Source of the DNA: an uncultured Clostridia bacterium | GTDB lineage: Bacteria; Bacillota; Clostridia; Oscillospirales; Acutalibacteraceae | NCBI GenBank assembly: GCA_945982035.1 | Contig: CAMFRO010000003.1 | Location: forward strand, 1 to 45,088 | Length of the DNA stretch: 45,088 nucleotides | Direction of reading: 5' to 3' | Part shown: positions 1 through 45,088 of the stretch, in pieces | How the letters are laid out: each line of letters opens with the position of its first letter | Numbering within the stretch: the stretch's first letter is position 1 | The notes under the pieces: model-generated | Seen by the model: the letters and a program-made list of their open reading frames with translations, nothing else | Database searches by the model: none | Told to the model about the DNA's origin: nothing | Program-made: the position numbers and the translations under genes

Positions 1-18
1 CAGATATATTATGTATGG

Positions 19-24
19 TATAAT
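19..24 (+). promoter_or_regulatory. Candidate -10 element (TATAAT, TATGGTATAAT context) upstream of copy A and aspS
   Basis: tatggtataatac; the -35 would fall at or beyond the window edge. Confidence 0.45.
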
Positions 25-52
25 ACTAAACAATAATGTGGAATATTATGTT

Positions 53-331
53 TTAGGCAGTGAAGAAAAATCTTAACCTGCCAAAAATGCAGAATTAAAG
101 CGACTTTTGAACTTTTCGCTGTCGCCTTGCGTCAGCAAGGCTTCCATCTCAAAACCCAAAATTCATCTTTACTTCAAGCATTTTTGGTCTGCGAGTTTAA
201 ATTGTGCTAATTTGTTCTTAATCAAGGCACAAAAATGCAGGAATACTTTCGTATTCCGAGGCTTTTTAACGCAGAGTAAGGGCAAATCAGCGCAATTTAA
301 ACCACGGTTAGGATTTCTCTTCACTGCCTAA
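53..331 (+). repeat. Structured non-coding element, copy A (long inverted-repeat closing stem, inner stem and core hairpin) in the aspS leader
   Basis: Ends ttaggcagtgaagaaaaatcttaacc (53-78) and ggttaggatttctcttcactgcctaa (306-331) are near-perfect inverted repeats; inner stem 195-215/282-302; core hairpin ggaatac-tttc-gtattcc 240-257; homologous to 9202-9478. Confidence 0.8.
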
Positions 332-350
332 CCGAAAGGAAAGTTATATT

Positions 351-2105
351 ATGGCATACAGAACACACAATTGTAATGAACTTACTTTTGATAATCTTAA
401 TGAAAGGGTTATGTTGTCCGGTTGGGTTGATACAATCCGTGACCACGGCGGTGTTGCTTTTATTGATTTGCGTGATGAATACGGCGTAACTCAGGTTGTT
501 GTTAATGACGGCGACCTTATCAATCATCTTAAAAAGGAGAGCGTAATCTGCGTTGAAGGCACTGTTGTTAAGCGTGACGAGGAAACCGTAAATAAAAAGA
601 TTGCCACAGGCGAGCTTGAGGTTAAGGTTGATAAGCTTACTGTCCTTGGTGCTTGTACAGAGAATTTGCCTTTTGAAATCAGCGAGTCAAAGGAAACAAG
701 AGAGGATGTTAGACTTCAGTACCGTTTTCTTGATTTGAGAAATAAGAAGGTACACGATAATATACTTTTCCGCAGTAAGGTTATTGCTTTTCTCAGAGAA
801 AAAATGACCTCTCTCGGATTTACAGAGATTACAACTCCCATTCTTACCTGTTCATCACCTGAGGGTGCCCGTGACTATATTATTCCGTCACGTAAGCACG
901 AGGGCAAGTTTTATGCTCTGCCTCAGGCACCACAGCAGTTTAAACAGCTTCTTATGACATCGGGATTTGATAAATATTTTCAGATTGCTCCTTGTTTCAG
1001 AGACGAGGACGCAAGAGCAGACCGTTCTCCCGGTGAGTTCTATCAGCTTGACTATGAAATGGCATTTGCAACTCAGGAGGATGTTTTCGCAGTTGCCGAG
1101 GATGTTTTGTATGACACATTCGTAAAATTCGGCGGCGGCAAGAAGGTTTCACCTGCACCGTTTGTAAAAATTCCTTATGAAGAGGCTATGATTAAGTACG
1201 GTACCGACAAGCCGGACTTGAGAAACCCACTGGAAATTGTTGATTTGACTGAATTTTTCAGCGACGTTGAGTTTAAAGCCTTTAAGGGCAGACCGGTAAG
1301 AGGTATCAATGTTCCCGGTTGTGCAAAGCAGTCTAAGGGCTGGTTTGAAAAAATGCTTAAATTCGCCCTTGAAATCGGTATGAAGGGCCTTGGATATATT
1401 GAGGTGCTGGAGGACGGCTCCTACAAGGGTCCTATTGATAAATTCCTCCCCGACGATAAAAAACAGCAGTTAAGAGAAATTTTTAATTTCAAAACCGACG
1501 ACACCCTGTTCTTTATCTGCGACACTCCAAAGGTTGTTAACGAGCTTGCAGGTCAGATTAGAACGGAGCTTGCAAACCGTCTTGACCTTATTGATAAGGA
1601 CAGATTTGAGTTTTGCTATATCACCGACTTCCCGATGTACGAAAAGGACGAGGACGGAAAACTCATTTTTACTCATAATCCTTTCTCAATGCCACAGGGT
1701 GAAATGGACGCACTGCTTAACGAGGATCCGCTTAAAATCAAGGCTTATCAGTACGATATTGTATGTAACGGCGTAGAGCTTTCTTCGGGTGCAGTTCGTA
1801 ACCACAGACCCGATGTTATGGTTAAAGCCTTTGAAATGGCAGGCTATACCGAGGATGTTATTAAAGAAAAATTCGGCGCTCTTTATAATGCCTTCCACTA
1901 TGGCGCACCGCCTCACGCAGGTATGGCTCCCGGTGTTGACAGAATGATAATGCTCCTTAAGGATGAAGAAAATATCAGAGAGGTTATCGCATTCCCGATG
2001 AATTCAAACGCTCAGGATATGCTTTTGGGAGCACCAAACTATGTAACGGAAATGCAGCTGCGTGAAACACACATTAAGCTTCGCAGACCTGTTGAACAGA
2101 AATAA
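351..2105 (+). CDS. aspS: Aspartyl-tRNA synthetase
   Basis: Full-length class II AspRS (584 aa), e.g. FRDEDARADRSPGEFYQLDYEMAF and GMAPGVDRMIMLL; followed by gatCAB. Confidence 0.97.
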   Translation: MAYRTHNCNELTFDNLNERVMLSGWVDTIRDHGGVAFIDLRDEYGVTQVVVNDGDLINHLKKESVICVEGTVVKRDEETVNKKIATGELEVKVDKLTVLGACTENLPFEISESKETREDVRLQYRFLDLRNKKVHDNILFRSKVIAFLREKMTSLGFTEITTPILTCSSPEGARDYIIPSRKHEGKFYALPQAPQQFKQLLMTSGFDKYFQIAPCFRDEDARADRSPGEFYQLDYEMAFATQEDVFAVAEDVLYDTFVKFGGGKKVSPAPFVKIPYEEAMIKYGTDKPDLRNPLEIVDLTEFFSDVEFKAFKGRPVRGINVPGCAKQSKGWFEKMLKFALEIGMKGLGYIEVLEDGSYKGPIDKFLPDDKKQQLREIFNFKTDDTLFFICDTPKVVNELAGQIRTELANRLDLIDKDRFEFCYITDFPMYEKDEDGKLIFTHNPFSMPQGEMDALLNEDPLKIKAYQYDIVCNGVELSSGAVRNHRPDVMVKAFEMAGYTEDVIKEKFGALYNAFHYGAPPHAGMAPGVDRMIMLLKDEENIREVIAFPMNSNAQDMLLGAPNYVTEMQLRETHIKLRRPVEQK

Positions 2106-2128
2106 TCACATTTTACGGAGGCTAAACA

Positions 2129-2416
2129 ATGCAGATTACTCCAGAATTGGTAAAATATCTTGAATCCTTGGCGAGAATTACACTCAGCGAGGATGAGGAA
2201 AAAAAGGTGGGCGCAGAGCTCGGTGATATTCTTGCATATATTGATATGCTTAACGAGCTTGACACCGAAGGTGTAGAGGCTATGAGCCACTGCTTCCCAC
2301 TGACAAATGTTATGCGTGAGGATGAGGTTGCACCGTCAATGTCACCTGACGAAATTACGGCAAACGCTCCCGAAAGCAGCGACGGCAGCTTTGTAGTGCC
2401 GAAAACCGTTGAGTAA
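2129..2416 (+). CDS. gatC: Asp-tRNA(Asn)/Glu-tRNA(Gln) amidotransferase subunit C
   Basis: 95 aa, ITPELVKYLESLARITLSEDE...; adjacent to gatA and gatB. Confidence 0.93.
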   Translation: MQITPELVKYLESLARITLSEDEEKKVGAELGDILAYIDMLNELDTEGVEAMSHCFPLTNVMREDEVAPSMSPDEITANAPESSDGSFVVPKTVE

Positions 2417-2427
2417 GGAGGGCAAGT

Positions 2428-3891
2428 ATGGAAATTTACGAAATGACCGCATTTGAGACGGCTGAAAAAATCAAAAATAAGGAAATTACCGCTATGGACG
2501 CCGTTGAAAGTGTCGCCAAGGCGGTTGAAAGTAAGGATAAAACCTATAACTGCTATACGTCCTTTGATAAAGAAATTGCTCTTGAGCAGGCTCAGCAGGT
2601 GCAAAAACGTATTGATAACGGCGAGCTTGTGTCACCGCTGGCAGGTGTTCCCATTGCAATTAAAGACAATATCTGTACAAAAGGACAGCTCACCACCTGT
2701 TCATCAAAAATTTTGTATAATTTTAAACCGCCTTATAATGCAACTGTTATAAATAAGCTTAAAGAGGCTGATATGATACCGTTAGGCAAGCTTAATATGG
2801 ACGAGTTTGCCATGGGTTCTACTACTGAGACATCGTATTTCGGCGCAACAAAAAATCCTTGGGATATTAATAAGGTGCCCGGCGGCTCTTCGGGCGGTGC
2901 GGCAGCTTCGGTGGCGGCTGATGAAAGTGTGGTTGCCCTCGGCTCCGACACCGGCGGTTCAATCCGTCAGCCCTGCTCATTCTGCGGCGTTACCGGCCTT
3001 AAGCCTACCTACGGTGCAGTTTCCCGTTACGGACTTATCGCCTACGCCTCCTCCCTTGACCAAATCGGTCCCATCGGTAAAAATGTTGAGGACGTTGCGG
3101 CGGTGTTTAATATCATCAAGGGCAAGGACGTTAAAGACGGTACCTCTATGGAGTCGGAAGTGTTCAGCGTTGATGATATAAAGGCTGATAATATCAAAGG
3201 TATGAGAATCGGTATTCCTGCTGATTTCTTCGGCGAGGGCATTAATTCGGATGTAGCCTCTGCCGTAAAATCTGCCGCTGATGCTTTAAAGGAATTGGGC
3301 GCAGAGGTTGAAGAATTTTCAATGCCGATTGTTAAATATGCAATTCCAACATACTATATTATCGCCTGTGCCGAGGCTTGCTCAAACCTTTCAAGATTTG
3401 ACGGCATTAAGTATGGCTTTAAGGCTGAAAACTGCGATAATCTTCGCGATGTTTACTTCAAATCAAGAAGCGAGGGCTTTGGTATGGAGGTTAAAAAGCG
3501 TATTATGCTTGGTAACTTCGTTCTGTCCTCGGGATACTTTGACGCTTATTATAAAAAGGCGCTTCAGTCAAAGGGACTTATCTGCAAGGCATTTAACGAA
3601 GCGTTTGAAAAATACGATTTTCTTTTGGGCCCTGTTGCTCCCACCACCGCTCTTAAAATGGGCGAGGGACTTTCCGATCCCCTTGCAATGTATCTGGGCG
3701 ACATCTATACCGTTATGATTAATATTGCAGGTCTGCCTTCATTGGCTTTGCCCTGTGGCTTTGACAGCGATAATATGCCGGTGGGTATGCAGCTTATCGG
3801 TAAGCCCTTTAACGAAAAAACAATTCTTACAGCAGGCTTTGCGTATCAGCATGCTACTGATTACCACACCAAAAAGCCTCAGTTAATATAA
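2428..3891 (+). CDS. gatA: Asp/Glu-tRNA amidotransferase subunit A (amidase signature)
   Basis: 487 aa, VPGGSSGGAAASVAA...SDTGGSIRQPCSFCGVTGLKPTYG. Confidence 0.97.
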   Translation: MEIYEMTAFETAEKIKNKEITAMDAVESVAKAVESKDKTYNCYTSFDKEIALEQAQQVQKRIDNGELVSPLAGVPIAIKDNICTKGQLTTCSSKILYNFKPPYNATVINKLKEADMIPLGKLNMDEFAMGSTTETSYFGATKNPWDINKVPGGSSGGAAASVAADESVVALGSDTGGSIRQPCSFCGVTGLKPTYGAVSRYGLIAYASSLDQIGPIGKNVEDVAAVFNIIKGKDVKDGTSMESEVFSVDDIKADNIKGMRIGIPADFFGEGINSDVASAVKSAADALKELGAEVEEFSMPIVKYAIPTYYIIACAEACSNLSRFDGIKYGFKAENCDNLRDVYFKSRSEGFGMEVKKRIMLGNFVLSSGYFDAYYKKALQSKGLICKAFNEAFEKYDFLLGPVAPTTALKMGEGLSDPLAMYLGDIYTVMINIAGLPSLALPCGFDSDNMPVGMQLIGKPFNEKTILTAGFAYQHATDYHTKKPQLI

Positions 3892-3906
3892 AGGAGAGTG
3901 AAGTAA

Positions 3907-5340
3907 ATGGAATTTCAGACAGTATGCGGTCTTGAGGTTCATACAGAACTCTCAACCAAAACAAAAATTTTCTGTAACTGTACAACGGAATTCGGCGGAG
4001 AGCCTAATACCCACGTTTGCGAAATTTGTTCGGGTATGCCCGGCACCCTTCCTGTTGTAAATAAAAAGGTTGTTGAGTATGCAGTAAGAACAGGACTTGC
4101 CCTTAACTGTGAAATTACTCAGTACAACAAATTTGACAGAAAGAATTATTTTTATCCCGATTTGCCTAAGGCTTATCAAATTTCACAGCTTTATCTGCCT
4201 ATTTGCCGTAACGGTTGGGTTGAGATTAATGACTCAATAAACGGCGGTAAGAAAAAAGTCAGAATACACGAAATTCACATGGAGGAGGACGCAGGAAAGC
4301 TCGTTCACGACGAGTGGACCGACAGCACCCTTGTTAACTATAACCGCTGCGGTGTTCCGCTTCTTGAAATCGTCTCGGAGCCTGATATTGCGTCTGCCGA
4401 CGAGGCTGTGGAGTATGTTGAAAAATTAAGAGCAATTCTCCAGTTCTGCGGTGTTTCCGACTGCAAGATGCAGGAGGGCAGTCTGCGTGCTGATGTTAAT
4501 GTTTCTGTTATGCCTAAAGGCTCGGATAAGTTCGGCACAAGAACCGAGATGAAGAATATCAACTCATTTAGAGCTATTCACAACGCCGTTGAGGCAGAGG
4601 CACGCCGCCAGATTGAGCTTATTGAGGACGGCGAAAAGGTTGTTCAGCAGACAAGAAGATGGGATGATAGCAAGGGCACCTCTTATTCTATGAGAAGTAA
4701 GGAGGATGCTCAGGATTATAAGTATTTCCCGGAGCCTGATTTACCTCCTATTGAACTGTCCGATGAGTATGTTCAGCATATTAAGGATACCTTGCCGGAA
4801 CTTCCGGAAGCTAAAAAGGCAAGATATATCAGCGAGTATTCCCTTACAGAATATGATGCGGATATGATTTGCTCTACTGTTCAGTTTGCATCACTTTTTG
4901 AAAAAACTGTTGAAATTACAAATAATCCAAAAGACTCTGCTCACTTTATTATGGGCGATATTATGAAGCTTCTTAACGATACCCAAACTCTTCCGGAGAA
5001 TATGTCCTTCCGTCAGGAATCCTTGGGTGAGGTTATAAATCTTGTTAACAATAACAAGATTTCCCGTGACTCTGCAAAGAAGGTTCTTAAAGCAGTGTTT
5101 AATGATAATGTTATCCCGGAGGATTATGTTAAAGAGAATAATATGCAGATGATGTCCGATACCTCGGCTATCAAAGGCGTTATAGAGGAGATTATTGCCG
5201 CAAATCCAAAGGCAGTTGACGAGTATAAACAGGGTAAGGAAAAATCATTTAACTTCCTTATCGGTCAGTCAATGCGTGCTCTTAAGGGCAAAGCCCCTGC
5301 CGCAGAGGTTACAAAGCTCCTTAAAGAATTATTGGGTTAA
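3907..5340 (+). CDS. gatB: Asp/Glu-tRNA amidotransferase subunit B
   Basis: 477 aa, VCGLEVHTELSTKTKIFCNC..., GatB/Yqey tail. Confidence 0.97.
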   Translation: MEFQTVCGLEVHTELSTKTKIFCNCTTEFGGEPNTHVCEICSGMPGTLPVVNKKVVEYAVRTGLALNCEITQYNKFDRKNYFYPDLPKAYQISQLYLPICRNGWVEINDSINGGKKKVRIHEIHMEEDAGKLVHDEWTDSTLVNYNRCGVPLLEIVSEPDIASADEAVEYVEKLRAILQFCGVSDCKMQEGSLRADVNVSVMPKGSDKFGTRTEMKNINSFRAIHNAVEAEARRQIELIEDGEKVVQQTRRWDDSKGTSYSMRSKEDAQDYKYFPEPDLPPIELSDEYVQHIKDTLPELPEAKKARYISEYSLTEYDADMICSTVQFASLFEKTVEITNNPKDSAHFIMGDIMKLLNDTQTLPENMSFRQESLGEVINLVNNNKISRDSAKKVLKAVFNDNVIPEDYVKENNMQMMSDTSAIKGVIEEIIAANPKAVDEYKQGKEKSFNFLIGQSMRALKGKAPAAEVTKLLKELLG

Positions 5341-5359
5341 CTTAATACACAACAAAACA

Positions 5360-5393
5360 CACCTCGGCATAGAATGTGCTGAGGTGATTTTTT
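5360..5393 (+). terminator. Intrinsic-terminator-like hairpin directly abutting the feoA start codon
   Basis: cacctcggca-tagaatg-tgctgaggtg followed by atttttt, then ATG at 5394. Confidence 0.7.
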
Positions 5394-5615
5394 ATGCTTT
5401 TATCCGATATGAAAGCAGGACAGACGGGCGTTATATCTGCTCTGCCCGATAATGATAGCTTTTCCGTACGGCTTATGGATTTAGGATTTTGCCCCGGAGA
5501 AAAGGTTGAATGTCTTAATGTTGCATTGATGAAATCTCCTGTTTTGTACAGAGTTAAAGGCACCAATATTGCCCTTAGAAAATGCGACGCCCGAAAGATT
5601 GGGGTGATTTTGTGA
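5394..5615 (+). CDS. feoA: FeoA-like SH3-domain protein
   Basis: 73 aa, FSVRLMDLGFCPGEKVECLNVA...; overlaps feoB. Confidence 0.85.
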   Translation: MLLSDMKAGQTGVISALPDNDSFSVRLMDLGFCPGEKVECLNVALMKSPVLYRVKGTNIALRKCDARKIGVIL

Positions 5616-7420
5616 GTAAAAAAACCATAGCCCTTGCCGGTAATCCAAATGTGGGCAAAAGCACCGTGTTTAATGAGCTTTCCGGTATGCACGCCCATAC
5701 AGGTAATTGGATAGGCAAAACCGTTGAAACCCAAAAGGGCGAATACTATTATAAGTATAATAATTATACAGTTGTGGATTTGCCGGGTACATATTCGTTG
5801 AACACCTCGTCAAAGGAGGAGGAAGTGGCAAAGGATTTCCTCATAAATAATAATGCCGACTGTACCGTGTGCGTGGTTGATGCCACAGTCCTTGAACGCT
5901 CGCTTCCTCTTGTTTTTCAGGTAATGGCAATAACCGGCAGAGTGGTAGTTTTGCTTAATCTTTGCGATGAGGCAAAGAAAAAAGGCATTTATGTTGACAC
6001 TGAAAAGCTATCAAAGCTGTTAGGAGTGCCTGTTGTAAAAGCCACCGCTCGTTCCGGCAGAGGTATAAATAATCTAATGGAGCAGGTGCATTTGATTATC
6101 ACAGGCAAAGCCTTTCCGTCACCCTGCTTTGCAGACGAGGGTAGTGCCTTGTCTTATGTTAAAGCAAAATCCATAGCACAGCAGGTAGTAACTGTGTCAA
6201 AAAAAGCGAGGCAGCCATTTCTTGATAAAATACTTTTAGGAAAATTTACATCCGTAATTTCAATGATTTTAATTCTGGCTTTTATTCTGTGGCTGACAAT
6301 TACTTTTTCAAATTATCCCTCGGAGCTTTTAAAATCCGCATTTGATAGCTTTGAGCTTTGGCTTGGCAATTTGCTTTTGTCAAATGGCGTAAACGCAAAG
6401 ATTGTTGAAATGCTCGTTTACGGTATGCTTCGTGTTCTTTTGTGGGTGGTAGCCGTGATGCTGCCTCCAATGGCAATATTCTTTCCGCTTTTTTCTCTTA
6501 TGGAGGATTTCGGTATTCTGCCGAGAATTGCATATAATCTTGACTTCTGCTTTGAAAAATGTTGTGCCTGCGGTAAACAGGCTCTAACAACCTGTATGGG
6601 TATGGGCTGCAATGCCGTCGGAGTCACCGGCGCAAGAATTATAGACTCTCCCCGAGAACGACTAATAGCAATAATTACAAATTCCCTGACTCCCTGTAAC
6701 GGCAGATTTCCTTTGCTTATTGCGGTTATTGCAATGTTTTTCAGCGAAAATAAAATAATCAGCGCAGTAATACTTGTGGCATTTCTTATGCTGTCATTAT
6801 CAATGACTATGCTATCATCAAGAATATTGGGCAAAACGGTGCTTAAGGGCGAAAAAAGCTCCTTCACCTTGGAGTTGCCCTCATACCGCCGTCCGCAGAT
6901 TTTAAAGACAGTTGTCAATTCCGTAAAGGAAAAGGTGCTTTTTGTGCTGGGCAGAGCCGTTGCGGTTGCCGCCCCTGCCGGACTTATTATTTATCTTTTG
7001 GCAAACATAAAAGCAGGGGATACCTCGGTTTTAGGTGTGGTGTCCGATTTTCTTGACCCTTTGGGAAATTTAATGGGACTTGACGGTGTTATTCTTTTAG
7101 CCTTTATTTTAGGCTTTCCTGCAAATGAAATTGTTATCCCTATAATTCTTATGATGTATCTTAGCTCAGCAACGCTTAATGATTATTCCTCCGCCGACTC
7201 CTTGGTACAAATACTTATTGCTAACGGCTGGACTGTCAAAACCGCCCTTTGTACCTGCGTCTTTTCAATGTTTCATTTTCCTTGCTCAACTACGCTTTTA
7301 ACCATTTATAAGGAAACAAAATCGGTAAAATGGACCATTACTTCCGTAATTATGCCACTTATACTGGGAATTTGTCTATGTTGTATAATTAATCTTGCAT
7401 TTAATACAATATTTTGTTAA
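5612..7420 (+). CDS. feoB: Ferrous iron transporter B (GTPase plus membrane domain)
   Basis: Likely GTG start at 5612 overlapping the feoA stop; G1 GNPNVGKST; Gate motifs MGMGCNAVGVTGARIIDSPRERL. Confidence 0.93.
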   Translation: MSKKTIALAGNPNVGKSTVFNELSGMHAHTGNWIGKTVETQKGEYYYKYNNYTVVDLPGTYSLNTSSKEEEVAKDFLINNNADCTVCVVDATVLERSLPLVFQVMAITGRVVVLLNLCDEAKKKGIYVDTEKLSKLLGVPVVKATARSGRGINNLMEQVHLIITGKAFPSPCFADEGSALSYVKAKSIAQQVVTVSKKARQPFLDKILLGKFTSVISMILILAFILWLTITFSNYPSELLKSAFDSFELWLGNLLLSNGVNAKIVEMLVYGMLRVLLWVVAVMLPPMAIFFPLFSLMEDFGILPRIAYNLDFCFEKCCACGKQALTTCMGMGCNAVGVTGARIIDSPRERLIAIITNSLTPCNGRFPLLIAVIAMFFSENKIISAVILVAFLMLSLSMTMLSSRILGKTVLKGEKSSFTLELPSYRRPQILKTVVNSVKEKVLFVLGRAVAVAAPAGLIIYLLANIKAGDTSVLGVVSDFLDPLGNLMGLDGVILLAFILGFPANEIVIPIILMMYLSSATLNDYSSADSLVQILIANGWTVKTALCTCVFSMFHFPCSTTLLTIYKETKSVKWTITSVIMPLILGICLCCIINLAFNTIFC

Positions 7421-7499
7421 AATGTTAGATAGTTAGGGTAATGGGTAATTTGTGTTTCAAATGATTTTCGTTACCTGTAAAAGCAAAGGAGTTGAGCGT

Positions 7500-9149
7500 A
7501 TGGGCGATATAAAACGCACCTATACCAAAAAAGAGGCCGCCGGATATTTAACCGGTATGTTAGGTCAGAATATGATTTATAACATAGTATCAACAGGCCT
7601 TTATTTCTATTTTCAAAACGTAATCTGCCTGCCGGCTATGGCGCTGGGTTGGATTATGACGATTGCTCGTATATGGGACGCCATAAACGACCCAATGATG
7701 GGTACTCTTGTTGATAAAACAAGAACTAAATGGGGTAAGTGCAGACCTTATCTTATTATTTTCCCTGCCATTATCGGTATTGTTACAATTTTAGCGTTCT
7801 TGAACGGAAATTATGCTGCGGCTGATAGCACCGTGCAGAAGGTTCTTATTGTTGCCTGGGCGGCAGTTTCATATATTGCCTGGGGTATGTGCTTTACAGT
7901 TTGCGATATTCCGCTTTGGGGTATCACCTCCCTTATGACAGAGGACGAAAACGACAGAAGCAAAATTCTCGGCTTTGCCCGTATTGCGGCAGGTGTAGGC
8001 GGTGTTGCCGTTGTTATTGTACCTGTTGCACAAGCTGTAAGCGAAATATTTAAGGGTAAGGTTTCCGACCCGGTAAAAGCCACACAGTACGGCTTTATTG
8101 CAACTGTTGTAGTATTAACGGTTATTGCCTCGGTTCTGTTTGAATTTGCCGGCATCAGCACAAGAGAAAAAGTTGAAAAATCGGAAAAAAGCTATACCTT
8201 TAGAGAGAATTTCCAAATTATGTTTAGAAATAAGCCCTTTAGACAGATTCTTATTTCCGGCATTTTGAGAAGTCCTATTCAGCTTCTTATGATTTGTGCA
8301 ATGACTCTTGTAACCTATTACTATGCAAATGGTAACTTAATGAATATTCTTATCAAGGATTCTGCCGGTAATATTACAGGCGTTGATGTAAAAATTTTAA
8401 TCGGCCTTGGCGGTATTGCATTGGGACTTTTTGTAGGACAGTTCGTATCTATGGGCATAACACCTATGCTTATCAGAAAGTTTGAGAAAAAATCTCTTTA
8501 CAATTTCTACTCAATTGCCGGTGCAGTTCCGTTTGCGTTGCTTTTTGTATGCTATAAATTATCCAAAGGCGACCTTACCTCAATAGGATGGTCAATTCCT
8601 GTTAGTATCTGTATGCTTCTTGCCAGCGCTTCATTCGGCGGTATAAATGTTCTTCAGTCGGTTATGATTGCCGACTGCGTTGACTACGAGGAATATCACA
8701 ACGGCGTTCGTACTGACGGTGTTTTCTTCTCCGGTCAGAGCTTTATTACAAAGCTTTCCGCCGGTATTGCCAGCATCATTTCCTCTGTTGTATATTCCTA
8801 TGTAGGATACAGCGGCGCAAATGTTGATAAGCTTAACAGAGCACTTGAGGCAGGCACTTCTGACTTCATTACCTACGACGGCGGCTCAGGTGAAGGAATG
8901 TATGCGGCGGCAATGTTCTTCCTTATTTCCATTCCTCCCGCCATCGGTATGCTTCTTTCTGCAATTCCTACTCTTAAGTATGCTTTGCCTGATAAAGAGC
9001 ATACAAGAATTCTTAACGAGCTTGTTGAAAAGAGAGCGAGCAGCAAGGCTGATGACGGCGAAGTACAGAACTCTGACGATGTAAACGCTCAGGCACTTGC
9101 CGACAGCGCCGATGAGCTTGTTGACGAAATCAATAAGCTTGATGAATAA
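7500..9149 (+). CDS. GPH (glycoside-pentoside-hexuronide) family sodium/sugar symporter, MFS
   Basis: MGDIKRTYTKKEAAGYLTGMLGQNMIYN..., MelB-like WDAINDPMMGTLVDKTRTKWGKCRPYL; ATG at 7500 has an AAAGGAG ribosome site (ORF track starts at 7452). Confidence 0.88.
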   Translation: MGDIKRTYTKKEAAGYLTGMLGQNMIYNIVSTGLYFYFQNVICLPAMALGWIMTIARIWDAINDPMMGTLVDKTRTKWGKCRPYLIIFPAIIGIVTILAFLNGNYAAADSTVQKVLIVAWAAVSYIAWGMCFTVCDIPLWGITSLMTEDENDRSKILGFARIAAGVGGVAVVIVPVAQAVSEIFKGKVSDPVKATQYGFIATVVVLTVIASVLFEFAGISTREKVEKSEKSYTFRENFQIMFRNKPFRQILISGILRSPIQLLMICAMTLVTYYYANGNLMNILIKDSAGNITGVDVKILIGLGGIALGLFVGQFVSMGITPMLIRKFEKKSLYNFYSIAGAVPFALLFVCYKLSKGDLTSIGWSIPVSICMLLASASFGGINVLQSVMIADCVDYEEYHNGVRTDGVFFSGQSFITKLSAGIASIISSVVYSYVGYSGANVDKLNRALEAGTSDFITYDGGSGEGMYAAAMFFLISIPPAIGMLLSAIPTLKYALPDKEHTRILNELVEKRASSKADDGEVQNSDDVNAQALADSADELVDEINKLDE

Positions 9150-9170
9150 ATAATAATCAATAGAGCAAAC

Positions 9171-9200
9171 AAAAAAGGACTGTTTCACAGTCCTTTTTTT
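9171..9200 (+). terminator. Intrinsic terminator of the GPH symporter gene
   Basis: aaaaaaggactg-tttca-cagtcctttttt. Confidence 0.88.
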
Positions 9201-9201
9201 G

Positions 9202-9478
9202 TTAAGCAAGCGAAATAAATCCGAACAAGCCTAAAAGGGTTTGATTTCGGCATATTTTCGCTTTTCGTCATTGTAAGGCACCAGCCTAACTGCTTCCTCA
9301 AAACAAAAATCTGCTCAAAATCAATTCCGTTTTAGGTCGCAGATTTTTTATGAAACGGATTTTTCGTTAGGCAAGGCACAAAACGCAGTTAATCCTTTCG
9401 GATTAACGAGTATTTTAACACAGCATAGCGGAAAATCCGTTCATAAAAAACTTATTCGGATTTATCTCGCTTGCTTAA
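9202..9478 (+). repeat. Structured non-coding element, copy B (same family as 53-331)
   Basis: Closing inverted repeat 9202-9229/9451-9478; inner stem 9344-9366/9429-9450; core hairpin gttaatcc-tttc-ggattaac 9388-9407. Confidence 0.8.
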
Positions 9479-9558
9479 GTTGGCAGTAGCCGAAATAATA
9501 TGCCTAAAATGCAAAATGATGGCATCTTTGCACATTTTTTGTTTTGACATACTTAATT

Positions 9559-10020
9559 TCAGGCTTGTAAAGAGCATCTTTGCTCAATTTCATTTTTTAT
9601 TTGCAAAAGCTTTTTCTTGCCTGTCAGTCCTATGTCCACCGCAACGGTTTTGCCACCCTTAATTGTCAGTATGATTATTGAGTGACGGTCGTCAAAATTT
9701 TTCGTAAGGCTCGCCTTGTCGTCCCGTTGAGTTTCAATTCCTTCAATATCTGCGTAAGCAAAAATATTGTTGTCATCAAGAGCGGTAAATTCAAATTCCG
9801 TTTCTTTGAATTTTACACCGTGGCGTACAACCTCACGTATCATAAGCACCGCCAAAATCAGCACAAAAACCTCCATTACGGCAAACAGTATTGAATATAT
9901 GTCTGCTTTTTCCTGTAGCTTTCGTACTGCCAAAACAGCCAAAGCCACTGCCGACGCATCAAAAATAAGTGTTACACCCAGCGTAATTGGAGATATTATT
10001 CTGATAAATTTATTGTCCAT
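9559..10020 (-). CDS. Hypothetical protein with two predicted TM segments
   Basis: 153 aa ORF overlapping the start of the downstream-reading pseudouridine synthase gene; two hydrophobic segments then a soluble domain. Confidence 0.65.
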   Translation of the reverse strand: MDNKFIRIISPITLGVTLIFDASAVALAVLAVRKLQEKADIYSILFAVMEVFVLILAVLMIREVVRHGVKFKETEFEFTALDDNNIFAYADIEGIETQRDDKASLTKNFDDRHSIIILTIKGGKTVAVDIGLTGKKKLLQIKNEIEQRCSLQA

Positions 10021-10966
10021 TTGGATTTTTCTCCTTAAATCTTATCTCAACAGGGCAGTTGGGAATAAAGAACTCTTTTTGGTTTAAATAATTCAGCTCT
10101 CCCGCTTCCTGCGTAAAATTAAAACGCAGCTTGTAGCTGTAAAGCTCCTGACGGAATCTGCCGTGACTTGTGCCGTATTTACCGTCCGAGCAAAGAGGAT
10201 GACCGATATATGCCAAATGCGCTCTGATTTGATGTGTCCTGCCGGTTAAAAGCTCAATTTCAACAAGGCTTACGCCGTCACGGTAATCAAGAACTCTGTA
10301 TTTTGTAACAATTTTTTTAGCATCTTGAGTGGGCGTTTCACTGACCGTTACCATATTTTTTCTTTCGTCCTTTGTGAGATACGCCGTTAATGTATCGCTT
10401 TCCTTTTCAAATTTGCCTTGGGCGGCGGCAAGATAATATTTTTCAATTTCTCTGTTTCTGATTTTCTCGTTGAGAATTTTCAGAGCGGAGTAATTTTTTG
10501 CCCCTATTACTATTCCGCCGGTGTTTCTGTCAATTCTGTTGGCAAGGGCAGGAGTAAAGGAATTTTCGTCCTGTGCATTCCATTGATTTGTTTCATATAA
10601 ATACCGCTTAAGCGAGGCTATAAGGGTGTTAACATATTCCTTGCCGTCAGGGTGACATAATTCCCCCTGTCTTTTGTTCAGCAGAATAATATTGTCGTCC
10701 TCATATATTATATCAAGATTTTTCGGTGCCTTTAAAAAATCATAGTGACGCACCTTTTCTTTGAGCATATCATCATTGATATAAAGCTCAATTAAGTCAC
10801 CCTCGTTGATTATCTGTTCGGGAGTGCAACGCTTTTTGTTAACCTTGATATTCTTTTTTCTTATCTGCTTGAACATCATTGATTTAGGCAGACTGTCAAA
10901 TGCTTTAAGCAAAAACCTATCAAGCCGCTGGCCCTCATCATTCTTTTTTACAACAATACTTTTCAT
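10010..10966 (-). CDS. RluA-family pseudouridine synthase with S4 domain
   Basis: S4-like MKSIVVKKNDEGQRLDRFLLK...; catalytic ANRIDRNTGGIVIGAK; LLTGRTHQIRAHLAYIGHPLCSD. Confidence 0.93.
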   Translation of the reverse strand: MKSIVVKKNDEGQRLDRFLLKAFDSLPKSMMFKQIRKKNIKVNKKRCTPEQIINEGDLIELYINDDMLKEKVRHYDFLKAPKNLDIIYEDDNIILLNKRQGELCHPDGKEYVNTLIASLKRYLYETNQWNAQDENSFTPALANRIDRNTGGIVIGAKNYSALKILNEKIRNREIEKYYLAAAQGKFEKESDTLTAYLTKDERKNMVTVSETPTQDAKKIVTKYRVLDYRDGVSLVEIELLTGRTHQIRAHLAYIGHPLCSDGKYGTSHGRFRQELYSYKLRFNFTQEAGELNYLNQKEFFIPNCPVEIRFKEKNPNGQ

Positions 10967-11083
10967 AGGTGTATTATATTATATAAATGTCTTTTTTACA
11001 AGCATAATAATAAATCCGGGTTGAAAAATATTAAACAGTGTTATATAATAATATGAATATGTATTTTTAAGGAAATATTTTGT

Positions 11084-13039
11084 ATGGACAAATTTAAACT
11101 TGTAAGCAATTATAAGCCCACCGGCGACCAGCCGCAGGCAATAGACGCTCTTGTAAAGGGTGTGCTTAATGGTGACAAGGAGCAAGCGCTTATGGGCGTT
11201 ACCGGCTCCGGCAAAACCTTTACAATGGCAAATATTATTGAAAGGGTTAACAGGCCTACTCTTGTACTTGCACATAATAAAACACTTGCGGCTCAGCTTT
11301 GCAGCGAGTTCAGGGAATTTTTTCCCGATAATGCGGTGGAATATTTTGTATCATACTACGACTATTATCAGCCGGAGGCGTATGTGCCTACCACCGATAC
11401 TTATATTGAAAAGGACTCTGCCGTCAATGACGAAATAGATAAGCTCCGCCACAGTGCAACGGCGGCGTTATCCGAGCGCAGAGACGTTATTATAGTTGCC
11501 TCAGTATCCTGTATTTACTCAATTGGCGATCCTGTTGATTATAAAAATATGGTTATCTCTCTGCGTCAGGGTATGGAAAAGGATAGGGACAGCCTTATAA
11601 ATAAGCTTGTTGAAATTCAGTATGAGCGCAACGATATTAACTTTGTGCGTAACAAATTCAGAGTCAGGGGCGACACCGTTGAAATTTTTCCTGCCGGCAG
11701 TAACGGCTCGGCAATAAGAGTGGAATTTTTCGGTGACGAAATAGACAGGATATGCGAAATAAATCCACTTACCGGCAAGGTTGAGGCAACGCTCAGCCAT
11801 TGCTGTATCTATCCTGCCTCCCACTATGTTGTAGGTAGGGAAAAGCTTGAAAAAGCATTAAACGATATCTATGACGAAATGGTACAGAGGGTTGCTTATT
11901 TTGAGGAAAAGGGCAAGCTGCTGGAGGCTCAGCGTATTAAAGAGCGTACTATGAACGATATTGAAATGCTCCGTGAAACAGGCTTTTGCAAAGGTATTGA
12001 AAACTATTCTCGTATTATGAGTAATAGAAAGCCCGGCGAGGCTCCCTTTACGCTTTTGGATTATTTTCCCGATGATTTTCTTTTGTTTGTGGACGAAAGC
12101 CACGTTATGCTGCCGCAGGTTAGAGGTATGTACGGCGGTGACCGTTCAAGAAAACAGAGTCTTATTGATTACGGCTTTAGACTTCCTTCGGCGTTTGACA
12201 ACCGACCGCTGACCTTTGATGAATTTTACGGCAAAATTAATCAGGTGATATTTACCTCTGCTACTCCCGGCGAATTTGAAAAGAGCAAATCAACCCAAAT
12301 TGTTGAGCAGGTTATCCGTCCAACCGGTCTGCTTGACCCTGAAATTACCGTTAAACCCACCGAGGATCAAATGGACGATTTGGTGTCGGAAATCAATATC
12401 CGTATTCAAAGAAAAGAGCGTGTGCTTGTTACAACCCTTACTAAAAAGATGGCGGAGGATTTAACTGCATATCTTGAAAATTTTGATATTAAGGTAAGGT
12501 ATATGCATCACGATGTAGATACCATTGAGCGTATGGAGATTATACGTGATTTGCGTTTGGGTGAATTTGACGTTCTTGTGGGTATCAATCTTCTGCGCGA
12601 GGGACTTGATATTCCCGAGGTGTCGCTTGTGGCAATACTTGATGCAGACAAAGAGGGCTTTCTGCGAAGCGAAACCTCTCTCGTGCAGACCATTGGCAGA
12701 GCCGCAAGAAACGCTAATGGCCATGTTATTATGTATGCCGATTGTGTTACACCGTCAATGGAAAGGGCAATAAGCGAAACCCTCCGCCGCCGAAATATTC
12801 AGCAGGAATACAACAAATCCCACGGCATAACCCCAAAAACCATCAAAAAAGATGTGCGTGATATTATTGAAATCACCACTAAGGAAGCCTACGACAGCCA
12901 TAACAAGAAGATGACTGCCAAGGAACGCAAGGTTATGATAGAGAAGCTGACACGGGAGATGAAAGAGGCGGCAAAGCTCCTTGAATTTGAACACGCTGCA
13001 TTTTTACGTGATAAAATAAAAGAATTACAGGACGAATAA
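11084..13039 (+). CDS. uvrB: Excinuclease ABC subunit B
   Basis: [33 protein letters not shown]-terminal UvrB/UvrC domain. Confidence 0.98.
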
Positions 13040-13042
13040 TTT

Positions 13043-14458
13043 ATGTTGTTTAAAGATAAAACCTTTTGGAAAAATGCCGTAAGACTGACTGCGCCGGTTG
13101 CGCTTCAAAATTTTCTTACAGGCTCCTTTTCGCTGATTGATACGCTTTTTGTCAGCAGCATCGGCACCGCCGCTCTGTCTGCCGTTGGTATGGCAGGTCA
13201 GTGGCTATGGCTGATGAATATGCTTATAATAGGATTTTGCTCAGCCGCTACGGTGTTTGTATCTCAGTATTGGGGCGTAAAAAATATAGGAAAAATACGT
13301 AGAGTGTCAGGTATATCAATAATTTTTGTTTTATGTGCTTCGCTGATTTTTACACTTTTCGCCGCAGTCTTTCCACAATATGTAATAAAGCTGTTTAACT
13401 CCGATTCGCAGGTAATAGAGGCAGGAATTATCTATCTTAAGGCAGTGGCATTTTCTTATTTTCCAATTGCGCTGACAAACATTCTTGCCGCAATACTACG
13501 TGCTGTGGAAAAGGTAAAGCTGCCTATGTACGCGTCATTTTCCACAACGGTAATAAATGTAATTTTGGATTACTGCCTGATTTTCGGTAAATTCGGTTTT
13601 CCGAAAATGGGAATAAGAGGTGCGGCGGCGGCAACGGTTATATCCGCATGGATTGGCTTAGCCGTAATTGTCCTTATTTCTTTTATTGAAAAAAACATAC
13701 TCATTTCACGACCAAGGGAATTTTTTGTTTTTTCAAAAAAGGAAATGGTATCATACCTAAAAAAAGCCGCTCCTGTTGTGCTTAACGAAAGTATGTGGGG
13801 ACTTGGTACCTTTGTTTTCAATATTATGTTCGGTAATATGGGATATGAATATTTCTCTGCGCTGACTATTGTAAGAAGCTTTGAAAATATAGCGTTTGTA
13901 CTGTTTATCGGTATTTGCAGTGCCTCCTCCGTTATGATAGGAAAGTCAATTGGACAGGGCAATATTGAGGACGCCCTGACGGACTCAAAACGCTTTTCGA
14001 TTATCGTGCCTACCTTGGCGGTGATTATTTCCTTTATCACCGTGGCTTTCAGGCATCAGTTTGTAAGCCTGTTCAATACGGGAGGTGCCATCAGTACGCT
14101 GACCGTTGATACCGCCTCGCTGATGATGATTATTTACGCCGCAGCATTTCCTTTTAGAATGTTTGCTTATTTGCAAATTGTATCTGTATTCCGTTCCGGA
14201 GGAGATACCGTTACCGGTGCTAAGTTTGAGCTTATGTGCCTGTGGCTGTTTTCCGTGCCGGCAGTGGCGATCAGCGTTTATTTGTTAGGTGTGCCGTTCC
14301 TTGCCGCCTACGCAATTATGTTTATATTTGAGGATGTACCCAAGATAGTATTCTGTCTTAAATTCTATTTTTCAAAAAAATGGATAAAGCCTGTTACAAA
14401 AGAGGGAAGTGCAGGACTTTCAAAATATATGCAAAGGACGGATAAAAATAGTGAATAA
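13043..14458 (+). CDS. MATE family efflux transporter
   Basis: 471 aa, about 12 hydrophobic segments; [37 protein letters not shown]. Confidence 0.92.
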
Positions 14459-17270
14459 AAATATTGTTATAAAAGGAGCCAAAGAGCATAATCTTAAGAA
14501 TATTGATATTGAGCTTCCCCGAGACAGCCTAATTGTATTTACCGGCGTTTCCGGCTCCGGTAAATCCTCTCTTGCATTTGATACGATTTATGCCGAGGGT
14601 CAAAGGCGTTATGTTGAGTCATTGTCCTCCTACGCCCGTATGTTTTTGGGACAGATGGATAAGCCGGACGTGGATTATATTGAGGGACTTTCTCCCGCAA
14701 TTTCAATAGACCAGAAAACCACCAGCAACAATCCCCGTTCCACAGTAGGTACGGTTACAGAAATTTATGATTATCTGCGTTTGCTTTATGCAAGAATAGG
14801 CATACCTCATTGCCCGGTGTGCGGCCGTGAAATCAGTCAGCAGACGGTGGACCAAATTGTAGATACTGTAATGAAGCTGCCCGAACGTACAAAAATACAG
14901 ATTATGGCACCTGTTGCCAGAGGTAAAAAAGGCGAATTTGTAAAGGAGCTTGCCGATGTCAGAAAGGCGGGCTTTGTTCGTGTGCGTATTGATGGTGATG
15001 TTTATGATTTGTCTGAGGATATCAAGCTTAGCAAAACAAAAAAGCATAATATTGAGGTAATAGTTGACCGTCTTGTAATAAAGGACGAAATCAAATCAAG
15101 ACTAAGCGACAGTATTGAAACGGCAACACGGCTTACAGACGGCATAGTGCTTGTTGATATTGTCGGCGACAGAGAAGAGCTGTTTTCACTTAATTACGCC
15201 TGCCCTGAGCACGGTGCGGCAATTGAAGAAATGAGTCCACGTATGTTCTCCTTTAATAACCCCTTCGGTGCCTGTTCCAAGTGCGACGGATTGGGTACCT
15301 TTAAGGAAATTGACGAGGATTTGATTATTCCCGATAAAATGCTGTCAATCAATCAGGGTGCAATTAAAGCCAGCGGCTGGAATGTTGCCGAGGGAGGCTC
15401 TATTGCGAGAATGTATATGGAGGCTCTTGCACAGGAATATAATTTTTCTCTTGATATGCCTGTTGAAATGCTTAGCGACGAGGCTATTGACGTAATACTT
15501 TACGGCACAAAGGGTAAAAAAATTAAAATGAAACGTGTTACCTCCTACGGCTCCGGTACGTATATGAACGATTTTGAGGGCGTAATCAACAATCTTAAAC
15601 GCCGTTATAAGGAAACCACATCGGATTATGTCAGAACGGATCTTGAATCTGTAATGCGTGAGTGCAGATGTAAGGAATGCGGCGGTGCAAGGCTGAAGCC
15701 TCAATCGCTTTCCGTAACGGTAGGCGGTAAAAATATATATGAATTTTGCTCTATGTCCATCGGTGAGGAGATTGAATTTCTTAATTCCCTTACCCTTACA
15801 TCAAAGCAGCAGATGATAGGCAAGCTTGTAATAAAAGAAATTAAAGAACGTCTGGGATTTCTCAATTCCGTAGGACTTGATTATCTTTCCCTTTCCCGTG
15901 ATGCAGGTACTCTTTCCGGCGGCGAGGCTCAGCGTATTCGCCTTGCCACACAAATAGGCTCTTCTCTTATGGGCGTGCTGTATATACTTGACGAGCCGTC
16001 TATCGGACTTCATCAGCGAGATAATGAAAAATTGCTTGCAACCCTGCGCCACCTGCGTGATTTAGGTAACACGCTGATTGTTGTTGAGCACGATGAGGAT
16101 ACTATGCGTGCGGCGGATTATCTTGTGGATATAGGCCCCGGGGCAGGAGTTCACGGCGGTGAGCTTATTGCGTCAGGCACTCCGGAGCAGGTTATGGAAT
16201 GTGAAAAATCCCTGACAGGGCAGTATTTAAGCGGTAAAAGATGTATTCCGGTGCCGGATAAGCGCAGAGAGGGCAACGGAAAAAAGCTGACGGTTATAGG
16301 TGCCTGCGAAAACAACCTGAAAAATATTGATGTTGAATTTCCTTTGGGTAAATTCGTTGCCGTTACAGGCGTTTCCGGCTCCGGCAAATCCTCTCTCGTA
16401 AACGAAATATTATATAAGCATCTTGCCAACCGTCTTAACCGTGCAAAAAAGCATACCGGTAAATTCAAGTCAATGAAGGGCATAGACGCTCTTGACAAGG
16501 TAATCAATATTGACCAGTCACCAATCGGCAGAACTCCCCGCTCAAATCCTGCCACATATACCGGCGTTTTCAACGATATACGTGATTTGTACTCCTCCAC
16601 TGCCGAGGCGAAAAAAAGAGGATTTCAGCCCAATAGGTTTTCCTTTAACGTAAAGGGCGGAAGATGCGAGGCCTGTCAGGGCGACGGAATAGTTAAAATT
16701 GAAATGCATTTTCTCGCTGATGTGTATGTACCCTGCGAGGTCTGCGGCGGTAAGCGTTATAATAGAGAAACTCTTGAAGTTAAGTTTAAGGGCAAAAATA
16801 TATACGATGTGCTTGAAATGACTGTTGACGAGGCGCTTGAATTTTTTGATACCCATACAAAAATCACAAGAAAGCTTAAAACTCTCTCCGAGGTGGGATT
16901 GGGTTATATTAAGCTTGGTCAGCCTGCAACCACTCTTTCCGGCGGCGAGGCTCAGCGTGTAAAGCTTGCTACAGAGCTTGCAAAGCGTTCAACAGGCAAA
17001 ACAATCTATATCCTTGACGAGCCTACTACGGGCTTGCATACCGCCGATGTCCACCAGCTTATTTATGTGCTGAATAAGCTTGTTGATACGGGTAATACCG
17101 TTGTGGTTATTGAGCATAATCTTGATATAATCAAAACTGCCGATTATATTATCGATTTAGGCCCCGAGGGCGGTGTAGGCGGCGGAAATGTGGTGGCATG
17201 CGGTACTCCGGAACAGGTGGCACAGATTGATGCCTCATATACAGGTCAGTATCTAAAAAAGGTTTTATAG
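14451..17270 (+). CDS. uvrA: Excinuclease ABC subunit A
   Basis: [41 protein letters not shown]; two ABC signatures; likely GTG start at 14451 ([19 protein letters not shown]), overlapping the MATE stop. Confidence 0.97.
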
Positions 17271-17290
17271 CAATTTTGTTACACTAAAAT

Positions 17291-17324
17291 AGCCCTTTGG
17301 GATTTTATCTCCCAAAGGGCTTTG
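17291..17324 (+). terminator. Intrinsic terminator of uvrA
   Basis: agccctttggga-ttttatc-tcccaaagggct-ttg. Confidence 0.85.
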
Positions 17325-17335
17325 TATATTGCTTA

Positions 17336-17360
17336 GGGTTCGGATTATTACCGTTACCCT
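17336..17360. repeat. 25-nt hairpin motif, copy 1
   Basis: gggttcggattattaccgttaccct; 24/25 identical to 30903-30927. Confidence 0.7.
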
Positions 17361-18082
17361 TAGCATTTGTATGACCAGGTTATCCTATCACCGCTGCTTA
17401 CGGTGTACATTGAACTGCTTTTTGCCGGTGCAATACCGTTTACACGGTATATCCATCCGCTATATTTACCACAGTCAAATTCATCAAGATTATTAATTCC
17501 CTGAACATATATTTCCTTTCTTGTTCCCGTGCTTGTTTTCTTGGCAGTAAGCTTGATACCGTTATCCTTGCAGGCCTCCTTTAAAACATCATATACCGTT
17601 TCCTTGCCTGTTATTTCAAACTTGTAATTCTTTATTATGTAGCCGTCGGATGGCACGTATTTATCGTGACCTGATTTTAGATTGTCCATATTATCAAGAA
17701 TTGCTGAACACTCAATTGAGAGATAGCAGTATTGCTTTGATGAAGTAGTTGTGGAGGTAGTAGTCTTTTTAGTGGTAGTGCTTGTACGTTTTGTTGTGGT
17801 TATAGAGGTTTTTCTCGTTGTAGTGATTGCAGCAGTAGTACCGTTTTTGACAGCGGCTGTTGTAGATGTACCCGCTTTGGCAGTGGTGCCGTTTGCAACA
17901 ACTGCCGATGTGGACTTATCGCCATTTGCTATTTCAACGCTTTCGGCTGATACCTCCGCAACCGATGTAGTGGTAGTTGTTGTGGTTTCTTTGTTGTCTG
18001 TCGTGGAGGTGCATGCAGTAAGCCCAAAGCAAAGCACGGCTATTGATAAAAGTGCAATAATTCTGTTAGTTTTTGTTTTCAT
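17360..18082 (-). CDS. Lipoprotein with Thr-rich linker and DUF4430-type C-terminal domain
   Basis: Lipobox LLSIAVLCFGLTAC; long Thr/Ala tract; GKYSGWIYRVNGIAPAKSSSMYTVSSGDRITWSY. Confidence 0.75.
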   Translation of the reverse strand: MKTKTNRIIALLSIAVLCFGLTACTSTTDNKETTTTTTTSVAEVSAESVEIANGDKSTSAVVANGTTAKAGTSTTAAVKNGTTAAITTTRKTSITTTKRTSTTTKKTTTSTTTSSKQYCYLSIECSAILDNMDNLKSGHDKYVPSDGYIIKNYKFEITGKETVYDVLKEACKDNGIKLTAKKTSTGTRKEIYVQGINNLDEFDCGKYSGWIYRVNGIAPAKSSSMYTVSSGDRITWSYKC

Positions 18083-18809
18083 AATCCTGTTCCTCAATTC
18101 CTTTTTTCATTGCGTTGTAGGAAACGTCAACCGCCTCCTGAGAAATATTACATCCTAACTCATAAATCGGCACTAATGCAAACAGTCTGTCAAGCACGTC
18201 AAACAATCTGTTCATAGTGTTCGGACCTAATTTTCTTAACGTCTGGCTGAATATGTTGAATATCGCCTTTTTTGTGTCGGCAGGCTTTATGGTGTTAACC
18301 TGACTTCTCTCAAGAAAGCATATACCCGCCAAAGGTACAATTTCCGGTGATGAATAATCGTATTTTCCGCTCCAGGGCGTTCCGCAGGCGTAAACCCTGC
18401 CGTCAATAATTCTTATTGCCGGCTTGTCGTCATTGAGCATATACGCTCTGTCACCGAATTTTTTAAGCCACAGCGACGTGTGGGTGGATTTTCCCGTTCC
18501 GCTGTCAGCGGAAAAAGCATAAGCCATACCGTCAACTACAACACAAGAGGAGTGCAGCAGTATTCCGTCAAATTTTAATAGCTTTGTGTAAAAATCCGTG
18601 CCGGTCAGCATATATATCCAGTCATCCCGGTTCATTTCGGGATGTTCACTCATAGCCGTTTCAACACGCTCCTGCGTTACGTCAATATCAATGTCAATAT
18701 TCTGATTTTCGCTTTGGTCCTTTGCAAGATACGGCACCGCCTGCTTTTGAGTTCTGCCGGTGCAGTTATTAATGCGTACCTTTAAACCTGCAATATCATA
18801 AATCGGCAT
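18066..18809 (-). CDS. HPr kinase/phosphorylase-like P-loop protein
   Basis: FDGILLHSSCVVVDGMAYAFSADSGTGKSTHTSLWLKKFGDRAYMLNDDKPAIRIIDGRVYACGTPWSGK. Confidence 0.7.
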   Translation of the reverse strand: MPIYDIAGLKVRINNCTGRTQKQAVPYLAKDQSENQNIDIDIDVTQERVETAMSEHPEMNRDDWIYMLTGTDFYTKLLKFDGILLHSSCVVVDGMAYAFSADSGTGKSTHTSLWLKKFGDRAYMLNDDKPAIRIIDGRVYACGTPWSGKYDYSSPEIVPLAGICFLERSQVNTIKPADTKKAIFNIFSQTLRKLGPNTMNRLFDVLDRLFALVPIYELGCNISQEAVDVSYNAMKKGIEEQDYENKN

Positions 18810-18876
18810 AAGAATATCCTATCTGTTTAAATTATTTTATAGTAGTATATATCATAATTTAACGTTCGTCAATAAA

Positions 18877-20127
18877 TTATTGCTTTATTCTGTCAATTAC
18901 TTTTTGTGCGTTACGGTAAATTTTTTCAACGTCTGTGTTGATAAATTCTCCGTTTTCATAAAGAATTTCACCGTTTATCATTGTCATTTTTACGTTTTCC
19001 TTTGAGCCGGAGTAAACAATGTTTTTCAATATGTTGTTTATTGGCTGCATATTGGGACGGTGCAAATCAATTACAATTAAATCTGCGGCTTTGCCCTCGT
19101 CTATCACATCGCAGTCACAAAGTCCCATACAATGTGCCGAGCCGATTGTTGACGCTTTTAGAATATCTAAAGGGTCAGCCGCCGATGCGTCCTCGTTTTG
19201 CAGCTTCTGAGTTGCACTGATAAGATACATTTCCCTAAACATATCAAGGGCGTTGTTTGAGCTTGGCCCGTCAGTGCCCACCGCAAGATTTATGCCCTTG
19301 TCAACCATTTTTGCAAAGGGTGCAATTCCGGAGGCAAGCTTGCAGTTTGAAGATGCGTTCATAACAGCCCATACTCCGTGGCGCTTGTAAATTTCCAAAT
19401 CCTCATCACTTACCCAAACGCTGTGAAAGGCTCCGCCGCCGTAATTGAACAGTCCCAGCTCCTCAAATAATGCCGTAGGCGTTTTGCCGTATCTTTCAAT
19501 ACATCCCTGAACCTCGCCCTTTGTTTCAGATGAATGAGTGAATACGGGCGCCTGATACCTTTCGGCAAGCCCTGCAATGCCCTTCATTATTTCCGGAGAG
19601 GTGGTGTATTCTGCGTGAAAGCCTAATTTATAGCTTACAAGCTCGCTGTAATTGTTGTATCTTTTGTAATATTCATCAAGATATTCAACAGACTCCTTAA
19701 AATTGTTAACGGCACCGCACATTACCGTGCGAAAGCCTGCATCAACAGAAGCCCTTGCCATGTCCTCGGGAAAATAGTACATATCAAAGCAGGCGGAAAT
19801 TCCACTTGTTAAATATTCAAGAAAGGCAAGCCGTGACAAATCGTAAATATCCTGTCCGGTCAGCCTTGCTTCCATCGGAAAAATCATCTCATTCAGCCAT
19901 CGGTCAAGTGGTAAATCATCTGCGAAAGAACGTGCAAATGTCATAGCACTGTGAGTGTGAGCATTTTTGAATGAGGGCATCAGCAAATTTCCCTTTAAAT
20001 CGTAAATCTCAATAGCACCTTCATTTTCACCGCCGATTTGCACAATTTTGTTTCCCTCAACAAATACGTTTTCAGTTGTAATCTCAAAATTTTTATTAAG
20101 GATATAACCGTTTGTGAATTTAATCAT
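18877..20127 (-). CDS. mtaD: Amidohydrolase, probable 5-methylthioadenosine/S-adenosylhomocysteine deaminase
   Basis: [38 protein letters not shown]..., [19 protein letters not shown]; next to mtnA and a purine nucleoside phosphorylase gene. Confidence 0.85.
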
Positions 20128-21097
20128 TGTCTTTTATCCTTTCAAGATTGATGTCAAAGGGCGGTTTTACAATACCTCTGTCGGTAATAATTGCACTTAT
20201 AAGACTGTGGTCGGTAATGTCAAATGCCGGATTGTAGCATTTTGTTTCCTTAAGCGCCATAGGCTTTTCGTACCACATATTTTTTATTTCGTCACCGCTT
20301 CTTTCCTCAATTACAATTTCGTCACCACAGGAACAGCTGTAATCAATGGTGGAATACGGACCTAAAACATAAAATGGGATACCGTAGTATTTTGCCAGTA
20401 TTGCCGCACCGGATGTGCCTATTTTATTGGCAATGTCGCCGTTGGCGGCAATTCTGTCCGTGCCCACAAGAACGGCGTTGATTTTGCCCTGCTTCATAAC
20501 AAGGCTTGCCATATTGTCGCATATAAGGGTAACGTCTATTCCTGCCTTTTCAAGCTCGTAGGAGGTTAGGCGTGCACCTTGAAGAAGGGGTCTTGTTTCA
20601 TCACAGTAAACGTGAAAATTATAACCCCGTTCCTTTCCTAAAAGCAGGGGACCCAATCCCGTACCGTATGATGACGCAGCCAAGGCACCTGCGTTACAGT
20701 GGGTAAGCACACCGTCGCCGTCATTTAACAGAGACAGTCCGTACTCGCTGATTTTACGGCACATCTCTCTGTCCTCGTTATGTATTTTTTTTGCCTCATC
20801 AATGAGATTTTTTCCGTCCCTGTATGCCTTTAGCATTCTTTCTGTTGCCCAGGAAAGATTAACCGCAGTAGGTCTCGCAGAGTCAAGATAATCCTTTAAT
20901 TCCACCTTGTCATCGGGCAGTAATGCCATTGCGTAGGCGGCAAATATTCCTATTGCCGGTGCACCTCTTACCTGTAATGCTTTGATTGCGTAAAAGTAAT
21001 CCTCTTTTGTTTTAGGTGTTATATATTCTTCCCGGCAGGGCAGTAGAGTCTGGTCAAGCAGCTTTAACTCGCCGTCGCTGTAAATAATATTTTCCAT
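20120..21097 (-). CDS. mtnA: S-methyl-5-thioribose-1-phosphate isomerase (or 5-deoxyribose-1-phosphate isomerase)
   Basis: [56 protein letters not shown]. Confidence 0.92.
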
Positions 21098-21100
21098 CGG

Positions 21101-21904
21101 TTAAATGTCCTTTATAATTTGGTTAATTAGCTTTTCAAATTTTACTGCGGATTTTTGCGCTGTTTCCTCAACCTCTTCGCCTGATAATGGCTTGTCCAGC
21201 AGTCCGCAGGCAAGGTTTGTTACAAGGCTTACTCCGGCAATCTCAAAACCGCAGTGAATACCTGCAACAGCCTCAATAACAGTACTCATTCCCACAGCGT
21301 CTGCTCCTAAAGCAGACATCATTTTTATCTCCGCAGGTGTTTCAAACTGAGGTCCTGTAAGCTGAACATATACACCGCTTTTTAGGTCAATACCGCATTT
21401 TATTGCAGAATTTCTAATGCTTTTTTGCATACGTTTGCTGTAAACATTGCTCATGTCGGGAAAGCGCACCCCGATTTCATCGGCTTTTTCCGTAATCAGC
21501 GGGCTTTTTACAAAGCAGGATATATGGTCTGTTATCATCATTAAATCTCCGGGCGAAAAGCTTCTGTTAATTCCGCCGGAGGCATTGGTAAGTATAAGCT
21601 TAGACGCACCCATAAGCCTCATTAATCTTATGGGCATTACAACCTGTTGTGGCGTGTATCCTTCGTAAAGGTGAACTCTGCCCTGCATCATAACAACTCT
21701 TTTGCCCTGAAGGGTGCCAAATACAAATCTACCTTTGTGAAGTGGCGCCGTTGAAACAGGCATATCCGGTATCTGTGAATATTCAACCATAGCGTGAATT
21801 TCCGCCTTTTCCGCAAGTCCGCCAAGGCCTGAGCCAAGCACAATAGCCACCTCCGGCTCAAAATCGGTAAATTGTCTTAATACTTCAATTTGTTTTTCAA
21901 GCAT
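21101..21904 (-). CDS. punA: Purine nucleoside phosphorylase (trimeric type)
   Basis: EVAIVLGSGLGGLAEKA..., VVMMQGRVHLYEGYTPQQVVMPIRLM, LTNASGGINRSFSPGDLMMITDHI; ATG at 21904 has an AAAGGG ribosome site. Confidence 0.92.
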   Translation of the reverse strand: MLEKQIEVLRQFTDFEPEVAIVLGSGLGGLAEKAEIHAMVEYSQIPDMPVSTAPLHKGRFVFGTLQGKRVVMMQGRVHLYEGYTPQQVVMPIRLMRLMGASKLILTNASGGINRSFSPGDLMMITDHISCFVKSPLITEKADEIGVRFPDMSNVYSKRMQKSIRNSAIKCGIDLKSGVYVQLTGPQFETPAEIKMMSALGADAVGMSTVIEAVAGIHCGFEIAGVSLVTNLACGLLDKPLSGEEVEETAQKSAVKFEKLINQIIKDI

Positions 21905-21986
21905 AGTTAACCCTTTCAATTTCCATAATATATTACTATTATATAAATTATCTCGCCATAAATCAAACTAATTTTACAATAATCTA

Positions 21987-22015
21987 TTGCAATATCAAAT
22001 TTAATTTGATATTAT
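21987..22015 (+). promoter_or_regulatory. Sigma-A-like promoter TTGCAA-N17-TATTAT with an embedded 23-nt palindrome (21991-22013)
   Basis: aatatcaaatt-t-aatttgatatt lies across the promoter spacer upstream of the BMP gene. Confidence 0.65.
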
Positions 22016-22049
22016 AAATGGGTAGCAATTTCTTTTTTGGAGGAATAGT

Positions 22050-23978
22050 ATGAAAAAATCATTATCGGTTTTGCTTGCAGCTGTAATGGCATTAAGCTGT
22101 GTTTTTGCATTTGCAGGTTGTTCAAAAAAAGAGAGTGGCAGCTATGAGCTTGTACTTATTACAAACGGTCAGGCAATTAACGATGGCTCTTATAACGAAA
22201 GTGCATGGAACGGCGTTAAGTCCTACGGCGATAAAAATAAGATTACATACCGTTACTATCAGCCAAATCTTGATGAAGACGGCAATCTTGCCCTTGATAC
22301 AATTTCCGACTATGTAAAGCTGGCTGTTGACAACGGTGCAAAGTATATTGTTTTGCCCGGCGAAGCCTTTGCGGTGGCGGCTTATAAGGTTGCTTCGGAG
22401 TATAAGGATATTAACTTTGTTTTGGTTGATGCCTTTCCTCATTCTGAGGATGATAACAACCCGAGGCTTCAGTCAAATGTTATGTGTGTTAATTATAATG
22501 CCCTTCAGGCAGGATTTTTGGCAGGATATGTCAGTGTTCTTGACGGCAATACAAAGCTTGGCTATTTGGGTTCTGTAAACAGCTCAAATTCCGGTGATTA
22601 CGGCGCAGGCTATGTTCAGGGTGCCGCTTATGCTGCTGACGAAAAGGCTATTCCCGTAACACTTGATTATGCCGATTACGATTCAGCAGTGCTTGATTAC
22701 GATTATTCCTTTACCGTTAAGCCTATTTATCAGAAAATTTCAAATGCGAAAGAGGATACATTCACAGTTAAGGTTGAGGGCGGATTTGGCTCCGGTACAT
22801 ATACCGACGGTGAAAATGTTTCCATAATCGCCGATGACCCGGCAGAGGGTAAGGTATTTGACCATTGGGAGGTTAAGAGCAACACCAAGGGTGTTAAGGA
22901 TAAAAAGGTTAACATCTCCTCTAAAAAGGATTCAACAATGAATCTTCTTGTAGGTGACTGTGATTGTACAATTACAGCGGTATGGGCTGATGCGGATACA
23001 ATTCCTATCAAGATTATGCAGCCCGATGGCAAAACTCTTTACCGTGAGGTAAATGTTTCCAAGGATTCAACAAATTGGATTACTGCTCCTGCCGCCGAAA
23101 GCGGTAAGGTTTTTGACAAATGGGAAACCGAGGATGAATCAGTGCTTGAGGATGTAAATGGCTCATCTACAAATGTTAGCGTTGCAGATAAGGGTATCAC
23201 CCTTGTTCCCACATATAAAAATTCCGATACTCCTACCTTTGATGTTACGGTAGAAAACGGAACAGGCTCCGGCTCCTATGTTGCCGGTGATACAGTAAAT
23301 CTTATTGCAGATCCACCAAAGGACGGATATATGTTCTATAAGTGGGAAAATGTTGACAATCAGGGACTTTCAACCGGTATTGCAATGGATAATGAGTACA
23401 ACTATAACACAAGCTTTGAAATGGTTGACCGTTATTCCTCTGTTGCCGAGAAAATGTACGATGACGGCGTAACAATGATGTTTGCCGGCGGAAACGCCAA
23501 CAGTGATTCAATATTTACTGCATCAACAAACTTTGATTATCAGGTTTGGACCTTTGGCTCAGGCACTGACCAGGGCGGTAAGGATAACTGCTATGCTTCC
23601 GTTGTAAACGATTACGGCGCAGCAGTTAAGCTTTGCCTTGAGGGCTATAAAGGCGGTTCAATTCTTTCAGCAGGCTGTAACAATAATTGTATTTATGTAA
23701 CAGGTAAAAATGTTGAAGAATATCAGCTTGGTGAAAACGGAAATCCGGCAAAGGATAAGGATGGAAATAGAATTAAAAATAATGATTATAATAAGGATTA
23801 TGCAACTGTGTACAATGCTCTTGCAGCAGGTATGATTAATCCTATTTCCGTTCAGTCCGGCGGTGATGTAAGAAAGGTATCGGCGTCTAAATGCCTCAGC
23901 CTTAATTACTGGATTGTTGACGGTGCGTTTGATGTGCCGGAGGAATTGACCGTTGCCGACGGTGCAAAAGCTGAGTAA
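22050..23978 (+). CDS. BMP-family (PnrA-like) nucleoside-binding lipoprotein with inserted InlB-like repeats
   Basis: Lipobox CVFAFAGC; LVLITNGQAINDGSYNESAWNGV...; repeats VEGGFGSGTYTDGENVSIIADDPAEGKVFDHWEV and VENGTGSGSYVAGDTVNLIADPPKDGYMFYKWENV. Confidence 0.82.
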   Translation: MKKSLSVLLAAVMALSCVFAFAGCSKKESGSYELVLITNGQAINDGSYNESAWNGVKSYGDKNKITYRYYQPNLDEDGNLALDTISDYVKLAVDNGAKYIVLPGEAFAVAAYKVASEYKDINFVLVDAFPHSEDDNNPRLQSNVMCVNYNALQAGFLAGYVSVLDGNTKLGYLGSVNSSNSGDYGAGYVQGAAYAADEKAIPVTLDYADYDSAVLDYDYSFTVKPIYQKISNAKEDTFTVKVEGGFGSGTYTDGENVSIIADDPAEGKVFDHWEVKSNTKGVKDKKVNISSKKDSTMNLLVGDCDCTITAVWADADTIPIKIMQPDGKTLYREVNVSKDSTNWITAPAAESGKVFDKWETEDESVLEDVNGSSTNVSVADKGITLVPTYKNSDTPTFDVTVENGTGSGSYVAGDTVNLIADPPKDGYMFYKWENVDNQGLSTGIAMDNEYNYNTSFEMVDRYSSVAEKMYDDGVTMMFAGGNANSDSIFTASTNFDYQVWTFGSGTDQGGKDNCYASVVNDYGAAVKLCLEGYKGGSILSAGCNNNCIYVTGKNVEEYQLGENGNPAKDKDGNRIKNNDYNKDYATVYNALAAGMINPISVQSGGDVRKVSASKCLSLNYWIVDGAFDVPEELTVADGAKAE

Positions 23979-23997
23979 AGGTGTATTATAACAAAAC

Positions 23998-24050
23998 AAA
24001 CTGTGAGGGTTAGCAATTGATTGTTGCTTCTCTCACAGTTTTTTTATCAT
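23998..24050 (+). terminator. Intrinsic terminator of the BMP gene
   Basis: aaactgtgagggttagcaattgattgttgcttctctcacagttttttt. Confidence 0.8.
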
Positions 24051-24155
24051 GAATTTAACATTTTCAAAATACAATCTTAATCATAAGGGTTGATAATAGT
24101 TGCAGAAATGGGGTAATTATAATAATCAGATACTTAAAGAAAGGATGTAACTTTT

Positions 24156-24443
24156 ATGAACACTTTAGTGAAAAAACCGGCGGCAATTAACAATATAATG
24201 AATGAAGCACCTGTAAAAGATAAAAGCAAGAGTAAGTTATTTAACAACATTAATAAAAGAATTCTTTTTATCGCCGTTTCAGTTATTGCCCTGTTTGCAT
24301 CGGGCGTCACTTTGGTTTGCAATATACACGGCAGAATGAATATTGCCGGCTTTGTGGGTTATTGCCTTATAGCTGCAGGAATACTTGCCTTGATTACAAT
24401 AATCTCTGTGCTTATTGCCGAAAGGAGCGAAAAAATCAAGTGA
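24156..24443 (+). CDS. Small membrane protein (2 predicted TM segments), unknown function
   Basis: 95 aa, AAAGGA ribosome site, overlaps the next gene. Confidence 0.7.
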   Translation: MNTLVKKPAAINNIMNEAPVKDKSKSKLFNNINKRILFIAVSVIALFASGVTLVCNIHGRMNIAGFVGYCLIAAGILALITIISVLIAERSEKIK

Positions 24444-24952
24444 AAGAAAAATTTATGAAGTTTATTGACAAACACAATGAAATTTGGAAATTTATAAAAT
24501 TTTCCTTTACCGGTGCAAGCACCTCTGTTTTGGAGCTGGGCGTGTTTATGCTTTTGCAGTATATAGTGTTTAAATCTCTTAATGAGGTTCCTGTTACCGA
24601 TAATGCGGTGATGTCATTTTTGGGAATTGAATATAAGGGTTACTTGTATTCCTATGCAATTTCTGCTACAATCGGTTATGCTGCGGCATACATAATGAAC
24701 CGTAAGCTTACATTTAAAGCAGATGCAAATCCTGTTTTATCTACAATAATTTATGCCGTTATGGTGGTTTGCACTATTGCCTTTAACACCTGGTTCGGCG
24801 CTTTCCTCGGCACTGTTATCAAAAATAACGGCTGGGACAATGTGTTTGTGGAAATGTTGACAAAGGTTATTGTTATGACTGTTCCTACAATTTGGACTTA
24901 TCCGCTGAACAGATTTGTAATTCACAGAAAGAAAAAAACAACAGAAAAATAA
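24440..24952 (+). CDS. GtrA-like membrane protein
   Basis: Likely GTG start at 24440 (MKEKFMKFIDKHNEIWKFIKFSFTGASTSVLELGVFMLLQY...); GtrA-like 4-TM pattern. Confidence 0.78.
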   Translation: MKEKFMKFIDKHNEIWKFIKFSFTGASTSVLELGVFMLLQYIVFKSLNEVPVTDNAVMSFLGIEYKGYLYSYAISATIGYAAAYIMNRKLTFKADANPVLSTIIYAVMVVCTIAFNTWFGAFLGTVIKNNGWDNVFVEMLTKVIVMTVPTIWTYPLNRFVIHRKKKTTEK

Positions 24953-24953
24953 T

Positions 24954-26285
24954 ATGTCACTAAAAGACTTTTCACAGAATCATTCCGAATTATGGAAATT
25001 TCTCAAATTCAATATAACCGTTGTGGTTACTTCTGCCCTTGATATTGCTGTTTATATGGTGATGCTTTACGCGGTTTTTAAATCATATAATAGCCTGCCC
25101 CTGCCGGACAACGCTTTGCTGTCACTGCTTGGAATAAAATATCAGGGCTATTTGTACTCTTATCTTATATCAACAACAGCCGGCTATGTTGCCGCCTATC
25201 TTATAAACCGAAAAATAACCTTTCATTCTAATGTTAACCCGGTTTACAGTAGCGTTTTGTACTTTATACTTGCTCTGTTCAATATTCTGGTAAGCTCTTA
25301 TATAGGCGGTGTTTTCGGCAGCTTTATGGCGACTCACAACCTGTCAAATCCCGTAACGGAGATTATTGCAAAATTTGTTATAATAAATATTCCTACTATA
25401 TGGACTTATCCTGCCGAGCGCTTTGTAATTCAAATTCAAAAAAAGGAAAATAACTATATGAAGTCAGTTATAGCATCTGATCTTGATGGCACTTTATTAA
25501 GAAGTGACACCACCGTCAGCCGAGAAAATCTTGAAGCCGTTGAAAGACTCAGTAAAATCGGCGTAAAAACAATAATTGTAACCGGCAGAACACTGTATGA
25601 AATTCCTGCCGAAATCAGAAATTGTGAGTATATAGATTATTTTGTTTATTCCAACGGCGCCGGTATAGAAAGCCGTGTCAAGGGGATGCTTTACTATTCG
25701 CCCATTGAAAAAGAAACGGCGAAAAGGGTTTTTGATATTCTCAATGAATATGATACCTTTATTGAATTTTATTCCTACGGTATTCCATACGACGACGAAG
25801 CCAAATACAGCGACGAAAGCTTTGCCTATTACAAAATTCAGCCGGACTTTTTACCGGAAATGTATAAGAGCAGAAAAACCTTGAGTGATTTCAATAACCG
25901 CCTTGACGACAGTACGTTTAAGCTTGAGCTTTTTAATGTCTTGTTTAGAAATATGCAAGAGCGGGAGGAATGTCATACCCGCCTGCAAAAAGAATTTCCC
26001 CGGCTTGAGATTACTACCTCCATGATAAATAATCTTGAAATAATGAATAAGGGTGTCAATAAAGGCACAGGACTTAAAAAGCTGTGCGAAATTTCCGGAA
26101 TTGATATTAATTTCGTTTCGTCAGTAGGGGACAGCAAAAATGATATTACATTCTTTAATGCCGCCGGAGGAAGACGCTTTGCCGTAAGCAATGCATGTGA
26201 TGAGCTCAAAAGCATTGCCGATGAAATTATTTGCTCAAATGACGAAAATGTGATGTGCTTTATGGAGGAGTATTATAATGAGTAG
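24954..26285 (+). CDS. GtrA-like domain fused in frame to a Cof-type HAD hydrolase
   Basis: N-terminus parallels the previous gene; C-terminus MKSVIASDLDGTLLRSDTTVSRENLEAVERL...TGRTLYEIP...GDSKNDITFF. Confidence 0.82.
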   Translation: MSLKDFSQNHSELWKFLKFNITVVVTSALDIAVYMVMLYAVFKSYNSLPLPDNALLSLLGIKYQGYLYSYLISTTAGYVAAYLINRKITFHSNVNPVYSSVLYFILALFNILVSSYIGGVFGSFMATHNLSNPVTEIIAKFVIINIPTIWTYPAERFVIQIQKKENNYMKSVIASDLDGTLLRSDTTVSRENLEAVERLSKIGVKTIIVTGRTLYEIPAEIRNCEYIDYFVYSNGAGIESRVKGMLYYSPIEKETAKRVFDILNEYDTFIEFYSYGIPYDDEAKYSDESFAYYKIQPDFLPEMYKSRKTLSDFNNRLDDSTFKLELFNVLFRNMQEREECHTRLQKEFPRLEITTSMINNLEIMNKGVNKGTGLKKLCEISGIDINFVSSVGDSKNDITFFNAAGGRRFAVSNACDELKSIADEIICSNDENVMCFMEEYYNE

Positions 26286-27132
26286 TGCAATTCATTTTTT
26301 GAATACAGGTCACAGCGACTGTATTATTCTTGAAAGCAACGGCAGATTTGCAATGATTGACGCCGCCGAGGATAATGATTATCCTGCCGATAAGCCCCAC
26401 CTTAAGCTAAAAGGATACGAGGATGTTGTCTGCGATTATCTTATGAAAAACTGCCGTGGCAATGACGGTAAAGTAAAGCTTGATTTTGTTATGGGCACCC
26501 ATTGTCACAGCGACCATATAGGCGGATTTGATACTGTTATCAATCATCCCGATGTAACTGTAAAAAAAGCATTCCTTAAGCCCTATCATCAGGAAAATAT
26601 TTTTGCCTATGAGGTAAAACGCTGGGATAACCTTGAGGTTTATACTCAAATGAGGGATGCACTAAATAAGAATAATGTTCCCATTGTTGAAGAATTTGAG
26701 GAATATACCTTTAACTTAGGCGATTTTAAAATCACATTTTATAACGGAGAATACAAAAAGCCGCTCTTTAAATACGGCGAAAACGTAAATTCCGTTGTTA
26801 CACTTGTTGAAGCCTTTGGCAAAAGAGCACTTTTGGCAGGGGATATGAACTATAAAAACGGCGGTGAGCGCAGTATAGGAAAAAAGGTAGGCAAGGTGGA
26901 TTTGCTTAAAGTAGGACACCATGGATATACCTTTTCAACATCTCACTATTGGGTTAAATGCCTGATGCCGGATTATGCCGTGTTTTTCAATAATCTTAAA
27001 AATACCGACCCGGTAGTACGAACGCTGCTTAAAAAAACTGCCGGCGCAAAGCTTTATGCCTGTGCCGACTGTAACGGTGTAAAAGCCGTATTTTCCGAAA
27101 ACGGCATTGATATTGTCACCGATATTATGTGA
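26278..27132 (+). CDS. Metallo-beta-lactamase-fold hydrolase (ComEC C-terminal-like)
   Basis: FLNTGHSDCIILES, VMGTHCHSDHIGGFD, ALLAGDMNY, LLKVGHHGYTFSTS. Confidence 0.85.
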   Translation: MSSAIHFLNTGHSDCIILESNGRFAMIDAAEDNDYPADKPHLKLKGYEDVVCDYLMKNCRGNDGKVKLDFVMGTHCHSDHIGGFDTVINHPDVTVKKAFLKPYHQENIFAYEVKRWDNLEVYTQMRDALNKNNVPIVEEFEEYTFNLGDFKITFYNGEYKKPLFKYGENVNSVVTLVEAFGKRALLAGDMNYKNGGERSIGKKVGKVDLLKVGHHGYTFSTSHYWVKCLMPDYAVFFNNLKNTDPVVRTLLKKTAGAKLYACADCNGVKAVFSENGIDIVTDIM

Positions 27133-27816
27133 TTATTTTACACGTGCTTTTATGTCGTTTAATACCTTCTTTTCAATTCTTGATACATAAGAACGGCTTA
27201 TGTTCAGCCGCTGCGCAACCTCCCGTTGTGTCAGCGGCTTTTTGTTGTTTAGACCGTAACGCAGTATAATTATTTCCCGCTCCCGTTCGTCCTCCATATT
27301 TTCGATAATTTTTGCCACTTTTTCCCATCTTATTTTTGTCTCCAAATCCTCTGCCAAATCCGTGCTGTCGCTTACTGTGTCCTCTATTGTAAGGGGGGTT
27401 CCGTCTTTGTCGGTTTCAATGGTGTCGGATAAGTATAAATCATTGCCGGATTTTTTATTGGCACGAAAATACATCAGTATCTCGTTTTCAATGCATCGGC
27501 TGGCGTATGTTGCAAGACGTATTCCCTTACTGCTGTCAAAGGAATCTATTGCCTTAATAAGTCCTATTGTACCGATTGAAATTAAGTCGTCGTTGTCGTT
27601 TGTTTTTGAATAATATTTTTTTACAATATGGCTGACAAGGCGCAGATTTCGTTCAATAAGCGTTGCCCTTGCGTTTTTGTCACCCTGTGCCATTTTTTCA
27701 AGCTGTATTTTTTCCTCTTTACTGCTCAACGGCTTCGGAAATGACGATGTGTTTTGTATGTGCAGTATTAAATAAAGCACCTGAGCGTTTAAGAATGATA
27801 GTATTACAGTAAACAT
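27133..27816 (-). CDS. sigK: Sporulation sigma factor SigK, uninterrupted, with hydrophobic pro-like N-terminus
   Basis: FPKPLSSKEEKIQLEKMAQGDKNARATLIERNLRLVSHIVKKYY..., SRSYVSRIEKKVL. Confidence 0.85.
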   Translation of the reverse strand: MFTVILSFLNAQVLYLILHIQNTSSFPKPLSSKEEKIQLEKMAQGDKNARATLIERNLRLVSHIVKKYYSKTNDNDDLISIGTIGLIKAIDSFDSSKGIRLATYASRCIENEILMYFRANKKSGNDLYLSDTIETDKDGTPLTIEDTVSDSTDLAEDLETKIRWEKVAKIIENMEDEREREIIILRYGLNNKKPLTQREVAQRLNISRSYVSRIEKKVLNDIKARVK

Positions 27817-27895
27817 ATTATCCTCTCCTTGGTTGATAATATGATTGAAGAAATAAAAAAATGAATATTATTTGTTTACAAATGTGTAACCTTTC

Positions 27896-27924
27896 TTGTC
27901 ATATTATGTTGAATTTGATATTAT
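27896..27924 (+). promoter_or_regulatory. Sigma-A-like promoter TTGTCA-N17-TATTAT upstream of upp
   Basis: ttgtca tattatgttgaatttga tattat. Confidence 0.65.
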
Positions 27925-27956
27925 TAGAAAGATAAAATAAAAAAGGAGTGTGCCTT

Positions 27957-28589
27957 ATGGAGAGAAAGGTCGTAATTTTTGACCATCCGCTTATTCAGCA
28001 CAAACTTAGTATTCTTCGTAATATTGAGACAAGCACAAAGGATTTTCGTGAACTTGTTAACGAAATTGCAATGCTTATGACCTACGAAGCAACCAGGGAT
28101 CTTCCTATGGAAGAAATTGATGTTAAAACACCCTGCGGTGTTGCAAGCTGCAATCATATTGCCGGCAGAAAGCTTGCCTTTGTACCGATTTTGCGTGCAG
28201 GCTTGGGTATGGTTGACGGCTGTCTTAAGCTTGTTCCTGCCGCACGTGTAGGCCATATCGGTCTTTATCGTGACGAGGAAACTCTTATGCCTGTGGAATA
28301 TTACTGCAAGCTTCCAAAGGATATTGAGGAAAGAGACGTATTTGTAGTTGACCCGATGCTTGCAACAGGCGGCTCAGCTATTGATGCAATCCGTCAGATT
28401 AAGCTTCGCAAACCACGCAGTATTAAATTTATGTGTCTTATTGCGGCACCCGAAGGACTTGATGCCTTGAAAAAGGCACATCCCGACGTTGATATTTTCT
28501 GCGCCGGTATGGATGAAAAGCTTAACGAAAACGGATATATTGTTCCCGGTCTCGGCGACGCAGGCGACAGAATATTCGGTACAAAATAA
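27957..28589 (+). CDS. upp: Uracil phosphoribosyltransferase
   Basis: [22 protein letters not shown]..., [24 protein letters not shown] ribosome site before ATG 27957. Confidence 0.96.
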
Positions 28590-28607
28590 TACGGAGGATA
28601 AAATAAT

Positions 28608-30002
28608 ATGGGTAAAACAAAAATAAAAGTTGGCAATGAAGGTATCTACGATGCCCGCCAGCTTGGCGCACCTAAAATGGTAGTGCTGGGCTTCCAGCAT
28701 ATGTTCGCAATGTTCGGAGCAACCGTTCTTGTTCCGCTTCTTACAGGACTTTCAATTTCAACAACTCTTCTTTTTGCAGGACTTGGAACACTTTTGTTCC
28801 ATTGCCTTACAAAGTTTAAGGTTCCTGCATTCCTTGGTTCGTCATTTGCGTTTCTGGGCGGATATGCCGCTATTGCTCCCATGGCAGAGGACGGCAGTGC
28901 AAATAAGGAAATGCTGCCCTACGCCTGCCTTGGCGTTGCCTGTGCAGGACTTCTCTACCTTGTACTTGCCGCAATTATCAAAATTGTAGGTATCAACAAG
29001 GTTATGAAGCTTTTCCCTCCTGTTGTAACTGGTCCTATCATTATTGCAATCGGCTTGGGACTTGCTCCTTCAGCTATTGATAACTGCTCTGCTAACTGGT
29101 GGCTTGCAATCATCGCCCTCGGCCTTGTTATTATTTTCAACATTTTCGGTAAGGGTATGGTAAAGATTATTCCTATTCTTTTGGGTATTGTCGGTTCATA
29201 TCTTGTTGCCGCTATTGTGGGTAACGGATTTGGCGTTGAAAGCTTTGCTATTGATTTCAGTGGTGTAAAGGATGCTCCTTGGTTCGGCAATCCTATTGAG
29301 TGGAGTTCAACTGTATTCGGCGGTGTTCGTGATTCATCAAATGCTATTTCTGCAATTATTGCCATTGTTCCTATCGCTATTGCAACAATGATGGAGCATA
29401 TCGGTGATGTTTCCGCAATTTCTGCAACCTGCGAAAGAAACTATATTAAGGATCCCGGTCTTCACAGAACACTTTTAGGTGACGGTCTTGCTACAACAAT
29501 CGCTTCACTTTTCGGCGCTCCTGCAAATACTACCTACGGCGAAAATACAGGTGTTCTTGCTCTTTCAAAGGTTTATGACCCAAGAGTAGTAAGAATTGCA
29601 GCATATTTTGCTATCGTATTTTCACTTTCACCAAAGTTTGCCGCTTTGATTTATTCAATTCCTACACCTATCATCGGCGGTATTTCATTTGTACTTTACG
29701 GTATGATTTCCGCAATCGGTGTTCGTAACGTGGTAGAGGCAAAGGTTGACTTCTCAAAGGCTCGTAACACTATTGTTGCAGCAGTTATACTTGTTCTTGC
29801 TCTGGGCCTTAAAAACGGTATTACATTCACAATCGGCTCTGCAACAATTACTCTTACAGCTCTTGCTGTTGCTTCAATAGCAGGTATTCTCCTTAATGTC
29901 ATTTTCCCTGAAAAGGACTTTAACCCCGAAACTGCATTCCAGGCAACAGATTCCGCCCAGATAAATCTTGAGTCGGATTACGGCAAAAAGAATAAAGAAT
30001 AA
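28608..30002 (+). CDS. uraA: Uracil permease / nucleobase:cation symporter-2 family
   Basis: GFQHMFAMFGATVLVPLLTGLSISTTLLFAGLGT..., GAPANTTYGENTGVLALSKVYD. Confidence 0.94.
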   Translation: MGKTKIKVGNEGIYDARQLGAPKMVVLGFQHMFAMFGATVLVPLLTGLSISTTLLFAGLGTLLFHCLTKFKVPAFLGSSFAFLGGYAAIAPMAEDGSANKEMLPYACLGVACAGLLYLVLAAIIKIVGINKVMKLFPPVVTGPIIIAIGLGLAPSAIDNCSANWWLAIIALGLVIIFNIFGKGMVKIIPILLGIVGSYLVAAIVGNGFGVESFAIDFSGVKDAPWFGNPIEWSSTVFGGVRDSSNAISAIIAIVPIAIATMMEHIGDVSAISATCERNYIKDPGLHRTLLGDGLATTIASLFGAPANTTYGENTGVLALSKVYDPRVVRIAAYFAIVFSLSPKFAALIYSIPTPIIGGISFVLYGMISAIGVRNVVEAKVDFSKARNTIVAAVILVLALGLKNGITFTIGSATITLTALAVASIAGILLNVIFPEKDFNPETAFQATDSAQINLESDYGKKNKE

Positions 30003-30031
30003 CAACTAAATAGTAATTTGCATAATAAATT

Positions 30032-30067
30032 TAAATCCCCTTGCTCATAATATGAGCAGGGGGATTT
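30032..30067 (+). terminator. Intrinsic terminator of upp-uraA
   Basis: aaatccccttgctcat-aat-atgagcagggggattt. Confidence 0.8.
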
Positions 30068-30106
30068 GCTATGTGCATATACATAAAAAATTAAAGGATG
30101 ATATAT

Positions 30107-30874
30107 GTGCAGTATAATAAGGTGGAAATTTGCGGAATTAATACCTCACAGCTTAATGTTATGAAGGAGGAGGAAAAAATCAGGCTTCTAAAGCTTGCCC
30201 ACGACGGCGACAAATCTGCCAGAGATAAACTGATAGAGGGTAATCTTCGCCTTGTGCTCAGCGTTGTTCAGCGTTTCTCAAATCGGGGTGAAAATATGGA
30301 CGATTTGTTTCAGGTGGGCGTTATAGGATTGATTAAGGCAATAGATAATTTTAATCTTGATTTGAATGTGCGTTTTTCCACCTACGCCGTGCCTATGTGT
30401 ATAGGCGAAATACGCCGTTACCTTAGGGACGATAATGCTGTCAGGGTTTCTCGCTCAATGCGTGATACGGCATACAAGGCAATGCAGGTTAAGGAAAAGC
30501 TCACCAATGAGTACGGCAAGGAGCCTACTGTGGAGCAAATCGCCAAGGAGCTTGATATGAAAAAAAGCGACGTTGTTCTCGCTCTTGAGGCAATTGTTGA
30601 TCCTGTTTCACTTTATGAGCCTGTATATTCCGACGGTGGTGATACTATATATGTAATGGACCAGGTGGGCGACAGTAATACCGACACCGACTGGATAGAC
30701 GAAATAATGATAAAGGACGAAATCAAAAAGCTTGATGACCGTGAACGCAATATAATGTACCTGCGCTTTATGCAGGGCAAAACACAAATGGAGGTCGCTA
30801 AAGAAGTGGGCATCTCTCAAGCCCAAGTCAGCCGATTAGAGAAAAATGCACTTAAAAGAATTAAAGGACAATAA
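30107..30874 (+). CDS. sigG: Sporulation sigma factor SigG
   Basis: QYNKVEICGINTSQLNVMKEEEK...; likely GTG start at 30107 after AAAGG (ORF track starts at 30098). Confidence 0.9.
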   Translation: MQYNKVEICGINTSQLNVMKEEEKIRLLKLAHDGDKSARDKLIEGNLRLVLSVVQRFSNRGENMDDLFQVGVIGLIKAIDNFNLDLNVRFSTYAVPMCIGEIRRYLRDDNAVRVSRSMRDTAYKAMQVKEKLTNEYGKEPTVEQIAKELDMKKSDVVLALEAIVDPVSLYEPVYSDGGDTIYVMDQVGDSNTDTDWIDEIMIKDEIKKLDDRERNIMYLRFMQGKTQMEVAKEVGISQAQVSRLEKNALKRIKGQ

Positions 30875-30902
30875 ATAGGATTAATATAATGTGATTTTTG
30901 AC

Positions 30903-30927
30903 GGGTTCGGATTATTGCCGTTACCCT
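30903..30927. repeat. 25-nt hairpin motif, copy 2
   Basis: gggttcggattattgccgttaccct; 24/25 identical to 17336-17360. Confidence 0.7.
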
Positions 30928-30948
30928 AAGATTTATCGTATTAAGTAA

Positions 30949-30977
30949 TTGACGAAAAAATGTTTTTGTTATATAAT
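30949..30977 (+). promoter_or_regulatory. Sigma-A promoter TTGACG-N17-TATAAT
   Basis: ttgacg aaaaaatgtttttgtta tataat. Confidence 0.8.
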
Positions 30978-31080
30978 ATCACCGCACTGTATCCGCAGAG
31001 GAAAAAATGATTTCTCGGAGCGGCTTGCTTTTTGTGTTGGCAGGCTGTTTTTGGAACGGTAGCAGAAAGGAAAACTCAAT

Positions 31081-31662
31081 ATGAAGCAAAACACAAAAAA
31101 AGTCGTAGGACTCGGACTGTTCACGGCGATTGTGGTGGTACTGCAGCTACTTGGCAGCGTCATCAAATTCGGACCGTTTTCAGTCTCACTTGTACTCATT
31201 CCCATCGTTGTGGGAACAGCAATCTACGGCGTCGGAGCAGGAGCCTGGCTGGGACTTGTATTCGGCGTAACGGTGCTGGCGTCAGGCGATGCGGCGGCAT
31301 TTCTTACGGTAAATGCAATCGGTACCGTAATCACTGTACTGCTTAAGGGTACTCTTGCCGGTACATTTGCAGGGCTTGTTTACAAAGCACTTGAGAGGTT
31401 TAACAAATACCTTGCCGTTATTGCGGCGGCAGTTGCTTGCCCGGTGATGAACACAGGTGTATTTCTGTTAGGATGTCAGTTGTTCTTCCTTGATACAGTT
31501 AAAGGATGGGCGGCAGCGGCAGGAATGGACAATGTGGGTACATATATGATTGTCGGTCTTGTGGGACTTAATTTTGTATTTGAACTTGTTGCCAACATTG
31601 TTTTAGGTCCTGTGGCGGTAAGAATTATAAATATAGGAAAAAAAGAGAATAAAAAAGTATAA
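31081..31662 (+). CDS. ECF transporter S component (substrate unassigned)
   Basis: 193 aa, six hydrophobic segments; LGLFTAIVVVLQLLGSVIKFGPFSVSLVLIPIVVGTAIYGVGAGAWLGLVFG. Confidence 0.82.
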   Translation: MKQNTKKVVGLGLFTAIVVVLQLLGSVIKFGPFSVSLVLIPIVVGTAIYGVGAGAWLGLVFGVTVLASGDAAAFLTVNAIGTVITVLLKGTLAGTFAGLVYKALERFNKYLAVIAAAVACPVMNTGVFLLGCQLFFLDTVKGWAAAAGMDNVGTYMIVGLVGLNFVFELVANIVLGPVAVRIINIGKKENKKV

Positions 31663-31666
31663 TAAA

Positions 31667-31700
31667 AAGGGTGGAGCAATTTAAGCTCCACCCGATTTTT
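31667..31700. terminator. Bidirectional intrinsic terminator
   Basis: gggtggagc-aatttaa-gctccaccc followed by gatttttgttttt, between convergent genes. Confidence 0.82.
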
Positions 31701-31704
31701 GTTT

Positions 31705-33303
31705 TTAATAATGCTCATCGTCAAGAACGGCGTGAGCGCATTTTATTCCGTCCACAGCGGCGGAAACTATGCCTCCTGCATATCCTGCACCTTCGCCGCA
31801 GGGGTACGCTCCGCAGATATTGCATTGCAAAAATTCATTGCGCAAAATGCGGACAGAGCTTGAGCTTCTTGTTTCCGGTGCCGTCAGTACGGCATCGTAC
31901 ATATTAAAGCCGTTCAGCTTCTTATCCATTTCAATAATAGCGGACTTCATTGTTTTAGAAACCTTTGAGGGCAGACATTCGTCAAGGCTTGTGTAGGTTA
32001 CTCCCGTGGGACAGGTAGGGTTTACACTGCCTGCTTCCTTAGACGGCTTGCCCTGAAGAAAATCACCCACCAACTGTGCCGGTGCACGGTAATCTGAGCC
32101 GGCAAGCTTAAAGGCGGTATTTTCAATTTCTCTTTGATAATAAATACCGGCAAGGGGATGGTCAGACGGAAAATCCACCGGGTCAATGCCCACAAGCAAT
32201 GCTGAATTTGCGTTTTCACCGTCACGGGCAAGAGAGCTCATACCGTTTACAATAACGCCCTCTTTTTCGCTGGCGGCGGCTACAACAGTACCACCGGGGC
32301 ACATACAAAATGTGTAAGCACCTCTTTCGTGAAGGCCGTGGCACGCTAATTTGTAATCGGCGGCGCCCAACTTGGGATGATTTGCAAATTTTCCGTACTG
32401 TGCCTTGTTGATAAGACTTTGAGGATGCTCAATTCTCGCTCCTACGGAAAACGGCTTTTGTATTATTTCAACACCCATATTGTAAAGCATTTCCACGGTG
32501 TCACGGGCACTGTGACCTATTGCAAGAATTACGCTGTCCGTTTCCATATCAAAAAGCTCGCCGTTATGAGAGTAGGTTATTCCGTGAACAAAATTGTTTG
32601 CAACAATAAGCCTCTCAAGCTTGTGTTCAAGCTTTACCTCGCCGCCTAATGACTCTATTTTTTTGCGTATATTTTTTACAACTATTGCAAGACGGTCGGT
32701 GCCGATATGAGGCTTTGATGAATACAGTATCTCCTCCGGAGCTCCTGCCTCGTACAGCTCCTCAAGTACCTTGCGTATAAACGGACTTTTTATTCCTGTG
32801 GTCAGCTTGCCGTCAGAAAATGTTCCCGCTCCGCCTTCGCCGAACTGAACATTTGATTCCTCGTTCAGCTTGCGCTTTGTCCAAAATTCGTTAACATCCT
32901 TTTGGCGTGCGTCTATATCCTTGCCACGCTCAAACACTATCGGTCTAAGCCCTGCCTGTGCTAAAATAAGCCCTGCAAACATACCTGCCGGTCCAAAGCC
33001 TACAACCACGGGACGAAACTGCGATGTTCGTTTGCTTTCGGGTATTTCGTATTTGTATGGTTTAACGCAGGAAACCTTGTTTGACTTGCATTTTGACACT
33101 ATTTGATTTTCATCAAGGGCAATGGTAACATCAACGCTGTATGTAAAATGAACATTGTCCTTTTTTCTTGCGTCAACGCTTTTTTTGTATATGGTTAATG
33201 TTTTAATGTATTTCTCGTTGATTTTTAGAATTTTTGCCGCCTTTGCTTTAAGCAAGGCTTCGTCTTCGTCAAGTGATAAATTAATTTCGTTTATTCTTAT
33301 CAT
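31705..33303 (-). CDS. FAD-dependent oxidoreductase (COG2509-like)
   Basis: RPVVVGFGPAGMFAGLILAQAGLRPIVFERGKDIDARQKDV, QFGEGGAGTFSDGKL, CPCGEGAGYAGGI-like end. Confidence 0.88.
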   Translation of the reverse strand: MIRINEINLSLDEDEALLKAKAAKILKINEKYIKTLTIYKKSVDARKKDNVHFTYSVDVTIALDENQIVSKCKSNKVSCVKPYKYEIPESKRTSQFRPVVVGFGPAGMFAGLILAQAGLRPIVFERGKDIDARQKDVNEFWTKRKLNEESNVQFGEGGAGTFSDGKLTTGIKSPFIRKVLEELYEAGAPEEILYSSKPHIGTDRLAIVVKNIRKKIESLGGEVKLEHKLERLIVANNFVHGITYSHNGELFDMETDSVILAIGHSARDTVEMLYNMGVEIIQKPFSVGARIEHPQSLINKAQYGKFANHPKLGAADYKLACHGLHERGAYTFCMCPGGTVVAAASEKEGVIVNGMSSLARDGENANSALLVGIDPVDFPSDHPLAGIYYQREIENTAFKLAGSDYRAPAQLVGDFLQGKPSKEAGSVNPTCPTGVTYTSLDECLPSKVSKTMKSAIIEMDKKLNGFNMYDAVLTAPETRSSSSVRILRNEFLQCNICGAYPCGEGAGYAGGIVSAAVDGIKCAHAVLDDEHY

Positions 33304-34423
33304 TATATCTGTTCTCTTCTTTTGAAATTATGCTGTTTGCGGCAATGATACCTGATGAAAAAGCAAAGTCAAGATTGTATCCGCCGCAGAAAAACTGGTT
33401 GTCCGTAAGCTCGCCAACGATGTACAGATTTTCATTTAGTGCGGATTCAAAATCGCCGTTAAGCTCAGTAAGACGAACACCGCCCTTTGTAATTTGTGCA
33501 AAGTCAAAGCCCTTTGTGCCGTTTATAATCAGCCTCCAGTTTTTCGCATAAGCCGCCGCCTTTTCACCGTTACCGCCGGACTGCTTGTTCAATACTGCAC
33601 AAAGCTTTCCAGGAAGAATACCCTTGAGAGAGCCGTATTTACTGTAATGCTCGGCAATCTCTATTTTGCTCATATCCGGTATAAAATCAATTACCGCCGT
33701 GCATTTTTCCTCACCGCTTTTGATTAAATCATCGTTGACGTATTCCGAAAGATTCATAACCGCAATTCCGGAAATGCCGTAATCGGTAAACAATAGCTCG
33801 CCGTATTCCTCACGCAGAATTTCACCGTTTATTTCAATTTTTATATTGCATTTGGTACGCAGACCTTTTAGTATGTGACAGTATTTTCCCGGAGATTTAA
33901 GCTGCACTAATGCGGGATGTAGGGGAGTTACGGTGTGTGAAAATTTCTTTGCGATTTTGTAGCCGCTTCCGTCGGAGCCCAGTCCCTTTTGGCTCATTCC
34001 GCCTGTTGCAAGCACCATATACTCTGCCATAAAAATACCCTTGTCGGTGTAGGCGTTGTACTTGTTAGCATATTTTTCAGTCCTGTAAACATCGCAGGAG
34101 GTGACGATTTCTATACCTAATCTTTCACATTCGTCACTCAGTAAATCCGCCACGGTTGAAGCTTGATTTGAATAGGGATAAACTCTGCCCTCCGTCTCCT
34201 CACGCATAACCAATCCCAACGATTCAAAAAAATCTCGTGTGATTTTGTAATGAGGTGCGTTTGTATTAGTGAGGTTGCATCTGCCGTTTCCTGTTGCCAG
34301 AATTTTTTTGCAGGGGGCGTCAAGATGCTCCAGTACTGTTATCTGTGCGTCGGGCAGGCCTTGCTTAATCCTTATACCGCAGGCAAGGCCGGAGGCTCCT
34401 GCTCCTATAATAATTACTCTCAT
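33281..34423 (-). CDS. BaiN/HI0933-family NAD(P)/FAD-dependent oxidoreductase
   Basis: MRVIIIGAGASGLACGIRIKQ..., ATGNGRCNLTN, ITKGGVRLTELN..., GELTDNQFFCGGYNLDFAFSSG. Confidence 0.9.
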   Translation of the reverse strand: MRVIIIGAGASGLACGIRIKQGLPDAQITVLEHLDAPCKKILATGNGRCNLTNTNAPHYKITRDFFESLGLVMREETEGRVYPYSNQASTVADLLSDECERLGIEIVTSCDVYRTEKYANKYNAYTDKGIFMAEYMVLATGGMSQKGLGSDGSGYKIAKKFSHTVTPLHPALVQLKSPGKYCHILKGLRTKCNIKIEINGEILREEYGELLFTDYGISGIAVMNLSEYVNDDLIKSGEEKCTAVIDFIPDMSKIEIAEHYSKYGSLKGILPGKLCAVLNKQSGGNGEKAAAYAKNWRLIINGTKGFDFAQITKGGVRLTELNGDFESALNENLYIVGELTDNQFFCGGYNLDFAFSSGIIAANSIISKEENRYNDKNKRN

Positions 34424-34630
34424 TGAGATACCTCGTGAGTGATAGCTTTTTTGTTTCGTTCTCTTTCTCATAATTTCCGCCTCCCCACTATGTTAATATA
34501 AAATGATGAAAAATGCAAACCATTTTTGATTTTAGAGTTTATATTACATAAAAATATTAAATTATAACATTGTATTACGTCAATATGCGCACAGTATAGG
34601 GCTGTATATAATGTTATTATAAAAAAATGC

Positions 34631-34659
34631 TTGACTATTATTTACTTATGTGGTATATT
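34631..34659 (+). promoter_or_regulatory. Sigma-A-like promoter TTGACT-N17-TATATT upstream of rpmG
   Basis: ttgact attatttacttatgtgg tatatt. Confidence 0.7.
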
Positions 34660-34788
34660 GTCATTACCTCGCAGTGGGTTTTATTTTTTTGCCTATTTTG
34701 TCAGGTCCGTTTATATGTGCATTGCGTGGCACATCAATAATCGGTCAGCGAGGGAGATTTGTATCGAAATTAATTAGGAGGTGCCCAA

Positions 34789-34938
34789 ATGAGAGTTAAA
34801 GTTACTTTAGCTTGCACTGAATGCAAACAACGCAATTACAACACAATGAAAAACAAGAAGAACACACCGGACAGACTTGAGATGAATAAGTATTGCCGGT
34901 TCTGTAAGAAGCACACTCTTCACAGAGAGACAAAGTAA
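34789..34938 (+). CDS. rpmG: 50S ribosomal protein L33 (zinc-ribbon type with four Cys)
   Basis: [49 protein letters not shown]; too short for the ORF track. Confidence 0.95.
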
Positions 34939-34952
34939 CAGGAGGAATACCG

Positions 34953-35333
34953 ATGGCTGAAGAAAAAAAGACTTCTAAAAAAGCCGCCAAGGCAGAGTCT
35001 AAGAAGGCTGATAAAAAGTCAGACAAGAAAAAGTCTAAGAAAAACCCTTTCAAGTCTATCGCAAGTTTCTTCAAAAGTGTCAGAAGTGAGGGCAAAAAGG
35101 TTGTATGGCCCAAAGGCAAAGAGGTTCTGCGTAACTCACTCGTAGTTCTCCTTGTAGTAATTATAGTAGGTCTTGCAATTTACGGTGTTGACACAGTGCT
35201 TTCACTGGGTATGAAAGGTCTTAAGAGCCTTGCTACCACCACCGAATCAACATCCCAGTCCGAATCCTATGATACTACCACTACTACCGAGGCTCTTGAG
35301 GAGTCAACAACAGCAGATACTACGGCTGAATAA
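34953..35333 (+). CDS. secE: Preprotein translocase subunit SecE with Thr/Ser/acidic C-terminal extension
   Basis: FFKSVRSEGKKVVWPKGKEVLRNSLVVLLVVIIVGLAIYGVDTVLS, position between rpmG and nusG. Confidence 0.9.
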   Translation: MAEEKKTSKKAAKAESKKADKKSDKKKSKKNPFKSIASFFKSVRSEGKKVVWPKGKEVLRNSLVVLLVVIIVGLAIYGVDTVLSLGMKGLKSLATTTESTSQSESYDTTTTTEALEESTTADTTAE

Positions 35334-35348
35334 TTTAAGGAGGCCATT

Positions 35349-35873
35349 ATGGAAGAAGCAAAATGGTATGTTGCCCACACCTTTTCGGGTTATGAAAACA
35401 AGGTGGCTTCCGACATCAATATAGTTGTTGAAAACCGCAATTTACATGATCTTATTCAGGAGGTTGTTGTTCCTACCGAAACCGTTGTTGAGATTAAAGA
35501 GGACGGCACGAAAAAGGAAGTTGAAAGAAAAATTTTTCCGTCCTACGTCCTTATCAAAATGGTTATGAATGACGATACATGGTATATTGTGCGCAATACA
35601 AGAGGCTGCGCAGGTTTTGTAGGCCCCGAGGGTAAACCTGTTCCGTTAACGGAAGAAGAGGTAAGCAAGCTGGGCGTAGAAAAGGTTAAGGTTGAGGTTG
35701 CATATAAGGAAGGCGACCTGGTAAATGTAATAGACGGTCCTCTTGAGGGCTTTTCCGGCACAGTTGAATCAGTTGATGCCGAGAATAACAGTGTTCAGGT
35801 TACGATTTCTATGTTCGGCCGTGAAACATCTGTTGATTTTGAGCTTGACCAGCTTGAAAAGGTCAGCGATTAA
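35349..35873 (+). CDS. nusG: Transcription termination/antitermination protein NusG
   Basis: AKWYVAHTFSGYENKVASDI..., KOW motif YKEGDLVNVIDGPLEGFSGTV. Confidence 0.96.
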   Translation: MEEAKWYVAHTFSGYENKVASDINIVVENRNLHDLIQEVVVPTETVVEIKEDGTKKEVERKIFPSYVLIKMVMNDDTWYIVRNTRGCAGFVGPEGKPVPLTEEEVSKLGVEKVKVEVAYKEGDLVNVIDGPLEGFSGTVESVDAENNSVQVTISMFGRETSVDFELDQLEKVSD

Positions 35874-35925
35874 TTTAGTAATCAGCGGTATATCCGCATT
35901 TTACCGAACGGCGTTTGCCGTTTGA

Positions 35926-35958
35926 GTGGGAGGAGAAAGCTTCTCCGCCAATTACCAC
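35926..35958 (+). promoter_or_regulatory. Candidate L1-binding leader motif upstream of rplK
   Basis: gtgggaggagaaagcttctccgccaattaccac between nusG and rplK. Confidence 0.5.
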
Positions 35959-35979
35959 ATTATTTAGGAGGAAAAAATT

Positions 35980-36405
35980 ATGGCTCAAAAGGTTGTAGGT
36001 TTAATTAAACTTCAAATTCCTGCAGGCAAAGCAACACCTGCACCGCCGGTAGGTCCGGCTCTTGGTCAGCACGGTGTTAACATTATGGCATTCACTAAGG
36101 AGTTCAACGAAAGAACAAAGAATGACGCAGGTCTTGTAATTCCTGTTGTAATCACAGTTTACGAGGATCGTTCATTCACATTCATCACTAAGACTCCTCC
36201 GGCAGCAGTTCTTATCAAGAAGGCTTGCGGTATTGACAAGGCTTCCGGTGTTCCAAACAAGAACAAGGTTGCTACAATCAGCAAGGCAGATATTCAGAAA
36301 ATCGCAGAAACAAAGATGCCGGACCTTAATGCTGCAAGCATTGAAAGCGCTATGTCTATGATAGCAGGCACAGCACGCAGCATGGGTATCACAGTAGAAG
36401 ACTAA
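35980..36405 (+). CDS. rplK: 50S ribosomal protein L11
   Basis: [36 protein letters not shown]. Confidence 0.98.
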
Positions 36406-36413
36406 TTCCCCGT

Positions 36414-36439
36414 GTGGGAGGAAAAATCCGTTTAACCAC
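36414..36439 (+). promoter_or_regulatory. Candidate second L1-binding motif upstream of rplA
   Basis: gtgggaggaaaaatccgtttaaccac, similar to 35926-35958. Confidence 0.5.
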
Positions 36440-36454
36440 TGGAGGTAATTTATA

Positions 36455-37162
36455 ATGAAACACGGAAAAAAATATACAGACGGTGCAAAACTTATTGACC
36501 GCACCAATTTATACACATCAAGAGAAGCACTTGACCTTGTTGCACAGACAGCAAAGGCTAAGTTTGACGAAACCGTTGAGGTTCATGTACGTCTCGGTGT
36601 TGACTCACGTCACGCAGACCAGCAGGTAAGAGGCGCAGTTGTTCTTCCTAACGGTACAGGTAAAGACGTAAGAGTAGCAGTATTTGCTAAGGGCGACCTT
36701 GCAAAGGCAGCACAGGAGGCAGGCGCTGACTTCGTTGGCGACGCTGACCTTGTTCAGAAAATTCAGGGTGGCTGGATGGACTTTGACGTTGCTATCGCAT
36801 CTCCCGATATGATGGGATTTGTTGGCCGTCTCGGTAAGGTTCTCGGTCCTCGTGGCCTTATGCCTTCACCAAAAGCCGGTACAGTAACAATGGACGTTGC
36901 TAAGGCTGTTCAGGAAGCAAAGGCAGGTAAGATTGAGTACCGTCTTGATAAAACAAACATCATTCACTGCCCCATCGGCAAGGTATCCTTTGGTACCGAC
37001 AAGCTTCTTGAAAACTTCAATGCTCTCCTTGACGCAATCATCAAGGCTAAGCCTGAAGCTTCAAAGGGACAGTATATCAAATCCTGTGCAGTAGCTTCTA
37101 CTATGGGTCCCGGCGTACGCATCAATCCTAACAGAGTAGGCAGTGCTGCATCAGCAGAATAA
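36455..37162 (+). CDS. rplA: 50S ribosomal protein L1
   Basis: [16 protein letters not shown]..., [18 protein letters not shown]. Confidence 0.98.
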
Positions 37163-37175
37163 TATAATTTAAGTA

Positions 37176-37204
37176 TTGACACGAGGTTTTCTTCGTGATA
37201 TAAT
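37176..37204 (+). promoter_or_regulatory. Sigma-A promoter TTGACA-N17-TATAAT upstream of the rplJL leader
   Basis: ttgaca cgaggttttcttcgtga tataat. Confidence 0.85.
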
Positions 37205-37210
37205 ACACAC

Positions 37211-37336
37211 GCTGTTCAACCAAAGACAGTAGGTGCCGTTATCGGCGTAAGTTTTACCGCCTACCGAGGAATGAGCATTATGTAATTTATTTGTATGTAA
37301 TGTTGTGCATTCTCGGTTCTCGGGAATGCACTTTTT
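37211..37336 (+). promoter_or_regulatory. L10 leader (ribosomal protein autoregulatory leader) with attenuator hairpin
   Basis: aaccaaagacagtaggtgccg...taccgcctaccgaggaatgagca, then gtgcattc/gaatgcac-ttttt at 37305-37336. Confidence 0.82.
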
Positions 37337-37398
37337 GTTTTGGATAACAGCTATCAAGTCCGTTATTTAAGCGGCAAATAATAATGGAGGTAAGCTAA

Positions 37399-37992
37399 AT
37401 GCCAAGTACAGCAGTTCTTGAAAAGAAAAAACAGCAGGTTGCTGAGCTTTCTGAAAGAATCAAAAATTCTTGTGCAGGCGTAGTTGTTGATTACAAGGGT
37501 ATCAACGTAGAGGACGACACAAAGTTAAGAAAAGAGCTTCGTGAAGCCGGCGTTGTATATACAGTAGTTAAGAATTCAATTCTTCAGCGTGCAGCCGAAG
37601 ATGCAGGCCTTGCTATAGATGATTCTGTTATTGAAGGCACAACAGCCGTAGCAACAAGTGTTGACGATTATGTTGCAGCAGCACGTATTCTTAACACTTA
37701 TGCAGAAGCACACGATAATTTCTCAATCAAAACAGGTTATCTTGACGGCGAAATTATTGATGACGCTAAAATTGTATCTCTTGCAAAATTACCGTCAAGA
37801 GAAGTTCTTCTTGCAACAGTTTGCAGCGTATTCAATGCTCCTATCGCAGCATTTGCCCGTGGTGTTCAGGCAATTGTTGATAAAGGCGGAGTAGAGGCTT
37901 GCGCAGGCGAAGCAAAGGCAGAGGAAGTTCCTGCAGTAGAGGAGGCTCCCGCAGAGGAAGCTCCTGCAGCAGAGGAAACAACCGCAGAATAA
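37399..37992 (+). CDS. rplJ: 50S ribosomal protein L10
   Basis: Downstream of the L10 leader; VVVDYKGINVEDDTKLRKELREAGVVYTVVKNSIL. Confidence 0.96.
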   Translation: MPSTAVLEKKKQQVAELSERIKNSCAGVVVDYKGINVEDDTKLRKELREAGVVYTVVKNSILQRAAEDAGLAIDDSVIEGTTAVATSVDDYVAAARILNTYAEAHDNFSIKTGYLDGEIIDDAKIVSLAKLPSREVLLATVCSVFNAPIAAFARGVQAIVDKGGVEACAGEAKAEEVPAVEEAPAEEAPAAEETTAE

Positions 37993-38031
37993 TTTATTTT
38001 ATCTTATTTAATTTTTACGGAGGAAAGAAAA

Positions 38032-38409
38032 ATGGCATCAGAAAAAGTTACAGCAATTGTTGAAGAGCTTAAAACTCTTACAGTTCTTGAGCTTTCAGAG
38101 CTCGTATCAGCAGTAGAGGAAGAATTCGGCGTAAGCGCTGCAGCAGCAGTAGCAGTAGCAGCACCGGCAGAAGGCGGCGCAGCAGCTGCTGAAGAGAAGT
38201 CGGAATTTGACGTAGTTCTTACAGACGTAGGCGCTAACAAGATTCAGGTTATCAAGGCTGTTCGTGAAGCAACAGGTCTTGGTCTTAAGGAAGCAAAGGC
38301 TATCGTTGACGGCGCTCCTGCAACTGTTAAGGAAGCAGTTCCTACCGCTGACGCTGAGGCTCTTAAAGAGGCTCTCACAGCAGCAGGCGCAACTGTTGAA
38401 CTTAAATAA
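38032..38409 (+). CDS. rplL: 50S ribosomal protein L7/L12
   Basis: [42 protein letters not shown]. Confidence 0.98.
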
Positions 38410-38426
38410 TTTAGTTTACCTATATA

Positions 38427-38459
38427 TAAGAGGCTGTTTTTACAGTCTCTTATTTTTTT
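38427..38459 (+). terminator. Intrinsic terminator of rplJL
   Basis: ataagaggctgtttttacagtctcttatttttttg. Confidence 0.8.
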
Positions 38460-38476
38460 GCGTCAAGACAGGGCAT

Positions 38477-38513
38477 AATTATTTTTGAATACTGCCCGTA
38501 TTCAAAAATAATT
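38477..38513. repeat. Perfect 16-bp inverted repeat (hairpin)
   Basis: aattatttttgaatac-tgccc-gtattcaaaaataatt. Confidence 0.85.
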
Positions 38514-38565
38514 TAACAAAGTATTGGCGGAAAAGATTGTGTCAAAACCATACCGTTACCCTGTG

Positions 38566-38594
38566 TTGACAAATACGTTAAATTACAGTAAAAT
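38566..38594 (+). promoter_or_regulatory. Sigma-A promoter TTGACA-N17-TAAAAT
   Basis: ttgaca aatacgttaaattacag taaaat upstream of 38697. Confidence 0.7.
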
Positions 38595-38696
38595 TAAAAT
38601 GTTATGGACTTGTGAAAACCTTGTTTTCAGCGGAATTTTACAGGTCACTAATACCAAAACGGTAGAGAAACAGCACATTATCAGAGGAGAGCAAGA

Positions 38697-41192
38697 ATGC
38701 AGTTTGAAAATGAATTAAAACCGTACATTGAGGATAAAGAATTATTATATAATACCAATAAGAATTATCGCCTTAGAAGTGACTATTATGATTCGTATAT
38801 TTCCTGTGATATTAAAGAAAAAACCATTATGTATGAGGCTTTTTTCGGCAGAGGAATAACCTGTAATCCCGGCGAGCTTTTCAGATTTTTGCTTAACGAT
38901 CCCCGTTTCAGCGATTGGGAGCATATTTGGTCACTGGAGGAAAGTGAATTCAGGGATGATATTATTGCTCAGTATTCTCAGTACGATAATGTTAAATTTG
39001 TTGTGCCCTTTACAAAGGAATATTTTGACGCTTTATCAAGTGCAAAATATTTAATTAATAATAGTACCTGGCAGAATTATTTTTCAAAAAAAGAAGGTCA
39101 GGTGGTTGTAAATACATGGCACGGAATTCCGCTTAAAAGCATTGCATACGATGCAGCGACTTCAGATAACAGACCCGATAATATTATAAGAAATTTCTTG
39201 TTTAGCGACTATGTTATAAGTCCTGTAGAATTTACCACTGATAATTTTAAAACCGCATTTAAGTTGGACGGAATATTTGAGGGGAAAATTATTGAAGCCG
39301 GGTATCCGAGAATTGACGCTACTTTTAATTCAAGCAGACAGAATTTGAAAAAAGAGTTTGAAAAATACGGTGTGGAATACGATGATAATAAAAAATTGAT
39401 TCTTTACGCACCTACATGGAAGGGCAATAATTTTTCTTCTCCCGATATAACAATAGGTGAGTATGACAAAATACTTGATACAATAAACAGCCATATTGAT
39501 ACCGATGAGTATCAGGTTTTGTTTAAGCCCCATCAGATTGTTTATAAAACAATGGTTCAAAACGGTGTGGTAAAAAAAGAGTATATTCCGGCACAGATTA
39601 ACACTAATGTCTTATTGGGAGCGACGGATGTATTAATATCCGACTATTCAAGTATTTTCTTTGATTTTCTTGTTACAGGCAGACCTATATATTTTTATGT
39701 CCCCGATCTTGAGGAATATAAAACAAGCAGAGGACTGTATTTTTCAATAGAAAATTTGCCCGGTCCTGTAACAAAAGATATTATTGAGCTTGCCCAATGG
39801 CTTGAAAATATTGATAATTACAAGCAATTATTTGATTATGCAAATTATGAAAATGCAGTAAAAAAATTTGTATCCAATGATGACGGCAATGCTTGTAAAA
39901 GAGTAGTTGATGCTGTTTTCTTTGGTGATGATTCAAATTGTAAAACACTTAAAACCAATAAGAAAAAACTACTTATCCACATGGATATGATTTTGCTTAA
40001 CGGTATTTCTTTCTCTTTGTTTAATCTTATAAATAACCTTGATACTAATAAATATGATGTAACCTTTTTCTCAAACGGCAGTATGGATATTGCAGCTCCC
40101 TATTTGGAAGGCTTTCCTAAGGATATCAGAGTTTTGCTTAGAAACGGTGCAAATCCCGTTAACCCCGAAACCGATGCAAGAAAGGTTTATTGTATAGACA
40201 AAGCAATAATCCAGGAGGATAACAATCCCATATTCCCCACTGAATTTTATCAGATGGAATATAATCGTTGCTTCGGTGATGCAAAATTTGACTGTATAAT
40301 AAATTTCAGCGGATTCAGCGCTTTTTATGCAAATATGTATTATTCGCGTAAAAGCTGCCGTCAATTAATTTGGATGCATAGCGTTATGCAGTCGGAATAT
40401 AAAAGAGTATCTGACGGTAAATTTGTTTTTAAAGAAAAACTTAACTGTATTTACAAGCTTTATAAATACCTTGATAAGTATGTGTCCTGCTCAAAGACGA
40501 CGATGCTTGAAAACAGAAGAGATTTGGCAACCGACGAAACCTATGACCGTTTTACCTACGCTAAAAATCTTATTAACGCCCAAAGAGTTCTTGATGGCAG
40601 AGATAACAAAAGCATTGTTGAATTTAACGGCAGAGAATATATATATGTCAGTGATAAGGAAAGTGAAACAATTATCCCAAAGCCTAATGATTCCGGCCTT
40701 TGCTTTGTTACAGTAGGAAGGCTTGCTTATGGAAAAAACCATGATTTGCTGATTAAAGCCTTTGCAAAATTCTCAAATGATAATCCCGATGCTATGCTTT
40801 ATATTATAGGTGACGGACCATTAAAATCTCAGCTTAGAAAGCTTATTTCATCATTAAGGCTGACAGACAAGGTTATTTTAACCGGTAATCTTACAAATCC
40901 CTTTGCGGTAATGGATAACTGCGACTGCTTTATACTTCCGTCAACGTATGAGGGACAGCCAATGGTTATACTTGAAGCGAGAATTCTCGGACTGCCGATA
41001 ATCGTATCTAATTTTGCCACCGTTAAAGACAGTATGTACGAAAACGGTCAGTTGGTAATAGGTATGGAAACCGAGGATATTTACGAAGCACTTGTTAAAT
41101 TTAAAAACGGTCAGGTTCCAAACGAATTTAAGTTTGATTATAAAAGGTATAATGAGGAAGCTATTGCTGAATTTGAGAGCTGTCTTGAATAA
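38697..41192 (+). CDS. Bifunctional CDP-glycerol:glycerophosphotransferase (TagB/TagF-like) and GT4 glycosyltransferase fusion
   Basis: VVVNTWHGIPLKSIAYD, ILYAPTWKG, LISDYSSIFFDF, then GLCFVTVGRLAYGKNHDLLIKAF...ILPSTYEGQPMVILEARILGLPIIVSN. Confidence 0.88.
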   Translation: MQFENELKPYIEDKELLYNTNKNYRLRSDYYDSYISCDIKEKTIMYEAFFGRGITCNPGELFRFLLNDPRFSDWEHIWSLEESEFRDDIIAQYSQYDNVKFVVPFTKEYFDALSSAKYLINNSTWQNYFSKKEGQVVVNTWHGIPLKSIAYDAATSDNRPDNIIRNFLFSDYVISPVEFTTDNFKTAFKLDGIFEGKIIEAGYPRIDATFNSSRQNLKKEFEKYGVEYDDNKKLILYAPTWKGNNFSSPDITIGEYDKILDTINSHIDTDEYQVLFKPHQIVYKTMVQNGVVKKEYIPAQINTNVLLGATDVLISDYSSIFFDFLVTGRPIYFYVPDLEEYKTSRGLYFSIENLPGPVTKDIIELAQWLENIDNYKQLFDYANYENAVKKFVSNDDGNACKRVVDAVFFGDDSNCKTLKTNKKKLLIHMDMILLNGISFSLFNLINNLDTNKYDVTFFSNGSMDIAAPYLEGFPKDIRVLLRNGANPVNPETDARKVYCIDKAIIQEDNNPIFPTEFYQMEYNRCFGDAKFDCIINFSGFSAFYANMYYSRKSCRQLIWMHSVMQSEYKRVSDGKFVFKEKLNCIYKLYKYLDKYVSCSKTTMLENRRDLATDETYDRFTYAKNLINAQRVLDGRDNKSIVEFNGREYIYVSDKESETIIPKPNDSGLCFVTVGRLAYGKNHDLLIKAFAKFSNDNPDAMLYIIGDGPLKSQLRKLISSLRLTDKVILTGNLTNPFAVMDNCDCFILPSTYEGQPMVILEARILGLPIIVSNFATVKDSMYENGQLVIGMETEDIYEALVKFKNGQVPNEFKFDYKRYNEEAIAEFESCLE

Positions 41193-42748
41193 TGCAGGAG
41201 GTAAAAATGTTGGATAATATTAAATCTTCAAGAATTGATTATAAATCATTTATTTATGACGAACCTTTTACCGAGTCTCCTTATTTTTCATACTTAAAGG
41301 AGCCTGTTGACAAAAAATCAATTTTGGTTTTGCCAAAGGGAAAAGCCGATATTGAAAATATCAATGAACTCATAAAGAAGCTGAGAAAAAAGAAGTTTAA
41401 TATATATGCTCTTGATACTGCAAAAAGGCTTATTGAGTATGACGGTGTAATCTACGTAAAAAAGGGCAGCGACGAATATAAAAAGGCGTTTGCCGTGTGC
41501 AAGTATATTTATGCTCTTGATATGCTTTATTCGGGCTTTGTCAAAAGAGATGGGCAAATTGTAATTTGTGCGTTGAAGAATATTGACAATCCTGTGAATC
41601 TTACACAGCGTATAGGACTTACCTCTTTAATTTCAAAAACCGATTATTTTATTTATCAGCAGAAATATAATTGTATTGAATTTAAAAAGCTTTTGAAAGC
41701 CATTGCAAGAGGAAAGCTTAAACCTGCACAGCCCCGGTCCGATGGCAAACAGAATATTTTATTTGAGGTTAACTGTGCAAACGCAGATACCTGTCTTTCA
41801 ACCTTTGAAAGAGTTTCAAGTGCTATAGATTTTTCAAAATATAATGTTTCTGCCCTAATTCCGTCAAAATATATCAAAGCGTATTCTCGGTTTTTCACCG
41901 CTCTTAATCCTAACATAAATATTTTTGTTAAGCGTGGAAAGATTATTGCCGATAAAGAAACAGACAAGAAAGCCAAATTTTTAACAAAAGAAATTTTTTA
42001 TCTGGAAGACTACAATCGGGTGTTTGACTTTTTCCCTGATTATGTGTTTGACTATGAACGCAGAAAGATGTTTGGCAATTTAAAATTTGATACTGTAATT
42101 AATATGGGACACAATGCGTTTTACTGGACCTACCTTGCAAAAAGTCTTTGTAAAAATGTGTATTATCTTGATGTGAATGATTATTACAATTCCAATATGG
42201 AAAATCTTTCGGGCAAGGCAAGACTTGCAGGATTTTACGATAGGGTTTATTACCTTTCCGAATATAATTTGGAAAAAGCCTGTTACTATAATCCGGCGCT
42301 GGAAAGCAAGGCTCAAGCTGCTGAGTATATTCCGTTGAAGAATTTAGGAGCACATAATGATGCCGAGGAAGTTGAAATTAACGGCAGAAAACGGCTTGTT
42401 GCCAAGACTGAAAAAATTGAAGGCTTTGACAGTATGAGTGTTACCACCGTTGATTATTTTGAAAAAGGCGCTTGCTCTTACGTTATAACCGACCCGATGA
42501 AATCGTTGCAGGATAATCTTGAACTTGTTGATTATGCCTGTAAGCATGCAGATAAGATTTTAGTGTTTGATTTGTCTATGTGCATACCCAACGGATTTGC
42601 CGTTTTTGCAAATGCCATGTATTTTGATTCACACGAAATATATATGTCACTGATTTCAAGGCTTGATAAGTGCTTCGCCTTCAGCGACAGCGATGGTATT
42701 ATCACCGAGGCAAAGGCTTTTTCAAAGGATGTTATAATCTTTGAATAG
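41192..42748 (+). CDS. Degenerate paralog of the upstream transferase fusion (putative pseudoenzyme)
   Basis: MFGNLKFDTVINMGHNAFYWTYLAKSLCKN parallels CFGDAKFDCIINFSGFSAFYANMYYSRKSC; SKYNVSALIPS parallels NKYDVTFFSN; no recognisable catalytic motifs. Confidence 0.65.
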   Translation: MQEVKMLDNIKSSRIDYKSFIYDEPFTESPYFSYLKEPVDKKSILVLPKGKADIENINELIKKLRKKKFNIYALDTAKRLIEYDGVIYVKKGSDEYKKAFAVCKYIYALDMLYSGFVKRDGQIVICALKNIDNPVNLTQRIGLTSLISKTDYFIYQQKYNCIEFKKLLKAIARGKLKPAQPRSDGKQNILFEVNCANADTCLSTFERVSSAIDFSKYNVSALIPSKYIKAYSRFFTALNPNINIFVKRGKIIADKETDKKAKFLTKEIFYLEDYNRVFDFFPDYVFDYERRKMFGNLKFDTVINMGHNAFYWTYLAKSLCKNVYYLDVNDYYNSNMENLSGKARLAGFYDRVYYLSEYNLEKACYYNPALESKAQAAEYIPLKNLGAHNDAEEVEINGRKRLVAKTEKIEGFDSMSVTTVDYFEKGACSYVITDPMKSLQDNLELVDYACKHADKILVFDLSMCIPNGFAVFANAMYFDSHEIYMSLISRLDKCFAFSDSDGIITEAKAFSKDVIIFE

Positions 42749-42756
42749 TCTATCTC

Positions 42757-42785
42757 TTGACAATTTGGGGTAATTTTGTTAATAT
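42757..42785 (+). promoter_or_regulatory. Sigma-A promoter TTGACA-N17-TAATAT for the valS leader
   Basis: ttgaca atttggggtaattttgt taatat. Confidence 0.75.
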
Positions 42786-42791
42786 ATTTTC

Positions 42792-43025
42792 AATATTAAA
42801 AGGCTGTGATTAAGAGGAGTATTTTGCTTATTTCTTTTAGAGAGTCGTCGGTGGGTGCAAGACGACAGAATGGGCAGAAGAAGGTAGCTTATGAGCCGAT
42901 CGGGTGAAATATCAGTAGCTCGGTACGTATATCTGCGTTAAGGATTTGAGAGGCATTATTGTAAGATAATGCAATTTGAGTGGTACCACGGATTTTCCGC
43001 CTCATTGCCGAGGCGGATTTTTTTG
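42792..43025 (+). promoter_or_regulatory. T-box leader (valine specific)
   Basis: T-box sequence gagtggtaccacgg 42978-42991; terminator ccgcctc-attgcc-gaggcgg-attttttt; candidate specifier GTA 42884-42886. Confidence 0.88.
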
Positions 43026-43048
43026 TATAAAAATTAGGAGTTGATAAA

Positions 43049-45088
43049 ATGGCAAAAGAGCTTGAAAAGCAGTATAATCCGGCTGAAGTAGAGGACCGCA
43101 CATATAAATTTTGGTGCGATAAAAAATACTTTCACGCTAAAAGAGACGAGAATAAAAAAACATATACAATAGTGATTCCTCCTCCAAATATTACAGGACA
43201 GCTCCACATGGGACACGCCCTTGATAATACACTTCAGGATATTCTTATCCGCTATCACCGTATGGCAGGATATGATACTCTGTGGCTTCCCGGTACCGAC
43301 CACGCTTCCATTGCAACAGAGGCAAAAATTGTTGAAGCAATGCGCGAGGAAGGTATTACAAAAGAGGATATCGGCAGAGAAAAATTTCTTGAGCGTGCTT
43401 GGGATTGGAAAGAAAAATACGGCGGCAGAATCATTGAGCAGCTGAAAAAAATGGGCTCCTCCTGCGACTGGGACAGAGAACGCTTTACTCTTGACGAGGG
43501 ATGCAGTAAGGCCGTTAGAGAGGTTTTTGTAAACCTTTATGAAAAGGAGCTTATTTACCGTGGCAACCGTATGGTTAACTGGTGCCCTCACTGCAATACT
43601 TCAATTTCCGATGCAGAGGTTGAGTATGAGGAAAAGGAGTCAAATTTCTGGCACCTGCTTTATACAGTTAAAGAAACAGGAGAGCAGCTTGAACTTGCCA
43701 CTACACGTCCGGAAACTATGCTGGGAGATACTGCTGTTGCAATTAACGGCGACGATCCGCGATATAAGCATCTTCACGGATGTCACGTTATTCTTCCGCT
43801 GTTGAATAAAGAAATTCCTATCGTATGTGACGAGCACGCAGATATGACAAAGGGTACAGGCGTTGTAAAAATCACGCCCGCCCACGATCCCAATGACTTT
43901 GAGGTAGGTCTGCGCCATAATCTGCCTATCGTAAGAACATTCACCTACGACGGATATATGACCGGCGCAGAGGATAAGGCAAAGGCAGACGAAATCATAA
44001 ATAACGGAAAAGCTACTCTCAACGAGCCTGAGGTTCTTGACTGCGGAAAATATGCAGGAATGACAACACTTGAGGCGAGAAAGGCAATACTTGAGGACCT
44101 GGAAAAAGGCGGTTACATCAAGGAAATTGAGCCTATTAAGCACGATGTAGGTACATGCTACCGCTGTCATACAAATATTGAGCCTATGGTTTCTAAGCAG
44201 TGGTTCGTTAAAATGGAGCCTCTTGCAGGTCCTGCCATTGACGCTGTTGAAACAGGCAAAATTAAATTTGTGCCTGAGAGATTTAAAAAGAATTATATGA
44301 ACTGGATGAGAGGCACAAGAGACTGGTGCATTTCCCGTCAGCTTTGGTGGGGACACAGAATACCTGCTTGGTATTGTGAAGACTGTGGTGCAACAACTGT
44401 TTCAAAGGAGGACCCCTGCACCTGCTTAAACTGCGGCAGTAAAAACATTCAGCAGGACCCGGATACTCTTGATACCTGGTTCTCATCTGCACTATGGCCG
44501 TTTTCAACTCTCGGTTGGCCTGAGAAAACCGAGGACCTCAAGCATTACTATCCCACAAATACCCTTGTTACAGGCTACGATATTATTGGCTTTTGGGTTA
44601 GCCGTATGATTTTCTCCGGTCTTGCTTATACCGATGATATTCCCTTTGATACAGTCCTTATTCATGGACTTGTACGTGATGCCCAGGGCAGAAAAATGTC
44701 CAAATCCTTAGGTAACGGTATTGACCCGCTGAAGATTATTGACCAATACGGTGCCGATGCGTTAAGATTTACCCTTGCAACAGGCAACTCACCGGGAAAT
44801 GATATGCGTTTCTCCGACGATAAGGTTATGGCGTCTCGTAACTTTGCCAATAAATTGTGGAACGCCGCACGCTTTGTTCTTATGTATCTCGGCGAGGATT
44901 ATAAGTATAACGGACTTCCTAAGGATTTGCTTATTGAGGATAAATGGATTATTTCAAAGGTAAATACTCTTGCAAAGGATGTTACCGATAACCTTGAAAA
45001 ATACGAGCTTGGCATAGCCGTACAGAAGCTTTACGATTTTATCTGGGATGTTTTCTGCGATTGGTATATTGAGATTGCCAAAATCAGA
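43049..45088 (+). CDS. valS: Valyl-tRNA synthetase, 3'-truncated by the window edge
   Basis: [66 protein letters not shown]; open to the window end. Confidence 0.96.

Follow-up and report, generated by a model that had tools for sequence, protein, structure and literature searches.

The window analysed here, a 45,088-nt stretch from an uncultured Clostridia bacterium (Oscillospirales, Acutalibacteraceae), carries two copies, A and B, of a non-coding element (Table 1). Copy B lies downstream of a terminator in a convergent intergenic region, and copy A immediately 5′ of a gene (351–2105) whose ribosome-binding site and ATG follow it directly. A first-pass annotation had recognized the two as homologous sequences of one architecture, non-coding and with no real ORF in either, and had placed them correctly except for their exact ends, which are TA dinucleotides. 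A 5′ fragment of a third subfamily (type C) abuts B, the two having the TA at 9476–9477 in common; in another species a copy of a different subfamily (L032 1590–1871) adjoins the same type C end, likewise sharing the TA, and given these adjacencies a preference for insertion beside another copy is possible. Elsewhere in the window, a T-box leader (42797–43007) and a ribosomal protein L10 leader (37202–37346) score above the Rfam gathering thresholds.

Table 1. Elements, parts of elements and adjoining features in the window
Feature	Position	Strand	Basis or remark
Copy A, complete, different subfamily from B	54–330	+	Right-arm model, 97.2 bits
Terminator-like hairpin of upstream gene, just 5′ of B	9171–9199	.	
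Copy B, complete, left TA to right TA, 275 bp	9203–9477	+	Comparison with about 70 copies and empty site of sister copy
B left terminal inverted repeat, TA-AGCAAGCGAAATAAATCCGAACAAG, inner conserved TCCGAAC	9203–9229	+	
B left arm	9229–9336	+	Reverse strand matches right-arm model (9234–9329 minus, 33 bits)
B right arm: long stem, internal loops, tip hairpin	9343–9450	+	Right-arm model, 135.2 bits
Conserved tip of B right arm: AAGGCACAAAACGCAG, hairpin GTTAATCC-TTTC-GGATTAAC, CGAGTATTTTAACACAG	9373–9424	+	Most conserved part in comparisons between genera
B right terminal inverted repeat (CTTATTCGGATTTATCTCGCTTGCTTA)	9451–9477	+	
5′ fragment of type C copy, abutting B	9476–9552	+	Complete type C copies in L108, L110
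Right-arm fragment of type C copy	38432–38554	+	Right-arm model, 33.8 bits

Architecture of the element

In A and B alike, a closing stem is built from both ends (28 bp in B and 26 bp in A, the lengths described at first pass, with two mismatches in each, 93 % and 92 % paired respectively) and is joined by two arms; the nested stems of the earlier description are thus present, within an overall fold that is Y-shaped. The TTTC tip hairpin and the conserved blocks AAGGCACAAAA.GCAG and CGAG..TTTTAAC were also recovered. Folding energies from RNAfold are −100.4 kcal/mol in B (z −11.4) and −111.3 kcal/mol in A (z −11.2), and for either copy 0 of 200 shuffles fold equally well. The right-arm model also hits the left arm, on the opposite strand, so the element consists of two related arms set head to head.

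Tabulation covered about 115 copies, of which 100 were used for end statistics. The paired ends are TA...TA in 74 of these 100, with lengths mostly of 274–283 bp and terminal inverted repeats that are on average 90 % identical over 24 nt (74 copies); the other 26 do not have a clean TA at both ends, and the G272-type and some other subfamilies have none at one or both ends. The terminal profile reads TA[A/G]G, a variable stretch and then A-TCCGAAC-nn-G, and beyond TA[A/G]G and TCCGAAC the terminal repeats of different subfamilies have little in common. Mean pairwise column identity is highest in the right-tip loops (0.78) and lowest in the outer closing stem (0.44).

Dispersal and insertion sites

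The first-pass annotation had counted two members and proposed a covariance-model search of the order, which did find further homologues: with a right-arm model built from 19 copies, the source genome alone holds at least seven good copies, and there are matches in at least 66 of 295 genomes and at least 36 of 148 genera, these being lower bounds as no more than 12 candidates were scored in each genome. Among the genera sampled from this order of gut Clostridia the family occurs in roughly one in four, often beside ribosome-binding sites. DNA search of the source genome gave two further complete copies 94–95 % identical to B, together with several fragments, and A-type copies were found in the same way; several source-genome copies lie at contig ends, as repeats are expected to break assemblies. 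Within G272, a near-complete genome of three contigs that was examined in full, there are two subfamilies, one of five copies (93–100 % mutually identical) and one of ten. In public records, the core pattern was matched by MAGs of uncultured Eubacterium and Clostridia; where a title names the source, it is the ruminant gut. A phage or plasmid origin was rejected, with zero matches in the phage, plasmid and viral collections searched. Rfam 15 gave no match to A and B in the window at gathering score and no credible match to five copies at E≤1, in keeping with the earlier failure to assign a known RNA family, and we found no previous description of the family in Clostridia in the open-access papers searched.

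Three local arrangements were seen in other genomes. Many copies in G300 (L178–L184) lie within a common larger repeat (gcagactgcgaaa...gcaggaggggcgcaaaacagtc), which seems to have spread as one unit. Two copies in G032 (L031 1487–1866), about 263 bp apart beside a tRNA-like sequence, are apparently a tandem duplication including part of the tRNA region. On contig C32 of G338 (L268, about 1500–1570), a deletion derivative of about 73 bp retains both terminal repeats (TTAAGCAAGTG...CGCTTGCTTAA).

The element is mobile DNA. In G338, a sister species, a B-type copy 100 % identical to B interrupts a coding gene, three orthologues of which align gap-free across the junction when a single TA is kept, so that this insertion, the one clean case, made a 2-bp TA duplication; another site (G000:C110) is empty in many congeners. 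Moreover, two copies that lie at non-orthologous sites in G338 match B at 100 % identity, whereas the host gene neighbouring B is only 79 % identical between the two genomes, which demonstrates recent spread. Both genomes may be metagenome assemblies, and binning error is a caveat to this comparison, but the sequences flanking the G338 copy differ from those of congeners only to an ordinary extent. For B itself, the orthologous site in congeners has diverged too far to be aligned.

Both orientations of the element occur. By a rough ORF rule (n=90), 33 copies run in the same direction as both neighbouring genes and 17 in the opposite direction, while 20 lie between divergent and 20 between convergent genes. 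A Shine–Dalgarno-like motif follows within 13 nt of the right end in 32 of 74 copies and of the left end in seven of 74, against a TA-site background of 4.6 %; seven of the 32 and one of the seven are G300 copies with a common larger repeated flank, and the skew remains without them (25 right versus 6 left). With TAA or TAG at its ends, an element that inserts into a stop codon's TA restores a stop, and this regeneration, together with operon spacing (a stop codon followed by AGGAG), accounts for many sites but not for the orientation skew. The position of many copies, including A, immediately 5′ of such a motif and an ATG could also be read as that of a cis-regulatory leader of the downstream genes. 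We regard this as very improbable, considering that the downstream genes are unrelated, that convergent and divergent placements occur, that orthologous sites are empty and that insertion at a stop-codon TA before a Shine–Dalgarno motif accounts for the position.

Stem covariation and strand symmetry

The compensatory stem changes first seen between A and B are real when more copies are compared. In an alignment of 30 copies with 61 consensus pairs, 44 of the 61 pairs have double-sided changes, and 92.9 % of paired cells are paired, versus 73.4 % in shuffles and 36–48 % with partners slid. The earlier conclusion from such divergence with kept pairing, namely selection on an RNA fold, is not supported, in view of the TA-duplicating mobility of the element and the lack of any strand preference among its wobble-type mispairs. 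Among pairs predicted on both strands, mispairs are G-T in 34 cases and A-C in 37, and in the terminal repeats, taken by geometry alone, 45 and 47, whereas tRNAs of the carrier genome G272, used as a control, gave 26 G-T versus 3 A-C; in addition, the minus strand folds slightly better than the plus strand. G-U seemed to outnumber A-C strongly in the arms, an artefact of folding the plus strand only that disappears when pairs predicted on both strands are used. Because a fold selected in one RNA strand should favour G-U, the equality of G-T and A-C argues that pairing is kept at the DNA level, on both strands.

It is nevertheless formally conceivable that the Y fold works as RNA and that the family is a structured non-coding RNA whose stems co-vary under selection for structure. 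The depth of the fold (z about −11), the extent of double-sided change, the conserved unpaired tips and the orientation bias beside Shine–Dalgarno-like motifs are all consistent with such an RNA; however, mispairs that are balanced where tRNAs are strongly skewed, a minus strand that folds slightly better, the presence of copies in each of the four arrangements with adjoining genes, a precise insertion that duplicated the TA and the lack of an Rfam match make it quite improbable. Template switching between arms reportedly gives rise to hairpins with compensatory changes and maintains them (PMC8794818), and maintenance of a DNA palindrome, through end recognition or through such switching between arms, explains the symmetric mispairs as well as, or better than, selection on an RNA fold. 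Strong stem covariation need not, then, imply a functional RNA, and the strand-symmetry test used here (G-T versus A-C) helps to tell DNA palindromes from functional RNAs.

Mobilization and relation to known systems

Taken together, the analyses lead us to propose, with a probability of about 0.78, that A and B belong to a large family of small, MITE-like mobile DNA elements that are non-autonomous and whose palindromic pairing is kept at the DNA level. The copies are short and dispersed, carry no coding sequence, have terminal inverted repeats and are associated with TA duplication and empty sites. On this reading an element inserts at a TA, which it duplicates; it has imperfect terminal inverted repeats (TA[A/G]G tip and inner TCCGAAC) and, inside them, two palindromic arms that are set head to head and have conserved tips. 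An enzyme acting in trans, which may recognize the ends and perhaps the arm tips, probably moves it, the cutting or copying presumably being done by a transposase or recombinase; the palindromes may persist as DNA through the function of ends and foldback, or through template-switch homogenization of the arms, rather than through selection on one RNA strand. A parent insertion sequence with the same ends, however, was not found, so the usual route of MITE origin is unproven. Matching insertion-sequence ends are no strict requirement, and ERIC and others have been called MITEs without one (PMC2229807).

The search for the mobilizing enzyme covered several families. TA duplication and inverted ends suggest an IS630/Tc1-mariner or similar DDE enzyme. 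None of 20 genomes had a DDE_3 (IS630) match above the cut-off, nor did any tested carrier, and DDE_Tnp_1 was found in none of 15 carriers. The rve domain occurs in seven of the 15, in genes that we take to be IS3-like and that have no ends matching the element, and Y1_Tnp does not track carriage, being missing from several near-complete carriers. With no consistent presence in carriers, IS630 (DDE_3), DDE_Tnp_1, rve and Y1/RAYT were rejected as universal movers. A pattern search of six genomes for an insertion sequence or autonomous copy with the same ends returned only element ends and remnants, and self-comparison of G272 revealed no multi-copy insertion sequence. A screen of G272 for basic proteins yielded as candidates only tyrosine recombinases, HNH proteins, a methylase and one RAYT, although the screen is heuristic and leaves room for other transposase types. 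The G272 RAYT-type (Y1) gene (L368 631–1173, corresponding to C2:1380631–1381173) contains palindromic GTAG-type repeats inside its own frame, and an example of a 24-member repeat family in the same genome includes sequence similar to them (CGTAGGGGCTGACGACC...); this family is likely to be the REP substrate of the RAYT gene.

These results bear on two further proposals. The elements could be relic MITEs derived from an IS630/Tc1-mariner element, as has been suggested for RUP and IS630-Spn1, considering that TA duplication, established at the G338 gene, and inverted repeats typify that superfamily; this is unlikely, given that DDE_3 has no match in any tested carrier, including near-complete genomes with near-identical copies, and that no insertion sequence with these ends was found. 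Alternatively, a folded single DNA strand might be the mobile substrate, recognized by its hairpins as in IS200/IS605, REP/RAYT and integron cassettes, with ends that drift while structure stays. Stem sequences that are unrelated although pairing and length are constant, the conserved unpaired tips, the absence of both tested DDE transposase families from the carriers examined, and the RAYT-like gene and tyrosine recombinases of G272 would fit such a substrate, yet we consider it rather unlikely: a 2-bp TA duplication with inverted ends is unexpected for Y1 enzymes, the RAYT gene of G272 seemingly has its own REP-like substrate, Y1_Tnp is not tied to carriage, and mispairs show no strand asymmetry.

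Some features sit uneasily with the MITE-like interpretation itself. Terminal repeats alike only in TA[A/G]G and TCCGAAC are unusual for MITEs of one transposase, the arm tips are conserved across genera beyond the needs of a passive deletion derivative, no partner enzyme was detected, and a clean TA at both ends is missing from a quarter or so of the copies. We entertain, as a tentative and somewhat doubtful variant, that Y-shaped foldback DNA and the arm tips, more than terminal sequence, are acted on by an unrecognized and probably single-copy host enzyme. If true, recognition of the foldback would leave the terminal repeats free to diverge across the order while structure and TA targeting persist.

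Finally, small TA-flanked elements are familiar from other bacteria, as ERIC, Correia and RUP, most of them without a proven mover (PMC2229807; reviewed in PMC10969869). ERIC/IRU of enterobacteria resembles the Clostridia family as a small, imperfect, intergenic palindrome with TA termini, target duplication and no identified transposase, but is a single long hairpin of 127 bp with a 7-bp terminal repeat (PMC2229807), whereas the family here has about 277 bp, a terminal repeat of 22–28 bp and two arms with conserved tips. Correia/NEMIS of Neisseria is alike in its terminal repeats of about 24 bp, its TA ends and its frequent position next to genes, and unlike in size, in sequence and in having no Y fold (PMC2229807). 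RUP of Streptococcus pneumoniae is likewise short, non-autonomous and TA-targeted, but its ends match IS630-Spn1 (PMC2229807), a partner whose equivalent was not found for the Clostridia family. CIR repeats of Caulobacter share a two-armed predicted fold, their arms, however, being joined by a linker with no closing stem from the two ends (PMC2229807). REP/BIME sequences with RAYT are also palindromic units, of which the Clostridia family has an inverted pair, but REPs are 20–40 bp long with a GTAG or CGTC tag (PMC3733652) where the family has TA duplication and a closing stem; the differing length and ends, and the absence of Y1_Tnp from several carriers, place it outside that group. Absent from Rfam, the family offers a concrete system for asking how TA-targeting repeats spread without obvious transposases, and it is set apart from the known TA-flanked elements by its size, its two-armed fold with conserved tips, its strongly divergent terminal repeats and its host range.
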